Source: Cerasicoccus arenae | Lineage (GTDB): Bacteria; Verrucomicrobiota; Verrucomicrobiia; Opitutales; Cerasicoccaceae | DNA length: 64,000 bases | Assembly: GCF_014651635.1 (NCBI RefSeq) | Contig: NZ_BMXG01000001.1 | Location: forward strand, 163,080-227,079 | Reading direction: 5' to 3' | In this document: piece by piece, positions 1 through 64,000 of the stretch | Numbering within the stretch: position 1 is the stretch's first letter | How the letters are laid out: each line of letters opens with the position of its first letter | Translations under genes and position numbers: made by a program | Notes under the pieces: model-generated | Database searches by the model: none | The model's input: only the letters and a program-made list of their open reading frames with translations | Told to the model about the DNA's origin: nothing

Positions 1-429
1 AAGCGAAATTCTGCAGCGGGCAATTATTAAAGACGCTCGATGAACAACCACCATTCGCGAAGGTGGGTGTGAAATGAGACAGAGAACAGGAAAGGGCAGT
101 TAGATTTTTCATAAGACAACCAGTAACGCAAATTCGTTGATCCATCGCAACGAAAATGTGCTCACCTGATCACATTAATAGTCACTATTAACGCCTACTG
201 ACAGTCAACGACATCGGCCACATTAAATGAGAACACCCAATCAAAAATAGCCCTTGGGCAGGCGAAAAAGCATGTTACGTCGAATTTGCAAATAACTTTC
301 TACCTTGCCCTCTGAGAGGGCCTCTAAAAAGTCAATGGGTCTTCGCCTTCGGGGCACCCGCAGAGACCACGTTTCACCATTTGAGTGCAATGTGGCTCGC
401 GCCTCCCTCTAACATTTCGCCCAATTCGC
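1..429. other. Intergenic region with one palindrome
   Basis: No convincing coding frame is seen before the first gene. The one structured element is a perfect inverted repeat at 175-191, TTAATAG-TCA-CTATTAA, which has the size and symmetry of a repressor operator and lies about 240 bases before the first gene. No clear -35/-10 pair or terminator was recognised. The gene upstream of the window is unknown. Confidence 0.4.
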
Positions 430-1758
430 ATGCTGACCGCACAACTCATTAACACCACAGTCGCCACTCCTAAACAGGCTTTGCTGGCAAATCTAGATGC
501 CGTGCGAATCGAGCCTGGAAACGTGCTTCGATGCCTCGGGGGCGGCGGAAAAATCATCAGCTTGGCAGTAGCGGCAGACTTGCGAGGAGATTGCGTGGTC
601 ACCTTTGTCGATGGGCGCGGGCAGGAGCAGTCAGTTGCCGCCAGCTACGCATCACATGCGCAGCGCATACGGCTGCTAATGCCAACGGGAGGCGATGAAC
701 TACGCGTATCAAAAGTCACGGGCGAGGCCGAGCTTTGGATTGCCACACAAGCGCCGCTAGCACCCATCACCATTGACCCAGACGCAGACTTGCCCACCCG
801 CCGCCAACATGCGTTCACCAGACTGCAAACGGATGCCGTGTGCCAGTTCAGTTGGATGGGCGGCTGCGTGCTCGACGGGCTAGCGCAGCTACAGCGGGCG
901 GCTCCTCACGCAGGCTGGGCCGTAGCCATTGACGCGTGGTTGGCGCATTTTTTCCAAGGCGATGAATTGGTTTACCAAAACCCTCGCGGGCAAGAAGTGC
1001 ACAACGCTTTTCATGGCGTCGAAAGCACCCTGCCCGTCTCCGTACTCGCGGCGCGCGATCCCTATTGCCCGGCAACTGACTGGGCACTCGCCAATTGGCG
1101 CGCCGACACACGAGCAGATGGCCTCATCGCCGACCACTGCGTGACAGCCGAAGGCAACTATACGGTTGCCTATCCACTGGCGGTGATCGGCGCGGGGCGA
1201 GGCGATACCGCCTTGATAGAATCTGCGCTCACCCAACTACGCGCACGCCGGAACGAGCTCTGCATCGACGGCGATCTCTATTTACGCAACCGCGAGGGTG
1301 CCCTCTCCTTCCGCAACTGGACGCGCGGCATCTGCTGGTATTTGCTCGGGCTGACCCGGTGCCTCGAAACGCTCGGCGTGGACAGCGATGCCGCTCTGGC
1401 CGCCCACGCCGCCGAGCGCGGGCAGTGGATCATCTCCCGCCAACGCTCCGACGGACTGTGGGACAACTTCCTCGACGAAGCCGGGCAAGGCTTTCCGCCG
1501 GACAGCTCTGGCTCCTCTGGCATCGCCACCGCGCTGATGGCCCTGCACCAACTCGGCCTACTTGGCGATGAAGCCCTCGCCTCCGCCGAACGCTGCTGGG
1601 ATGGCCTGGGCAATTGCCTGGAGCCCGACGGCTGGCTCGGCTCCGTCGCCCCCAACAACAAACGCGGTGAAGCCGAGCAGCACACACACCGCCGCACGAT
1701 TGAGCCCTTCGCCCTTGGCCTCTACGGCCAGCTCGCCGCTGCCTTGAAGGAATTTTAG
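430..1758 (+). CDS. Glycoside hydrolase family 88/105-like protein
   Basis: Probably an alpha/alpha-barrel hydrolase related to unsaturated rhamnogalacturonyl/glucuronyl hydrolases. The C-terminal half carries the typical pattern of this fold: NWTRGICWY followed by LLGLTRCLE (about residues 294-312) and a Gly/Ser-rich DSSGSSGIATALMAL (about 357-371), which resemble the WxRGxGWY and xTSGSxxxAxxL signatures of GH88/105. No signal peptide is seen, so a cytoplasmic enzyme acting on oligosaccharides is expected. The start is placed at ATG 430; an in-frame ATG at 385 would add 15 residues. The next gene follows after 2 bases, so the two are probably co-transcribed. The N-terminal ~120 residues match nothing I recognise. 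Substrate cannot be assigned. Confidence 0.6.
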   Translation: MLTAQLINTTVATPKQALLANLDAVRIEPGNVLRCLGGGGKIISLAVAADLRGDCVVTFVDGRGQEQSVAASYASHAQRIRLLMPTGGDELRVSKVTGEAELWIATQAPLAPITIDPDADLPTRRQHAFTRLQTDAVCQFSWMGGCVLDGLAQLQRAAPHAGWAVAIDAWLAHFFQGDELVYQNPRGQEVHNAFHGVESTLPVSVLAARDPYCPATDWALANWRADTRADGLIADHCVTAEGNYTVAYPLAVIGAGRGDTALIESALTQLRARRNELCIDGDLYLRNREGALSFRNWTRGICWYLLGLTRCLETLGVDSDAALAAHAAERGQWIISRQRSDGLWDNFLDEAGQGFPPDSSGSSGIATALMALHQLGLLGDEALASAERCWDGLGNCLEPDGWLGSVAPNNKRGEAEQHTHRRTIEPFALGLYGQLAAALKEF

Positions 1759-1760
1759 TC

Positions 1761-3146
1761 ATGATAAAAAAGCACCCTTACCTCTTTGTACTTCTAGCCT
1801 GCGCGCTGATGCTGATCGCGGGCGTCACGATCTGGATCGTAAGTGACGAGGAACCGCTGGACTACAGCAGCATGAACGTAGAAATCGGGCCTGAGGATGC
1901 GGCGATCAACGGCTACACCAAGCTGCGAGAAGTGACCGAAGGCATGGAGTGGGAAATGGGCAGATTGGAAGCAGATGATTGGGACGAATGGGTCGACATA
2001 AATCCATTCTATCCATATGAGAAGCCACTGACGGTGGACGAAATCCAGGTAATGCTTGCGACTAACCAAGCGAACATGGACGCCATCAGCGACGCCCTGT
2101 CGATGGAATTATTCCTCTTCGACCAAGAACCAACTTATGAAAGATTTATCCCTGAAAGCAAACATATCTTATCCTACATAGAAATGCGTGCGCTGCAGGC
2201 AAGGATTGTGGCAATCGACGGCAACCCGGCCGGAGCCCTCAATTCATTACTCGAAACGGCATTGAACGTTAAACAGTTCCAAAAGGCAAAGGGCGGCGTG
2301 GTTAACTTAGTCATCGCCACCGCCGCCCATAAGATAGTTAATAACGAGATTGCTTATCTCGTAAGCCATTATTCTCTGCCGGATTTGGTGCTACAAGAAG
2401 TCCTTGCTCGCTATCCACGAAACGAAGACTCGCAGACTAGTTTAACTTATGCGCTCCAGTGTGAATTTCAATTTTGCCTGAGTGTCTTAACTGCCATTGA
2501 AGGCGACGCTGATAATTTGGACTACGCAATTGGCACATCCAATGAATATCCCAGACCGTTACGCATGCTTGCCTATAAGCCCAACACCACTCGAAATTCC
2601 TTTTACCGATTGTATGAATTGTTGATCGCGCAATCGACGCTACCCATCGAGCAGCACGATTATAGTTTTTTCGATAACCTCGAGCACAAAGACTTATTCA
2701 AAATGCTAAGATCAGGCAATTTCGTCGGCGAAAGCATGCACCATATACTGATTCCTGCGATTCAGACCTTAACAAATTTATTGGCAAAACTCGATTTCCT
2801 CAGTGAGTGCACCTATCTGTATCTCGTCATTCGCCTTTACCAACTGGAGCATGGCACCCTGCCCCCAACGCTTGATGCGCTGGTGCCGGCCTACATTGAC
2901 GCCGTGCCTCTAGACCCCTTCGACGGCAAACCAATCCGCTACAACCCCGCGCGGGCAATTATTTATTCGGTGGGAAATGACTTCATTGACGCAGGAGGCA
3001 GCAGCTATCCGTCGCGCTTCGATCATAACGCAGCCGATTTCATAGATCGTTACGATTCAAACGAAATTGCCGAATGGGACAACACTGAACCCACGTTCCA
3101 TATTCGTTTTGACGTAGAGCCTGCCGCCGCTAGTCCTTCGGAGTAA
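1761..3146 (+). CDS. Membrane-anchored hypothetical protein with pseudopilin-like C-terminal segment
   Basis: 461 residues with one N-terminal transmembrane helix (about 8-27, after MIKKH), then a large, probably periplasmic, helical domain. Near the C-terminus the segment with YQLEHGTLPPTLDALVP, VPLDPFDGKPIRYN and YSVGNDFIDAGG resembles a motif found at the end of many secreted or pseudopilin-related proteins in Planctomycetes and Verrucomicrobia, where it looks like the C-terminal part of type II secretion G-type proteins. No catalytic motif is evident. It is sandwiched between the hydrolase (2-base gap) and a NUDIX gene (2-base gap), so the three form an operon. Function unknown. Confidence 0.75.
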   Translation: MIKKHPYLFVLLACALMLIAGVTIWIVSDEEPLDYSSMNVEIGPEDAAINGYTKLREVTEGMEWEMGRLEADDWDEWVDINPFYPYEKPLTVDEIQVMLATNQANMDAISDALSMELFLFDQEPTYERFIPESKHILSYIEMRALQARIVAIDGNPAGALNSLLETALNVKQFQKAKGGVVNLVIATAAHKIVNNEIAYLVSHYSLPDLVLQEVLARYPRNEDSQTSLTYALQCEFQFCLSVLTAIEGDADNLDYAIGTSNEYPRPLRMLAYKPNTTRNSFYRLYELLIAQSTLPIEQHDYSFFDNLEHKDLFKMLRSGNFVGESMHHILIPAIQTLTNLLAKLDFLSECTYLYLVIRLYQLEHGTLPPTLDALVPAYIDAVPLDPFDGKPIRYNPARAIIYSVGNDFIDAGGSSYPSRFDHNAADFIDRYDSNEIAEWDNTEPTFHIRFDVEPAAASPSE

Positions 3147-3148
3147 CG

Positions 3149-3643
3149 ATGGGCAAGGAACGAATTTCGGCAGGTTTATTGATGTATGACGACTCGGGCG
3201 ACGAGCTACGGGTGTTTATTACGCATCCTGGCGGGCCCTACTTTAAGAAGAAGGACGCGGGGCATTGGTCGATCCCCAAGGGCGAACCGGACCCCGGAGA
3301 AGACAATCTGCTGGAAGTCGCGCGGCGGGAGTTTGCCGAGGAAATCGGCCTGACGCCGCCGCCCATTGTCGATCAGCGGGTGATTTTTTGGCCATTGGAC
3401 ACGATTACGCAAAAAGGTGGCAAAGTCGTCCATGCGTGGGCATTTCGTGGGAAATGGCCAGCAGGGCGAGAAGTCGTCAGCAACCAGATTGAGATTGAAT
3501 GGCCACCGAAATCCGGCAAAAAGATTTTTATCCCAGAGGTAGACCGAGCAGAAATGGTCACCGTGGAGAAGGCTCGGCGCATGCTGAAAGCGGCGCAAAC
3601 GCCGTTTCTGGATCGACTGGTAGGTCTACTGGCGGTCCAATAA
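3149..3643 (+). CDS. NUDIX hydrolase
   Basis: A 164-residue NUDIX-family pyrophosphohydrolase. The Nudix box is complete: GEPDPGE, seven residues, then REFAEEIGL (about residues 46-69), giving the G-x5-E-x7-REUxEExGU metal-binding helix. The N-terminus (AGLLMYDDSGDELRVFITHPGG) and the phrase WSIPKGEPDPGE resemble NUDIX proteins that act on dinucleoside polyphosphates or nucleotide sugars, but the substrate is not determined. GGAG nine bases before the ATG is one of the few convincing Shine-Dalgarno sequences in the window. Last gene of the three-gene unit starting at 430. Confidence 0.88.
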   Translation: MGKERISAGLLMYDDSGDELRVFITHPGGPYFKKKDAGHWSIPKGEPDPGEDNLLEVARREFAEEIGLTPPPIVDQRVIFWPLDTITQKGGKVVHAWAFRGKWPAGREVVSNQIEIEWPPKSGKKIFIPEVDRAEMVTVEKARRMLKAAQTPFLDRLVGLLAVQ

Positions 3644-3921
3644 GGAGTTTGCCTCAATAATAATTAGCCGATGACCCAAAAATGGATTTGCCGCCGACGG
3701 CAAAAACCTGTGTCATCAACGCATGTATTTCGATTCGCCCCCTGACTCCATGAAATCACTGGCTAAATCTAGGGGGCGGACCTGGGTCAATTCACTCGGT
3801 TGAGCGCGAAAGCGCCAAGTGATAAGGACTTCTGCGCATTTCCTCCTTTACACGGCGCCCTGAAAGACGAAACTTCGGGGCTTGCCCACAATTTGAACGA
3901 CGATAATCTACTTTATAGCTT
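3644..3921. other. Intergenic region before the pilus operon
   Basis: Contains a small hairpin at 3687-3704 (TTTGCCG-CCGA-CGGCAAA) with no T-run on either side, and a short GCGC-GAAA-GCGC stem near 3807-3820. Neither is a convincing terminator. Any promoter for the pilus genes should lie here, but no clear consensus was found. Confidence 0.3.
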
Positions 3922-5655
3922 GTGACATCCGCTGACGACTTTGTTCTCCAACTAATGCAGGACCGCGGCCTGGTGGACGCGGACGCCGTGGACCAGGCAT
4001 TGGCCGAGGTCGGCGCCCAGGAAACCCCGCCCGACGACCTTGACGGTCAAGCCATTGAACACATTGTGGCCAGTGGTGCCTGCACTCATCTCCAGATCAT
4101 CCAGGCCTTGGCCGAGGAGTTCAACATGGAGACGATCGACCTCAACGACATCCGCGTTTCCCACGAAGCGCTGGAGCTGGTTGATCGCGACATGGCCGCT
4201 CGCTACCACGTATTCCCGATCGAAGTAGACGGCAATACGCTGGAGCTGGCGACCTGCGATCCGCTGGACGTCGACTCGATCGACAGCCTCAGCCATGTGC
4301 TCAAGATGAGCGTCAATACGCGGCTGACCACTCCTGAATCCATTTCCAAAGCGATTGAGAACTATTACGACAGCCCCGAAGCTCAGGGCATGTCGGGCAT
4401 GGACAATCTCTACCGCGATGTGCTGGAAGACGCCGACATCAAAGTCGAGCTGCCCACTGGCGACGAAGGCGACTCCGACGAAGAATCCGCCCCGATCATC
4501 CGCTACGTGCACATGATCATCACCGAGGCCATCAAGCGCCGCGGGTCGGACATTCATATGGAACCGCTGGAAAAGCGTTTCCGCGTCCGCTACCGCATTG
4601 ACGGACGTTTGCAAGAGGTGGAAAACCCGCCCAAGCGCCTCCAGCCCGCCATTATTTCTCGCATTAAGCTGATGGCCAACGTCTCGATTGCGGAAAAGCG
4701 CGTCCCGCAGGACGGCCGCATTCAGATGAAGGCTCAGGGCAAGGAAATTGACTTACGCGTCTCCGTTCTGCCAACGGTTTACGGCGAGTCCATTGTCATG
4801 CGTATTCTTGACAAGGAAGGCCTGAACCTTGGTCTGCCGCAGTTGGGCTTTTTCTCGGACGACCAAGCGAATTTCGAGAAGATCATCGCCATGCCAGACG
4901 GCGTGTTCCTGGTCACTGGGCCAACTGGTTCCGGTAAGTCCACCACGCTTTATTCCGCGCTGAATTACGTGAACCACCCGGACCGCAAGATCATTACGGT
5001 GGAAGACCCGGTGGAATACCAGATGACGGGCATCAACCAAGTGCAAGTGCGCAAAGACGTGGGGATGACCTTCGCCGCCGCACTCCGCTCGATGCTCCGC
5101 CAAGCGCCCAACATCATCATGGTTGGGGAAATTCGTGACTTGGTGACGGCGGAAATCGCGATCAATGCATCGCTGACCGGTCACATGGTGTTCTCCACTC
5201 TGCACACCAACGACGCCCCCAGCTCGGTGACGCGTCTGGTGGATATCGGCGTGAAGCCTTTCTTGGTCTCGGCCGCGCTTCGTGGCGCGCTTGCCCAGCG
5301 TCTCGTGCGTCGCATTTGCCTCGGCTGTAAGAAGCCTTATCTGCCGGAAATCAGCGAGCTCAACGCCTTGGGCGTGCCGCAGGCACAGCTGGCCGACATT
5401 GAATTCTTCAAGGGCGAAGGCTGCGCCAAATGCACCAACACTGGCTGTAAAGGCCGCATGGGCATCTTCGAGTTCTTTGTCATCACCGAAGAAGTGCAGC
5501 AGATGATTTACGAAGGCCGTTCGCTCGTCGAGCTGCGTTCTAAGGCCCGCGAAGCTGGTATGCGCACCATGCGCGAAGACGGTTTCCGCAAGGTCGCTGC
5601 TGGCATGACCACCATTGAGGAAGTCCTCCACGTGACCGTGGGCGACATGAGCTAA
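3922..5655 (+). CDS. pilB: Type IV pilus/type II secretion assembly ATPase (PilB/GspE family), copy 1
   Basis: Cytoplasmic hexameric ATPase that powers pilus or pseudopilus extension. The N-terminal ~150 residues form an MshEN/T2SSE-N-type regulatory domain. The ATPase core has Walker [10 protein letters not shown], an Asp box, Walker [10 protein letters not shown], and a C-terminal zinc module CLGC...CAKC. 577 residues is normal for PilB. The start is a GTG at 3922 with no Shine-Dalgarno sequence. It is the first gene of pilB-pilT-pilB2-pilC. A second PilB-like gene at 6802 shares the architecture, so one may drive pili and the other a secretion-type pseudopilus; the sequence alone does not say which. 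Confidence 0.93.
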
Positions 5656-5701
5656 CCCTTATTCACCACCCGCCAACGCCAACCCAAACACGCCAAAAGA
5701 C

Positions 5702-6778
5702 ATGAGCTACGAAATGAATGAACTGCTCAACTTGATGTGCGATGAAGGCGCGTCAGACCTCCACATTCAGGTAGGCCAGCCCCCCACATTGCGCACTGGC
5801 GGCTCCATGGTCCCGGTTGACGGGCCAGACCTCGAACCGGAAGACACCGAGGAGCTAATGTCCGCCATCACCTCCGATGGCCATCAACAGAAGCTGAAGA
5901 CGATCGGCGGCGCAGACTTTGGTTTTGCCTTTATGGACCGTGCGCGGTTCCGCGTATCCGTGCTGAAGGCCAAGGGTAACTACGGCATGGTGCTCCGGCA
6001 AATCCCCAACAAGCTCTTTGGGCTGCGAGAAATTGGTCTGCCAGACAAAGTGAAGGACCTCCTGACCCGCCCACGCGGGCTCATCCTCGTCACCGGACCA
6101 ACGGGTTCCGGTAAGTCCACCACGCTGGCCTCGATGATCAACTGGATCAACGAAAACCAGGACGGGCACATCATCACCATTGAGGACCCGATTGAATATT
6201 TCCACCCGCACAAGCGTTGCATCGTGACGCAGCGCGAAGTCGGCATCGACGTGCCGAGCTTCGCAGACGCCATCCGCGGTGCACTTCGCCAAGACCCCGA
6301 CATCATTCTGGTGGGGGAAATGCGTGACTTGGAAACGATCGAAGCAGCGGTCTCCGCCGCGGAAACCGGTCACCTCGTCTTCGGCACCCTGCACACCACC
6401 GGTGCCGCCCGCACGGTGGACCGTATCGTAGACGCCTTCCCGGCGGACACCAAGGACCAGATTCGCACGCAATTGGCCTCGTCCATCGTGGCAGTTATTT
6501 CGCAGGTGCTTTGCCGCAAGATCGGCGGGGGTCGCGTAGCTAGCTACGAGATCATGATCACCACCGATTCCATTTCCGCACTGATCCGCGAAAATAAAAC
6601 CTACCGCATCAGCTCCGACATCCAGACGGGCGCAAACTTGGGTATGATCTCCCTAGACGCTCATCTGCTCAGCCTTTTCAACCGCGGGTTCATTACGGGC
6701 GAAACCTGCATCGAAAAATCACAGTTGCCCGATGAAATGCGCAATAAAGTCGCCTCCATGGCGGCACAGAAATCTTAA
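5702..6778 (+). CDS. pilT: Type IV pilus retraction ATPase PilT
   Basis: 358-residue PilT-family ATPase that depolymerises pili for twitching motility. It begins with the typical [21 protein letters not shown] segment. Walker A is GPTGSGKST, the Asp-box region ITIEDPIEY follows, and Walker B is [21 protein letters not shown] matches the His-box region. It lacks the N-terminal domain and zinc Cys pairs of PilB, which supports retraction rather than extension. It lies between two PilB-like genes, 46 bases after the first and 23 bases before the second. No Shine-Dalgarno sequence is visible before the ATG. Confidence 0.93.
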
Positions 6779-6801
6779 TCAGCCCGCTTCGTTGCCCACC
6801 C

Positions 6802-8496
6802 ATGTTTGAAGATCACAACGACACCATTTACGAAATCCTGCAAGAAAGCGACTTGATCGACAATGCGCAGCTGGATGACCTAAACCAAGCCCACATCAAC
6901 ACCGGCAAAGCGCTGGCCGAAGAGGCCATCGACTCCGAGTTAGTGGAACGACACGAACTCCTGCAGCTTGTGGCCGACTACCTCCAGTATGAATATCTGG
7001 AAAAGCCGCCCGAGCGCATTGACGAGGAGATCGTCCAGTCAGTCAAAGCCTCTGTCGCCCGTATGTACGCTGTGCTCCCGCTACGAGTGGACGACAGTTC
7101 GATCGACCTGCTGGCCAAGGATCCGTTCAACAACAACATCATTGATGACCTGACGTTCTCCCTCAGCAAAGACGTCAACCTCATCGTCACGGACCCCGAT
7201 TTCATCGATAATCTGATCGTCCAGCACTACGGTAGCGAGGACGCCTCCATTGACGACCTACTCGACGAGATTCGTTCGTCCGAGGCCGAAATAAGCGCTT
7301 CTACAGACCTATCTGCCAGCGAACTGACCAATCTTGCCAACGAAACGCCCATTATTCGTTTCGTCAATCTGGTGCTCCAGCAAGCGATCCGCGACAAGGC
7401 GTCCGACATCCATTTCGAGCCCTTCGAGAAACAGTTTCGCATCCGCTACCGTATCGACGGTGCGCTCTACGAAATGGCCCCCCCCCCCTCCAATCTGGCA
7501 ATTCCGGTCATTTCCCGTATCAAGGTGCTCTCCAGCCTGAACATCGCGGAGCGCCGTATTCCGCAGGATGGCCGCATTAAAATGACCATCGCGGGCCGCC
7601 CAGTGGACTTGCGCGTATCCACGCTGCCCACGCAGTTTGGCGAATCGGTGGTGCTTCGTGTGCTTGACAAGTCCGTGGTCAACCTCGACCTGGACAACCT
7701 GTCTATGCCGGAAGACATCCTGCATACCATCCGCTCGCTCGTGGCGCGCCCCAACGGCATCTTTATCGTCACTGGCCCCACCGGCTCGGGCAAAACAACT
7801 ACGCTTTACTCCGCACTACGCGAGGTTAACCAGATCGACACCAAGATCCTCACAGCCGAAGATCCGGTGGAATATGAGATCGACGGCATCATGCAGGTGG
7901 CGATTAATCACGTCGTAGGCCTCAACTTTGCCGCCGCCCTACGCTCCTTCTTGCGCCAAGACCCGGACAAAATCATGGTCGGTGAGATTCGCGACCTGGA
8001 AACCGCCCAAATCGCGGTGCAAGCATCGCTCACGGGCCACGTGGTACTTTCTACGCTTCACACCAATGACGCTCCTGGCGCGGTAACGCGTATGATCGAC
8101 ATGGGCCTGGAGCCCTTCCTGATTTCCGCCTCGCTGGAAGGTGTGCTCGGGCAACGCCTCGTCCGCCGCATCTGCCCATCCTGCCGGATTGCCTACGAGC
8201 CAGACGGCGAGCTGATCGATATTCTCGGCATCGACCCGCTGGAAATCGCAGACAAGCAATTTTACTACGGCAAAGGCTGCTCCGAATGTAGCCAAACCGG
8301 CTATCGTGGACGCCAAGGTCTCTTCGAAATGATGGGCATCAGCGACACCATTCGCGACCTCATTACCCAGAAAGCTCCGACTCTTGTGCTCAAACAAAAA
8401 GCACTTGAGCAAGGTATGCGCACTCTGCGCGATGACGGCCTCCGCGCGATCTTCGATGGCGCAACCACCATCGAGGAAGTGTTAAAGTATACATAG
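6802..8496 (+). CDS. PilB/GspE-family assembly ATPase, copy 2
   Basis: 564-residue extension-type ATPase, paralogous to the gene at 3922. N-terminal MshEN-like domain (about 1-150), then Walker [18 protein letters not shown], Walker B IMVGEIRD, and the zinc module CPSC...CSEC followed by a short C-terminal domain. The two paralogues differ most in the N-terminal domain, which normally docks to the inner-membrane platform, suggesting different partners. An uninterrupted run of 11 C (7478-7488) encodes MAPPPSN in the middle of the gene; slippage there would truncate the ATPase before its Walker A motif. Start ATG is preceded by CCCACCC and no Shine-Dalgarno sequence. Confidence 0.9.
7478..7488 (+). 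repeat. Poly-C tract (11 nt) inside the second pilB-like gene
   Basis: Eleven consecutive C within an Ala-Pro-Pro-Pro-Ser stretch, upstream of the Walker A codons. A one-base slip shifts the frame and removes the ATPase core. Candidate contingency locus; a sequencing length error is the alternative. Confidence 0.6.
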
Positions 8497-8581
8497 AAAC
8501 TCAATAGATTTAAATTGTCACTGGCACCAATCATTCACTACCTTGGCCTGCCTTATACATATCTGACCCGCTTACGACCCC

Positions 8582-9853
8582 ATGGCAAAATTCAGCTACA
8601 CAGCAATCGATCCCTCCGGTAAACAAAAATCCGGGGCCATTGACGCCGCCTCCGAAGAGGACGCGCAAAGCAAGCTTTCGGGCATGGGCCTGATGGTGAG
8701 CAAAATCAGCCAACAGGCTGATACCAGTAAAAAATCTCGTCGCGCCGCCTCTGCTGCCAATACAGGCGGCAAAAAATCAGGCGGCTTCCGCTTCGGCCCG
8801 ATCATCAATCAGGAAAACCTGACGATTTTCACCCGTCAGATGGCTACATTGCTCCAAGCAGGCCTTCCGCTGTTGCGCAGTATTGAAGTCATGATCCGGC
8901 AGGAAAAGAACCCCGCTTTCAAGGATGTGTTGGTGCAAATCGCCGATAACGTCCGCTCGGGTAATAATTTTTCCGATGGCCTCGCCCAGCATCCAAAGAT
9001 TTTCAAGCCACTCTTCATTAACATGATTAAGGCCGGTGAAGCTGGCGGCGTGCTCGACGTGGTGCTCACCCGTCTGGCCAAATTCATGGAAAAGGATCTG
9101 AAGACTCGCAAGAAGATCCAGTCTGCGATGATTTATCCAGCCGTTATTATCTCGGTGGCCATGATCATCGTGCTCGGTTTGCTGATGTTTATCGTGCCGA
9201 AGTTCCAGGAAATCTTTGAAACAATGCTTAAGGGCCAACCGATGCCTGCGTTGACCCGCTTTGTCATCGACGCTGGTAACGTGGTTAAGCCCACAGGCTT
9301 TATCGATGCCTTGATCAAGATCGTGGTCGCAGTCGGCCTGTTTTTCCTCGCCCGCTTCCTGATTAGCACCGGACCTGGCCAAAAAGCCAAAGATTGGCTG
9401 GCATTGAATACTCCTAAGGTTGGCGAACTCGTCAGCAAGGCGGCCATTTCTCGCTTCACCCGCACCTTCGGTACGCTGCTCTCCTCCGGCGTTCCAATCC
9501 TGCAAGCGCTTAACATTACCCGCGATGTCATCGGCAACAGCCGTATCGCCAGTGCGCTGGACCGCGTTCATGACCGTGTGCGTGATGGTGAAAGCTTGGC
9601 CACCCCGTTGGAACAACAGAAGATTTTCCCGACCATGGTCACCAGTATGATCGACGTTGGTGAAGAAACCGGTGAGCTCGCCGAAATGCTTAATCGAATC
9701 GCGGATAACTACGATGAAGACGTCGACAACGCGGTGAACAGTATCACCTCGATCATTGAGCCAATCATGATTATCTTCCTCGCCGTGATCGTCGGTACAA
9801 TTGTTATCGCGCTCTTCCTACCAATTATCGGCATCATTCAGGGACTCACCTAA
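8582..9853 (+). CDS. pilC: Type IV pilus inner-membrane platform protein PilC/GspF
   Basis: 423-residue polytopic platform protein that couples the ATPases to pilin assembly. It has the standard layout: a short N-terminal segment with [18 protein letters not shown], then two repeated T2SSF domains. The first contains [21 protein letters not shown] and the second [21 protein letters not shown], each followed by hydrophobic helices (around residues 185-210, 235-260 and 395-420). It is the last gene of the motor operon and is followed by a strong terminator. No pilM-Q genes or major pilin are next to it, so other pilus genes must be elsewhere. Confidence 0.93.
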
Positions 9854-9880
9854 TAGAGGTAGAGACAGTATTTTCTCCAA

Positions 9881-9911
9881 TAAGGCCCGGTCTTCCGGGC
9901 CTTATTTTTTT
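9881..9911 (+). terminator. Rho-independent terminator after pilC
   Basis: Ten-base-pair stem TAAGGCCCGG / CCGGGCCTTA with a TCTT loop, followed by a T-rich run. It lies 28 bases after the pilC stop and closes the pilus operon. Confidence 0.92.
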
Positions 9912-9998
9912 GCTTAAGTCCGATCAAATCGATTGGGGATTCACCACTCGGTCCTAATCATCCGCTCTCCAATGGCTTACACCTGAAACCAGACGAAG

Positions 9999-11207
9999 AT
10001 GGAGCTTGTCTCTCTTCAATTTAAAAGAAAAATTGAAGCCATGCTTGAGGCAAATGAGGACATTGAGCCAGTTGCCCCGAATTACGTGACTGACCAAACG
10101 ATGGAGCAAACCATCACTTTGGGAAAGCTCGCTCGGGGAATTGCACACGACATCAATAATCTCGTAACGAGCATTCAAGGTAATGCTCAACTGGCCGAAC
10201 GAGCCCTAACGAACCAGAATGAGCTGAAGAAATCCCTGAGTAACATCAAATTGGCTTCACGTCTCATTACAGAGCTGACCGGGCAGATTCAGACCTTTAG
10301 CCGCACTCATCAGATGCCTATTGCGGTCTTCAATCTGACCAAAGTCGTCAATGAAATCATTCTACTGATCCGCTCCACCCTGCCCCCCAGCATCCAATTA
10401 ACCTCAGCCGTTTCTCATGAGCGCATCTACGTAAATGGCGCTTCAAGCCAGCTCGCGCAGGCCGTGATGAACCTATGCACCAACGCCCTGCAAGCTCTCG
10501 GACGCAAGGAGCGCGGCCAACTCAATATCGAGCTGGAAATCCAAAATGACCAAGCGCGCATTATCGTAGAAGACGATGGCCACGGCATTAGCTCCGATAA
10601 GCTTGATCGCATTTTCGACCCTTTCTACACGACCAAACATTTTGGTATGGGCAGCGGCCTCGGACTCGCAGTTGTCAAAAGCGTGATCGACTCTCATCAA
10701 GGCGATATCCAAGTCACCAGCACGCCAGACCACGGTACCCGCTTTGAAATCCTGATCCCCATTGCGCCTGAAGGCTCCGTAGAGGAAGTCACGCCAATGA
10801 TTGAGCGACTCGCCAGCGCCTCAATGACCCGTAGTCAAACAGTCCTCCTAGTCGATGACGAGCCCACCATTCGCAGCCTTGGCGTAGACATCCTCCACTC
10901 CCTTGGCTACCGTGTTACCGTTGCTCGGGATGGGCGCGAAGCACTCGAGATTTTCCAACGACGCCCCGAATACTTTGACATCATCTTGAGCGACTCCCGC
11001 ATGCCCGAGATGACCGGGCTTGAGCTGGCTGCCGAAATTCGGAAACTGCGCCCAGAGATGCCATTCATCCTGATCACGGCCTTCGATGACACCAAGGAAA
11101 ACCCCTTGTTCAATCAGCTTTCGATCACCGACATCGTTCCCAAGCCATTCCGCATCGAGCAGCTTCAACGCAGCTTACGCCAAGCCATGCTAGGCGTAGA
11201 AAGTTGA
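9999..11207 (+). CDS. Hybrid sensor histidine kinase with C-terminal receiver domain
   Basis: 402-residue cytoplasmic two-component protein without membrane segments. The H-box is GKLARGIAHDINNLVTSIQG (phospho-accepting His about 50), in the NtrB-like style. The N-box NLCTNALQAL (about 158-167) and the G-boxes DDGHGI and GSGLGLAVV form the ATP-binding domain. A receiver domain starts at about 275 (VLLVDDEPTIRSLG) with Asp about 331 in LSDSRMPEMTG and the conserved Lys in VPKPF. No PAS or other sensory module is present, so the signal must come from a partner. It stands alone between the pilus operon terminator and mntR. Target unknown. Confidence 0.9.
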   Translation: MELVSLQFKRKIEAMLEANEDIEPVAPNYVTDQTMEQTITLGKLARGIAHDINNLVTSIQGNAQLAERALTNQNELKKSLSNIKLASRLITELTGQIQTFSRTHQMPIAVFNLTKVVNEIILLIRSTLPPSIQLTSAVSHERIYVNGASSQLAQAVMNLCTNALQALGRKERGQLNIELEIQNDQARIIVEDDGHGISSDKLDRIFDPFYTTKHFGMGSGLGLAVVKSVIDSHQGDIQVTSTPDHGTRFEILIPIAPEGSVEEVTPMIERLASASMTRSQTVLLVDDEPTIRSLGVDILHSLGYRVTVARDGREALEIFQRRPEYFDIILSDSRMPEMTGLELAAEIRKLRPEMPFILITAFDDTKENPLFNQLSITDIVPKPFRIEQLQRSLRQAMLGVES

Positions 11208-11234
11208 GCCAAGAATAAAGCCCACTTGGGTGCC

Positions 11235-11669
11235 TTAATTTTTAATCTTCAACTTCGCTTCCAAAAGCCGCTTCATCGCGGCCAGCGTTTCATCACTGAT
11301 GTGGTGCTCCAGTCCTTCCGCATCAGCGTGAGCCTGAGTTTCAGAAACTCCGATCGCCCGGAGAAAATCGACCACCAGATTGTGACGCACCGCAGAGGCA
11401 GCGGCCATTTTTCGGCCTTCATCGGTCAACTGTAATCCATCGCCGGAACGATCCAACAAACCTCGTTTCTCGAAGCGTTGTAGAGCACGCACGACCGATA
11501 CATGCGTAACCCCAAAAATCTCCTGTAAGTCCGTGACCCTCGCGACTTGGCCGGCCTCAATCAGATCGTAGATTGCTTCCACGTAATCCTGAGCCAGTTC
11601 GTTGGAATGCTGCCGTCGCACACGCTGGTGTCGTCGGGCTGCCGTCTGGTTGTCATTACCCGTCGCCAT
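11235..11669 (-). CDS. mntR: Manganese-responsive DtxR-family regulator MntR
   Basis: 144-residue Mn(II)-dependent transcriptional repressor. The winged helix-turn-helix covers about residues 24-75 (VTDLQEIFGVTHVSVVRALQ), followed by the dimerisation helix. The MntR metal-site residues are all in place: Asp28 and Glu31 (QDYVEAIY), His96 (RHNLV), and Glu118, Glu121 and His122 (AEGLEHH). The open frame extends 25 codons further upstream, but the ATG at 11669 has GGTGAGG at a suitable distance, fits family length and keeps the start outside the operator region. It faces the manganese transport genes across three tandem palindromes, which it probably binds. Confidence 0.9.
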   Translation of the reverse strand: MATGNDNQTAARRHQRVRRQHSNELAQDYVEAIYDLIEAGQVARVTDLQEIFGVTHVSVVRALQRFEKRGLLDRSGDGLQLTDEGRKMAAASAVRHNLVVDFLRAIGVSETQAHADAEGLEHHISDETLAAMKRLLEAKLKIKN

Positions 11670-11713
11670 CATCCTCACCAAACCGTAACGAAAATATGTT
11701 GACAAGCAAATAA

Positions 11714-11775
11714 TGTAGCACAGGCTACATAACCAATGTAGCACAGGCTACATAACCAATGTAGCACGCGCTACA
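11714..11775. promoter_or_regulatory. Triple tandem MntR operator candidate
   Basis: Three copies of a 16-base perfect-arm palindrome, TGTAGC-N4-GCTACA, at 11714-11729, 11737-11752 and 11760-11775. The spacers are ACAG, ACAG and ACGC, and the period is exactly 23 bases. A TTGACA (11699-11704) lies just upstream as a possible -35 element. The array fills the gap between mntR and the porin start and ends five bases before the porin ATG. Position and symmetry make it the likely site through which MntR represses both directions. Confidence 0.85.
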
Positions 11776-11780
11776 TAAGC

Positions 11781-13067
11781 ATGATTCTACCAAAACAACT
11801 TACCACTAAAACATTAACGCTCATGGCTTTCTTCATCTGTTCGGCGCTTTTGGCAACACCCGGCAGCAATGCCGACCCTGCCTACGATGAGCTGCGCCTG
11901 ACCAATGACGCCTTTGGTGAAGATTGGATGAAAGCCGAAGGTGCCACGGGCTCTTGGGGTGGCTTACGGCCACAGCTCGAAGACCATGGACTCTCCCCTT
12001 TCGCCTCTGCAACGGGCCAATTCCTTGCCAATGTCGATGGCGGCTACGACGACGATTCGGCCTGGGAAATTCTCATCGACTTCGGTCTCGAAGTGGATTT
12101 GGAGAAGCTTGTCGGCTGGACCGGTGGCGCATTCTTTATCAACGCATTCTACTTCCATGGCAACGACTTGAGTGGGAACGGCATCGGAGATTTCAACGGC
12201 GTGAGCAACATCTACACGGGGACCGACGTCAACGTCTTCAATCTTTATGCATCGCAAAGCTTATTCGAGGGCAGGCTCTATCTGAAAGCCGGGCAAATTG
12301 CGGCAGACGATGACTTCATGGCGGCTGATACTGCGCTGATCTTTATCAATTCATGCTTTGGGCCCATCCTCACGGAATCCGGCAACATTGCCGCGCCAAT
12401 CTACCCACTCGCCGCACCCGGGGCGCTGGTTAACTACGAACCGTTCGAGGGCTGGCAAGTTCTCGGTGCCGTTTACGCTGGCGATGCCGGGCCGAACCAG
12501 CCCAGCAATCATGGTTTTGAGTGGCGCACTGGCGGCAGCGCTGGCTGGGCTTGGTTTGGCGAGACTGGCGTTGATTATAATCTACTCGGACACGGCATTT
12601 TTAAACTCGGCGGTTTTTACGCCACGGGCGACTTTACGAATTTCTCCACGGGTGGGACGGAAGATGGACTCGGCGCGGTCTATGGCATCATTGACCATCA
12701 ATTGCTCGATCCCAAGGGTGATCCCCTCGGCCTCAGCTTATTTTGCCGGGGGAGCTTCTCTCCCGACGAGTCACTGGCCACCGTCACTGCTTTCGTCGAT
12801 GGAGGCTTTTCATTGCAAAGTATCTTTATTGCGTCCGATGCCTTTGGTGTCGCTGCCTCGCATGCTTGGTTTGGTAACGACTACCGAAACGCAAGTTTAC
12901 TGGGAGGAACGCCGGTTACTGCCAGCGAAACAGTCGTCGAGGTCACCTACACGGCTGACCTCACCAGTTGGCTGTCCATGCAGCCCGACCTGCAATACAT
13001 AATCAATCCGCACTACAGCGAAAGCGATGCCCTCATCATCGGTATCCGTTGTGCCATGAATCTTTAA
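11781..13067 (+). CDS. OprB-family outer-membrane porin, linked to manganese uptake
   Basis: 428-residue secreted outer-membrane protein. A signal peptide is visible (KQLTTKTLTL, then MAFFICSALLATPGSNA). The early motif GSWGGLRPQLEDHGL matches the xNWGGxRxxLxxxG signature of carbohydrate-selective porins of the OprB family. The C-terminus ends with a typical beta-strand pattern. The start at 11781 leaves only five bases after the third operator copy and no Shine-Dalgarno sequence; a second ATG at 11823 would truncate the basic n-region. It is first in the manganese transport operon, so it probably lets Mn(II) or a chelate through the outer membrane rather than sugar. That role is inferred from position. 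Confidence 0.85.
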   Translation: MILPKQLTTKTLTLMAFFICSALLATPGSNADPAYDELRLTNDAFGEDWMKAEGATGSWGGLRPQLEDHGLSPFASATGQFLANVDGGYDDDSAWEILIDFGLEVDLEKLVGWTGGAFFINAFYFHGNDLSGNGIGDFNGVSNIYTGTDVNVFNLYASQSLFEGRLYLKAGQIAADDDFMAADTALIFINSCFGPILTESGNIAAPIYPLAAPGALVNYEPFEGWQVLGAVYAGDAGPNQPSNHGFEWRTGGSAGWAWFGETGVDYNLLGHGIFKLGGFYATGDFTNFSTGGTEDGLGAVYGIIDHQLLDPKGDPLGLSLFCRGSFSPDESLATVTAFVDGGFSLQSIFIASDAFGVAASHAWFGNDYRNASLLGGTPVTASETVVEVTYTADLTSWLSMQPDLQYIINPHYSESDALIIGIRCAMNL

Positions 13068-13080
13068 TCTCCATATAAGT

Positions 13081-14046
13081 ATGTACCGGCAACTCATTCA
13101 AACAATAGTCCTTTTCATCGTGCTCATGGGTTCCCTGCACGTGCAGGCCGTGCCGAAAAAATATCCCTATCAGGCGGTCACCACTGTGGGCATGATTACC
13201 GACATCGTCCGAAATGTCGCAGGTGATAAAGCCGACGTCGAAGGCCTGATTGGCGAGGGCATCGACCCTCACCTCTACAAGCCCACCCGCAACGACCTGA
13301 TTGCTCTCAAACGCGCGGACATTGTTTTCTACAACGGCCTTATGCTCGAAGGTAAGATGGCCGATGTCCTGATGAAAATTGCCCGCAGCAAACCCGTTTA
13401 TGCTGTCACGGAAGGCATCGAAGACGAGGGTGACTATGTGCTGAACACTGAAGCCCAGCACTTTGACCCACATGTATGGATGGACGTGAGTGGCTGGATT
13501 CACGCTACACGAGTCGTCGCTGAGAGCCTTTCCGAATACGATCCGAAGAACGCGACTTTTTATCAGGAAAACGCTAACGCTTATATTACCCAGCTCAAGA
13601 AGCTCGACAACTATGCGCGGGAAGTCCTTGCAACGATCCCCGAAAACCAACGTATCCTTGTCACCGCACACGATGCCTTTAATTATATGGGACGCGCGTA
13701 TGGCCTTCAGGTCAAGGGCATTCAGGGTCTCAGCACTGAGTCCGAAGCGGGCGTCCGCGACATCGAACATCTCGTGTCCTTTTTGGTGGAAAATAAAATC
13801 CCGGCGGTATTCGTCGAGACTTCGGTGTCCGATAAAAATGTCCGCGCCCTAGTCGAAGGAGCTGGTGCCCAAGGACATATGCTCGTCATTGGCGGCTCAC
13901 TCTACTCTGACGCCATGGGCAAGACTGGTTCCTACGAAGGTACCTACATCGGCATGATCGACCACAATGTCACCATTATTTCCCGCGCCCTCGGCGGCTC
14001 TCCACCGGAAAATGGCATGCAAAACAAATTAGCAACCGCACACTAA
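13081..14046 (+). CDS. Manganese/zinc ABC transporter substrate-binding protein (TroA/PsaA family)
   Basis: 321-residue periplasmic binding protein. The N-terminus MYRQ plus a hydrophobic stretch ending HVQA looks like a signal peptide. Metal-ligand regions of cluster A-I proteins are present: His in DPHLYKPTRND, His in FDPHVWMDV, His in VTAHDAFNYMG, and Asp in ETSVSDKN. There is no His-rich loop, which is more typical of Mn/Fe than of Zn proteins. It begins 13 bases after the porin and precedes the ATPase and permeases. MntR control makes manganese the best guess. Confidence 0.9.
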   Translation: MYRQLIQTIVLFIVLMGSLHVQAVPKKYPYQAVTTVGMITDIVRNVAGDKADVEGLIGEGIDPHLYKPTRNDLIALKRADIVFYNGLMLEGKMADVLMKIARSKPVYAVTEGIEDEGDYVLNTEAQHFDPHVWMDVSGWIHATRVVAESLSEYDPKNATFYQENANAYITQLKKLDNYAREVLATIPENQRILVTAHDAFNYMGRAYGLQVKGIQGLSTESEAGVRDIEHLVSFLVENKIPAVFVETSVSDKNVRALVEGAGAQGHMLVIGGSLYSDAMGKTGSYEGTYIGMIDHNVTIISRALGGSPPENGMQNKLATAH

Positions 14047-14086
14047 GCGGCTCGATTAAACATCCGCCACTCCCGACCTGCTCCAT

Positions 14087-14902
14087 ATGAAAACTAAATC
14101 CTACAACAGTGCGAAAACACTGCCAGCGGATGACCATTCACCGCAGGCACCGCTGTCCATCCACGATCTGACCGTCGCCTACCACCGCAAGCCCGTGCTC
14201 TGGGACATTGATTTGGACATCCCCGAGGGCAAATTAGTGGGCATCGTCGGGCCCAATGGCGCGGGTAAAAGTACCCTGATCAAAGCCTGTCTCGACCTCA
14301 TCCCGACGGCCTCCGGCCTAGTCCAAGTTTACGGCCAACCCTACAAGAAACAACGCGCCATGGTCGGCTACGTGCCACAGCGTGAAAGCGTCGACTGGGA
14401 CTTCCCCGTCAGCGCATTGGATGTCGTGACAATGGGCCTTTATCGCGACATTGGCTGGTTCAAAACCGTTCGTAAAAAGCACAAAGAGATCGCCCGATCC
14501 GCCCTCGATCGAGTGGGCATTGCCCATCTTGCCGACCGCCAGATCAGCCAGCTTTCAGGCGGCCAGCAGCAGCGAGTATTCCTCGCCCGCGCCCTCGCGC
14601 AGGACGCTACGCTTTACTTTATGGACGAGCCCTTTGCTGCGGTTGACGCCGCCACGGAGCGCGCCATCGTCACCTTGCTCAAAGACTTAAAAAATCAAGG
14701 AAAGACCACGCTCGTCGTCCACCATGACCTCGCCACGGTCTCACAATATTTCGACTGGGTCATCCTGCTGAATATGCGCGTGGTCGCCGCTGGCCCAACG
14801 GAAGAAGTCTTCACCGCTGAGAATCTCCACCGCACCTACGGTGGTAAGCTGACGTTGCTCGCCGAAGCCGGACACGCCCTCAGCCAGATCAAACGGCCAT
14901 GA
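14087..14902 (+). CDS. Manganese/metal ABC transporter ATP-binding protein
   Basis: 271-residue ABC ATPase of the ZnuC/MntB type that energises metal import. Walker A is GPNGAGKST, the signature is [17 protein letters not shown], Walker B is LYFMDEP, and the switch His is in VVHHDLATV. The stop overlaps the start of the first permease (ATGA, 14899-14902), so translation is coupled. The 25-residue N-terminal extension before the ABC core is unremarkable. Confidence 0.93.
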
Positions 14903-16314
14903 TCCCCCCCCCCTTAGCCGCACTCACCAGCCTGCACGACACCGGCGCGGACTGGCCGTCGTTGGATGTTGTCTGGCGCGTGCTTACCTTACAGGATTAC
15001 AACACGCGGCTCGTCGTCATGAGCACAATGATCTTGGGCTTGGCCTCAGGTCTGGTCGGTTGTTTTTTACTGCTGCGCAAACGCTCGCTGATGGGTGACG
15101 CGCTGTCTCATGCGACTCTGCCGGGCATTGGCTTGGCGTTTATTGTGATGGCATCGATGGGCGGGACGGGCAAACACTTGGTCGGGCTCTTAGTGGGTGC
15201 CACGGTTACGGGCGTCATCGGCGTGATCATGGTGCTAGTCGTGCGTAACACGTCCCGCATCAAGGATGATGCCGCAATGGGCATCGTGCTGAGCGTATTT
15301 TTCGGTCTAGGCATGGTGGTGCTAAGCATGGTTCTCAGTATGCCAAGCGGCCATGCCGCGGGGCTGGAATCTTTCATCTACGGCAAAACAGCGTCGATGA
15401 TCATGCAGGATTTCCTGCTCCTTTCAGGCGTGGCGGCAATCGCCCTGCTCTGCTCCCTGCTGCTCCTCAAAGAATTCACGTTGCTGTGTTTCGACGAAGG
15501 CTTCGGACGTAGTCAGGGCTGGCCGATTCATGGGCTGGACATAATCCTGCTCGGCCTAGTCGCGCTAGTCACCGTAGTTGGGCTGCAAGCCGTCGGACTA
15601 ATCTTAATCATCGCGTTCCTTATTACCCCTGCTGCAGCGGCGCGTTTCTGGACGAATGACTTGCGAAATATGCTAATCTTATCCGCCCTCATTGGCGGGG
15701 TTAGTGGCTGGTGCGGCGCGTCGATCAGCGCCTTGTTGCCCCGGTTGCCAGCAGGAGCCGTCATCGTGCTCGTTGCGGCGGCTTTTTTCGTATTCAGCCT
15801 CTTTTTCGGCAAAACGCGAGGCGTGGTAAGGACCCGGCTGGCAATGTACCGCCTCAAGCGAAAAGTTGGCCGTCAACACCTACTGCGTGCGGTGTATGAG
15901 ATCCAGGAGGCCGCTTGTGCCGAGACGGGCAAGCCACCAGCGAACATCGCCATTCCCTTCCGCGACCTCCTGCTTCATCGCTCATGGAGTCCCGCACATG
16001 TCCGCCAAGACCTGCGACGCGCCAAAAACGAGGACCATATCGACCAATTTGATGGCCAGTCTCTCCGCTTATCTGAATCAGGCTTTGGCGAAGCGGCGCG
16101 TATCACCCGAAACCATCGACTTTGGGAGATATTTCTGATCACCCATGCCGACATCGCCGCCAGCCATGTGGACCGCGACGCCGATTCCGTCGAACACGTT
16201 TTAAGTCCGGACATGGTCCGTGAACTTGAGCAACGTCTCGACCTGGACTCCATTCCGGAAAGCCCACACTATATTTCACCCCAAAAAGATCGCCCTCATG
16301 ACATGGTTCGTTGA
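14899..16314 (+). CDS. Metal ABC transporter permease fused to a DtxR/MntR-like domain
   Basis: 471 residues in two parts. Residues about 30-305 form a ZnuB/MntC-type permease with about eight membrane helices. Residues about 320-450 resemble a complete DtxR-family unit: a winged-helix region ([11 protein letters not shown], then [12 protein letters not shown]) followed by the metal/dimerisation segment [22 protein letters not shown]. The MntR metal residues are partly conserved as His406, Asp429 (Glu in MntR), Glu432 and His433 (DSVEHVLS). The tail may sense cytoplasmic metal and gate the transporter. A run of 10 C follows the start codon directly. The gene overlaps its neighbours at both ends (4 and 17 bases). 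Confidence 0.9.
14904..14913 (+). repeat. Poly-C tract (10 nt) just after a permease start codon
   Basis: Ten C directly after ATG AT, encoding Ile-Pro-Pro-Pro. A slip would abolish the permease at codon 2-5, which makes this a candidate on/off switch for metal import. Confidence 0.6.
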
Positions 16315-17245
16315 CGACACTTGGATTGTCATTATCGGCGCGTTAACCGCCATCGCCTGCGCTCTGCCCGGCTGTTTCCTGGTGCTGCGGCAAATGAGCA
16401 TGATGGGCGACGCAATTAGCCACGCCGTCCTCCCCGGCCTCGCAATCGCATTTCTCGTCACGGGTGAACGGGCAAGCTTCACGATGTTCATTGGCGCAGC
16501 GGTTGTTGGTGTGCTGACAGCGGTCTTCACTCAGTGGATCAGCAGCTTGGGAAAAGTTGATCGCGGGGCCTCCATGGGCATCGTGTTTACCACTCTGTTC
16601 GCGCTCGGCCTACTACTGATCGTGCAGGCGGCGGACCATGTAGACCTCGACCCCGGCTGCGTGCTTTATGGCGCAATCGAAATGACCACACTTGATGTCG
16701 CCTGGGAATTTCAACTCGGCGAGACTTGGATCGAAGTCCCCCGCGCCGCTATGGTGCTTGGCTCCGTTGCGCTGTTTAACCTGATCATCGTGGTTGCGTT
16801 CTTTAAGGAGCTGAAAATCAGCGCCTTCGATCCCGAACTGGCAACCACGCAAGGAATTAACGCCAACTTTATGCATTACCTGCTGATGACGCAGGTCGCG
16901 GTCACAACCGTGGCAGCGTTTGAGGTTGTGGGCAGTATTATTGTCATCGCAATGCTAGTAACGCCTGCCGCCACCGCACATTTGCTGACCGATCGGCTCG
17001 GCCTAATGCTGTTACTGAGCGCGATCATCGGCGCATTAGCAGCAGGGCTTGGCCATCTGCTCGCAATCGTGATTCCGCCACTGATCGGCTTCGACGGCAC
17101 GACGACTTCAGGTATGATGGCCGTAACGACAGGGCTCCTCTTCGTCCTAGCCTGGCTCTTCGCGCCACGCTACGGCTGGATATCGCGTTTAGTCTCCCGC
17201 AAAGACGTCAAATCACCCTTTTCCGGTCCCCTCCCCTCTGATTGA
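16298..17245 (+). CDS. Second metal ABC transporter permease
   Basis: About 315 residues and eight predicted membrane helices, ZnuB/MntC family. It aligns with the first permease: QMSMMGDAISHAVLPGLAIAF matches the [18 protein letters not shown] region there. It has no DtxR-like tail. The start is taken at ATG 16298 ([12 protein letters not shown]); an upstream ATG at 16220 lies well inside the previous gene and would add a hydrophilic leader. The two permeases probably form a heterodimer with the ATPase at 14087. Confidence 0.9.
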   Translation: MTWFVDDTWIVIIGALTAIACALPGCFLVLRQMSMMGDAISHAVLPGLAIAFLVTGERASFTMFIGAAVVGVLTAVFTQWISSLGKVDRGASMGIVFTTLFALGLLLIVQAADHVDLDPGCVLYGAIEMTTLDVAWEFQLGETWIEVPRAAMVLGSVALFNLIIVVAFFKELKISAFDPELATTQGINANFMHYLLMTQVAVTTVAAFEVVGSIIVIAMLVTPAATAHLLTDRLGLMLLLSAIIGALAAGLGHLLAIVIPPLIGFDGTTTSGMMAVTTGLLFVLAWLFAPRYGWISRLVSRKDVKSPFSGPLPSD

Positions 17246-17336
17246 CGAACGCTCCGCTCGATCCAGAGATTGCCTCCCACACAAAGAAGCGCCGGAAATG
17301 CTTGGCGAGACGGACATTTTGCGACTCATTAGCGCC

Positions 17337-17921
17337 ATGCGACTCGGACTTTTCGGCGGCAGCTTCGACCCCATCCATTATGGGCACCTACTGCTTGCCC
17401 AAGATGTGCTGGAGAACGCTCAGCTGGATCGGGTGGCGTTCATCCCAGCGGCCCAAGCCCCGCTTAAAGCCAGTGGAGCACCAGTTGCCAGTGCAGATGA
17501 TCGCGTCGCGATGATCAATGCCGCCATCGCCGGACGACCGGAATTTTCCGTGCTACGGGACGAGATTAACCGCGGTGGGGTCAGCTACACCGTCGACACA
17601 GTGCGTCGCCTGAAGGCTCGCCAGCCAGACGACGAGCTGTTCTGGATTCTGGGGGGGGATCAAGTCGCCCAACTGCATGAATGGCGGGAAATTAACGAAT
17701 TACTGGAGCTGGCGGGTTTCCTCTGCCTGCAAAGGCCAGACTTCACCCCTATTCCCCCAGATAATATCTCCGCCAAATCACTCCACTGGATATCGGCACG
17801 GCAAATAGATATTAGCTCAACCGAAATTCGAAAGCGCGCCGCCTCAGGAAGCCCCCTCGACTTTTTCTTGCCGCCAGCAGTGGCGCAGTTTATTACAAAT
17901 AATCGACTCTATCGACGATAA
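17337..17921 (+). CDS. nadD: Nicotinate-nucleotide adenylyltransferase NadD
   Basis: 194-residue enzyme of NAD biosynthesis that adenylates nicotinate mononucleotide. The N-terminus MRLGLFGGSFDPIHYGHL holds the GGSFDPxHxGH nucleotidyltransferase motif, and ISSTEIRKR near the C-terminus is the second ATP-binding motif. The start at 17337 is chosen because the family begins directly at this beta strand; the upstream ATG at 17298 adds 13 unrelated residues. A run of 8 G (17651-17658) encodes LGGD. It lies 9 bases before rsfS, a common bacterial pairing. Confidence 0.93.
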   Translation: MRLGLFGGSFDPIHYGHLLLAQDVLENAQLDRVAFIPAAQAPLKASGAPVASADDRVAMINAAIAGRPEFSVLRDEINRGGVSYTVDTVRRLKARQPDDELFWILGGDQVAQLHEWREINELLELAGFLCLQRPDFTPIPPDNISAKSLHWISARQIDISSTEIRKRAASGSPLDFFLPPAVAQFITNNRLYRR

Positions 17922-17930
17922 AGATCACTC

Positions 17931-18320
17931 ATGCCGACCACAAAAACGAAAACGAAGCCCAAACTGGCCACTCTCGCCCTGATGGCGATCTGCTGTGAAG
18001 CCCTAGATGACAAGAAAGCCCTTGATCTGAAGATCCTCGACGTAAGAGGTGTCTCCACCGTAACGGACTACCTTATCATCGCTTCAGGTAATTCCCAGCC
18101 ACACCTTAAGGCCCTTCGTGGCTCAGTAGAACGTGCCCTCAAGAACGCCAAGGCTCATATTATTGGAGCTGAAAGCGGCGAGGCCAGTGGCTGGCAAGTC
18201 GTAGACGCCTTCGATTTTATGGTCCATCTTTTTACTCCAGAAATGCGCGAGAACTACCGCTTGGAGCAACTCTGGAAGGATGCGACCATTATTGAGCCTG
18301 CTGACCTGAAGCCTGCTTAA
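17931..18320 (+). CDS. rsfS: Ribosomal silencing factor RsfS (Iojap family)
   Basis: 129-residue protein that binds ribosomal protein uL14 and blocks subunit joining under starvation. It shows the DUF143 pattern: ALDLKILDVRGVSTVTDYLI, IASGNSQPHLKALRGSVE, and WQVVDAFDFMVHLFTPEMR followed by ENYRLEQLW. An N-terminal basic stretch (KTKTKPK) precedes the domain. Usual length and the usual neighbour of nadD. Confidence 0.94.
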   Translation: MPTTKTKTKPKLATLALMAICCEALDDKKALDLKILDVRGVSTVTDYLIIASGNSQPHLKALRGSVERALKNAKAHIIGAESGEASGWQVVDAFDFMVHLFTPEMRENYRLEQLWKDATIIEPADLKPA

Positions 18321-18456
18321 GTCTAATATCAGCAGGGTATTTACTAAAGCCGTAGAAAAAAAACCTGCTTCAAGATTCACTGAATTTTTCAGAGGGACAC
18401 GTCGATTTTTGCCCTTGACGATTACTCGGTCAGCGTCATTTTTATGCGCTTTGTAA

Positions 18457-18532
18457 GGGGCCATAGCTCAGTTGGAAGAGCGCTTGCATGGCATGCAAGA
18501 GGTCGTCGGTTCGATCCCGTCTGGCTCCACCA
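18457..18532 (+). tRNA. tRNA-Ala (GGC)
   Basis: 76-base cloverleaf with an encoded CCA. The acceptor stem is GGGGCCA/TGGCTCC (one G-T pair), the D-arm contains AGCTCAGTTGGAAGAGC, the anticodon stem is CTTGC/GCAAG with loop ATGGCAT giving anticodon GGC, and the T-arm is GTCGGTTCGATCCCG. A TTGACG at 18415 may be its -35 box. Decayed insertion sequences begin shortly downstream, but I see no second copy of the tRNA 3' end that would mark an integrated island. Confidence 0.96.
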
Positions 18533-18545
18533 TTTCAATCTTCAG

Positions 18546-18716
18546 CTAAGGCAATGTGACCGTGTCCCGGCCTTCAAGAATTGATTTCTCCATTTGACCT
18601 TGGGAGCTCATCAGATTTGCCATGGTAATGTATATGCCTGCCGAAATTCTAGAGTATGCGTTGAGAATTTCATTGGAGCCTCCAGTGCTGGGTGTGATAC
18701 GGAATCCATGCGCCAT
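18546..18716 (-). CDS. Orphan 56-residue ORF, possibly a truncated gene 3' end
   Basis: A small frame starting ATGGCGCATGG and ending TAG 13 bases after the tRNA. The translation (NNMAHGFRITPSTGGSNEIL, ISAGIYITMANLMSSQ, EGRDTVTLP) has a balanced composition like a real protein C-terminus and does not resemble the transposase on its other side. A stop lies just upstream in frame. I read it as the surviving end of a gene destroyed by the IS3-like insertion, or a small independent gene. Family not recognised. Confidence 0.4.
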   Translation of the reverse strand: MAHGFRITPSTGGSNEILNAYSRISAGIYITMANLMSSQGQMEKSILEGRDTVTLP

Positions 18717-19201
18717 GTTGTTTCTGAAATCTGATTTTTAATGCGTCTTCGTCGCTTAATCACCAGCAAACTACTCATAGGAGTTGGGTGGCGAGGTTGA
18801 GGCCGATTCGGTGGCGGCGATTTGGGTTCGTAGCGGTAGGTCGAGCGATGGATGCCCAACCAGCGACAGACTTGTCTCCCGGAACACTGCAGCGCAGCAA
18901 GCACCTTGGCGGCGACGCTGTGCTGGCGCTCCGGGCTCAGACTTTTTTTTTCCAAGGCGATCTCCAGGGCCTTAATCTGAAAAAACTGATCGGCCACGAT
19001 CTTCTTGAGCTGATCCGATTCCCTTTCTAGATCCTTTAAACGCTGGGCCTCCTTCACGCCCATGTTGCCATACTTTTCTTTCCAGCGATAATCAGTCTGC
19101 GTGCTCATGCCATGCCCTCGGCAGGCATCTTCAACTTTCATCCCTTCGCTGGCGCGAAGGATGCGGATAATCTGGTCGTGGCTACGACGTCCTCTTTTCA
19201 T
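18611..19201 (-). pseudogene. Degenerate IS3-family transposase (orfA plus start of orfB)
   Basis: The first ~90 residues are a typical IS3 OrfA: RGRRSHDQIIRILRASEG, a helix-turn-helix around VEDACRGHGMSTQTDYRWK, and a leucine-zipper-like LKDLERESDQLKKIV. It runs in frame into an OrfB N-terminus (SPERQHSVAAKVLAALQCSG, CRWLGIHRSTYRYE) and then degenerates with no DDE catalytic core. A CCCCCTGAAACTGG-like sequence around 19250-19275 (minus strand reading) may be the remaining terminal inverted repeat. The element is therefore truncated and immobile. Confidence 0.8.
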
Positions 19202-19285
19202 ATGATTTCTCGGTATTAGATGACCGAAAATCTTCTCACTAGCAATGGGCCAGTTTCAGGGGGCCCTGCCACCTCGACATTCAAA

Positions 19286-19800
19286 ATCAGCATGCTGCCG
19301 CTAACAGACAGCAGCAAGCGCGGCAGAGGCAGTCGTTTCGATCGAAATTGGTAGTGTCCCTGCAACACGCTTTCATGGCCACAAAACAACATTCGATGCG
19401 GCTGCGTTGTTTATATAGCGTTTTTCGTTTGGAATACTTACTGCTCTATTTCTTGCCAGGAATGACGGCTTTAATACCCGCATTGGTGAGAATTTAGCGG
19501 AACGCGTCGGTGCCGTAACCTTTCTCTGTGAGCATTGCTTTAGTCTATGCCCCGGCGATAACTTTTTCGGGCAATGTGCAATCGTTTCCTGGCCACCGGT
19601 GAGCAAAAGCTTGAAAGGTCGACCCAAAGTATCACATAATAGATGCATTATGGCGCTTGGGGATCCTTGATCAGTCGTTCAAAAATGGATTTCCATACGC
19701 CTCTTTGAGCCACCGACTCAAGTGTTTATGTACGTTCTTCCAGTTGCCATAGCGTTCAGGCAAGTCTTGCCCATGCACACCACTACGCAGAAATGAATGT
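19286..19800 (-). pseudogene. Degenerate IS5-family transposase remnant
   Basis: Read on the minus strand in shifting frames, the segment gives HGQDLPERYGNWKNVHKHL then SRWLKEAYGNPF (from about 19800), HLLCDTLGRPFKLLLTGGQ (about 19590-19650), LTEKGYGTDAFR, ILTNAGIKAVIPGKK and YKQRSRIECCF. These are consecutive blocks of IS5-type transposases. In-frame stops, frameshifts and a missing block between the N-terminal domain and the CDTLGRP motif show it is dead. It directly adjoins the IS3 remnant. The 260 bases beyond it, up to 20060, hold no gene that I can recognise. Confidence 0.8.
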
Positions 19801-20060
19801 CAATCGGGCCTAGCAACACTGAACTGTGCTGGCTATTTTTGGGGAACGAGGGGAGATTTTCCGAAAAACACATAACTAAATCATAACCGAATTTCATAAA
19901 CTATTGATCATCATAGAACCGCGCAATCCTGATCGGCCACATCATTACTTTTTCGCCCTCCCAGTATGGAGGTCTTATTTTATAACTAAGACACTTGGCT
20001 TGAGCGAGTTTCGGCGATTTCAGAAAACAGGCACTTCTCAGCCGAAATCTACAGTGCGTG

Positions 20061-21845
20061 CTAATAACCGAGAGCAAGGCCTTCACGGCGCGGATCCGCC
20101 GCACCCTCCAGCCAGCCAGAATCGTTGATGCGAATCGCTTGCACGGAACCAACGGCCTGCGAATCTATAAGTTGATAGCCCATCCCCTCCAGCGATTCCT
20201 TTAATGCTTGATCACGGTAGAGTGGAGACTCGATTTCTGGATCTCGATTACGTGCGACAACACGTGGTGCGTTGATTGCCTCTTGTAGCTCCAGCTCTCG
20301 ATCAAACACGTTAAGCAAAACATTGAGCGTGACCCCGATTATGCGACTGCCACCGGGTGAACCCAACGCCAAGACAGGCTTACCGTCGCGTAAAACAATT
20401 GTTGGTGACATACTTGATCGAGGACGTTTGCCACCTTGCGGCGCATTAGGTGTCAGTTCGCCATCGCTGTCCTTGGCGTGTGCATTAAAATCTGTCATCT
20501 CGTTGTTGAGTAAAAACCCGCGATTTTCCACAAGCAGACCACAGCCAAAATGCTGCTCCAGCGTCGAGGTAATCGATAAGATGTTCCGATTTTTATCCAC
20601 AATCGTGAAATGTGTCGTGTAAGGACTTTCTTCGCGCGTAGCATTAGTGGTAGCAACGCCTTTGTAAGGATTTCCCGCACTCACTGGAGTGCTGAGCCCT
20701 TGATTTGGTTTTAATTCACCAATGCGCTTTTGAGCGTAACTCTTGGAAATTAACACATCTGTCGGAACAGACACAAAATCAGAATCCGCCATGAACGCAT
20801 TACGATCTGCAAAAGCCAAGTTTTGCACGTCAATCAGAGTATGAAGCTGCTCCGCCGTCCACTCTCCATTAAACGCAGCCCCTTGGCTCTCAAGCATATT
20901 GAGCATCAAAGCCAAACTAGCGCCACCGCTGGATGGCATATCCATCCCGCAGATCGTATAGCCACGATAATTACTAACAACTGGTTCTCGGCGAATGGGT
21001 TTATAATCAGCAAGGTCTGCCATGGACATGGCACCCGGATTCTCTTTGCTCTCGTTAACCGTAGCAACGATGTCTTGCGCAATAGGTCCTTTGTAAAACA
21101 CCGAAACACCTTCCCGACCAATCAATCTAAGCGTAGCTGCCAGTTCTGGGTTACGGCAAATGTCTCCAGCTTGGAGTGGACCACCGCCGGGACGACTAAA
21201 GAGTTTTTGTGTTTCCGGGAATTTCGAAAGCCGTCTCCAATGAGCTGCCAAATTGCGGGCAAAGGGCTCTGTTATAATAAAACCTGTTTCGGCAATTCTA
21301 GCAGCAGGCTCTACCGCTTCTGCCATGCTTATAGTGCCGTATTCGTCCAATAAATATGCCAGAGCGGCGAGCGTACCAGGTACACCAGCCGCACGACCAC
21401 CGTCGATCCGAGAGGAAAACTTATCGACCTTGCCATTGATACCGACAAACAGATCAGGCTCGGCCGCATCAGGTGCCGTCTCCCGTCCATCAAGGGTAAA
21501 GACTTCCTCTTCTTTGGAATCGTAGGCCACGGCGAAAAGGCCGCCGCCAATACCACTAGCGTAAGGCTCCGTAACAGTCAGAACAAACTGCACTACGACT
21601 GCCGCATCGAAAGCATTTCCACCCTTACGCAGGACATCAAGCCCCGCCATTGTGGCCTCGAACGAAGAACTAGTAACCATTCCATTTTGCGCAAGAAAGG
21701 CACCGCTCGAACCGGGCCCAAAACGAACCCCGATCTCCCGTGAGACATCCGGGTCTGAAGGATCATACTTTGCGTTGCAAAGTATAGCGAAAAAGCAAGC
21801 GTACACCAGCGCCAGGCGAGAGAGAAAAGAAAAATTAAGTGACAC
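20061..21845 (-). CDS. ggt: Gamma-glutamyltranspeptidase (secreted), copy 1
   Basis: 594-residue periplasmic/extracellular enzyme that cleaves gamma-glutamyl bonds of glutathione and related peptides. A signal peptide (FSFLSRLALVYACFFAILCNA) is followed by the large-subunit start (DVLRKGGNAFDAAVVVQ) and GIGGGLFAVAYD. The autocatalytic processing site and nucleophile are in SPYTTHFTIVDK, and the oxyanion region is GSPGGSRIIG. GTG start. It is the last gene of a five-gene minus-strand operon headed by the exported enolase-superfamily gene at 25833; the gap to the preceding gene is 6 bases. A second GGT gene lies at 28265. Confidence 0.93.
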   Translation of the reverse strand: MSLNFSFLSRLALVYACFFAILCNAKYDPSDPDVSREIGVRFGPGSSGAFLAQNGMVTSSSFEATMAGLDVLRKGGNAFDAAVVVQFVLTVTEPYASGIGGGLFAVAYDSKEEEVFTLDGRETAPDAAEPDLFVGINGKVDKFSSRIDGGRAAGVPGTLAALAYLLDEYGTISMAEAVEPAARIAETGFIITEPFARNLAAHWRRLSKFPETQKLFSRPGGGPLQAGDICRNPELAATLRLIGREGVSVFYKGPIAQDIVATVNESKENPGAMSMADLADYKPIRREPVVSNYRGYTICGMDMPSSGGASLALMLNMLESQGAAFNGEWTAEQLHTLIDVQNLAFADRNAFMADSDFVSVPTDVLISKSYAQKRIGELKPNQGLSTPVSAGNPYKGVATTNATREESPYTTHFTIVDKNRNILSITSTLEQHFGCGLLVENRGFLLNNEMTDFNAHAKDSDGELTPNAPQGGKRPRSSMSPTIVLRDGKPVLALGSPGGSRIIGVTLNVLLNVFDRELELQEAINAPRVVARNRDPEIESPLYRDQALKESLEGMGYQLIDSQAVGSVQAIRINDSGWLEGAADPRREGLALGY

Positions 21846-21851
21846 GTAAGA

Positions 21852-22580
21852 TCAACGAATGGGGTTTTTATCCGTTACGGAAATGCGATCAATCAAGAAT
21901 TCTTCGCCAGATCCATCGAAGCGACCAGAGAAGCCAAGACGCAAATAATTACCATTACGGTCCGGGCTAATTTCACCAGATCCAAGCGGAATAAAAGGCC
22001 CATCGGCAAGGCGGTAGTGTAACTTAAAGCGATCTTTACCTTTGTCCAGCTCAAGCACAAAAGTAACCGGTTCAGATTGAGTGCTGGTAAAGGCCGGCAT
22101 GCTGGCTGAATCTTCAGCACCCTTACCAAAACCTTCACCTGTGACGACCACTTGATCTTCAGCTGTCCGCTGGAGATTAATCTGAGCCGTCACAAAAGGA
22201 CGACGTTCATGGGCCTTATCTACGAAGCCCACACGCATGGTTTCAGTTGCTTTACTACCGGTAAAATGCCAGCCCGCGATTTCAACAATGAGCCAAACAT
22301 GATCAAGCCCGTGCGCGGTGATTGGCTCGATTTCGACGAAGGCGTTACTAACGTTTCCCGGCCGACGATTCAACCGGTAGTGGCCTTCTCCATCAGCAAA
22401 CGAATCGCTAAAATCCGCAGACCATTCAGCGTTCTTCAAGCCTTGAGATTTAGATAGTGGCGTCCCACTCGGATCACTGAATTGCCACTCGTAAAGAGGC
22501 TCCACCTTGGAACCGCTAGCCGACGTAATTGCGGCCAGCAGTATCCAAATAGAGGCAAGAATTGATTTTGAAAATAGCAT
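21852..22580 (-). CDS. Secreted hypothetical protein, beta-sandwich-like
   Basis: 242 residues with a signal peptide (MLFSKSILASIWILLAAITS). The rest alternates short polar strands (LYEWQFSDPSGTPLSK, VWLIVEIAGWHFTG, VTFVLELDKGKDRFKLHYR, LRLGFSGRFDGSGEEFLIDR) in the manner of LamG/concanavalin-like lectin or glucanase folds. No catalytic residues can be named. An alternative GTG start at 22601 adds 7 residues. It sits between the PEP-CTERM protein and GGT in one operon, so a role outside the cytoplasm, such as binding or displaying substrate, is plausible. Confidence 0.7.
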   Translation of the reverse strand: MLFSKSILASIWILLAAITSASGSKVEPLYEWQFSDPSGTPLSKSQGLKNAEWSADFSDSFADGEGHYRLNRRPGNVSNAFVEIEPITAHGLDHVWLIVEIAGWHFTGSKATETMRVGFVDKAHERRPFVTAQINLQRTAEDQVVVTGEGFGKGAEDSASMPAFTSTQSEPVTFVLELDKGKDRFKLHYRLADGPFIPLGSGEISPDRNGNYLRLGFSGRFDGSGEEFLIDRISVTDKNPIR

Positions 22581-22604
22581 ATATGATGATGCGAGATGCA
22601 CCGA

Positions 22605-23414
22605 TTAGATACTACGGCGACGTAAAACACCCAAAACCAATGCCATCAGAGCGAAGATCATCGCATACTGGGACGGCTCTGGCACAGCGGCAAAGTTTAC
22701 ATCATCAATCGCCAGACCTTGGTCTACACCAGTGCTATTACTGTCAAACCAACGGATGATGAGTGTCTCACCTTGCGACCAACCGATGTTGGAAACTATT
22801 TCCGGGCTGAAGACAGTTTGGTTTTCAGGTAACGTGCCATCAAGATCGCCCAAATCAGTGCCATCATAGATGCTGTCAAAATCCAACGCATCAATATCAG
22901 TCCATGTACCACTCGTTGCGTCAGTGGCACCGACTTGATAAGATACTATGAGCTGATTGTTCTGGCCGGAATCGCTGTCGTACCACTGCTCGCCAATATA
23001 TCCGAGAGAGAAACTTATTAGTTCAATACCCGTGTTATTGACCAGCTCCAGATACATGATCATACTACCGCTATCGGTGGCAGGCTTCGTGCCTAGCGCG
23101 CCATTGATGGCACTGGCTGAAGTGCGCCACTGAAAGAGCTGAATGCCCGATGAATTTCCGCTGGTGATGCGATAGTCCGAGGGAGCCGAATCTGTGGCGA
23201 ATTGATATACGGACCATCCGGAAAAAACAGAGTCATCAGTCCAGGTTTCCGTGCTCGCTCCAGAAGGAAGCCCCGCGTTAAAATCTTGGCTCAGCGTATC
23301 ACCAGGCGTTGTATATGATTGAGAGGCGGAGAGTTGCGGCGCAAGTGCAGCACCTATCGTTAGTGCGAGGATATAGCCTCGAAACTTGGTTAGTGGTAGT
23401 GCTTCATTCTTCAT
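22605..23414 (-). CDS. PEP-CTERM sorting-domain protein
   Basis: 269-residue exported surface protein. It has an N-terminal signal peptide (FRGYILALTIGAALAPQLSA), a Thr/Ser/Asp-rich body ending in DQGLAIDDVNFAAVPEP, then a transmembrane helix (YAMIFALMALVLGV) and a basic tail RRRS. VPEP plus helix plus Arg cluster is the PEP-CTERM signal, recognised by exosortase EpsH/XrtA-type enzymes for release to exopolysaccharide or the surface. No exosortase gene is in the window. It is the third gene of the operon, so its product may accompany GGT outside the cell. Confidence 0.88.
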   Translation of the reverse strand: MKNEALPLTKFRGYILALTIGAALAPQLSASQSYTTPGDTLSQDFNAGLPSGASTETWTDDSVFSGWSVYQFATDSAPSDYRITSGNSSGIQLFQWRTSASAINGALGTKPATDSGSMIMYLELVNNTGIELISFSLGYIGEQWYDSDSGQNNQLIVSYQVGATDATSGTWTDIDALDFDSIYDGTDLGDLDGTLPENQTVFSPEIVSNIGWSQGETLIIRWFDSNSTGVDQGLAIDDVNFAAVPEPSQYAMIFALMALVLGVLRRRSI

Positions 23415-23441
23415 GTCTATACTGGTTTTGAGTTTTGGTAT

Positions 23442-24485
23442 TTAGAGACTGCGGCAAGGTTCGGCGAAGTCACCGGTGTAAAGTTGCTTGATGCATGATG
23501 GCAGGCTGAGCTCGCTCATGAGCCGCACGCCTGGCTTGGCGATAAGTAAGCGGGGAATGGCATTCACGAGTGCCGAAACGGTCGCGATGTCGCCAGCAAC
23601 ACCTTGGGTAATCGTCGCTTCGATTGGCGGTTCGGAATCCAAGCGAATGGTGTCATGGGGGTCTTTCGCACCTTGATACATTTTCAGGTCAAAATGGATA
23701 GGATAGCCCTCAACACTCTCAGCTTTAACAATCTGGTGCAAGCCGGCAGTCTGCCCGGCCTCGACGGTGAAATAATCGGTAACTATCGTCTCAGTGGCAA
23801 CGACTGCATCGATCTCCTCGGTAATCGGACCAACCTCCCAGCCCAGCGCGTGGGCAACGAGCATCAGGGATTCCTGGAAGCCCGCATGGCCAGCTTTACC
23901 CGCTGCACCCAAGGCACGAAATTCATCTGGAGCCAAGCCGCTGCCGACTTTTTTCTGCAAAGGTCCACGTCGAGTAGAAGCATTAACTACACGTTCGCCG
24001 TAGACTCCAGTCACTTCAGCACACACGCCACTTAGGCAAATCGGCAGCACATCGAGCACGAAACCTGGATTCACCCCGGTACCCAATATCCGGCCACCAG
24101 TTGCTTCGCACATTGCGTTGACGCTCGCGGTCTCCTCCGGCGCACGAAGCGCAGGAAAAAGTAATTCTTCACAAGAGGATACAACCGCCACCCCGCGCTC
24201 AAGCATTGGCATACATTGCAGTAGCGAAGTCGCCGCCTTCGAGCCGGCGGTGTGAAGCACTGCATCTACGGACTGACCAGCTATAAGTTCTTCGAACGTT
24301 TCGTAAGCATAGGCATTCGCCAAGGCAGGCAGGCCAGTGATAGTGGCAAGATCCTTACCGACGATATTTGGAGAAATATCTATTGCGCCTACGATCTCAA
24401 TCCAAGGCTTGCGAGCCATGAGCTTGAGACAAGAAATGCCGATTGGTCCGAGCCCAAATTGAGCAACTTTAATTTTCTGATTCAT
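23442..24485 (-). CDS. DapB-like NAD(P)-dependent dehydrogenase (2,4-diaminopentanoate dehydrogenase family)
   Basis: 347-residue cytoplasmic oxidoreductase. The Rossmann motif is QFGLGPIG near residue 10, followed by IEIVGAIDISPNIVGKDL and a substrate half with TGVNPGFVLDVLPI and GVYGERVVNASTRRGPLQKK. It is longer than DapB and fits the group that includes Ord (2,4-diaminopentanoate dehydrogenase), whose members act on diverse amino acids. It overlaps the upstream enolase-superfamily gene by 17 bases, so the two are translationally coupled. Actual substrate unknown; an amino acid or its derivative released by the pathway is likely. Confidence 0.78.
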   Translation of the reverse strand: MNQKIKVAQFGLGPIGISCLKLMARKPWIEIVGAIDISPNIVGKDLATITGLPALANAYAYETFEELIAGQSVDAVLHTAGSKAATSLLQCMPMLERGVAVVSSCEELLFPALRAPEETASVNAMCEATGGRILGTGVNPGFVLDVLPICLSGVCAEVTGVYGERVVNASTRRGPLQKKVGSGLAPDEFRALGAAGKAGHAGFQESLMLVAHALGWEVGPITEEIDAVVATETIVTDYFTVEAGQTAGLHQIVKAESVEGYPIHFDLKMYQGAKDPHDTIRLDSEPPIEATITQGVAGDIATVSALVNAIPRLLIAKPGVRLMSELSLPSCIKQLYTGDFAEPCRSL

Positions 24486-25833
24486 TACTATTGGTGGTTA
24501 TTTGATGGAAATTCAAGACGAAGGGCTCTAACGCCTCACGGTCCAATCCAGTCCCCAAGCCGGATGCGTTCGGACCAACAAGCGTGCGTGTTCCTCGACG
24601 ATACAGCAGTGGGTTAGTTGCTGGATTGACCGTTATAGCGCGACGTGGCACAGCACCGGTCATGTAATCCAAACGAGGCAGACAATAGCCGAGTTGATGG
24701 TTGGCCCAAGCACCTACATCACTCATTAGCACGCCACCCACATACACTTCCCAATCGGTTTTTTTTTCGTGTAGGTACTCCGCCATCCGCAGGGATTCCA
24801 TAAGTCCTCCCGCTTTTTGAATTTTAATATTTATCTGATCGACCGCATCCAGTGCGACGAGCTTTCGAACATCCTCCAAGTCCCAAACACTTTCGTCTGC
24901 CATGATTAAAATTTCGAAAGGATCCTCCTGAGCCCATTGCCGCGTGTGTCTGGTGACTTCCGCCAGCGCCTCGAAATCGTCTTCTCGTGTTGGCTGTTCA
25001 CAAATGAAGCGCCCCTGATAATTCGTTTCCCGCAGCATCTCACGAATCTGCCCGAGCGCTTCAAGCGCATGCGATGCATCTTTCCAACCTTGATTCACAT
25101 CAACGAATATTTCCAGATCGGGACGCATGCCAACGATAGCTAAGGCCGTGGCGCGCAGCATCCCCAACTCCGCCTCTTCGTCACCACCAATCTTTAGTCG
25201 GACGCAGCGATGCTCAGCATGAGCCTTGGCAACAGCTTTCTGTGCGTCACTAGACGACAAGCCCAAGCTTTTGGTAACACCGGCAATACGAACGCTGTCG
25301 CGTCGTGTCTCCCCCAAAACCTCATGCAACGGCTTGTCATAAATATCTCCTAACAGAGCCAAGAGCGCCACGTCGAAACCGCAAAGCGTCGCACGCAACT
25401 CACGCCCTTTGGTCGGAGGCTTAGAGTAGCTAAGTCTATAAGCGTTCGCAAATTTCTTCAGCCCCGCCATCAGTTCAACAACGGTTGCTCGATCCGCCAC
25501 GAGGTCATCTCCAGAGAAGCTTACGTCGATCAATAACTCAGCCATCTGCTGAGCTGCAGGCCAGGCATCGCTCATGGGTTCATTGGTCACATTCTTCCGA
25601 GGCAGCATATCGCCCACCCCCTCAGCCGCCTGACCATTTGCTGAACTAGCAGATAGCACAACGAAGATACCAGGCGTAACCGAGCTAGAGCCCTTGGCCG
25701 TACGAAACACCGAGGTACGCGGGATTTTATACTCAATCAGTTCAACTCCAGTGATCGTCCACGCGCTGGCGGAGACATGTACGCTCAACTGGGCGCACAT
25801 CAAAAGCATAAGGAGAATCCTGGAAATTTTCAT
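24469..25833 (-). CDS. Exported enolase-superfamily enzyme (dipeptide epimerase-like)
   Basis: 454 residues. Unusually for this superfamily it starts with a Sec signal peptide (MKISRILLMLLMCAQLSVHV, then SASA). The barrel motifs are Arg212-x-Lys214 (where KxK is usual), Asp245-x-Asn247 (VDVNQGW), Glu279 (ICEQP), Asp313-Glu314 (MADES) and Lys337 (NIKIQK), which give the three metal ligands and a catalytic Lys. The pattern fits the muconate-lactonising/dipeptide-epimerase subgroup; the first Lys-to-Arg change may limit it to one-face chemistry. It heads the operon that includes a secreted GGT. Epimerisation of peptides outside the cytoplasm is inferred. Confidence 0.78.
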   Translation of the reverse strand: MKISRILLMLLMCAQLSVHVSASAWTITGVELIEYKIPRTSVFRTAKGSSSVTPGIFVVLSASSANGQAAEGVGDMLPRKNVTNEPMSDAWPAAQQMAELLIDVSFSGDDLVADRATVVELMAGLKKFANAYRLSYSKPPTKGRELRATLCGFDVALLALLGDIYDKPLHEVLGETRRDSVRIAGVTKSLGLSSSDAQKAVAKAHAEHRCVRLKIGGDEEAELGMLRATALAIVGMRPDLEIFVDVNQGWKDASHALEALGQIREMLRETNYQGRFICEQPTREDDFEALAEVTRHTRQWAQEDPFEILIMADESVWDLEDVRKLVALDAVDQINIKIQKAGGLMESLRMAEYLHEKKTDWEVYVGGVLMSDVGAWANHQLGYCLPRLDYMTGAVPRRAITVNPATNPLLYRRGTRTLVGPNASGLGTGLDREALEPFVLNFHQITTNSNESEN

Positions 25834-25845
25834 TTACCATCACTA

Positions 25846-25861
25846 AGCACATTCGATGCCA
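25846..25861 (-). promoter_or_regulatory. Candidate sigma-54 promoter of the minus-strand GGT operon
   Basis: Minus-strand sequence TGGCATCGAATGTGCT has GG and GC separated by exactly 10 bases, as in the -24/-12 consensus TGGCAC-N5-TTGC. Only the third base of the TTGC element deviates clearly. The predicted start point is about 25835, two bases before the ATG at 25833, so either the transcript is nearly leaderless or translation begins at an internal Met. It lies about 150 bases downstream of a 17-bp element at 26004. Confidence 0.6.
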
Positions 25862-26003
25862 TCAGCAGATAAGAAAAGCCAAACAAGCCATCCAATAAAT
25901 TCGTAAAACACTATATAGAAGCATCTTATAAAAACAAAAACAAGATACCATTAATCGAATGCATTAACATAAACCCCTCAAAAAACTCCATCCAACAACA
26001 AAC

Positions 26004-26020
26004 GTTGACATATCATCAAC
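26004..26020 (+). promoter_or_regulatory. Candidate activator site, enolase-GGT operon
   Basis: GTTGACATATCATCAAC, an interrupted palindrome (GTTGA-N7-TCAAC). It shares 11 invariant positions with elements at 27368 and 31874. It lies just after the activator gene's stop codon and about 150 bases upstream of the -24/-12 site at 25846, in the normal range for sigma-54 enhancers. Confidence 0.5.
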
Positions 26021-26029
26021 ATTTCTGTG

Positions 26030-27367
26030 CTACTCACTTTCCGTGCTGCGCTTATGCATACGGTAGAACTGAGAGCGATCCATCCCCGCTATGCGGGCCG
26101 CCTGCGATAAATTTCCCTGTGCCTGATAAACTGCCTGAGTAAAGTACTGGCGTTCGAACTCTGCCCTTGCCTGCTGGTAGGGTATAATCTCGCCGAGTTC
26201 CCCTAGTGGTGTCCGCGTAGCCGTGTCGCGCACGTAATCAGGTAAGGCCTCAACATCAATAACCTGCTTACTAACCAAAATACTCAGCCGCTCAATCAAG
26301 TGCTCTAACTCTCGCACGTTACCGGGCCAAGGATATCCCGCCAGAACCCGGAGCGCAGCCTCAGAAATCCGCTTTGGCGGATTACCCGGCTGATTAAACC
26401 GCGTTAGAAAGAGATTGGCCAAAAGCAAAATATCACACGGTCGGCGGCGCAGCGGCGGCAGGGTAAGCGTCACCACATTCAAGCGAAAATACAGATCGGC
26501 CCGAAACAGCCCATCATTCACCAATGCGCGTAAATCCTGGTTTGTCGCGGCCACAATACGAGCGGTTGACACTTGCCGCTGGTCCCCCCCGACGCGGGTG
26601 TAGTCGCCATTCTGAAGTACGCGCAACATTTTCGACTGCATTTCCAGCGACATCTCACCTATCTCATCCAGAAACAACGTACCGCCGCTCGCCTGCTCAA
26701 ACTTTCCCTTTCGCATCCCTTCAGCTCCGGTAAAGGAACCCTTCTCGTGACCAAACAGCTCGCTCTCCAGCAGATTCGGCTGAATGGCGGCGCAATTAAC
26801 CTCGATAAAAGGCTGCGTTGAACGGCCGCTGTAGCGGTGAATCGTCTGTGCAATCAACTCCTTGCCAGTGCCCGTCTCGCCTAAGATCAGAATGCGACTA
26901 TCAGTGTTCGCTGCGATATGTGCGAGCTCCAGCAGGCTAAGCATCTCCGGGTCAGCCGTGCAAATGCCATCCTGGAGGGAATGAATTGGGGCTGGCATCG
27001 CGTTCGCCATCTGGCGCTCCATCACACGCCGCAGCCTCGCCAGAAGCTCATCCGCAAGAATCGGACGTGAGATATAATCCGACGCCCCCAACCGTGTGGC
27101 CTCGGCCGGAGTAGACGCATCTCCGTAGGCAGAAATCATTACAATCGGCATCTGACAGCCACTGCTTTTAAGGCGCCGTATTACCTCAAATCCATCCATC
27201 TCCTTCATTACCAAGGTCACAACAACCAGATCCGGCTCCGATTTACGAATCATGCGTACTCCTCGCAGCGGACTGCTACAAGTCGTAACGCTGTATTCGC
27301 GTTTTAGCATGGATCGAATTTCAGAAAGCAGCGGCGGTTGATCATCGATAACAATTACGTTCAGCAT
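26030..27367 (-). CDS. Sigma-54-dependent activator with degenerate receiver domain (NtrC family)
   Basis: 445 residues: receiver-like domain (1-115), AAA+ domain (about 135-370) and Fis-type helix-turn-helix ([16 protein letters not shown]). The AAA+ domain has Walker A GETGTGKE and GSFTGA (210-215, Ser instead of Ala in GAFTGA) and should activate RNA polymerase-sigma-54. In the receiver the phosphorylatable Asp is Thr51 ([13 protein letters not shown]) and the conserved Lys is Arg101, although the acidic pair Asp8-Asp9 remains. It probably does not use ordinary phosphorylation. It lies between the two GGT units and is the obvious candidate regulator. No partner kinase gene is adjacent. Confidence 0.92.
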
Positions 27368-27384
27368 GTTGCCATTTAGTCAAC
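27368..27384 (+). promoter_or_regulatory. Candidate activator site, pseudopilin-GGT unit
   Basis: GTTGCCATTTAGTCAAC; 13 of 17 bases equal the element at 31874 and 13 of 17 equal that at 26004. Two further right-half copies (CAGTCAAC ending 27404 and CAGTCAAT ending 27421) follow at about 20- and 17-base steps. It lies about 160 bases upstream of the -24/-12 promoter at 27534 and immediately upstream of the activator's own start codon. Confidence 0.5.
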
Positions 27385-27533
27385 AATTGGGATTTTCAGT
27401 CAACAAAAAACATCAGTCAATTTTTATACAAATCCTTTATTGAAGGTCATTTTTAGACATACTGCTGTAAATAATTTAACATTGCCCTGTTTTTTTGAAC
27501 ATATAGCATAATAGACAACTGACACACATCCCG

Positions 27534-27549
27534 TGGCATGAGGGTTGCT
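27534..27549 (+). promoter_or_regulatory. Sigma-54 (-24/-12) promoter before the pseudopilin gene
   Basis: TGGCATGAGGGTTGCT matches TGGCACG-N4-TTGC(A/T) at all but one position, with GG-N10-GC spacing. The start point should be about 27560. This places the ATG codons at 27538 and 27553 upstream of the transcript and makes 27580 the likely translation start of the pseudopilin. Confidence 0.8.
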
Positions 27550-27579
27550 GATATGGCACCTAATTCATTAAATAACATT

Positions 27580-28260
27580 ATGCGAAAATCAGCCAAAAAC
27601 GGTTTTACTCTGGTCGAGCTACTTTCAGCACTGGCTGTAATTGGAATCCTAGGTGCCATCCTCATTCCCGTCATCGGCAATGTCAGGTCATCCGCCAGCA
27701 AATCGAAGGATGGCAGCAACATGCGACAGCTCGCCCACACAATCCTGATCTACCACAGCGAGCACGGCATTCTACCCGGTCGAGTCAATCGAGCTGTGAA
27801 GAACCCGAAGAGTCTCACATCATCCAGTGAGCGTGAAAAATGGATATCCAGCTTGCTCGTCGACCAAGGGTATCTAACTGAAGACGAAGGGCTATGGTCA
27901 CCAGCCGAGGATTACGGCATCGCTGAAGCCGACCACAATTACATCCTTAACAACACAATTCATTCAGACCCTGCCAACTTTTTTGGCCGCCGAAGCAACG
28001 ACAGCTCAAAGGTCACACAACCTCGGAGCGTCATCCAATTACGCTCCAATGTAGCATCCAGCGGGCCGGACTACCAGGCCCTCCCCGACATCTGGATGAT
28101 AACAAACTTAGATGGCGCAAACTACGGCATTACATCGACCGCTGGCAGCAACTACTCCGTAGAGGGGGAAGTCGAAACTCCATGGGAAGGCCGGAACTAC
28201 GCATTTTTCGACGGGCACATTAGCTTTATCAAACCCGGCGACTACCCCTCAAGAGACTAA
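27580..28260 (+). CDS. Pseudopilin-like secreted protein (type II secretion/DUF1559 style)
   Basis: 226 residues from the chosen start. The N-terminus MRKSAKNGFTLVELLSALAV is a prepilin signal with cleavage after Gly and Glu at mature position 5, followed by a long hydrophobic helix. The C-terminal YAFFDGHISFIKP is the His-x-Asp-Gly-like end seen in many Verrucomicrobial and Planctomycetal pseudopilins. The body contains repeated Asn/Tyr-rich segments. The start is set by the sigma-54 promoter rather than by the longest frame. It is co-transcribed with the second GGT gene, which begins 4 bases after its stop. Its partner function is unknown. Confidence 0.82.
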   Translation: MRKSAKNGFTLVELLSALAVIGILGAILIPVIGNVRSSASKSKDGSNMRQLAHTILIYHSEHGILPGRVNRAVKNPKSLTSSSEREKWISSLLVDQGYLTEDEGLWSPAEDYGIAEADHNYILNNTIHSDPANFFGRRSNDSSKVTQPRSVIQLRSNVASSGPDYQALPDIWMITNLDGANYGITSTAGSNYSVEGEVETPWEGRNYAFFDGHISFIKPGDYPSRD

Positions 28261-28264
28261 ACTC

Positions 28265-29938
28265 GTGCATAAACCACCCCCCCCCCTTCGTCGTAGAGTT
28301 GTAATCTTCACCGCGTTCCTCCTAGCCAATTGCGGAATCGCATTTGCTTATGACGCAGCTGTCGTTTCCGGCAGCCCCGAATCCACCCAGATAGGATTGT
28401 CCGTCCTCGAGAATGGCGGTAATGCTGCCGATAGCGCAGTCGCGGTCTCATTGGCACTTGGCGTAGCCGAGCCATATGGCTCCGGTATCGGCGGTAAGAT
28501 TGCTATCTTATACTATGACGCCAGCACTAGGGAAGTTAGCTTTATCGATGGGATGGTTGAGTCACCAAGCAAATTCCCAGTCAAAGAATTCATCACCCTG
28601 CCCAGCAAAGAACAGAAGCGCTCCTTTCGCTCAGTCTGTATCCCCGGCCTCGTTGCTGGGTTAGGAAAAATGCACAAAGATCACGGCAGCCAATCTTGGC
28701 AGAGCCTCGTGGCACCGTCAGCAAAGCTCGCACGTGAAGGCTTCATGATGACCGAGCACGACGAGGCGATTTTCAAGATTGCTCAGAGTGGCCTGAAACA
28801 AAACCCTGAAACGCGCCGCCTCTACCTCATTGATGACAAGGTGCCCTCCATCGGAGAACGACTCCCCAATCCCGATCTTGCCAACACACTTGATACGCTC
28901 GCCCAAGAAGGACCAGAAAGCTTCTACAGCGGCAGCATCGCCAAGACCATCGCCGAGGGATTTTCCAAAAATGCCGGCTGGATAACACTGAATGATCTTC
29001 GGCAGTACGAGGCTATTGAACGCCCTCCCCTGAGCATGGACTGGCAAGACTACAACGTCTTTAGCTCCCCCTCCCCCACAACTGGCGGCGCAACCGTCCT
29101 GCTGACCCTAAAGGCGCTTGAGGCAATGCCCACAAGCGGTGATTACTCGACGATCGAACGCTTCAACATGCTTGGCAACGCACTGGCTTGTGCCTACACC
29201 GACTACCAACAATTTGGCGACAGCCCCGAGTGGCGTAAGCGTCAGGCAGCAGTCTTTTCGAAGCGCAACTACAGCGAACTGCAGGACCTCATGCGTGAGC
29301 GAATCAAGGAGTCCATTCCGATGTCGCAGGGAGACACACCAGGCAGCGATGACGAGTCCAGCACAACGCATTTCATCGTGGTCGACAAAACAGGCAATAT
29401 CGCCTGCATCACACAATCACTCGGACATCGCTTTGGTGCCTTTGTTATCGCCCCCGGAACTGGCTTCCTGCTCAACAACGGCATGAACAATTTCGCAAAA
29501 ACCTCGACATCATCCATCAATTACATCGCTGAGAGCAAACGGCCGCGTAGTACCATTGCCCCCACAATCGTCCTCAAAAAAGGAAAGCCCGTATTGGCCA
29601 TCGGTTCGCCTGCCGGCCAACGCATTCCCACCGGCATCGCACAAATCATTTCCGAAACACTTCTTTACGAACAGGATCTCCAAGAGGCAATCAATGCACC
29701 GCGATTCCATCTACGCCGGCCACTCAAAAGAAGCGAAGCAAGCAATTATGTAGAGATTGAAGCCGAGGCAGATGTCGACTTGGTGCATGGCCTACGCCAG
29801 CACGGGTGGGACGTCCACCTGCGCAGTTCCGAAAGCTACTATTTTGGTGGGGTAAATGCAGTCATCTTCACACCTTCTGGTGAGCTCGTTGCCGCCGCCG
29901 ACCCTCGGCGCTCCAACAGTGCAGGATACGCTAAATAA
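28265..29938 (+). CDS. Gamma-glutamyltranspeptidase (secreted), copy 2
   Basis: 557-residue GGT-family enzyme with GTG start and signal peptide (RRRVVIFTAFLLANCGIAFA). Family motifs are VLENGGNAADSAVAVSLALG, GSGIGGKIAIL, the nucleophile region SSTTHFIVVDK, GFLLNNGMNNF and GSPAGQRIPTG. It differs clearly from the copy at 20061, so it is not a recent duplicate; substrate preference may differ. A run of 10 C lies between codons 4 and 8, where slippage would destroy the frame. Probably co-transcribed with the pseudopilin under sigma-54. Confidence 0.92.
   Translation: MHKPPPPLRRRVVIFTAFLLANCGIAFAYDAAVVSGSPESTQIGLSVLENGGNAADSAVAVSLALGVAEPYGSGIGGKIAILYYDASTREVSFIDGMVESPSKFPVKEFITLPSKEQKRSFRSVCIPGLVAGLGKMHKDHGSQSWQSLVAPSAKLAREGFMMTEHDEAIFKIAQSGLKQNPETRRLYLIDDKVPSIGERLPNPDLANTLDTLAQEGPESFYSGSIAKTIAEGFSKNAGWITLNDLRQYEAIERPPLSMDWQDYNVFSSPSPTTGGATVLLTLKALEAMPTSGDYSTIERFNMLGNALACAYTDYQQFGDSPEWRKRQAAVFSKRNYSELQDLMRERIKESIPMSQGDTPGSDDESSTTHFIVVDKTGNIACITQSLGHRFGAFVIAPGTGFLLNNGMNNFAKTSTSSINYIAESKRPRSTIAPTIVLKKGKPVLAIGSPAGQRIPTGIAQIISETLLYEQDLQEAINAPRFHLRRPLKRSEASNYVEIEAEADVDLVHGLRQHGWDVHLRSSESYYFGGVNAVIFTPSGELVAAADPRRSNSAGYAK
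28277..28286 (+). repeat. Poly-C tract (10 nt) at the start of GGT copy 2
   Basis: Ten C after GTG CAT AAA CCA, encoding a Pro stretch before the signal-peptide Arg residues. Insertion or loss of one C would stop translation early, giving a possible on/off switch for the secreted enzyme. Confidence 0.6.
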
Positions 29939-30037
29939 AAGTAGCCTTTGCACGTACCCGAGACAAGGCTCGCTAGCCCAAAAGCACCCAAGCAAGAGTC
30001 CGTCCTAGCCTAGCCAGCGCATCGCGCAAGCCTTCGC

Positions 30038-31759
30038 TCAGGAACAGAATAGCGCGATAATCGTCCATCCGGTCCCAGCGATCAATGCCGCAACCGATGC
30101 GGGCACAATCTGGGTTTTCACATGGTCCATGAGATCGCAACCAGTAGCCATGCTGCTGAGCACAGTCGTATCAGAGATCGGCGAACATTGATCACCATAG
30201 ACACTCCCGTTAATCACTGCCGCGAAGCAAATCGATAAATATAGCTGAGGGTGAGCCAACCCCGCTTCAAGCCCGGTCGCCCAAGCCAGAGGCATAACCA
30301 ACGGCAGCGAAACCGCAAACGTTCCAAAGCTCGTTCCAGTGGAAAAAGCAATGAGCATCGTCAGCACCTGAAACAGTACTGGCAGCACCCAAAACGGTAA
30401 CGACCCAGCAAAGACATCCATCAAATAGACACCACCACCAGTCTCGCGACTGATCCGCCCAATCACGATCGCCAAAAGCAAAACAACCGAACCATAGACC
30501 ACGCCCTTGAGCCCTTCAGTCAGACCTCCAACTGCATTTTCCAGACTCATGCCGCGGATGAGCGTTATGAAAAATGCCACCAGCAAAGCACTCCCGAAAG
30601 CCCAGTGTACATTCGGCGAGCCAAGAAATATATGCGTGCCGACCGCAACACCGATAATCAATCCCAAGGGAATAAAAAATTCAAAAGCACTCGGACGATA
30701 GTCATCGGGCGTATCACTCCCCTCCAGCTCCTTTGCTAAAAGCGGTTGCGACCCGGCGCGATCAAGCTCACCAGTCTCCCGCGAACGAACAATTGCGCGC
30801 TTCATTGCAGGGCTAAGAAACGGAAGCTTGTCAAAGCATAGAAGCAGCGTGAAGAGCACTGCCAGTATCGCGTAAAAAGACAGAGGCACTGTCGCCATGA
30901 AAAAACCGATCCGATCAGACTCAGTCGCTAGAAAAGCAACACCCGGCAAGAAAATCAGGCTTTGCACGTAAAAGGGCCAAGCATTGAACGGCAAAAGAAC
31001 TGCAATCGGAGATGCCGTTGAGTCCACAATGTAAGATAGCTCCTCGTGGCTGACTCGCTCCTTGTCAGCGACTGGCCGAACCGTTGTGCCTACCAGAACC
31101 GTGCTCAGCGTACCCCCCTGAAAGAAAAGCACCCCCAAAAACCAAGCCACCAAACGGGCACTAACTGGCCCCCGCACACAATGGCGCGTCATCAATTCAG
31201 CAAATGCCTGCGCCGCGCCGTTACGCGACCACAGCCCCATGATTCCACCCAAAAACCAGAGATATAAAATCAAAATACCTGCGCCACTCTTCGTTGCCAA
31301 TGCCGGGATCAGTATCTGGCCAGTGACATCGTATTGATTCATCAGTAAGGCACCAGTCAGGATCCCACCACTAAGCGCAGTGATCGGCTCACGTGTAATA
31401 AAACACAGGGCCACCGCCATCACCGCAGGAAGAAATGACCAATACCCCCAATGCTTGCGCGGCACCAGCGAGAAATACTCCACCTGACCATCCGCATCCT
31501 CGACACGCACACACTCCTCCGTTTGTACCGGAACGCCAGTAAGCGTTTGCCCACGCAGCTCCCACAATTGCGAATCAGCTGCCGAAATCGCTTTCCCTGG
31601 ATCAACAATTTCCACTCCAAGCGAAACTTCACTTACCTGCCAAGTCGGGGAAACCGAGCGGCCAACATAAAATGAAAGAGCGATCCCAAGCACAAAGATC
31701 CAACACCCTACAGAACGAAATAGTCGGCTCACCAGCCGATGGAGATTCATACTCGTCAC
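30038..31759 (-). CDS. NhaC-family Na+/H+ antiporter or amino-acid/Na+ exchanger
   Basis: 573-residue inner-membrane protein with about a dozen helices. The stretch STGTSFGTFAVSLPLVMPLA, followed later by INGSVYGDQCSPISDTTVLS, is the NhaC-family signature. A periplasmic-looking insert of about 70 residues after the first helix (VSEVSLGVEIVDPGKAIS) is unusual. If the sigma-54 site at 31763 is used, translation starts at Met4 (31750). Family members exchange Na+ for protons or for organic and amino acids, so it may import products released by the neighbouring GGT system. That role is inferred from shared control and position. Confidence 0.85.
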   Translation of the reverse strand: MTSMNLHRLVSRLFRSVGCWIFVLGIALSFYVGRSVSPTWQVSEVSLGVEIVDPGKAISAADSQLWELRGQTLTGVPVQTEECVRVEDADGQVEYFSLVPRKHWGYWSFLPAVMAVALCFITREPITALSGGILTGALLMNQYDVTGQILIPALATKSGAGILILYLWFLGGIMGLWSRNGAAQAFAELMTRHCVRGPVSARLVAWFLGVLFFQGGTLSTVLVGTTVRPVADKERVSHEELSYIVDSTASPIAVLLPFNAWPFYVQSLIFLPGVAFLATESDRIGFFMATVPLSFYAILAVLFTLLLCFDKLPFLSPAMKRAIVRSRETGELDRAGSQPLLAKELEGSDTPDDYRPSAFEFFIPLGLIIGVAVGTHIFLGSPNVHWAFGSALLVAFFITLIRGMSLENAVGGLTEGLKGVVYGSVVLLLAIVIGRISRETGGGVYLMDVFAGSLPFWVLPVLFQVLTMLIAFSTGTSFGTFAVSLPLVMPLAWATGLEAGLAHPQLYLSICFAAVINGSVYGDQCSPISDTTVLSSMATGCDLMDHVKTQIVPASVAALIAGTGWTIIALFCS

Positions 31760-31762
31760 AAA

Positions 31763-31778
31763 AGCAGTTCACAGACCA
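31763..31778 (-). promoter_or_regulatory. Candidate sigma-54 promoter of the antiporter gene (weaker match)
   Basis: Minus-strand TGGTCTGTGAACTGCT keeps TGG, G at position 7 and TGC with exact GG-N10-GC spacing, but differs from consensus at four bases. Predicted start is about 31752, two bases before Met4 of the antiporter. The related upstream element at 31874 supports it. Confidence 0.45.
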
Positions 31779-31873
31779 TATGAGAATTTTCCGAGCAAAA
31801 AAAGCCGAAATATTCACTTTAATGAATTATTTTTCACATCAAAACCCAACGCATCCCTTTAATAAAAAGGCCA

Positions 31874-31890
31874 TGTGCCATTTTATCAAC
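31874..31890 (+). promoter_or_regulatory. Candidate activator site, antiporter gene
   Basis: TGTGCCATTTTATCAAC shares TGCCATTT-N2-TCAAC with the element at 27368. It lies about 105 bases upstream of the -24/-12 candidate at 31763. The intergenic region is AT-rich, so some similarity by chance is possible. Confidence 0.45.
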
Positions 31891-31989
31891 ATCCAAAAGC
31901 CTAATCATCTCCACCAACTATCACTTTTATCCACGCGTAAGATGCCCATTATCTTGTATGTAATGCCCCCCCCTCACACGTATATGCAC

Positions 31990-32970
31990 CTATCGCAGTG
32001 ATTCACGTTCGACCAACTCCCCCTGCAAACGAATAAGTGATGCGCTGCGCTGTCCGTTTTCTACACGCTTAAAAAGCAACTCCGCCGCACTCTCACCAAT
32101 CAGCTTCGTCGGCTGACGAATGACTGTTACCCGCGGTGACACGCAACGCGCCCAAGCCGGGTCATCAAAACAGGCAAAACCAAACGCTTCCGGCAATTCT
32201 AGACCAGCAGCCTTCACTGCCTGATAAGCCCCTGTGGCGAGCAATGCGCTACTGCAAACGACCGCGTCTGGCGGACCCGATGCGCACAGCAACGACTCCA
32301 TTGCTGAATAGCCTTCATTTTCAAAGGCTGGCGTTCGCAGCATCGAGTGCGGCTGCATACCATGTGCCTCCAGGGCTTTTCGAAATCCAGCCAGACGCTC
32401 CTCGGCCGTAAAACTAAGGTGGCCAAAAATTCCAGCAATGCGCTGATAGCCGCTGGCAATCACGCGTTCTGTTAGCCGAAGAGCAGCATCCTCATTATCA
32501 ATCAGCACAGCGTCAAAGCTGCTATCCACCTGACGGTCAATGGTAACAATGGGGAGATTTGATTTCGCAAGACGCTCTAGTCTCTTTGCGACTTGGCGTG
32601 TCGGAGAAATAATCAATCCGGCGACTTTTTCCTGCTGCATCAGGTCTAGGTAACGCTGCTCTTGGGCACCATCTTCGTCGGTATTGCAGATGAAAACACT
32701 GTAGCCACGGCCTTGAGCAAACTTCTCCACCGAACGCGCAAGTTCGCTGAAAAACGGATTCTGAATGTCGGAAACGATCAGGCCAAGAATTCTTGATTGC
32801 TGCTCGCGCAGCCGCTGCGCCACACGGTTGGGCTGGTAATTGAGCTCGTCAATCGCGGCCTGAACACGGGCACGGGTGTCATCGCTCACGTAGCTCTTGT
32901 TCGCCATCATGCGCGAAACCGTAGCAGTGGATACCCCGGCAAGGTGGGCGACTTCCTTGATACTGGACAT
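31990..32970 (-). CDS. LacI-family repressor of the fructose PTS locus
   Basis: 326-residue repressor. The N-terminal helix-turn-helix reads SSIKEVAHLAGVSTATVSR, followed by the hinge helix YQPNRVAQRLR and a periplasmic-binding-protein-like sugar domain (GLIVSDIQNPFFSELARSVE). The start at 32970 fits the family exactly; the open frame extends 65 codons further but with non-homologous sequence. It is transcribed away from the PTS operon, and a palindrome of LacI type lies in the shared upstream region. The effector is probably a phosphorylated fructose or related sugar. G8 at 32976-32983 (C8 on the coding strand) lies just before the start codon. Confidence 0.9.
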   Translation of the reverse strand: MSSIKEVAHLAGVSTATVSRMMANKSYVSDDTRARVQAAIDELNYQPNRVAQRLREQQSRILGLIVSDIQNPFFSELARSVEKFAQGRGYSVFICNTDEDGAQEQRYLDLMQQEKVAGLIISPTRQVAKRLERLAKSNLPIVTIDRQVDSSFDAVLIDNEDAALRLTERVIASGYQRIAGIFGHLSFTAEERLAGFRKALEAHGMQPHSMLRTPAFENEGYSAMESLLCASGPPDAVVCSSALLATGAYQAVKAAGLELPEAFGFACFDDPAWARCVSPRVTVIRQPTKLIGESAAELLFKRVENGQRSASLIRLQGELVERESLR

Positions 32971-33123
32971 AAGGAGGGGGGGGAAGAAGAAGGAAAAAGG
33001 CAGCGAAAGAAAAATATGTATATCGTTTACATACAATGTCGATGTTTTTTGAACCGTAAACACCTTTATATCATCAATATAGTGAATTATGACCCCAAAA
33101 TTAAACCAAACTAGAAATTCGAG

Positions 33124-33152
33124 TTGACATAATATGTAATCGATTACACAAT
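33124..33152 (+). promoter_or_regulatory. Promoter with LacI-type operator for the PTS operon
   Basis: A TTGACA -35 box (33124-33129) and a weaker CACAAT -10 box (33147-33152) are 17 bases apart. Nearly the whole spacer is a perfect 14-base palindrome, TGTAATCGATTACA (33135-33148), with the central CG typical of LacI-family operators. A less perfect second site (GTATATCGTTTACA, around 33018-33031) lies nearer the repressor gene. Repressor binding would block polymerase directly. Confidence 0.8.
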
Positions 33153-33179
33153 CATTCTCATTCACTTTAACCGTAACCT

Positions 33180-33189
33180 CCCCCCCCCC
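33180..33189 (+). repeat. Poly-C tract (10 nt) at the ribosome-binding position of the PTS gene
   Basis: Ten C, then TCCCCT, directly before the ATG at 33196. The divergent repressor has a similar C8-TCCTT before its ATG. It occupies the place of a Shine-Dalgarno sequence; length changes would alter initiation spacing rather than frame. Confidence 0.55.
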
Positions 33190-33195
33190 TCCCCT

Positions 33196-35661
33196 ATGCT
33201 CAATCTCACCCCTTCTGACATCCGACTTGGCCAGTCTTTCAAATTACGTGAGTCTGCCATCCGTGCAGTCGCGGACTTATTAGCTGAACGTGGTGCCGTC
33301 GATCCCCAGTATGTGAACAGTATGCTGGGCCGCGAGCAGACCGCCAATACCTACCTTGGTAACGGCGTTGCCATCCCCCATGGTCGCCCACAGGAAGCCA
33401 ATCTCATTAAAGAAACCCGAGTCGCGTTGATCCAAGTGCCCGACGGTGTGCCTTGGAAAGGCGAAGAACGTGCACAACTTATTTTTGGCATTGCGGCGAA
33501 GAGCGATGAACATATCGGTCTCCTTGGTCGCCTAACTGCCATCACCTCCGACTCCGACCTTGCCAAGCGTCTCGCCCACACCACTGATCCCGCAGAAATT
33601 GTCCGCGCCCTCAACAACAGTGAGGCTGGTAACCAGCAAACTGCCGACGATGGCTTTGTGGGCCGCCGTGTAGTCGTCTCCTTCAATAACCCACGAGGCT
33701 TCCATCTGCGCCCGGCCAGCCAGATCGCCGAAGTCACAGAGCGTATGGACGGCAATATTTCCCTCGTTGCCAACGGGCGCGAAGCCGACGCTCGCAGCGC
33801 CATGAGCATTGTAGGCCTCGGCATCAGCGCTGGTAGCGATATCGAAATCCGCTCCGACTCTCCTTATGCCGACGACCACCTACGCCAGCTACAGCGCTTG
33901 GTCGAAATCATCAATGAGGAGCCTCAGGAAAACACCGAAGAGGCCGAGCCAAGCGTCCATTGGCAACCCACCGACGCTTCTAAGGAGCAAATACTCCACG
34001 GCACGATGGCGGCACCCGGCATCGCGGTGGGACCTATTTTCCTGTGGGACCAAGCCCGCGTCACAACTGCCACTCGGAAGCGCGGCGATGTGCATTCCGA
34101 GCAAGAGGCGCTCGCCGTGGCCATCGCAAGCGCCATTGAAACATTAGAGGAATTTGCCGCTGACCCAGCGATGAACAAAGTCCAACGCAACCTCTTTGGT
34201 GCCCATTCAACGATGCTCGGCGATGAAACGCTACGCAGCCAAGCGCTTAAAAAGATTGATGATAAAACGGATGCCCAGCAGGCCTGGGAAAGCGTCGTTG
34301 CCGAGCAGGTTTCCCACCTGGAATCGCTGAGCGATGCAAATCTCGCTCAACGTGGGATTGACCTGAAGGACGCCGGCAGCCGCGTAACCCGCATCCTGCT
34401 CGGCGCTGATCAGCAGACGTTAGCTAATCTACTTGAGCCCACAATTCTGATCGCTGGTGAGCTCGAACCCTCCGAAGCGGCCCAACTTACGAAGTCAAAA
34501 ATTTGCGGAATTTGCCTACGAGAAGGCAGCCCCAACGCCCACTCGGCCATCGTTGCCCGTTCACTCGGCATTCCAATGGTGGTCGCAATGGGCGACTCGC
34601 TCGACCATGTCACTGAAAACGACAAGGTGATCCTTGATGCCTCTGGCAGCCGTCTGATTTTAAACCCGAGTGCTGAGGATCAAGAGTCCGCCTGCGTCAT
34701 CCTAAAAACTCTGGACGCCCAACGCAAACGTGCGTGGACCGACCGCTTTCAGCCAGCCCTCACCCAAGACGGCCACCGTATGGAAGTCGTGGCGAACATC
34801 GCCCGTGTCGCGGAAGCCGAAGAAGCCTTGAAGGCTGGTGCCGAAGGCATTGGCCTCGTCCGCACGGAATTTCTCTTCCTCGACCGCGAACACGCACCCT
34901 CCGAAGACGAGCAATACGAATCCTACAAGGCGATGGTCAAAGCACTCAATGGCCTGCCTATGGTGCTCCGCACAATCGACATTGGCGGCGACAAGCCGGT
35001 GGATTATCTTGGTATGAGCGAGCGCGACTTGTCCTTCCTCGGCCTGCGCGGCATCCGCATCGGTCTGGCACGCCCCGACATTTTGCGCACGCAACTACGT
35101 GCTGTTTACCGCGCGGCTCAGCACGGCGAGATCAAGTTACTTTTTCCGATGATCGCTACGTCCAACGATTTTCGCCGTATCCGGAACATCTCCGAATCCG
35201 TGCGACAGGAAATTGATGGCCCGCGCATCGAGTTGGGTGTAATGATTGAAGTGCCCTCGGCAGTCATCATGGCTTCTGAGCTGGCCAAAGTCGCAGACTT
35301 TTTCTCCGTCGGCACGAACGACCTAACGCAATATGCCCTGGCCGTTGACCGCACTCATCCCCTCCTCGCCAAACGCGCAGATGGCCTGCACCCAGTAGTG
35401 CTCCGCTTAATCGACATGGCAACTAAGGCCGCCCACGCCGAGGGTAAATGGATCGGAGTTTGCGGCGGCATCGCTGCCGACACTCTCGGGGCTCAAATCC
35501 TAACCGGCCTCGGCATTGACGAGCTAAGCATGCCACCATCCGTTATTCCCGGGATCAAGGAAAAGCTCCGCAAATCCCATTTCAGCGAACTTCAACGACT
35601 AGCCAAGCGCGCACTCCAGCAAGAAGATGCCGTGGCCGTGCGCCTACTCCCCATCAAGTAA
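33196..35661 (+). CDS. fruB: Multiphosphoryl transfer protein (EIIA-HPr-enzyme I fusion)
   Basis: 821-residue soluble PTS protein that carries phosphate from PEP to the fructose permease. Residues 1-145 are an EIIA of the fructose/Ntr type with active His62 (VAIPHGRP). Residues about 155-240 are HPr with His170 (PRGFHLRPAS) and the regulatory-type Ser region ARSAMSIV. The rest is enzyme I with phospho-His449 (SPNAHSAIVARSLGIP) and the C-terminal PEP-binding domain (FSVGTNDLTQYALAVDR, GVCGG). All three steps are in one chain, so no separate ptsHI is needed. First gene of the operon, 18 bases before fruK. Confidence 0.94.
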   Translation: MLNLTPSDIRLGQSFKLRESAIRAVADLLAERGAVDPQYVNSMLGREQTANTYLGNGVAIPHGRPQEANLIKETRVALIQVPDGVPWKGEERAQLIFGIAAKSDEHIGLLGRLTAITSDSDLAKRLAHTTDPAEIVRALNNSEAGNQQTADDGFVGRRVVVSFNNPRGFHLRPASQIAEVTERMDGNISLVANGREADARSAMSIVGLGISAGSDIEIRSDSPYADDHLRQLQRLVEIINEEPQENTEEAEPSVHWQPTDASKEQILHGTMAAPGIAVGPIFLWDQARVTTATRKRGDVHSEQEALAVAIASAIETLEEFAADPAMNKVQRNLFGAHSTMLGDETLRSQALKKIDDKTDAQQAWESVVAEQVSHLESLSDANLAQRGIDLKDAGSRVTRILLGADQQTLANLLEPTILIAGELEPSEAAQLTKSKICGICLREGSPNAHSAIVARSLGIPMVVAMGDSLDHVTENDKVILDASGSRLILNPSAEDQESACVILKTLDAQRKRAWTDRFQPALTQDGHRMEVVANIARVAEAEEALKAGAEGIGLVRTEFLFLDREHAPSEDEQYESYKAMVKALNGLPMVLRTIDIGGDKPVDYLGMSERDLSFLGLRGIRIGLARPDILRTQLRAVYRAAQHGEIKLLFPMIATSNDFRRIRNISESVRQEIDGPRIELGVMIEVPSAVIMASELAKVADFFSVGTNDLTQYALAVDRTHPLLAKRADGLHPVVLRLIDMATKAAHAEGKWIGVCGGIAADTLGAQILTGLGIDELSMPPSVIPGIKEKLRKSHFSELQRLAKRALQQEDAVAVRLLPIK

Positions 35662-35679
35662 CCTTCGACTAGCCTCACC

Positions 35680-36645
35680 ATGACTATCCCGGATTTCATC
35701 ACTGTCACGTTAAACCCTGCCATCGACCACACGGTCTTTGTCGAGGGAATCATCCCCGGCACAGTGCATCGCGCATCAGACTCCCAGCGCCAAGCTGGCG
35801 GCAAGGGTATCAATGTCGCCACAATGCTTGCTCTTGGCGGAGCCAAGGTTGCCGTCACTGGCTTTCTCGGTTCGGGCAATAGCACCATTTTCGAACGCCA
35901 CTTTCGCAAACACCAGCTACAGGATCACTTTCTACGCGTTGAAGGTGAGACTCGCACCGGCATTAAGATTGTCGATACGGCCAACAACGACACCACAGAC
36001 TTTAACTTGCCCGGCCCAGCTCCTACCGAGCTCCAACAACGCCGCCTACTCGACAAGCTACGCAAACTCGCAGCACCCGATCGTTGGTTTGTCATTGCCG
36101 GTAGCCTGCCCAAAGGTTTGAAACCAAGCTACATAGCCCAGATGATCGATGTGATCCATCAATGCAATTGTTACGTAGCTGTTGACTCCAGCGGTGAAGC
36201 ACTAAAAGTCGCACTCGACGCTGGGGCCGATCTCGCCAAACCCAACCAAGCCGAGCTGGCTGAATACCTACAAACAGAGCTCCTTGGATTTCGCGCCGCA
36301 ATGGGTGCCGCCCGCGAACTTCGACGCACGACGATTCCAAATCTCGTCGTTTCGCTTGGCGAAGAAGGTGCCCTGTTCCTCACTCCCCAAGCTGAGCTGA
36401 TGGCCAGCGCCCCAAAAGCCAAGGTCGTTAGTACCGTAGGGGCTGGTGACTCTTTGTTAGCAGGATTCCTTCAGGGTCTGGTAGCCGGTGATACGCCAGC
36501 AAACTGCGCCCGCCAAGCCACTATCTACGCTTGGAATCGATTGGAGTCGCTGACGCCAAGTCTGCCAACTGAAGACGTGCAGCAGGCGCAAATGGCGATG
36601 ATTAATGTGCAGACGCTCGCTGCGTTTGAAGTCGGCAAACACTAA
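35680..36645 (+). CDS. fruK: 1-phosphofructokinase FruK (PfkB family)
   Basis: 321-residue sugar kinase converting fructose 1-phosphate to fructose 1,6-bisphosphate. It starts FITVTLNPAIDHTVFVEGI, as in FruK/LacC proteins, with AGGKGINVATMLALGG (first PfkB signature) and STVGAGDSLLAGFLQGL (second signature with catalytic Asp). Position between the PTS transfer protein and EIIBC fits FruK; tagatose-6-phosphate kinase is a less likely alternative. Confidence 0.92.
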   Translation: MTIPDFITVTLNPAIDHTVFVEGIIPGTVHRASDSQRQAGGKGINVATMLALGGAKVAVTGFLGSGNSTIFERHFRKHQLQDHFLRVEGETRTGIKIVDTANNDTTDFNLPGPAPTELQQRRLLDKLRKLAAPDRWFVIAGSLPKGLKPSYIAQMIDVIHQCNCYVAVDSSGEALKVALDAGADLAKPNQAELAEYLQTELLGFRAAMGAARELRRTTIPNLVVSLGEEGALFLTPQAELMASAPKAKVVSTVGAGDSLLAGFLQGLVAGDTPANCARQATIYAWNRLESLTPSLPTEDVQQAQMAMINVQTLAAFEVGKH

Positions 36646-36693
36646 TTCTAAAAAAAAGCACTGCCCCCGCAAAACCTAACCTCAAGCCTTACC

Positions 36694-38418
36694 ATGAAAT
36701 CGATCCTTGTTATCCTACAATCCACCGCGAAATCCCCCATCGCTCGGCTTGCTCTCGGCGCGGTAGAGTCCGAGGCAGCACGCCGCAATTTAACTGTTAC
36801 CGTCATCACCGATGAACGCAATCCGGCGGCTATTTTGAGGGGCCAAAGCGTCCAGCCCGACGCCGTCATCGTCGCTACCGCACATAAGCCCGAAGCTGCC
36901 GAGTTCGGATTGCCCTCGAGTACGGTAAGCCTCGCACATTTGTCCCGCGAAACCGCACAAGTTTTCAATCAGCTAGTCCCAGAAACAGCTGCTATCGGGG
37001 CACCGGCCTCGCAGACGAAGTTCCTCGTCGGCGTAACCTCTTGCCCTACCGGCATTGCACACACCTTCATGGCTGCCGAAGCGCTACTGCGTGCAGCCAA
37101 GGCGCTCGGCTATGAAATGAAGGTCGAGACACGTGGCTCTGTTGGTGCAAAAAACGAACTGACCGAAGAAGAAATTGCCCGCGCGGACGCCGTAGTCGTC
37201 GCCGCCGATGCCACCGTTGAAACAACCCGCTTTGCCGGTAAGCGCCTCCTCGAAACCGGTACCAAGGCCGCGATCAAAGACGGCGAAGGACTCATAAAAG
37301 AAGCACTCGCCCTGGAAGCCCCGACAGCCAGCTCCGCTAAAAGCGGATTGAAGTCACCACCCAGGAAATCACGCACTGGTGCCTATAAGCATCTGATGAC
37401 AGGCGTCTCGCACATGTTGCCGCTCATCGTGGCGGGCGGCCTGCTCATCGCACTTTCATTTGCCATTGGCGGCGTCTATGCCGGTGATGAAGAAGGAACT
37501 TTGGGCTGGGCCCTGATGCAGATCGGCGGTGCCTCGGCCTTTGCGTTGTTCATTCCCGTGCTGGCGGGCTACATTGCATATTCCATTGCGGATCGTCCTG
37601 GGCTAACTCCCGGCCTGATCGGCGGCATGCTCGCAGTGCAGATTGGCTCCGGCTTTCTCGGTGGCTTGGCCGCTGGTTTCCTCGCTGGTTATCTCGCGCT
37701 CTGGCTCAACCGCACGATTCAGTTACCCGACAGTTTAGAGGGCCTAAAACCAGTACTTATCCTGCCGCTCCTCTCTTCCCTGATCGTTGGTCTGTCAATG
37801 ATCTACGTGATCGGGCCGCCGGTAAAAGTCATCTTGGAAACGATGTCTGCCTGGCTCGGAAACATGCAGGAAGGCAGCGCGCTGACACTTGGCTTAATCC
37901 TCGGAGGCATGATGGCCTTCGACATGGGGGGGCCTGTCAATAAAGCCGCCTATACATTTTCCATTGGGCTGTTAGCCACCGAAATCTACGGGCCAATGGC
38001 AGCGGTTATGGCCGCTGGCATGGTTCCACCGCTGGCCTGCGCAATCGCGGCTAATATTGCTCGCGACCGCTTCACCAAAGAAGAGCGCGAAGCCTCCAAG
38101 GCCACCGCCGTGCTCGGCATTTCATTTATCACCGAAGGCGCTATTCCTTACGCTGCCGCAGACCCACTGCGCGTGATTCCTTGCACCGTTCTCGGCGCAG
38201 CAGTCACCGGAGCAATGTCGATGTATTTTGGCTGCGAACTGGTGGTGCCTCACGGCGGCGTATTCGTCCTCCTGATCCCAAACGCGATCAATCACGTTTT
38301 ACCGTATCTCGGCGCAATCGTCGCTGGCACCGCTGTCTCCACGCTCGCACTTTGCATTGTAAAGCGCCCTGTCTCGACCAAGTCGGAATCCGTCGTTGGC
38401 TCGCCAACGGCTGCCTAA
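36694..38418 (+). CDS. fruA: PTS fructose-specific permease EIIBC (FruA)
   Basis: 574-residue membrane permease. Residues 1-100 form a degenerate B'-type domain, residues about 108-205 are EIIB with phospho-Cys117 ([19 protein letters not shown]), and residues about 228-560 are EIIC with about ten helices and the conserved [17 protein letters not shown] and [11 protein letters not shown] motifs. Domain order B'-B-C is that of FruA. Fructose is the expected substrate, but mannitol or mannose specificity cannot be excluded by motif alone. Confidence 0.93.
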
Positions 38419-38489
38419 AAACTCTGAGGGGCGTGCTATACAATCCGCGCCCAGAAACTTTATCTTAAATACCAAATGCTTGCCCATAT

Positions 38490-39740
38490 ATGAAAACGAT
38501 TACACATCCAATCTCGTCTCTAATATTCACCGCCTTGCTTGCCTCCCCCCTGGCAGCCTATGAGGACTACGATCCCTACCAATACCACGACCGCCTAACG
38601 GGCAACTGGGGCGGCTTGCGCTCTGATCTCAACGATAACGGCGTGGAAGTGTTCGCGTATTATAACGCGATCGTAGCATCCAACGTTCACGGCGGTATCA
38701 CCAAAGATACCAACTATGCCGGTGACGCCTTTGCGGGCATTCAGTTCGACCTCGAAAAGATGTTCGATTTCCAAGGAACCACCTTCACGGTGTCAGGAAT
38801 TTATCGCCACGGTAGTGATATCACGCCCGACATTGGCAGCCAATACAGTGTCATGCAACTCGTCGGTGGGCAGACCATTTTCTTCTACAACATGACATTG
38901 GAGAAGACCTTCCTCGACGATGATCTGTCGTTTAAATTTGGCCGTATGACTGCCACAGATGACTTCGTAGGCTCGCCCTTCTATAGCTACTCGCTGAACA
39001 ACGCCGTCAACGGCCAGATCCGCGCTGTCCTCTTCGACGGCGTAATGACCTCTTACCCATTTCCAGTTTGGGGCGGCCGTGTGCGCTACAATATAGACGA
39101 TGACAACACGGTCCGAGTGGGGGTCTTTCAACTGACCCAAGAAATGTTTGACCCAGATCGCCATGGCGTGGACTTCAGTATCGATGGCGACGACGGCGTT
39201 TCTATCTTTGCACAATACGACTGGACACCCGAACTCGACGGTAAACCGTTCCGCCTCTACGCTGGCATCAACCAAACCTTCGCGTTTGACATGCCAGAGT
39301 TTAATAGCGCCAACGTCACCGACCAATTTACCCGTTTTTACATGGGCTCAGATTACCAAGTCTACCGCGAGTCGCCCGACCGCGACGAAGGCCTGACGCT
39401 CTTTATGACATTCGCCTATACCGATCAGGAAGAGGTCGCCATTGTGCCAATCCAGTCCAGTGTTGGCGCTCACTATAAGGGCCTACTGCCGGAGCGGCCC
39501 GATGACCGCCTAGTCATGTTCTTCACCTACGGTCAGTTTAGTGATGACTACTCGGACCAGCTAGTCGCTGGCGGCGGCAGCAAAGTAACCAACGAAATGG
39601 TCTTTGAAACTGGCTACCGCATCGCTGTAACCGATGCTGCCTACATCCAGCCCGATCTTCAATACGTCATCAATCCAGGTGGCACCGGTAATATTGAAAA
39701 TGCCGTCGTGCTCGGCATGCAATTCGGCGCAAGCTTTTGA
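38490..39740 (+). CDS. OprB-family carbohydrate-selective porin
   Basis: 416-residue outer-membrane porin with signal peptide (ISSLIFTALLASPLAA). The family signature appears as LTGNWGGLRSDLNDNGVEVF, and the C-terminal barrel strands include YIQPDLQYVINPGGTGN, similar to the end of the manganese-locus porin (MQPDLQYIINPHY). As the last gene of the PTS locus it probably carries the sugar across the outer membrane. TGAAAACGATTACA at its start codon (38491-38504) resembles the LacI-type operator in 11 of 14 bases and may be a second site or chance. Confidence 0.9.
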   Translation: MKTITHPISSLIFTALLASPLAAYEDYDPYQYHDRLTGNWGGLRSDLNDNGVEVFAYYNAIVASNVHGGITKDTNYAGDAFAGIQFDLEKMFDFQGTTFTVSGIYRHGSDITPDIGSQYSVMQLVGGQTIFFYNMTLEKTFLDDDLSFKFGRMTATDDFVGSPFYSYSLNNAVNGQIRAVLFDGVMTSYPFPVWGGRVRYNIDDDNTVRVGVFQLTQEMFDPDRHGVDFSIDGDDGVSIFAQYDWTPELDGKPFRLYAGINQTFAFDMPEFNSANVTDQFTRFYMGSDYQVYRESPDRDEGLTLFMTFAYTDQEEVAIVPIQSSVGAHYKGLLPERPDDRLVMFFTYGQFSDDYSDQLVAGGGSKVTNEMVFETGYRIAVTDAAYIQPDLQYVINPGGTGNIENAVVLGMQFGASF

Positions 39741-39910
39741 AACAAGACAATCAGTTCGATCCCGATCAGTAGAGCACGCCGTGCAAAATGAGAGCAGGGT
39801 TTATCAACTGCACGAAACGCTGAAGGTCGGATGGGTTGCTAGTCGAATTGCAGCAAGACGCCCTGGAGCTAAAGCTCCATAGTCTCTTCGACATTGGGGA
39901 AAGGGGGAAA

Positions 39911-41314
39911 TTAATTGGTAGCTACGTAAGGCGTGACCATTTTAGTCGGGTCGACGATGCGGTCGAATTCCTCCTCGCTAACAAAACCAAGTTTGAGCGA
40001 AGCATCCTTGAGCGTAAGATCGTTATCCATTGCGTAATGGGCGATTTTGGAGGCATTGTCATAACCAATGACGGGCGACAGCGCGGTGACGAGCATTAGA
40101 GAGCGGTCCACGTATTCGGCTATCTTCTTCAGATTTGGCTTCGTGCCCTCAACCAAGAATTTGCGGAAGTTGGTGCAGCCATCCGTGAGTATCGTAATCG
40201 AGTGCATGATGTTATAAATGATGAGCGGCTTGTAGGCATTCATCTCCAAGTAACCGCTAGCACCGCCAAAACCAACCGCCACATCGTTGGCCATCACCTG
40301 CACGGACAACATCGTAAGCGCCTCGGCTTGAGTCGGGTTGACCTTGCCCGGCATGATCGAAGAACCTGGTTCGTTTTCGGGGATAAACAGCTCGGAGAAC
40401 CCCGCACGCGGACCGCAGGACATCAATCGGATATCGTTGCCAATCTTGTAAAGCGAAGTCGCGAGCGTGCGCATCGTCCCCGAAAATTGGATAAGCGCAT
40501 CATGCCCCCCTTGGACAGTAAATTTGTTTGGCGCAGTGACGAACGGAAGACCCGTGAACTTGGCGATTTGTTCGGCGGACGAAGTGTCAAAACCGGGAGC
40601 TGAGTTAATACCCGTGCCAACGGCAGTACCGCCAAGTGAGAGCTGGTAGACGCCTTCCAACGCTTTTTCCAGCTGACCAATGCTGTTTGCCAGGGTGCCA
40701 GCGTAGCCAGACCATTCCTGGCCAAGCGTGAGTGGCGTGGCGTCTTGCATGTGAGTACGGCCGATTTTAACAATGTCCTTCCATTCATCTGCCTTGGCCG
40801 CAATGGCATCATGCAGTGCTTGCAATGAGGGTAGCAAACGTTCCTTGGCGTTGACCGCAGTGGCAATGTACATGGCCGAAGGAAATGAATCATTGGATGA
40901 CTGCGCCATGTTGACGTCGTCATTCGGGTGGACTGGCTTTTTACTGCCCAGTGGCGTGCCAGCGATCTGGCAACAACGGTTGGAAATAACCTCGTTCACG
41001 TTCATGTTGAACTGCGTGCCACTACCAGTCATCCAGACGTGCAGCGGGAACATATCGTGATGCTGTCCGGCGAGAATTTCGTCGCACACTTGTGTGATCA
41101 GTTTGTGAGCCTCGTCGCTCAGGTGCCCAATCGCATTGTTGGCAGCCGCGGCACCTTTTTTCAAAGTAGCGTAAGCGGTGATCATTTCGTGAGGAATCAA
41201 ATCCTTGCCGATGCTGAAATACTCCAGCGAACGTTGCGTTTGCGAACCCCAAAGTTTATCGGCGGGGACATCTACTTCTCCCAGACTATCGGTTTCTTTA
41301 CGAGTATCAGTCAT
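39911..41314 (-). CDS. fumC: Class II fumarate hydratase FumC
   Basis: 467-residue iron-independent fumarase of the citric acid cycle. Motifs: [11 protein letters not shown] at the N-terminus, [32 protein letters not shown], and the signature [15 protein letters not shown]. The start is placed at ATG 41314 ([10 protein letters not shown]), which has AAGG at a suitable distance; an ATG 9 codons upstream is less supported. Single-gene unit, separated from secDF by a terminator. Related aspartase is less likely. Confidence 0.93.
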
Positions 41315-41566
41315 GGTAACCTTGTGCAATGTGGCGTTCATTCGCTATTAATATCTAAGCTTGCAGAAAATGAACCATTCCACTTTTCCAGACCAGTTAC
41401 TAAATGCTAATCTAAGCTAAAGCGCTGGCACGGACTCTATTATAATATCAATTGCTACTTCTTATTCAAATCAAAACAAGCGTTATAATCATATTTCAAT
41501 TTCCCCTGACTATTCAACGAGATATTTTCTCTTCCTTGAATTGCTCGACTCCATTGTTAACGGCGC

Positions 41567-41601
41567 AAAAAAAGCGAACGCCGTAACCGACGTTCGCTTT
41601 T
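41567..41601 (-). terminator. Rho-independent terminator after secDF
   Basis: On the minus strand, AAAAGCGAACG pairs with CGTTCGCTTTT around a 10-base loop and is followed by further T residues (seven T in total). It lies 33 bases after the secDF stop and separates it from fumC. Confidence 0.88.
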
Positions 41602-41633
41602 GATGAAATGCAATTTCGATAAGTTGTGCAGCG

Positions 41634-44291
41634 CTATAAAACGGGGGCACTCTTAGCGTCAGATTCTTTCGAGGCGCGCTTGCTGCCAGCTTCCCATTCG
41701 TAGGTAGGCTTGGCGTATTCGTGCTCGGTAACATGCTTACGGTCTCCCTTGTGCCAGGCGTAAAAGACCGGGCTGGCAATAAAGATCGATGAGAACGTAC
41801 CTGTGACAATGCCGATCAGGAAGACGAGTGCAAAGTCCGTCACCACGCCCACACCAAAGATGAACAACGCTAAGGCAGCGACGAAGGTCGTGATACTCGT
41901 CAGCAAGGTGCGGCTCAGGGTGCGGCTGATGGCCAGATTAATCACGTCAAAGAGCTTCATGGCGGGGTTCAACTCCAGTTCCTCACGGATACGGTCGAAC
42001 ACAACGATAGTGTCATTGATTGAGTAACCCACAATCATGAGGATCGCGGCAATCATCGGTGCGGTAAACTGGCCGCTACCAATGCCAAAGAATTGCCCAA
42101 GAATCACGAACAAACCAATCGACATCAGCACGTCGTGAATGGTCGCCACAATAGCGCCCACCCCATAACCGATCTCAAAACGCAAGGCCACATAAAGGAG
42201 GATGCCCAATAGAGCAACCGCGATAGACCAAACTGCGTTTACCACGATTTTGTGGCTAACCGATGCACCAATAATGCTCTCAGACACCTTGGTCAAATTG
42301 GCGTCGGGGAAAGCTTCAAGCAGGACATCCATCACTTGGTCCGTTCGACCGTCCATGTCATCCATCTGCACGCGCAAACGCTCAACGCCCTGCCCGATCT
42401 CAGACTGGAAAACAGGCTGAATTTCGCCCAAATCATTGGACGCAGCAATTTCAAGGATGCGTGTAATTTCCAGGTCGCCCCTAGCAGATTGCTCGAAGTC
42501 AAAGGTGACCTCCGCACCGCCCGTAAAGTCGGTGCCGCCAATGTGGTCCCAAGAAACGCCAACAGCGATAAGGCCAGCCAGCACAAGCATCCATGAGGCG
42601 ACAAAGGCCGGGATCCGCTTGCCAAGGAAGTTAATCGACTTGATGCCCAAGCTGCGGTGCAGACTGAAGTTCGGAATCAAGTGCTTACCCAAACCAGTGT
42701 GAACGAAGATCTCCAATAGAGCGCGGCTAATGATCAGCGCTGCGAAGACCGATGCGCCAATACCGATGGCCAGCGTCAAACCGAAGCCCTTAACCGGGCC
42801 GGTGCCCAGCAGGAAGAGGATTGCCGCCGTAATCATCGTAGTCACGTTCGCGTCCACAATGGTCGATAAAGCCTTATCGTAACCACTAATGAGCGCAGTC
42901 TTGGCCTTTTTGCCTGACTGGAGCTCTTCGCGAATACGCTCAAAGATAAGGATGTTCGCGTCCACCGCCATACCCATGGTCAGCACGAGTGCGGCAACGC
43001 CAGGCAGCGAGATGGTAGCGCCGACGCCAGCGAGAACGCCGAGGACGATGACCAAACTCAGCAACACGGAGAACACCGCGATGACACCTGAGAACAGATA
43101 GTAAATCAGCATGAAGACCACCACTGCGATTGCACCATATAACGCTGCACTGACCGAGGCGCTCTGGGCGTCCTTCGCCAAGCTCGGGCCAATTTCCTGC
43201 TTCTGATCGATGCTGAGGTCAAATTCGAGCGGATTGTTCAGCGCACTCACCAACTGGCGGACTTCGGTTTCGGAATAGTCGCCGGTAATCTGGCCACGGT
43301 CGCTGATCACGCTTTGGACGGTCGCTGCGGATTCCAGCTTGCCGTCGAGAACGACTACGAGCAATTCGTTGCTACGTGTCTTTTCATTTTCATTCACGAT
43401 ACGCTCAGTCATGGCCTTCATGATCTTGGAGCCCTCGGAAGTCGTGCTAAAGCCAACCGCCAATGTGCCACCACGAGGATCCACATAGGCTTCCTTAATA
43501 ATGTCGCCATGCGCTTCTGGAATCTTTTTCACCCAGAGCTTGGTAACGCTGGTTTCGCCCGTTTTGGGGTCGGTGCTCTCGTCGGCCATCACTTCAAACA
43601 TCGCAGTCGGGCCATTAGGCTCGGCTGGATTGAGCGGCAGACTCTTGAGCGTTCCCACCTCGTCAGTGTTCGAGGGATAGGTATAGCGATGTGCCGTGCG
43701 GAAATCCATGCGAGCAGCCTGTACCAAGTCGATGACCAGCTCAGGATTCTGCCTTAGGTCGACGCCAGGTAATTGAACCTCAATACGACTTGGTGGCAGC
43801 GGGCGGATGACAGGCTCGGCAACGCCGAGGCCATTGATACGGCCCGAAATAATTTCCACGGCCTTCTCGAGGCGATCACCCTGCGCATTCGGGTCATTTT
43901 CGTCGATGCTCAGGATCAGTGAGACGCCCCCTGCCAAATCAAGGCCTTTGTGGAGCTTGCCCCTAGACTGACCGTATAGGTAGTCTAAAATAATTTGATT
44001 GCTGCGAACCAGGTTCGGTTCCCGCACCATCTTGATGTAGGGGAAGAACTGTTCGTGCAGGTTGATTTTCTTGTCATTAGCCAAGTCACGGAAGGCAGCA
44101 ATGAACGAATAACCTTCGTTCACATTTGCGTCGGCTTCTTCGACCAGCTCACTGAACTCCGCTTGGTTGACGACCGGTTCTGCCACGACATATTCGCGGA
44201 AATCAGTGTCGTTAAGTGGGAACAGGCTGAGCACAGCCCAAGCCATGATGACAGCGGTAATGACGAGTTTCCAAATGATGGAAGTTTTCAT
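41634..44291 (-). CDS. secDF: Protein translocase subunit SecDF (fused)
   Basis: 885-residue RND-type inner-membrane protein that uses the ion gradient to pull secreted proteins through SecYEG. The SecD half (about 1-575) has an N-terminal helix, a large periplasmic P1 domain (GLDLAGGVSLILSIDENDP) and five helices with MGMAVDANILIFERIREE. The SecF half (about 576-885) has ILMIVGYSINDTIVVFDRIREE and ISRTLSRTLLTSITTF. Natural fusion as in other Verrucomicrobia. It follows yajC by 64 bases in the same direction. Confidence 0.95.
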   Translation of the reverse strand: MKTSIIWKLVITAVIMAWAVLSLFPLNDTDFREYVVAEPVVNQAEFSELVEEADANVNEGYSFIAAFRDLANDKKINLHEQFFPYIKMVREPNLVRSNQIILDYLYGQSRGKLHKGLDLAGGVSLILSIDENDPNAQGDRLEKAVEIISGRINGLGVAEPVIRPLPPSRIEVQLPGVDLRQNPELVIDLVQAARMDFRTAHRYTYPSNTDEVGTLKSLPLNPAEPNGPTAMFEVMADESTDPKTGETSVTKLWVKKIPEAHGDIIKEAYVDPRGGTLAVGFSTTSEGSKIMKAMTERIVNENEKTRSNELLVVVLDGKLESAATVQSVISDRGQITGDYSETEVRQLVSALNNPLEFDLSIDQKQEIGPSLAKDAQSASVSAALYGAIAVVVFMLIYYLFSGVIAVFSVLLSLVIVLGVLAGVGATISLPGVAALVLTMGMAVDANILIFERIREELQSGKKAKTALISGYDKALSTIVDANVTTMITAAILFLLGTGPVKGFGLTLAIGIGASVFAALIISRALLEIFVHTGLGKHLIPNFSLHRSLGIKSINFLGKRIPAFVASWMLVLAGLIAVGVSWDHIGGTDFTGGAEVTFDFEQSARGDLEITRILEIAASNDLGEIQPVFQSEIGQGVERLRVQMDDMDGRTDQVMDVLLEAFPDANLTKVSESIIGASVSHKIVVNAVWSIAVALLGILLYVALRFEIGYGVGAIVATIHDVLMSIGLFVILGQFFGIGSGQFTAPMIAAILMIVGYSINDTIVVFDRIREELELNPAMKLFDVINLAISRTLSRTLLTSITTFVAALALFIFGVGVVTDFALVFLIGIVTGTFSSIFIASPVFYAWHKGDRKHVTEHEYAKPTYEWEAGSKRASKESDAKSAPVL

Positions 44292-44355
44292 GGGTAATAC
44301 TTAATGTCCGAAGAATCGTTGGTCCTTGGGAGGGATAATTTGTTCGCAAAGAATT

Positions 44356-44709
44356 TTAAGCGGCGTCGGTTTTCTCCGACTCGCCCTTCTTCTTCACAAC
44401 AACCTGGATGAATGGTTTGGCGATTTCTACCTTCGTGTTTTCCGCAATTTTGAGCACAAGGCGGTCGGCCTTGACGTTCACCACCGTACCGAAAACACCG
44501 CCTTTGGTCATGATTTCGTCGCCGTTCTTCAGCTCCGTAAGCATCTTATCATGAGCCTTTTGGGCCTTGCGTTGCGGGGCAATGGTCAAAAACCACATGC
44601 CAGCCATGAACAGCCCCAGATATATCCAGAGAAGCGAACCGCCGCCTGGCGCATCGTCGGCCTGGGCCAAGAACAGATAAGTTGAATCAAGAATGGTTGT
44701 TTCGAGCAT
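44356..44709 (-). CDS. yajC: Preprotein translocase subunit YajC
   Basis: 117-residue single-pass protein associated with SecDF. It has a transmembrane helix (LLWIYLGLFMAGMWFLTIAP) followed by QRKAQKAHDKMLTELKNGDEIM and the beta-rich KGGVFGTVVNVKADRLVLKI domain. Start at ATG 44709 (MLETTILDS); an upstream ATG adds nine residues. Lys-rich C-terminus (VVVKKKGESEKT). Operon partner of secDF. Confidence 0.93.
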   Translation of the reverse strand: MLETTILDSTYLFLAQADDAPGGGSLLWIYLGLFMAGMWFLTIAPQRKAQKAHDKMLTELKNGDEIMTKGGVFGTVVNVKADRLVLKIAENTKVEIAKPFIQVVVKKKGESEKTDAA

Positions 44710-44801
44710 GGTTTTTGCGGAAAATCGGGCACACAAACGGATGGGGCCTCGGAAAGCAAGCGTGAATCAGCGCGTATTCCCGTCAAGGGGATACTGAAAA
44801 A

Positions 44802-45554
44802 CTACCGTTTTTCAGAATTTTTAGCCACACGAACCGACGAATGGAACTCTGACAACCAAGGTTGGAGCGCCAGACGGATCGCTTCGTCAATGGCAGTTGC
44901 GTCAATTTGGCCCGCTAGACGGGGGGATGTATAGAGCCCCGCACCAGCACGGGTCGCGTTCTCCATAAAGTCGATTCCTCCCCGCCCAAAATAGATTGCC
45001 TGACCAAAGCGATTGTAAACCCCAATAGCCAAAGATGCCGTTTCCACCTGTAATTGCTCACCAGATCCCGCATCGCCGTATATGATAAACGGGCGAGTAA
45101 CTCCATCCCAAGACGCCTCGGCATAAGGCCGATCCAGCATCACTGATCGCACCATGACTTGCGGTATGACCAACACGTCAATGTCATCCGAATCCCGCAA
45201 TTTCCAAATCAAATCGGTGATTGCCTGAGACATCTCTTGGGGCTTAGCCGACTGAATCTCCCGGAGCAACGAATGACCGTTAGCCGCTAAGAGTGCTTGA
45301 ACATTCCCAGCCGATGCCACCGGAATCGCTGCTTGTTCGAGCCAACTGCGTAATTGTGCGTCTACCATCGGGTAAATAAAGGCCGACTCGCCCATCAGAT
45401 AACTCATGTCTTTGGCTGGCAAGATTGCAACGCGGCCGGACTGTTTGCCCATCGGTGCCGATGTCTGTCCATTAGATGACGAATCTGTGCTTTCACAGCC
45501 CACCAAGGTTATCAGGGCCAAAGTAAAAATGCTCGCCATTTCCCGAAGATGCAT
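44802..45554 (-). CDS. Putative lipoprotein, function unknown
   Basis: 250 residues with a lipoprotein signal: MHLREMASIFTLALITLVGC, lipobox LVGC, then a Ser/Thr-rich linker. The body (GRVAILPAKDMSYLMGESAF, DIDVLVIPQVMVRSVML, TASLAIGVYNRFGQAIYFGR) has the alternating pattern of periplasmic beta/alpha proteins and is not a family I recognise. It is upstream of yajC-secDF on the same strand, 65 bases away, and may be co-transcribed. Export to the cell envelope is the only firm conclusion. Confidence 0.75.
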   Translation of the reverse strand: MHLREMASIFTLALITLVGCESTDSSSNGQTSAPMGKQSGRVAILPAKDMSYLMGESAFIYPMVDAQLRSWLEQAAIPVASAGNVQALLAANGHSLLREIQSAKPQEMSQAITDLIWKLRDSDDIDVLVIPQVMVRSVMLDRPYAEASWDGVTRPFIIYGDAGSGEQLQVETASLAIGVYNRFGQAIYFGRGGIDFMENATRAGAGLYTSPRLAGQIDATAIDEAIRLALQPWLSEFHSSVRVAKNSEKR

Positions 45555-45766
45555 GGCCCCAGTTCATGCCATTGTGCCTGCTTGAGCAACTCTATTTCCA
45601 AACAGACAGGATTTCGCACTCTGTGGTTAATCATCCTTGCGCCAAGGCGTATTTCATTGTACACAATAGACTTAAGCCGCTAATTTGAGCCCCTCCCCCC
45701 AAAAAAAACGACATCAAACTGCGGCTTTTTCCTCATCTTGTTCACCGCATAACCCTGATAAAACCT

Positions 45767-47962
45767 ATGAGTTATCCCCTCTTCTGGTTCGCGCCGATTT
45801 CCGCCCTAATCGCCCTCTTCTTCGCTTGGCGTTTCTACGCCGGAATGATCAAACAACATCCTGGCAACGAGCGTATGGTCGAGATTGCCTCCTACGTGAG
45901 CGACGGTGCCCGTGCCTACCTCAAACAGCAGTACAAGGCCGTATTGATTGTTTTTACGGTCCTTTTTTTGGTTTTTGCACTACTGGCCCTCGTCTTTAAA
46001 TTGATGAATGTCTGGTCGCCGTTGGCGTTCATTACTGGAGGATTTTTTTCCGGCCTCGCAGGCTTTTTCGGAATGAAAACCGCAACCGCAGCGGCCAGCC
46101 GAACGGCTGAAGCTGCTCGCCATTCCCTAGACCAAGGTTTACGCGTCGCCTTTCGCAGTGGCGCGGTAATGGGCCTCTCGGTCGTTGGCTTAGGCCTTCT
46201 CGCCATTTCAATGGGGTTTTTCATCCTTAGCAGCATTTACCCAATTAGCGGCCCAGATGGCCCGGATAACCTGCTCATCGTCACCACCACACTATTGCTC
46301 TACGGAATGGGCGCATCCCTACAGGCGTTGTTTGCTCGTGTGGGGGGGGGGATTTATACAAAAGCCGCGGACGTCGGCGCGGACCTCGTCGGCAAGGTCG
46401 AGAACAGCATCCCCGAGGACGACCCGCGCAACCCTGCCACCATTGCGGACAATGTGGGCGACTTCGTGGGCGATGTTGCTGGCATGGGCGCGGACCTCTT
46501 TGAATCCTACTGCGGCTCGATTCTGGCCACCGCCACACTCGGCGTTGCGGCGTTTCTAGGCATGCCAGACCTTCAAGTTAAGGCCGCCGTAGCCCCAATG
46601 CTTGTCGCCGGACTCGGCGCTTTGTTATCCGTTCTGGGCGTATTCCTAGTCCGCGTAAAAAGTGGGGCTGACCAAAAGGCGTTGCTGCATTCACTGGACC
46701 GCGGCATCAACACCAGTGCCCTGCTGGTGGCCATTGGCTCACTGGGGATGCTTTACGTGATCGGTTTACCCAATGTTCTTGGCATATGGGGAGCAGTTGT
46801 CACGGGGCTGGTTGTCGGCATCATCATCGGCAAAGCAACCGAATACTACACCTCGCACGCTCACCGGCCCACACAAAAAATCGCTGAAGCTGGCGCGACT
46901 GGCCCGGCTACGGTCATCATCTCAGGCATTGGCACCGGGATGATCTCCACCACAATCCCGGTCATCGTAGTCGCCGCAGGCATCATGATTAGCTTTTACT
47001 CCGCGAGCGGATTTGACTCCACCAATGTTGCCATGGGCCTGTATGGCATTGGTTTTGCAGCCGTTGGCATGCTCTCCACCTTGGGTATCACCCTGGCAAC
47101 TGACGCCTACGGCCCCATCGCAGACAACGCTGGCGGCAACGCTGAAATGAGTGAGCTGCCCCCCGAAGTACGTGAACGCACAGACGCATTGGACGCCCTT
47201 GGCAACACCACCGCCGCCATCGGCAAAGGCTTTGCAATCGGCTCTGCCGCGCTCACTGCACTGGCCCTGCTGGCCTCTTACATGGAACAACTCAAGGCGG
47301 CGCTCCTAGAAGCGGGCGATATGTTGGTCTTCCCTGACCTGCGCGAAATCATGCCTGCCGACGCCAGCTACTGGGACTTCATCGACTTCTTTCAAATCGA
47401 TCTACTCAACCCAACCGTGCTCGTTGGCATCTTCATCGGCTCATTGATGGCCTTCCTGTTCTGTGGGCTGACCATGAATGCGGTTGGCCGCGCAGCAGGA
47501 GAAATGGTCGCCGAGGTTCGCCGACAATTTAAGGAAAAGCCCGGCATCCTCTCCGGCACAGAAAAGCCTGATTACGCACGCTGCGTAGCGATCTCCACCG
47601 TAGGTGCGCAGAGAGAGATGAAACTACCTGCAATCCTGGCGGTCGCTGTGCCCGTGATCATGGGTATTCTCTTCGGACCAGCGGGGGTCGTTGGCCTGCT
47701 TGCCGGGGCTCTCGGCAGCGGCTTCGTGCTGGCAGTATTCATGGCCAACGCAGGTGGTGCCTGGGACAACGCCAAAAAATACGTGGAAGAAGGCAATCTA
47801 GGCGGCAAGAACTCAACGGCGCACAAGGCAACAGTTATCGGCGATACCGTAGGCGACCCCTTCAAGGACACCTCAGGCCCAAGCCTTAATATTCTAATCA
47901 AGCTCATGAGCATGGTCTCCATCGCGATGGCCGGCATCACCATCAGTTGTCAGGTATTGTAG
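45767..47962 (+). CDS. hppA: Membrane-bound pyrophosphatase HppA (K+-dependent type)
   Basis: 731-residue ion pump that couples pyrophosphate hydrolysis to export of H+ or Na+. About 16 helices. The substrate site is [20 protein letters not shown] and [20 protein letters not shown], and the second catalytic loop is [36 protein letters not shown] has Ala where K+-independent enzymes have Lys, so it should require potassium. H+ versus Na+ pumping cannot be decided by eye. A run of 10 G (46342-46351) encodes three Gly in the loop before the catalytic motif. Confidence 0.94.
46342..46351 (+). repeat. Poly-G tract (10 nt) inside hppA
   Basis: Ten G encoding Val-Gly-Gly-Gly just before the pyrophosphate-binding motif. 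Slippage would inactivate the pump. The only one of the seven longest tracts with G on the coding strand. Confidence 0.55.
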
Positions 47963-48057
47963 CGAATTTGAAGGTGGATCGTTTTTTTCTTTAAGCGTGG
48001 CCAAGGAATGGTGAGGATTGGGGCGTCTTCTCTCTCCCAATTCTCCCACTTATCAGA

Positions 48058-48924
48058 ATGACCATCGCCGATACCGACGATAGCCAACTCGAGCCTACGT
48101 CAACACACTCCCCAAAGCGGGCCACCCAAGACGCCATTTATTGTCGATACGCCAAAGCCGATCGACGCCTAATCATTGTCGCAGTAATTCTCATCGGACT
48201 CGTAAACTTCGGCTTTATCGTCGAAGAATGGGAAGTGCCGCGTGAATCATTGGACAATGGCCGCATCGTGATAATGCGCGCGTTACTCCTAGCTCTGTCC
48301 CTCGCCTTCGCCAGTTGGATACCCTTCATCCGGTCCACTCCCTTTCTCCAGAAAGCCATCCTGCTTTGGCAACTGGTGTCCAGCACACTATTTGTCTGGA
48401 CTGACCACCTCCTACCGCTGACCGCCCATCAAAACTCATTGGCCGACCTAGCCTACCTGATTGCGATCTTCATTTTCATGCCCAACCGCCTGACTTACCA
48501 GTTCATCTCAGGCGCGTATTTTGCTACGATTCACGTGCTAATGCTTTTCAACCACGAGCACTTCAGTTCGCAGTGGTGGGAAGCAGCGTTGATCTTCCCA
48601 ATCACGGTTATTTGCGGCATCTACCTCAGTTGGAGCGTTCACCATACGCGCATGGCAGAATTCCAACAATGGCGAGGCGAGTATGAGGCACGCATCAAAT
48701 TACAAAGCGCGATAGATAAAATTAAAACCCTCCGTGGCCTCCTGCCCATTTGCGCCTACTGTAAAAAAGTCCGCGACGACAAAGGTTACTGGCACGAGGT
48801 CGAAAGCTTCATCCGTGATCATTCCCCGGCTGAATTCAGCCACAGCCTTTGCCCAGAATGCGGCCAAGAGCACTACCCCGGCATCCTCGGTGCCGAGGAT
48901 TTCAACGACAGCCAAGGGGTCTAA
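48058..48924 (+). CDS. Membrane protein with C-terminal Cys-cluster domain
   Basis: 288 residues. After a polar N-terminus (1-38) there are about six membrane helices (about 39-200), then a coiled segment (EYEARIKLQSAIDKIKTLRG) and a conserved cytoplasmic tail: LPICAYCKKVRDDKGYWHEV, ESFIRDHSPAEFSHSLCPEC. This CxxCKxxRDDxGYW...FSHxxCxxC module occurs at the ends of many sensor proteins and probably binds a metal through four Cys/His. No kinase or cyclase domain follows. Likely a stand-alone membrane sensor; function unknown. Confidence 0.8.
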   Translation: MTIADTDDSQLEPTSTHSPKRATQDAIYCRYAKADRRLIIVAVILIGLVNFGFIVEEWEVPRESLDNGRIVIMRALLLALSLAFASWIPFIRSTPFLQKAILLWQLVSSTLFVWTDHLLPLTAHQNSLADLAYLIAIFIFMPNRLTYQFISGAYFATIHVLMLFNHEHFSSQWWEAALIFPITVICGIYLSWSVHHTRMAEFQQWRGEYEARIKLQSAIDKIKTLRGLLPICAYCKKVRDDKGYWHEVESFIRDHSPAEFSHSLCPECGQEHYPGILGAEDFNDSQGV

Positions 48925-49026
48925 GCTACGTCGCAAAAGTTACATTTCAGCGAGAATGCGACGCAGTTTGTAAATCTCCGCTTTCCGCTTTGACCTTTCG
49001 ATATTAACCTTTAACGGTAGCGCCCC

Positions 49027-50991
49027 TTGAAACCAGCACCCGATAAGTCCACTTGGACCCCTCAGCAATCAGCCGAATATTACGGCCTCCCGCGTTGGGG
49101 CCAAGGCCATTTTTGCGCCGATGATGACGGCTTCGTATGCGTACGCCCACTGGGCGAAGACGGACCGAGTATCCGCATTGCCGATGTGCTCGCAGAAGCG
49201 GAGGCTGAACATGGCCTGCGCCCGCCGTTGACCATTCGCGTGCAAGACCTCCTCCGCCGCCGTGTGGAAATGCTCAACGAGGCATTCCGACGTGCCATTG
49301 AGCAGGAAGCCTATGCCGGTAATTACCGCGGCGTATTCCCCATCAAGGTCAACCAACTACGCGAAGTCGTGGAGGAAATCCTAGATGCTGGGCGGGCCTA
49401 TGACTTCGGTTTGGAAGCCGGCAGCAAGCCAGAGTTGCTCATTGCTTTGTCCCAACTGGATCGCAAGGGCGACTTGCTCATCTGCAATGGTTACAAGGAC
49501 ATGGACTACATCCGCGCGGCCTTGCTTGGCGTGCGCTTGGGCCGTGAAGTGATCCTTGTCATTGAACAGTTTTCCGAAGTCGACGCCATCATCAAGGTTA
49601 CGCGCGAAATGGGCGTGGAGCCCAACATCGGCTTCCGCGTCAAGCTCTCCGCCCCCGGCGAAGGCAAGTGGGCAACCTCGACTGGTGACAACGCCAAGTT
49701 CGGCCTAACCGCAGCAGAAATCGTGGCTGCCGCCAAAAAGCTCAAGCGAGCCAAGATGGGCCATTGCCTCAAACTGGTTCACTTCCACATTGGCTCGCAG
49801 GTACCCAACATTCTCACAATCAAAAAGGCAGTCTCCGAAGCAGCGCGTTTTTACTGCGAAATCTGCAAGATGGGCTTTGCGCTCAAGTATCTCGACGTCG
49901 GCGGTGGCCTCGGCATCGACTATGACGGCAGTCGCACAAACTTCGAGAGTTCGATGAATTATTCGATGGGCGAATATGCCCGCGACATCGTCTTTAACAT
50001 CAAAAACGTCTGTGAACAGGCGGAAATCCCCGTCCCCGACATTATTTCGGAAAGTGGGCGTGCGCTCGTCGCCCCACATTCTATCCTCGTGATCGAGGCC
50101 GTGGACCGCATTGTTAAAATCCCCGAAGAAGCCGATAAGCTGACGACGAAAAAGAAGCCACATCCCCTACTCGCCGACCTGATTTACATCTTGGAAAACC
50201 GAGACAACCACGGCGCGCTGGAACGCTTTCATGACGCTCAGCAAAAGAAGGAAGAAGCGGCGAATCTCTTCTCTCTCGGCTACCTCGACCTAGCCACTCG
50301 CGCTAAGGCCGACACCCTTTTCTGGCAAATCTGCGCGAAAATCCAAGCCAGCCTCAAGGCCGAAGGTTATGTGCCGGAAGACCTAGAAAACCTTGGCGCT
50401 CTGTTGGCCGAGCAATACGTCTGCAACTTCTCGGTCTTCCAAAGCTTGCTCGACCACTGGGCACTTGATCAACTTTTTCCCATCGCTCCGCTACAGCGCC
50501 TGGGCGAAGAACCGACGATCGAAGCCACCCTCGTCGACATCACCTGTGACAGTGACGGCAAGGTCTCAGAATTCGTCGATCTGGAAGACGTGCGCCACAG
50601 TCTACGCCTACACCCTCTTGGCAAGGATCCCTATTTCCTGGGTATCTTTCTGGTGGGCGCGTATCAGGACATCATGGGTGACCTGCACAATCTCTTTGGG
50701 CGCGTCAACGAAGTCCATGTTTTCCTCGAAGAAGATGAAGAAGACGGCTTTTACATTGAGGAAACCATCCGTGGATTTTCCACCGATGAAGTCCTCAACT
50801 TTATTCAACATAAAGGCGCGGACCTGACCCGCGCGATGAAGAAGCAGATCGATACCGCAACGCGCAATGACATCGTGAAGCCCCGTGAAGGCGTCCGCCT
50901 GCTTAATCTCTATACGGACATGCTCGCGCAGAAGACCTACCTGCGCCCAGGCGATAACTCCAAACCGATAAAGAAGAAAAGTGGCGGCTAG
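49027..50991 (+). CDS. speA: Biosynthetic arginine decarboxylase SpeA
   Basis: 654-residue PLP enzyme (fold III) that makes agmatine from arginine in polyamine synthesis. The PLP lysine is in GVFPIKVNQLREVVEEIL, the phosphate loop in YLDVGGGLGIDYDGS, and HFHIGSQVPN is typical. CDSDGKVSEFVD and FLVGAYQDIMGDLHNLFGR carry the C-terminal substrate residues. The longest frame begins with TTG at 49027 and no Shine-Dalgarno sequence; family length supports a start close to this point. Agmatinase is not in the window. Confidence 0.93.
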   Translation: MKPAPDKSTWTPQQSAEYYGLPRWGQGHFCADDDGFVCVRPLGEDGPSIRIADVLAEAEAEHGLRPPLTIRVQDLLRRRVEMLNEAFRRAIEQEAYAGNYRGVFPIKVNQLREVVEEILDAGRAYDFGLEAGSKPELLIALSQLDRKGDLLICNGYKDMDYIRAALLGVRLGREVILVIEQFSEVDAIIKVTREMGVEPNIGFRVKLSAPGEGKWATSTGDNAKFGLTAAEIVAAAKKLKRAKMGHCLKLVHFHIGSQVPNILTIKKAVSEAARFYCEICKMGFALKYLDVGGGLGIDYDGSRTNFESSMNYSMGEYARDIVFNIKNVCEQAEIPVPDIISESGRALVAPHSILVIEAVDRIVKIPEEADKLTTKKKPHPLLADLIYILENRDNHGALERFHDAQQKKEEAANLFSLGYLDLATRAKADTLFWQICAKIQASLKAEGYVPEDLENLGALLAEQYVCNFSVFQSLLDHWALDQLFPIAPLQRLGEEPTIEATLVDITCDSDGKVSEFVDLEDVRHSLRLHPLGKDPYFLGIFLVGAYQDIMGDLHNLFGRVNEVHVFLEEDEEDGFYIEETIRGFSTDEVLNFIQHKGADLTRAMKKQIDTATRNDIVKPREGVRLLNLYTDMLAQKTYLRPGDNSKPIKKKSGG

Positions 50992-51025
50992 CCAAGATAC
51001 CTAATAGCTATTGGAGAAATAAATG

Positions 51026-51044
51026 CCATAGGACCTTCCTATGG
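51026..51044. other. Hairpin between speA and katA
   Basis: Perfect inverted repeat CCATAGGA-CCT-TCCTATGG, 32 bases after speA. No T-run follows on either strand, so it is a weak terminator or an RNA-stability/regulatory hairpin. The octamer AAGATACC occurs on both sides of it. Confidence 0.4.
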
Positions 51045-51150
51045 TTAAGATACCAAGAAAGTATTAGCCAGAACCTGAGTACTCAGGCATAATCGACTCT
51101 GAACGGATGCAAACGCACCCTGTAGAGAAACCAACCAATGAAGGTCGATT

Positions 51151-52620
51151 ATGAAACGCATGACTACTAGCGCCGGGAACCCCATTTCCGACAACCAGAA
51201 TTCTTTGACCGCGGGGGCGCGTGGGCCACTGCTCATTCAGGATTATCAGCTCATTGAAAAGCTGGCGCATCAAAACCGGGAACGTATCCCCGAGCGCGTG
51301 GTGCATGCCAAGGGCTGGGGAGCATTCGGGACATTGACCGTCACCAACGACATCTCAAAATACACCCGCGCAAAAATTTTTTCCAAAGTCGGCAAGCAAA
51401 CCGAAATGGTCGCCCGCTTCTCTACCGTCGCTGGTGAGCTCGGTGCCGCCGACCAAGAACGCGACGTCCGCGGCTTTGCGCTGAAATTTTATACGGAGGA
51501 AGGCAACTGGGACCTCGTCGGCAATAACACTCCAGTGTTCTTTGTCCGCGATCCCTACAAGTTCCCTGACTTCATCCACACGCAAAAACGACACCCGCGC
51601 ACGAATCTGCGCTCGGGCACCGCGATGTGGGACTTCTGGTCTCTCTCCCCCGAGAGCCTGCACCAAGTCACGATCCTGATGAGCGACCGCGGCTGTCCCG
51701 TCTCGCCCATGCACATGAATGGCTACGGCTCGCATACATACAGTTTCTGGAATGACGCTGGCGAGCGCTACTGGGTGAAGTTCCACTTTAAGACACGTCA
51801 GGGCCATCAACACTACACCAACGCCGAGGCCGCAAAAGTCATTGGGCGCACACGTGAAAATTATCAGGAGGAACTCTTTGGCGCGATTGAAAACAAGGAC
51901 TTCCCGCAGTGGGATGTCTTCGTGCAGATCATGCCTGAGATGGACGCCGAAAAGACGTCTTACAATCCCTTTGACCTGACCAAAGTCTGGCCGCATGGCG
52001 ATTATCCGTTGATCGAACTCGGCGTGCTTGAGCTTAATCGCAACGCGCAGAATTACTTCACCGAAATCGAAATGGCGGCCTACTCGCCGTCAAATATCGT
52101 GCCTGGCATCAGTTTTTCGCCAGATAAAATGCTCCAGGCCCGCGTGTTCTCTTACGCCGACGCCCATCGCTATCGCCTCGGCACGCATTATGAGATGCTG
52201 CCCGTCAACCAGCCCAAGGCGGCGGTGAATCATTATCACAAGGACGGTGCGATGCGGTTCTTCGATAATTTCAACGAGAACCCCGACGCCTACTATGAGC
52301 CCAACAGCATGAACGGCCCGCAGGAAGACCCATCCGTTGCCGAGCCACCGTTGCGCATTTCCGGGGACGCCGATCGCTACGACCATCGCGAAGGCAACGA
52401 CGATTATACCCAGCCGGGCAACCTCTTCCGCCTCTTCGATGACGGGCAGAAGCAGCGTCTGTTCAACAACATCGCCGAGGCCATGGCCGGCGTGCCCGAA
52501 GAAATCATCCAGCGACAGTTGGTGCATTTCCACCGCGCCGATCCCGCCTACGCAGAAGGCGTCGCCCGCGCTCTGGGAATTAAAAATCAGGCAGTAAAAG
52601 AAACCGGGGACAGCAAGTGA
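51151..52620 (+). CDS. katA: Clade 3-type small-subunit heme catalase KatA
   Basis: 489-residue monofunctional catalase that disproportionates hydrogen peroxide. The distal His is in [16 protein letters not shown], the distal Asn in [13 protein letters not shown], and the proximal heme Tyr in [14 protein letters not shown]. Length indicates a small-subunit enzyme, probably with NADPH. No signal peptide. AAGG lies eight bases before the ATG. Its stop overlaps the GTG of the ankyrin gene by four bases, indicating translational coupling. Confidence 0.94.
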
Positions 52621-53111
52621 ACGATAACAAACTCACTGAATCCGAAGAGGAACGCTATGCCGAGCTTCAGCGTATTGCGCTGGACCTCGCGCGCTGCGGG
52701 GATACCCAGCAGCTTGCCTCAATGGTCTATGCTGGGATTCCCGTCAACCTCTCTGATCAGAAAGGCCAAAGCCTGCTCATGCTTGCCAGCTATAACGGTA
52801 ATCTGAAGACCACCAGAATGCTCCTCGACGAAGGTGCCGATGTCGACCGTCGCAATGAGCGGGGTCAAACTCCATTGGGCGGCGTTTGCTTCAAAGGTTA
52901 TCTCGATATCGTCCAGCTACTCGTCGAGCGTGGAGCGGACATCCATGCCAACAATGGCGGCGGGATGACCCCTATTCGGCTCGCCGCAATGTTTGGCCGA
53001 CAGGATGTAGTCAACTACCTGAAAAGCAAAGGAGCCAAGCTCTCGCCGCTAGATAAAATCATCGGTCTTCCGGCTTACATGGGATCACTTTTCAAAGGAA
53101 AAACCGCTTAG
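52617..53111 (+). CDS. Ankyrin-repeat protein coupled to catalase
   Basis: 164 residues with about four ankyrin repeats: [63 protein letters not shown] start overlaps the katA stop. Pseudomonas aeruginosa pairs an ankyrin gene (ankB) with catalase katB, where it is needed for full catalase activity; the same arrangement here suggests a similar helper role. No signal peptide is seen. Confidence 0.88.
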
Positions 53112-53156
53112 CTCATCTGTTTTCAATTTCCACACACACAAGCCACGCCCCCCACT

Positions 53157-53188
53157 GAACCCTCTCCCAGCTGAGAGGGTTCTTTTTT
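53157..53188 (+). terminator. Rho-independent terminator after katA-ankyrin unit
   Basis: Ten-base-pair stem GAACCCTCTC / GAGAGGGTTC with a six-base loop followed by six T, 46 bases after the ankyrin stop. Confidence 0.93.
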
Positions 53189-53249
53189 GTCCAAACGCTT
53201 TCCGGCATTGATCTAGAAGCCCGACGGCGTCATCGTAGATCTAAACCCA

Positions 53250-54113
53250 ATGAACGATCAAAGCCCCTCCAACGACTGGCCAATAAAAGCCTATAATAAC
53301 ATCGATTTCCTCAACAGCTCCGACGCGCGGCACATTCGCATACTGGCCGAATTGGCGGAGCCCCAAAAACGCCTTCGCGAAATGGGCATCGAAAACACTA
53401 TCGTGTTCTTCGGCTCGGCCCGCATCCCTGACAGCAACATCGCCCGCGAACGCTTGGCCGTGGCTGAGCAGGAGGCCGCCGAAGGCAAACCGGGCGACGA
53501 AGCCCTTGCCCAACGACTCCGTGTCGCTCGCCGACACGTGCGCGCCGCACCGTTTCACGATAAAGCCATTGAGCTGGCGCGTCTGCTCGCCGAGTGGTCC
53601 AAGACCATTGCCGAGCGGGAAAAGCGTTTCTACATTTGCACGGGCGGCGGTGATGGCATGATGCGGGCAGCCAACCATGGTGCTTATCTGGCCGACATGC
53701 CCTCGGTCGGTCTCGGCATCAGCCTACCCTTTGAGCCCGAGCTCAATCCCTACATTCCGCATAACCTCCAGTTCGAGTTTCATTACTTCATGATCCGCAA
53801 ATACTGGTTCTCCTACTTGGCCAAGGCCATGGTGGTGACTCCCGGTGGTTTCGGCACGATGGATGAGCTTTTCGAGTTAATGACGCTCATCCAGACGCAT
53901 AAGATTGAAAAGCACATGCCCATCGTCTTGCTCGGATCAGAATTCTGGAATGACATCATCAACTTCCAGTCCTTCGTCGATTGGGGGGTAATCAGCGAAC
54001 AAGACCTTGGGCTATTCCGCATTATGGACGATGTTGAGGAAGCTCGCGACTGGATCGTCGAGGAGCTCACCACCCACTACCTGCGGCCTGTTTCTGACGA
54101 TCCCGGCGTGTGA
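53250..54113 (+). CDS. LOG-family protein (nucleoside 5'-monophosphate phosphoribohydrolase-like)
   Basis: 287-residue Rossmann-like protein of the LOG (Lonely Guy) superfamily. The signature PGGFGTMDELFELMTLIQ contains the PGGxGTxxE nucleotide/catalytic motif, and an upstream IVFFGSARIPDSN and YICTGGGDGMMRAANHG match the family's N-terminal strands. Known members hydrolyse AMP-type nucleotides or cytokinin nucleotides; the biological substrate in bacteria of this type is unclear. Longer than the ~190-residue type I proteins because of a helical insert at about 60-115. Confidence 0.9.
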   Translation: MNDQSPSNDWPIKAYNNIDFLNSSDARHIRILAELAEPQKRLREMGIENTIVFFGSARIPDSNIARERLAVAEQEAAEGKPGDEALAQRLRVARRHVRAAPFHDKAIELARLLAEWSKTIAEREKRFYICTGGGDGMMRAANHGAYLADMPSVGLGISLPFEPELNPYIPHNLQFEFHYFMIRKYWFSYLAKAMVVTPGGFGTMDELFELMTLIQTHKIEKHMPIVLLGSEFWNDIINFQSFVDWGVISEQDLGLFRIMDDVEEARDWIVEELTTHYLRPVSDDPGV

Positions 54114-54166
54114 GCTAGCGAAAATCTGGTTGCCATCGGTGCCTGCGAGCAATTAGTTCAGCTTGC

Positions 54167-54853
54167 ATGCCCAGTGAATCCCACTTACCGACGTCGCGAC
54201 GCCACATTCCCAAGTGGCCGTTCTGGCTTGGTGACATCCTCTTGGTCGGAACCGGCCTGGCGCTTGCATTTCAGCAGGGTGGCCCGTTGCAACCCATGGC
54301 CATGGCTTGGGTCGTCATCTCGATTGCTGGTGGCGCTCTAATCGCCTGCGCACCCTATGCCATTGAGCACTGGGCCAACGCCGTTAGTGGCGGGGCGGGC
54401 GGTGATTGGGCCGACCTGCGCAACAAACTGCTCAAGCTGGAAGTTCGTCTAGCAGAAATCGAATTAAACAACGGGGCCGTACCGGAATCCGCCCGACTGG
54501 CCCAGAGCCGCTTTGCTGATTATGCGAATGATGAAGAGCTCGGCATTGGCGAAGTCATCAAGCAGCCCAAAGCTCCCGTGGAAACTCCTGAGCCAGCCAA
54601 ACCGGCTCCATTTAAATTTGGCCCCACCGGAGCTGCCCTCGTTGGGGCTCGTGCTACGGAGGAATCCTCCGATGACTCCGACCTCGATCTTTACGACGCC
54701 GAACAACCCGACGAAGACCTGCCAACCAGTTTGGACGACATCGGCCCGGCAGAAAAACGTGAGCCCACCCACCTACGCAAGGCGCTCAACCAGGCTCGTA
54801 ACGAACACGGATCACGCGCTGTGGCCCGCTTCATCCGTGGCGGAAAACGCTAA
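54167..54853 (+). CDS. Hypothetical membrane protein with acidic tail
   Basis: 228 residues. Two membrane helices near the N-terminus (WLGDILLVGTGLALAF and MAWVVISIAGGALIA) are followed by a short coiled segment (LRNKLLKLEVRLAEIEL) and a long Pro/Glu/Asp-rich linker (DSDLDLYDAEQPDEDLPTSL). A small basic end (LRKALNQARNEHGSRAVARF) may be a helix. No family recognised. It follows the LOG gene by 53 bases on the same strand. Confidence 0.7.
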   Translation: MPSESHLPTSRRHIPKWPFWLGDILLVGTGLALAFQQGGPLQPMAMAWVVISIAGGALIACAPYAIEHWANAVSGGAGGDWADLRNKLLKLEVRLAEIELNNGAVPESARLAQSRFADYANDEELGIGEVIKQPKAPVETPEPAKPAPFKFGPTGAALVGARATEESSDDSDLDLYDAEQPDEDLPTSLDDIGPAEKREPTHLRKALNQARNEHGSRAVARFIRGGKR

Positions 54854-54888
54854 ATAAGCGCCAGATGGCGGTGCCTAAGCATGAACCG

Positions 54889-55542
54889 TCAACCAGCCCG
54901 AGTAGCGTCGATTCGTTCGATAATTTCCGCCAGCGATTCCACCACTGGGGAACCTGTCATACGCAGCCGGTCCACGTCATTGTGGCCGTGAGCGATTAAC
55001 AAACAGTCGGCACCAATCGCCTCCGCGACCTCGAAGTCGTGCACGGTATCGCCAATAAGCAACAGCTCATGAGGCTCGTGTGGGATGGAGGCAGCGTGAA
55101 GCTGCGCATTGCCGGTTTTGCCTTCGGCGTAGATGTTATCCAAGCCAATGAGTCGGTCAAAATAATCACTAAGCCCGTAATGAGCAACGATCTCGATGAG
55201 CTTAGGCTGACGATAAGCTGAGAGGATCACCTGCTCCACACCCGCCTCATGCCAGCGGGCCAACGCATCCACCACTCCCGGATAGAGCTGACATTCCGTA
55301 CGCCGCAATTCGTAAGCATCGATGAACTCGTGGCTGATCACCGAGAAGGGATCCTGCTCCGAATCAAAGCCCAAAGTATCGTAATAACGCTGGACCGGAA
55401 ACTGGAAATTCGCGCGATAAAAATCCATCTCGACTGTTTCAAGCCCCCGACGGGCAAGCAGGCTATTCATGATTTCGACGCAGAGCCAGCCATCATCCAT
55501 CAATGTGCCATTCCAGTCCCAGATCACATGTTTGTAGGGCAT
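54889..55542 (-). CDS. HAD-superfamily hydrolase (phosphoglycolate phosphatase-like)
   Basis: 217-residue HAD phosphatase. Motif I is VIWDWNGTLMDD (nucleophile Asp, with Asn in the third position as in several PGP-like members), motif II is QVILSAYRQ, motif III Lys is in YAEGKTGN, and motif IV is LLIGDTVHDFEVA. The cap region (about 18-80) is of the small helical C1 type. Substrate undetermined. Convergent with the hypothetical membrane protein and divergent from the lipid cluster. Confidence 0.9.
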   Translation of the reverse strand: MPYKHVIWDWNGTLMDDGWLCVEIMNSLLARRGLETVEMDFYRANFQFPVQRYYDTLGFDSEQDPFSVISHEFIDAYELRRTECQLYPGVVDALARWHEAGVEQVILSAYRQPKLIEIVAHYGLSDYFDRLIGLDNIYAEGKTGNAQLHAASIPHEPHELLLIGDTVHDFEVAEAIGADCLLIAHGHNDVDRLRMTGSPVVESLAEIIERIDATRAG

Positions 55543-55641
55543 GTCGCAAGATTCGTCAGCTTCAGGAAAATGTCAATGATGCGAGCAATACGACTCTACG
55601 CTTGCGGAAAGACAGCGGTAAGGTTTCATCAATAATTCAAC

Positions 55642-56034
55642 GTGACAGATTACAACGCAGTCAATAATCCCGCAGCTCGCCTGACAGAGACCGACCAAGA
55701 GGCAATCTGGCGGCACCGCGCGCGCCATTATTCTCCCGAGTTTCAAGACGCCTTCGTCCGCTATATGCAAACGAGCGACCGCGCTTGCCTACGCACCTTG
55801 GCCGACGGTCTTCTGGTGCATCATATCGATGACGTCTCAGCGGAATGGATCGCCCAGCAAGGTGAAAACCTGAACCTGAAAACAGGTATTGCCTCGGACT
55901 CAATCACGCTGGCCGAAGTCGCCTTCGCGATTGAGGAGCTGTTCGAAGTCTCCATGAATAATCAGGATCTGGCCGAGATGGAAACCCTGCACGACCTCGC
56001 CAACTTCATTGAACGCAAACGCTCAGCCAAGTGA
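55642..56034 (+). CDS. Acyl-carrier-like protein with N-terminal extension
   Basis: 130 residues, GTG start. The C-terminal half (GIASDSITLAEVAFAIEELF, then LAEMETLHDLANFIERK) reads like an acyl carrier protein with Ser87 in a Asp-Ser-Ile motif as the likely phosphopantetheine site. The N-terminal ~70 residues (WRHRARHYSPEFQDAFVRYM) are not found in normal carrier proteins and may dock to a partner. It starts the aryl-polyene-like cluster, overlapping the next gene by 26 bases. A carrier of the starter unit is plausible but not proven. Confidence 0.7.
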   Translation: MTDYNAVNNPAARLTETDQEAIWRHRARHYSPEFQDAFVRYMQTSDRACLRTLADGLLVHHIDDVSAEWIAQQGENLNLKTGIASDSITLAEVAFAIEELFEVSMNNQDLAEMETLHDLANFIERKRSAK

Positions 56035-56665
56035 CCGGCCACGTGAGCGCCGATGGATTCTCTGGACGCTCCTTTGGGTCGTTATAAGCCTCGCGGCTTG
56101 GCAACTTGCAGCGTCGGGGCTGGATTGGCGCTCGCTGGTAGACGCGGATAGCACCCTCGGCATACTCATTTTTGGCTTATTGATGATCATCCTGCCCGCC
56201 TTGGGATTTCCCATTTCACCTTTTTATATTTTTGCCGGCGCAGTCTTTAATCCGTGGCTAATTATCCCCGTGGGCTTGGTCGCTCTGTCGATCAATATGA
56301 GCGTCAGCTACGCCCTTGCCCGTCATGTATGGCGCGAGCCATTACAGAAAAAATTTGCCGCACGCTGGCCGAAGCTGTTCGCGATTGACGAGATTTCCGC
56401 GGCCCGCATCACGATCCTCGTCCGCGCAGTGCCGGGCGTGCCGTTCCCTGTGCAAAATTGCCTGCTGGGCGTGCTCGCCGTGCCCTTCTGGACTTATATC
56501 GCGCTATCAGTGCTCATCCAAGGCTGTTTCCTAACCGGCGTCGTGCTGACCACCCAAGGCGCACTCAACCAGAATGGCCAAACCGCGCTGTGGGGCGGGC
56601 TCATCATCGGCATCACGCTATTGAGCCTCCATCTGTTCTACAAACAGCGCACCATGCGGACTTGA
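56009..56665 (+). CDS. TVP38/TMEM64 (DedA-like) membrane protein
   Basis: 218-residue polytopic protein with about six helices. The family core is LPALGFPISPFYIFAGAVFN and ITILVRAVPGVPFPVQNCLL (the VTT domain's R-x-xPGxPFxxxN element). DedA/VTT proteins are linked to lipid-carrier flipping and membrane homeostasis. Inside a lipid biosynthesis cluster it may move a product or carrier. The start overlaps the previous gene; a later start is possible. Confidence 0.85.
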   Translation: MNANAQPSDRPRERRWILWTLLWVVISLAAWQLAASGLDWRSLVDADSTLGILIFGLLMIILPALGFPISPFYIFAGAVFNPWLIIPVGLVALSINMSVSYALARHVWREPLQKKFAARWPKLFAIDEISAARITILVRAVPGVPFPVQNCLLGVLAVPFWTYIALSVLIQGCFLTGVVLTTQGALNQNGQTALWGGLIIGITLLSLHLFYKQRTMRT

Positions 56666-56701
56666 CTCAAATGCGCACCTCGACAACGTGAGCCAAGACT
56701 G

Positions 56702-56965
56702 ATGACCAAACTCAAACACCGACTGAAAGATTTGATCATTGAGGCGTTGAACCTCGAAGATGTAGCCCCTGAAGATCTCGCCGATGACGAGGCGCTCATG
56801 GACTCCGGCCTCGGCCTCGATTCCATTGACGCGCTTGAGCTGGTCGTGCGTGTGGAAAAAGAGTTTTCGATCAAAATCAAAAACAGCGAAGAAGCGCGCG
56901 AGGCTCTCGGCAGCATCAACACGTTGGCCACGTTCATTCAGTCCCGCCAAGGCGAAGTCGCCTGA
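56702..56965 (+). CDS. Acyl carrier protein
   Basis: 87-residue carrier protein. The 4'-phosphopantetheine Ser41 lies in GLGLDSIDALELVVRVEKEF, and the helical pattern and acidic composition (EDVAPEDLADDEALMDSG) are typical. It is located 16 bases before the ketosynthase, so it most likely carries the growing polyene chain of this cluster. Distinct from the housekeeping AcpP, which has LGADSLDTVEL. Confidence 0.93.
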   Translation: MTKLKHRLKDLIIEALNLEDVAPEDLADDEALMDSGLGLDSIDALELVVRVEKEFSIKIKNSEEAREALGSINTLATFIQSRQGEVA

Positions 56966-56980
56966 GACGGCGCGTTTTCT

Positions 56981-58081
56981 ATGAACCCCCGCCCTGACGT
57001 TTTCCTACACGCCTGCGACTGCCGCACTGCGCTCGGAAACGCCCAAGATAGCTGGCAGTCCCTGATTGACGGACAAATCGCTTTGGCCCCCACCCCGCCG
57101 CTCTCCGGCTCGGATGACCGCGTGCCCTTGGCCCTCACCGGCCCACTAGCAGAGGTTTCCCCTCCCCGCTGGCTCGCAGCCAGTCTCGAACTGCTGGCAG
57201 AGTCCCCAAAGCGCCCTTGGGGCAGCGCACGTTATCCGATCGTCGTCACCAGCAGCAATTTTGGCATCGATCAGATGCTCGCCTTCCACCAAGACCCCGA
57301 AGCCGTAGAATGCAGCACACGCGCAACCGCTGTCAGCGCAGTGGAGGCTATTGCCGAGTCACTTGGCTGGGGGGCCAATCGGATCATTCTGTCCAACGCC
57401 TGCGTCTCAGCGCAGCTCGGCCTGATCCACGCCACTCGCCTGCTCGAAAACGACTTGGCCGACGAGGCGCTGGTGTTCTCCTTCGACTATCTGAGCCATT
57501 TCGTGGTCGGTGGTTTCCATTCTCTGAAGATCCTCAACGCCGACTTCCCCCAGCCCTACGCGGCGCGGAAAACGGGCTCTATTGGCTTGGGCGATGGTGC
57601 CGGTTTCGCCGTCCTGAGCCGCCAACCAACGCCCTATCGGCTCGCCGCCGCCACCACGCATTCTGAGTTTCACCACATGACGGGTAATCACCCGACCGGC
57701 TCAGGCTTCGATGCTGTCATTGCGCCGCTGGCCAAAGCCGCCACCGGACACCGCATCTGGGTCAAAGGCCACGGCACGGGCACCTTGGAGGCCGGGTGCC
57801 TCGAAGCCGAAGCCGTCGCTCGTGCGCTGCCTGGCGCACCACTGGTCTCCTGGAAGGGCTCACTCGGTCACACACTGGGCTCCTGTGGCCTCGTCGAGCT
57901 GGCCATTGCCCGCATCGCGATCGAAAAAAATCAAGCCCCGGGGACCATCGGTTCACAGGCTCCATTTTGCGCGGACAACGTTACTGCCAAACCATTCGCC
58001 CTAAACGATTTCACCGGCGTCATCCTGCTCAGCAGCGCCTTCGGCGGCGCACACGCCGGCCACCTTTTGCTCCGTGAATAA
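56981..58081 (+). CDS. Beta-ketoacyl-ACP synthase (FabF-like)
   Basis: 366-residue condensing enzyme. Catalytic Cys141 (ILSNACVSAQLG), His264 (VKGHGTGTLEAG) and His297 (SWKGSLGHTLGSCGLVEL) form the C-H-H triad of FabF/KAS II enzymes. It is shorter than FabF (about 410 residues) mainly at the N-terminus. It overlaps the following ketosynthase-like gene by 8 bases. In aryl polyene systems such a pair forms the elongation and chain-length complex. Confidence 0.9.
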   Translation: MNPRPDVFLHACDCRTALGNAQDSWQSLIDGQIALAPTPPLSGSDDRVPLALTGPLAEVSPPRWLAASLELLAESPKRPWGSARYPIVVTSSNFGIDQMLAFHQDPEAVECSTRATAVSAVEAIAESLGWGANRIILSNACVSAQLGLIHATRLLENDLADEALVFSFDYLSHFVVGGFHSLKILNADFPQPYAARKTGSIGLGDGAGFAVLSRQPTPYRLAAATTHSEFHHMTGNHPTGSGFDAVIAPLAKAATGHRIWVKGHGTGTLEAGCLEAEAVARALPGAPLVSWKGSLGHTLGSCGLVELAIARIAIEKNQAPGTIGSQAPFCADNVTAKPFALNDFTGVILLSSAFGGAHAGHLLLRE

Positions 58082-58727
58082 GCGCTACATCACACACGCT
58101 TCGTCCCGCCTACCCGTCCGCGAACTAACCGAGGACGAGCGCAAACTGCTGCGCAAAAACTTCAGCCCGCTGGCGGCGCGGCGGCTCACCAGCCTCTCAC
58201 TCATCCTCGGCGATTTAACCAAAGATGCTCCCGCCTCCCCCGACGACGAATGGATTTTTGCCTCTTCCTACGGCGGCTCGATCAGCCTGGAGCAATACCT
58301 CCGCAGCTTTCCCAACCCCAGCCCGCTGCATTTTCAAAATTCCATCCAACCCGGCCCGATTGACCTTGTAAACGTCGCCCGCCAACAGCCCGCCCGTCAG
58401 CTAATTCCCCTGATCGGTGCCGAGAACCTATTGGGCGAAGCACTGCTCACCGCGCTCATTTCTCCGGTCGACACCATGCATCTTATTGGTGGTGAAGAAC
58501 ATACAAATTGGGCTGCCGACCACCAACTTGGCTCCCAAACAACCTATGGCTTCTACCTGCGGCTAAGCACTGCCCCGCAAAACACCATCGGCGAACTGAC
58601 TTTCGAGCCCAATACCCCCCCCCCCTCGCCGCTCTCCACCGAGGACGCCATCCCCCTCCTCGACGCCCGCAAACCGCTCGCTTTCACGTTGCCCGAGCGT
58701 GGCGTGATCCGATTGCAATGGTCGTAG
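58074..58727 (+). CDS. Ketosynthase-like partner (chain-length-factor type)
   Basis: 217 residues, GTG start. Resembles the short beta-ketoacyl synthase N-terminal-like proteins found in aryl polyene clusters: FASSYGGSISLEQYLRSFPN, LHFQNSIQPGPIDLVNVAR, GEALLTALISPVDTMHLIGG. No catalytic Cys or His triad is visible, so it probably assists the upstream ketosynthase. An 11-C tract (58615-58625) encodes NTPPPSP near its end. Its stop overlaps the start of the acyltransferase at 58718. Confidence 0.8.
   Translation: MNKRYITHASSRLPVRELTEDERKLLRKNFSPLAARRLTSLSLILGDLTKDAPASPDDEWIFASSYGGSISLEQYLRSFPNPSPLHFQNSIQPGPIDLVNVARQQPARQLIPLIGAENLLGEALLTALISPVDTMHLIGGEEHTNWAADHQLGSQTTYGFYLRLSTAPQNTIGELTFEPNTPPPSPLSTEDAIPLLDARKPLAFTLPERGVIRLQWS
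58615..58625 (+). repeat. Poly-C tract (11 nt) in the ketosynthase-like gene
   Basis: Eleven C encoding Thr-Pro-Pro-Pro about 35 codons before the stop. A shift would replace the C-terminus and could fuse it with the overlapping downstream frame. Confidence 0.55.
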
Positions 58728-59653
58728 ACACCCCCAGAAACCCAGGTCCAAGCTGGGGCTATCGTGTCATCGACTGGCTCGACGCACATTTGCTCCCCCC
58801 CCTCCGCGACGCCCTAGTCTTCATTGGCTCAAGCGTGGCCTATCTGGGCATGCACAAACAGCGACAAGCCTCCCGCGAATACCTTCAAGCTCTGCTCGGG
58901 TCCCCCCCCCCTCTCGCTGACCGCCTCCGCCATTTCGACGCCATCACGCATTCCCTGCTCGCCAAGCTCCGTGCCGGACAACGGGTCGACACCAAGGTTG
59001 AATGGGCTGACGAGGCGAATAAACAAACCGGCGCAATCGTCTACTCCGATGAACCTATCCTACTCGGCACGTTTCACGTGGGCGCTTCCGACCTACTCGG
59101 ATTTCACGTCCGAACGACCGGCCGACGTGTTTCAATGATCCGCGAGCGCGTGGCAAACTCCTCTGATATCGAGCGACTCCTTGCGCAATCAGGCGATATG
59201 GTCGAAGTCATCTGGGTCAATCAGGAAGCTGACATTGTCTTTGCCCTGCGCGACGCATTGGAGGCGGGCAAAACGCTGGCCATGCAGTGTGACCGAGTCG
59301 CCCATGCCTCCAAGACCGAAGGCTTTGAATTCCTCGGTGCCACGCGCGCTTTTCCAGTGACGATCTACCGGCTGGCCGCGCTTTACCATCGACCCGTGCA
59401 GTTTTTCGTAGCCCTACCCCGAGGTAAGGCGCGTGACGACTTTGCTGTCTACGCCAGCCCTCTTTATCGCCCTACGGGCAATCGCAACACCGATCAATTA
59501 AGCTCCCATAAGCACTTCCAAGCCGTTTTGACCTGGCTGGAAAATCTCCTTCGCGCACATCCTTTTCAGTGGTTTAATTTTTTACCGTTGAACCCCGTCT
59601 GGACTGCGGACACCAATGCGACATGTCAGCGAGCCGTGAAGAAACCCCGCTAG
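58718..59653 (+). CDS. Lysophospholipid acyltransferase, LpxL/HtrB-like
   Basis: 311 residues from ATG 58718. The H-x4-D motif is GTFHVGASDLLGF, and VEVIWVNQEADIVFALRDAL and FQWFNFLPLNPVW agree with the lipid A acyltransferase-like proteins of aryl polyene clusters. Upstream in-frame sequence exists but overlaps the ketosynthase-like gene and is not homologous. It probably attaches the polyene or its fatty acyl chain to a lipid. It contains runs of 8 C (58795) and 10 C (58902). Confidence 0.82.
   Translation: MVVDTPRNPGPSWGYRVIDWLDAHLLPPLRDALVFIGSSVAYLGMHKQRQASREYLQALLGSPPPLADRLRHFDAITHSLLAKLRAGQRVDTKVEWADEANKQTGAIVYSDEPILLGTFHVGASDLLGFHVRTTGRRVSMIRERVANSSDIERLLAQSGDMVEVIWVNQEADIVFALRDALEAGKTLAMQCDRVAHASKTEGFEFLGATRAFPVTIYRLAALYHRPVQFFVALPRGKARDDFAVYASPLYRPTGNRNTDQLSSHKHFQAVLTWLENLLRAHPFQWFNFLPLNPVWTADTNATCQRAVKKPR
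58902..58911 (+). repeat. Poly-C tract (10 nt) in the LpxL-like gene
   Basis: Ten C encoding Ser-Pro-Pro-Pro about 60 codons after the start and before the catalytic motif. An 8-C run at 58795-58802 lies in the same gene, so it has two slippage sites. Confidence 0.55.
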
Positions 59654-60414
59654 GACGCTACCTGATCTATCTCGGTCTCGTGGCGTTTTTCGGTGTCGGC
59701 GCACTGAGTTATAATTTGCTTTGCCTGCTGACACAATGGCTGCCCGCTAGCAAACGTCGGCAACGCTGGTCTCGCCGGATCATGATTGCCCTGCTCAAAA
59801 CCTTCATTGCCGCAATTCAGATTGGCGGCGTGGGTCGGGTGCGCTTTCGCGGCGTCCGTGAGGCAATCCCCAGTGGACCGTCCCTCATTGTAGCCAACCA
59901 CACCGGATTACTCGACGCTCTATTCCTTCTGACCGAGCTTCAAGACGTTGTTTGCGTGTTTAAATCCAGTCTCCGCCGCAGCCCGTTCTTTTGCGGAGTC
60001 ATTCGGGAAAATGGCTTTATCGCCAACGACGAAGGTCTGGACCTTCTCCATGCGATGGACGAGGTGCTGGCGCGCGGTCTGCCAATCCTCGTTTTCCCCG
60101 AAGGCACGCGCACCGAAGCTCCACCGCTCAATGACTTCAAGGCGGGATTCGCGTTGGTCGCCCGGCGCGCCGGAGTCCCCGTCCGCACCCTAATCATTCG
60201 CAACTCCTGTGGACTGCTGGGCAAAGGCGGCGGCTTGCTTCGGCGCTACGCCACGCCTTTCGAATACACCTTCACGCCGGGGCCGGTTTTTCAGGTTGAG
60301 GACGGCGAAAAGGCAGTTCAATTTTGCGAACGGATAGAATCATTCTACCGTAAACACCTTACCAAAAGCGATTTTGCAACATGGCAGATTCAGCGAGCAA
60401 ACGCCTCCAAATAG
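59623..60414 (+). CDS. 1-acyl-sn-glycerol-3-phosphate acyltransferase-like protein (PlsC family)
   Basis: 263-residue membrane-associated acyltransferase. An N-terminal helix (YLIYLGLVAFFGVGALSYN) precedes IVANHTGLLDALFLL (H-x4-D), the GVIRENGFIANDEG segment and FPEGTRTEAP. It overlaps both neighbours (31 and 34 bases). In this context it probably builds the lipid anchor of the polyene rather than bulk phospholipid. Confidence 0.88.
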   Translation: MSASREETPLGRYLIYLGLVAFFGVGALSYNLLCLLTQWLPASKRRQRWSRRIMIALLKTFIAAIQIGGVGRVRFRGVREAIPSGPSLIVANHTGLLDALFLLTELQDVVCVFKSSLRRSPFFCGVIRENGFIANDEGLDLLHAMDEVLARGLPILVFPEGTRTEAPPLNDFKAGFALVARRAGVPVRTLIIRNSCGLLGKGGGLLRRYATPFEYTFTPGPVFQVEDGEKAVQFCERIESFYRKHLTKSDFATWQIQRANASK

Positions 60415-60680
60415 ACATCATCAATGGCTTCTGTGAGGGACATTTCCCCGGCCACCCCATCGTCCCGGCAGCGGTGCAAGCTAAGTGGATTCTGGAGCTT
60501 GCCGCCGAGCAATTCCCTACTACAGGGGGCTGGAAAATCCGCCAGTTCAAGCTCCTGCGCGAGCTCACTCCCGGTCGCGAAGTGACCATCACCGTGGCCC
60601 CCGCCCACCGTGGCCTAAAAGGCGAAATCACTGACGCCGATGGTCACTATGCGCAGCTGACTCTCATCCCCCATGGTTGA
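60381..60680 (+). CDS. 3-hydroxyacyl-ACP dehydratase-like hotdog protein
   Basis: 99-residue FabA/FabZ-related dehydratase. GHFPGHPIVPAAVQAKWILE contains the catalytic His region of the hotdog fold (HxFPGxPxxP), as in ApeI/ApeP-type enzymes of aryl polyene clusters. It is the shortest member of that family and starts inside the PlsC-like gene. Likely dehydrates beta-hydroxyacyl intermediates to build conjugated double bonds. Confidence 0.88.
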   Translation: MADSASKRLQIDIINGFCEGHFPGHPIVPAAVQAKWILELAAEQFPTTGGWKIRQFKLLRELTPGREVTITVAPAHRGLKGEITDADGHYAQLTLIPHG

Positions 60681-61461
60681 ATCGTCCACCCATATCCTCG
60701 TTATCCCATCCTACAACACTGGGCGGATTCTTGAGCGGACCATCGCCGAAGCTATCGCCGTCTGGCAGCCTGTCTGGCTCTTCATCGACGGCTCCACTGA
60801 TGACGCGCACGAAACGTTTTTAGCCAACCCCGACCGCTGGCCCGGGCTGACGGTCTTTGTTAGCCGGGAGAACCGTGGCAAAGGTGCCACCGCGCTCTGG
60901 GCAGCGGATGAAGCGATTCGCGCAGGCTTCACTCATATGCTCCTCATGGACGCTGATGGTCAGCACCCCGCCGACCGCGTGGCGGACTTCATGGCGGCCT
61001 CGATTGCTCAGCCTGAAGCCACGATCATGGGGCAACCTGACTTCGGCCCTGATGCGCCCTGGATTCGTCTCGCTGGGCGTCAACTGAGCATTGCTCTGAC
61101 TCAGCTCGAAACGCTCTGGGGGGGCATTGCCGACCCGCTTTTTGGGTTTCGTATTTACCCCGTTGAACCGCTTCGTCGCGCCTTCGCAAGGACGGACTCA
61201 GGACGGCGCTACGACTTCGACCCCGAGGCCGCAGTCCGCCTCTTTTGGGCTGGCGTGCGCCCGATCAAGCGCCGCGCTGCCGTGCGTTACGTGCCGCGTG
61301 ACGAGGGGGGCGTAAGCCATTTTCACTATCTGCGTGACAACGTGACAATGGTTTGCCTGCATGGGCGGCTTCTGCCAGCTTTCTTGCTTCGATGTTTTCG
61401 CGTTGTCCAGCTAAGTCGCCGTTTTCGCCGCCAAGCCACGGAGGATTCCTCCTCGGGCTGA
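60673..61461 (+). CDS. Glycosyltransferase family 2
   Basis: 262-residue GT-A enzyme. ILVIPSYNTGRILERTIAEA begins the nucleotide-sugar domain, LLMDADGQHPAD contains the DxD metal motif, and FDPEAAVRLFWAGVRPIK is a typical acceptor region. Soluble or peripheral, without membrane helices. Aryl polyene clusters commonly carry such a glycosyltransferase, sometimes fused to the acyltransferase; here they are separate. Overlaps the dehydratase by 8 bases. Confidence 0.9.
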   Translation: MVESSTHILVIPSYNTGRILERTIAEAIAVWQPVWLFIDGSTDDAHETFLANPDRWPGLTVFVSRENRGKGATALWAADEAIRAGFTHMLLMDADGQHPADRVADFMAASIAQPEATIMGQPDFGPDAPWIRLAGRQLSIALTQLETLWGGIADPLFGFRIYPVEPLRRAFARTDSGRRYDFDPEAAVRLFWAGVRPIKRRAAVRYVPRDEGGVSHFHYLRDNVTMVCLHGRLLPAFLLRCFRVVQLSRRFRRQATEDSSSG

Positions 61462-62021
61462 TTTTTCTGTGGGTAAGCGCCCTAAACGCCGAGCCCGACG
61501 CCCTTGTGCGATACGCCGACGCTCTCGCTTGGCCAGACAAGGACCAGACCGCCCAACTCGCCTTCACTGAAGAGCGCAATTTTCCATTTCGCAAGTTTCC
61601 CAAACGCTACGCCGGCAACATGTTTCGTGCGCCAAACGGCGAACTGGCCATCTGCTACGAAAGTCCGCATGCCTTCCGGCTCGTCATTCAGGGCGACGCC
61701 ATTTTACTTGATGACGGTGACGGCCAACTGCGTCCACTGCCCACCGATGGGGCCGATGCCCGCGTGGTTAGTGACCTGCTTCGAGGCGACCTCGGCCGCC
61801 TCCGCGCGGACTGGACCAATGAGCCCATTGATGACGGCCTACGCCTGACGCCTACCCTCGAATCCATCCGCAAAGAAATTAAATACATCGACGTGACTTT
61901 TGCCGACGGCCGTGTCCAAACCGTAACCGTCAATCAGCGCAACCAAGCCATTCGACGATACGAATTTGGCGCGTTAACGTGGTTGACTGGCGATACCGCC
62001 GCCCTCCCCTTTGCCGAGTGA
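61392..62021 (+). CDS. LolA-like outer-membrane lipoprotein carrier
   Basis: 209 residues. Hydrophobic signal (GGFLLGLIFLWVSALNA) followed by a domain resembling LolA (LAFTEERNFPFRKFPKRYAG, FRAPNGELAICYESPHAFRL, IKYIDVTFADGRVQTVTVNQ). Aryl polyene operons contain such a carrier, presumably to move the lipid across the periplasm. The ATG at 61392 lies 70 bases inside the previous gene; an alternative at 61353 adds 13 residues. The next gene starts in the TGATG stop-start overlap. Confidence 0.85.
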   Translation: MFSRCPAKSPFSPPSHGGFLLGLIFLWVSALNAEPDALVRYADALAWPDKDQTAQLAFTEERNFPFRKFPKRYAGNMFRAPNGELAICYESPHAFRLVIQGDAILLDDGDGQLRPLPTDGADARVVSDLLRGDLGRLRADWTNEPIDDGLRLTPTLESIRKEIKYIDVTFADGRVQTVTVNQRNQAIRRYEFGALTWLTGDTAALPFAE

Positions 62022-64000
62022 TGAAGCCGCCAATTACCCGACCGCGCACGCCGTGGCTCGCCTTGCTGGGCCTGCTCATCGCGCCGATAATTTTCCTGCT
62101 GACCGTCAACTGGACCGAGACGCTGAACAACAACATCCTTGAGTTGCTCCCCGACTCCGAGGAATCGGTGGAGGCTCAAGCGGCCCGCCAAATGCTCAGC
62201 CAACGCCTATCTTACCCCGTCATTTTCAAGGCATCTGCGCCGGGCACCACTCGCAGCCAACTCACGGATGCATTCTTGGAAGCGTCTGCCCAACCTGCTT
62301 TTCGCTCCCCCTTCATTCTCGGCGACAACCGCTACCAGAGCGCCCTGCTTGGCGTGCTCAAGGACAACCGAGAAGCGCTGTTCGCCAGCAATTGGCTGAA
62401 CGCCAAACACGACGAATTTGCGGCAAGCAATTTTCCTCAGCCAGACTTCATTAGCTGGCTCGCGACCGACGCGGCGCAGCAGCTCAACGCCTTTCTCGAT
62501 CGCCCGGAAAGCATGGCCTATGCCGACGACATTCCCGCCGACCCGCTCCTCCTCCTGCCAACCGCGCTTGCCCAACTTCCCCCTGCGCCTGAAGTGGATG
62601 ACACCGCGCTGATCGCCTGGATTCCGCTCGCGGTCGATCCGCTCACCCCGCAAGGCCAGCAAGCGATTTACGATGCACTCGCGGCCATCGAAACGCAAAT
62701 GAGCGCGCGCTTCCCTGGCTACTCGCAACTCGCCAGCGGCGTGTATGACTTGGCGCACGCCAGCGAACAACAAACGCAAGATGAAGTCACGTGGCTAAAT
62801 ATTGAAATGGTCGGCGCGATCTTGCTGTTGCTGCTCGTGCTCGCCGGACGCCCCGGATTTCTATTGCTCACGATTGCCCCCGTGCTCGTGGCTGGCCTGT
62901 GGTGCACGGCTTCCGGGCTCCTTGTTTTCGGCCATATCCATGTCGTCGCGCTAGCCGTGTCTTCTGTCGTGCTCGGGCTATCAGTTGACTACGCAGTCCA
63001 TCTCGCCGCCAAACGTGGCAACGGTAATCTGCGCGAAGCTTGGCCGATTGTCCGCCTGCCATTAACGACGAGCTGCGTGTCCACCTGCTTCGGATTTCTC
63101 TTCTTACTGCTCTCTCCGATGGCGGCGCTCAAGCAAGTCGGCATCATGGTGCCTACAGGGCTAGTCGGTGCCTTGCTGGCTGTGCGTTACCTGCTACCAT
63201 GGCTGGAGCCCATTGCTGGTGCCTATCGGCTGCGTACATTCATCGAGCGGCCCGGCCCCATGCTACGCAAATACATCTGGCTGCCAGTCGCGGGCCTTGC
63301 TTGGCTAATGGCCGCTATAACGCTCCTGCAAAGCCCGCCCTTTGTCGACGACATTCAGGACTTCCAGGCACCCATTACAGAAAGCCTTACTCGCTACCGC
63401 GATCTCGCCGACAGCATTCATCATCGCGACGTGAACGAGCGCTGGTATGTCTTCGCCAGTTCTCCAGTAGAGCTCATCAAGCGCCTGCACGACATCCGTG
63501 AAAAAATCCAGCTAACCGGTCTACATTTGCCCGAAGACAACACGCTGGAGTGGAAGAACTTTGCATCGCAAAGTAATGACTTCGCCGCCGCACTCCGTAC
63601 GCAATTGGAAGACCAAGGTTTCGACGCCGATGCCTTCGCGCCATTCTTCGACAAACTGAACTCCGTGGCAGAATGGAACTCCGCGAAAAAGCTGACCACT
63701 GCTTTCAACGAACTCGTCGCCCAACTGCACGGCCCGCTTCAAGCTCTGTTGATGACGGATGGCAGCGTATGGGTCGCCGTTTTTGAGGCACCACCCAACG
63801 CAGAAATTCCGGCGAGCCTGAAGAGCTTCACTCAAGAATTGGCCCAGCAGAAATCGCTCAATCGCGCGCTCAAGCATGCCCGCGAGGGCATTGCCCGCAG
63901 TGCGCAGTGGGGCTTACTTGGCATTGCGCTCTGCGTGTTCGCACTGTTCCGACGACGCGGCGTGATGGCGATGGCCGTGCCCGTTTGGTCGGTCACGCTT
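62021..64000 (+). CDS. MMPL/RND-family lipid exporter, 3' end beyond the window
   Basis: At least 660 residues, open to the window end. A first helix (WLALLGLLIAPIIFLLT) is followed by a large periplasmic domain (SEESVEAQAARQMLS). A block of helices starts near residue 265 (MVGAILLLLLVLAGRPGF) and includes LGLSVDYAVHLAAKRGNGN, the family's conserved Asp-containing helix. A second periplasmic domain follows and the last helices begin at the end (WGLLGIALCVFALF). Stop-start overlap with the LolA-like gene suggests they cooperate in moving the cluster's product to the outer membrane. Confidence 0.88.
   Translation, partial: MKPPITRPRTPWLALLGLLIAPIIFLLTVNWTETLNNNILELLPDSEESVEAQAARQMLSQRLSYPVIFKASAPGTTRSQLTDAFLEASAQPAFRSPFILGDNRYQSALLGVLKDNREALFASNWLNAKHDEFAASNFPQPDFISWLATDAAQQLNAFLDRPESMAYADDIPADPLLLLPTALAQLPPAPEVDDTALIAWIPLAVDPLTPQGQQAIYDALAAIETQMSARFPGYSQLASGVYDLAHASEQQTQDEVTWLNIEMVGAILLLLLVLAGRPGFLLLTIAPVLVAGLWCTASGLLVFGHIHVVALAVSSVVLGLSVDYAVHLAAKRGNGNLREAWPIVRLPLTTSCVSTCFGFLFLLLSPMAALKQVGIMVPTGLVGALLAVRYLLPWLEPIAGAYRLRTFIERPGPMLRKYIWLPVAGLAWLMAAITLLQSPPFVDDIQDFQAPITESLTRYRDLADSIHHRDVNERWYVFASSPVELIKRLHDIREKIQLTGLHLPEDNTLEWKNFASQSNDFAAALRTQLEDQGFDADAFAPFFDKLNSVAEWNSAKKLTTAFNELVAQLHGPLQALLMTDGSVWVAVFEAPPNAEIPASLKSFTQELAQQKSLNRALKHAREGIARSAQWGLLGIALCVFALFRRRGVMAMAVPVWSVTL

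Follow-up and report, generated by a model that had tools for sequence, protein, structure and literature searches.

Three perfect palindromes lie between mntR and a divergent porin-troABCD-type operon of Cerasicoccus arenae, and we put the probability at about 0.9 that they form the operator of the two promoters, with each palindrome binding one MntR dimer. For the window, that is, the whole stretch of 64,000 nucleotides analysed here, the evidence is of sequence, conservation, co-occurrence with MntR, target genes and conserved manganese-ligand residues; MntR binding, repression, the identity of the metal and the overlap with the promoter are inferred. The metal sensed is likely to be manganese, with zinc as a possibility. 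When metal (most likely Mn(II)) is sufficient, metal-loaded MntR would occupy the boxes beside, and probably over, promoter elements, and the bound protein would keep both the porin-ABC uptake operon and mntR itself from being transcribed; under metal scarcity, MntR would be released and uptake turned on. Several perfect sites would be expected to keep occupancy high and to make the switch steep or nearly complete.

The array and its neighbouring genes

The features on which the argument turns are as follows.

11235-11672, minus strand: mntR, encoding an E. coli-type MntR of the DtxR superfamily, 145 aa, without a FeoA/SH3 domain
11699-11704, plus strand: TTGACA, candidate -35 element of the porin/tro promoter, from its sequence and a fixed 7-bp gap to the nearest box
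11713-11730, unstranded: predicted MntR box 1, ATGTAGC-ACAG-GCTACAT, perfect 7-bp arms, nearest to mntR and conserved before mntR in relatives
11736-11753, unstranded: predicted MntR box 2, ATGTAGC-ACAG-GCTACAT, its 23-bp unit including the linker the same as that of box 1
11759-11776, unstranded: predicted MntR box 3, ATGTAGC-ACGC-GCTACAT, 4 bp upstream of the porin start codon
11781-13067, plus strand: OprB-family porin (PF04966, E=9e-51), first gene of the operon
13081-14046, plus strand: troA-like metal-binding protein (PF01297, E=3e-82; best PDB match Treponema TroA 1toa, E=3e-79)
14087-14902, plus strand: troB-like ABC ATPase (PF00005; nearest NCBIfam models are Mn/Fe ABC ATPases)
14899-16314, plus strand: troC-like permease with a C-terminal DtxR-type domain, YtgCR-like (PF00950 at residues 36-303, PF02742 at 393-448)
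16220-17245, plus strand: troD-like permease (PF00950, E=6e-47)

The pattern TGTAGC-N4-GCTACA is exact at 11714-11729, 11737-11752 and 11760-11775, which bears out the three copies at exact 23-base spacing reported in the first-pass annotation; the true arm length is 7 bp (ATGTAGC-N4-GCTACAT), each palindrome measuring 18 bp. The copies repeat head to tail every 23 bp, and Tandem Repeats Finder describes the region as a 23-bp unit in 2.9 copies with 95% matches (11712-11778). The same annotation had the array filling the mntR-porin gap; it does sit in that gap, but the two start codons, that of mntR at 11672 (complement) and that of the porin at 11781, have 108 bp between them, of which the array takes up only 64. 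Chance origin of the palindromes is ruled out by the expected counts: at the base composition of the window the 14-base palindrome is expected 0.0001 times per 64 kb, and for the 12-base core the expectation over the full 4.13-Mb genome is 0.23; a genome-wide pattern search finds one more exact 12-base site beyond the array.

The array stands between mntR and the operon, which are divergent. The mntR product carries the helix-turn-helix domain PF01325 (2.9e-9) and the iron/manganese-dependent dimerisation domain PF02742 (6.1e-14), and its closest PDB structure is E. coli MntR (2h09, E=9e-23). Its best NCBIfam model is NF008273 MntR at 140.2 bits, under the equivalog cut-off of 153, and the protein is therefore filed as an MntR relative and not as a curated equivalog. 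All six manganese ligands, which we take to be D8, E11, H77, E99, E102 and H103 in B. subtilis MntR numbering, are invariant in the window protein and 22 aligned relatives. In alignments, the TroA-type binding protein of the operon carries the third His ligand position, as in TroA; a third His is typical of TroA and zinc proteins, with Glu in its place in the manganese-specific PsaA/MntA, and zinc or mixed specificity is thus possible. Elsewhere in the C. arenae genome five Fur-family proteins are encoded, and neither an NRAMP gene nor a stand-alone DtxR-type protein other than MntR was found there.

Conservation in relatives

The first-pass annotation had proposed an MntR operator and had made the proposal depend on the palindrome standing before metal genes in relatives. 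It is present there, and phylogenetic footprinting and co-occurrence with mntR support the assignment. All four genus members carry the palindrome before mntR in 1-3 copies (in G003 as a 2-mismatch form), as do members of several other families of the order, and where mntR is elsewhere in the genome the tro operon carries a box of its own (L055, L056, L059, L060, L067). A search of 273 genomes of the order gave 24 exact matches to the 14-base site, against 4 scattered ones for a reversed control motif. Of the 24, 21 adjoin mntR or tro. The remaining three precede outer-membrane or outer-membrane-like proteins (L058, L057, L061). The box in L058 lies before a CQNC-type TonB receptor and a thioredoxin-fold protein, and G004 (L069) has a second CQNC receptor, divergent from a triple-box mntR; OprB porins and CQNC TonB receptors would in this way be tied to the uptake of manganese or other metal. 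Among the sampled genomes of the phylum, no exact 14-base site was found outside the order.

Several neighbouring observations deserve mention in their own right. In L057 (4179-4919) and L061 (4215-4925) the box lies two bases upstream of outer-membrane-like proteins of 236-246 aa that belong to no Pfam family, are related to one another at E=2e-4 and are candidate metal channels. In L074 (5949-8469) two boxes lie between mntR and a divergent feoAB, which points to MntR control of ferrous iron uptake there. In one genus of the family (L080, L081, L082) DtxR-FeoA fusion regulators are preceded by variant boxes that have TAAC/GTTA as one arm; in L081 feoB follows the fusion gene. These variant boxes may be the site of a related iron regulator.

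The conservation also bears on a rival reading, in which the palindromes work at the RNA level, as hairpins of a terminator, an attenuator or a leader, or are no more than the product of a passive tandem duplication. Each could form a hairpin of 6-7 bp, there is one weak terminator-like match on the minus strand, and the identical linker of boxes 1 and 2 does indicate a recent tandem duplication. However, the arms are conserved in sequence and not just in pairing, in different families and at unlinked loci, before divergent promoters, and the stability of one such RNA hairpin is modest (-8.5 kcal/mol, z -1.9). We consider this rival reading very improbable, and MntR binding to the DNA palindromes remains the preferred reading.

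Which protein binds the boxes

Within a set of 88 genomes the exact box occurs in 13 of 23 that encode MntR and in none of 65 that lack it (Fisher p=1e-9, a value that overstates the evidence since the genomes are related, and is indicative only). MntR was likewise encoded in all nine box genomes that were checked separately. Ten of the 23 MntR-encoding genomes are without the exact 14-base box; G003, G012 and G036 have boxes with 1-2 mismatches in its place, and in the others no mismatch version was seen either.

The operon itself supplies another potential binder, the DtxR-type domain fused to its permease (14899-16314). That domain is present and conserved, and there is precedent in Chlamydia YtgCR, whose YtgR part binds its own promoter in iron-dependent self-repression of the operon (PMC6504234, PMC5599777). 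Yet the exact box is found in 0 of the 24 genomes that have the fused permease and no MntR, which makes the fused domain an unlikely binder; conversely, G043 and G085 have MntR and the exact box without the fused permease, and boxes also stand before mntR itself and before outer-membrane proteins. We therefore think it improbable that the fused domain, and not MntR, binds the boxes. The permease-DtxR fusion architecture occurs widely in the order, in many cases in genomes that have no separate MntR.

A different kind of competitor emerged from a scan for tandem TGTAGC-N4-GCTACA in named genomes of 85,000 species, which gave at least 115 array loci. Among the matches listed, fourteen have a linked MntR homologue and come, where titled, from Planctomycetes and Chlamydiae. 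By contrast, 79 of the 115 (within L089-L203) are TGTAGC-RNNY-GCTACA arrays beside tetR, in Alphaproteobacteria, Actinobacteria and others, and are linked to one TetR-containing gene cluster, so that the window array might itself be taken for the site of a TetR-family regulator. We give this hardly any credence. The centre is RNNY in 159 of 159 TetR-linked boxes but in only 1 of 29 boxes of the window and order loci; it is MNNK in 23 of the 29 boxes of the order (the window included) and, among the MntR-linked arrays from elsewhere, in 16 of 28 boxes. No homologue of the TetR of that cluster was found in the C. arenae genome (in a search without a positive control), and the loci of relatives showed no tetR next to the array. 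The RNNY arrays are apparently a widespread TetR operator, with arms as in the MntR box and a different centre. Since these look-alike arrays share the arms, an MntR box has to be recognised by its centre and the neighbouring genes and not by the arms alone, and it can now be separated from a TetR look-alike with which a plain pattern search would confuse it. Five further loci (L100, L107, L161, L189, L193; Bacteroidales/Prevotellaceae where titled) have TGTAGC-N4-GCTACA in multiple copies at 23, 42 or 46 bp with no mntR or tetR nearby, and resemble intergenic repeat families.

For the MntR box of the order we propose the consensus ATGTAGC-MNNK-GCTACAT. The literature searched yielded no MntR-box consensus for the order and no paper on TGTAGC as an MntR site.

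Spacing, cooperativity and the promoter

Next to mntR the boxes are spaced 23-24 bp within the genus and 24-25 bp in L058 and L074. Other relatives have spacings of 19-56 bp (e.g., 28, 41, 56), one 111-bp pair or a single box, and in the MntR-linked arrays of Planctomycetes and Chlamydiae the spacing is 21-40 bp. Fixed helical phasing as a general rule is ruled out by this variable spacing in relatives and other phyla; the phasing that the first-pass annotation had read into the 23-bp interval is thus not general, since both spacing and copy number vary among relatives. Cooperative binding of MntR on successive faces, which the first-pass annotation took the spacing to suggest, may be plausible, but two of the residues that make the inter-dimer contact in B. 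subtilis, Tyr22 and Arg58, are Val and Asp in the window MntR.

The TTGACA element is the probable -35 of the porin promoter, and if so the boxes would cover that promoter. On the mntR strand it reads TTGTCAA, and the gap to the nearest box is exactly 7 bp both in the window and in five other genomes of the family; CTGTCAA lies at the same distance in one more genome of the order. A consensus scan of the array region gave no complete sigma-70 site. A TACAAT formed by the right half-site stands 16-17 bp after TTGACA in several planctomycete arrays; in Cerasicoccaceae the equivalent TTGACA-TACAAT spacer would be 21 bp, and no -10 element is fixed.

A further site before phoU

The only other exact TGTAGC-N4-GCTACA in the genome lies in the pstB-phoU gap, 47 nt before phoU.

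G000 contig C1:312621-312636 (L004:1501-1516): predicted phoU box, with counterparts in the other genus members (L223, L224, L225)

A box stands before phoU in all four genus genomes, exact in three (C. arenae included) and with one mismatch in the fourth, 47-59 nt upstream of the gene, and the remainder of the pstB-phoU gap aligns poorly among genus members. In the three genomes with the exact phoU box, the mntR array and the phoU site are the only exact sites. Two genomes from other genera of the family have no box before phoU. Part of the conservation of the phoU site might also be due to an RNA hairpin. On balance we lean slightly towards direct control of phoU by MntR in the genus, with manganese status setting phosphate-uptake control. 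The distribution of sites suggests that the MntR regulon consists of mntR, the tro operon and phoU; if true, this small set would couple phosphate control to the sensing of manganese. A search of titles and abstracts turned up no paper in which MntR controls phoU. Sites with a single mismatch at other places in the genome (C2, C8) were considered as further members and rejected, as they have no same-sequence counterpart in other genus members; one-mismatch sites in the genome are far below the count for the reversed-motif control.

Comparison with known systems

By its letters, the array is a lineage variant of the E. coli-type MntR box. The MntR site of E. coli mntH, AAACATAGC-AAAG-GCTATGTTT, has the core TAGC-N4-GCTA in common with the window boxes, and that of mntS, ATATAGC-ACAG-GCTATAT, shares with them the identical TAGCACAGGCTA (TAGC-ACAG-GCTA). 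They part at the outer arm, which is ATG/CAT in the window but ACA/TGT in mntH and ATA/TAT in mntS; against mntH, 11 of 16 arm positions are identical. The first-pass view that this is the lineage's own box, unlike that of E. coli, thus stands for the outer arm; it fails for the core, which is as in E. coli, and Planctomycetes and Chlamydiae also have MntR-linked arrays of a similar kind. The regulators are alike as well, E. coli MntR and the window MntR both being short and lacking the FeoA domain, with sites that in both cases are palindromes of 18-20 bp, whereas the target is a porin-ABC operon in the window and an NRAMP symporter in E. coli.

Multiple MntR sites are not peculiar to this array. 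E. coli mntS has two adjacent MntR sites in an array-like arrangement, and B. subtilis mneP has four 18-bp MntR sites in 84 bp that are bound cooperatively, as established by cryo-EM and biochemistry (PMC11275975); SloR also binds the Streptococcus mutans mntH promoter cooperatively (PMC12096823). The mneP sites are weak and activating, however, whereas the window has three perfect palindromes at 23 bp beside an uptake operon.

In Stenotrophomonas maltophilia a locus of a CQNC TonB receptor and a thioredoxin is MntR-associated and induced by combined manganese and iron limitation, and its synteny has been reported in Opitutales too (PMC13217887). The Stenotrophomonas MntR module comprises mntH, mntP and the CQNC receptor-thioredoxin protein, with MntR boxes before the receptor, which MntR controls; the two relatives with boxes before CQNC receptors (L058, L069) resemble it by target. 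Treponema pallidum troR/troABCD is likewise a troABCD-type operon under a DtxR-family metal repressor, and Chlamydia ytgABCD-YtgR has a permease-repressor fusion (YtgC-YtgR) as in the window. Unlike both, the window has a separate divergent mntR and places an OprB porin first in the operon.
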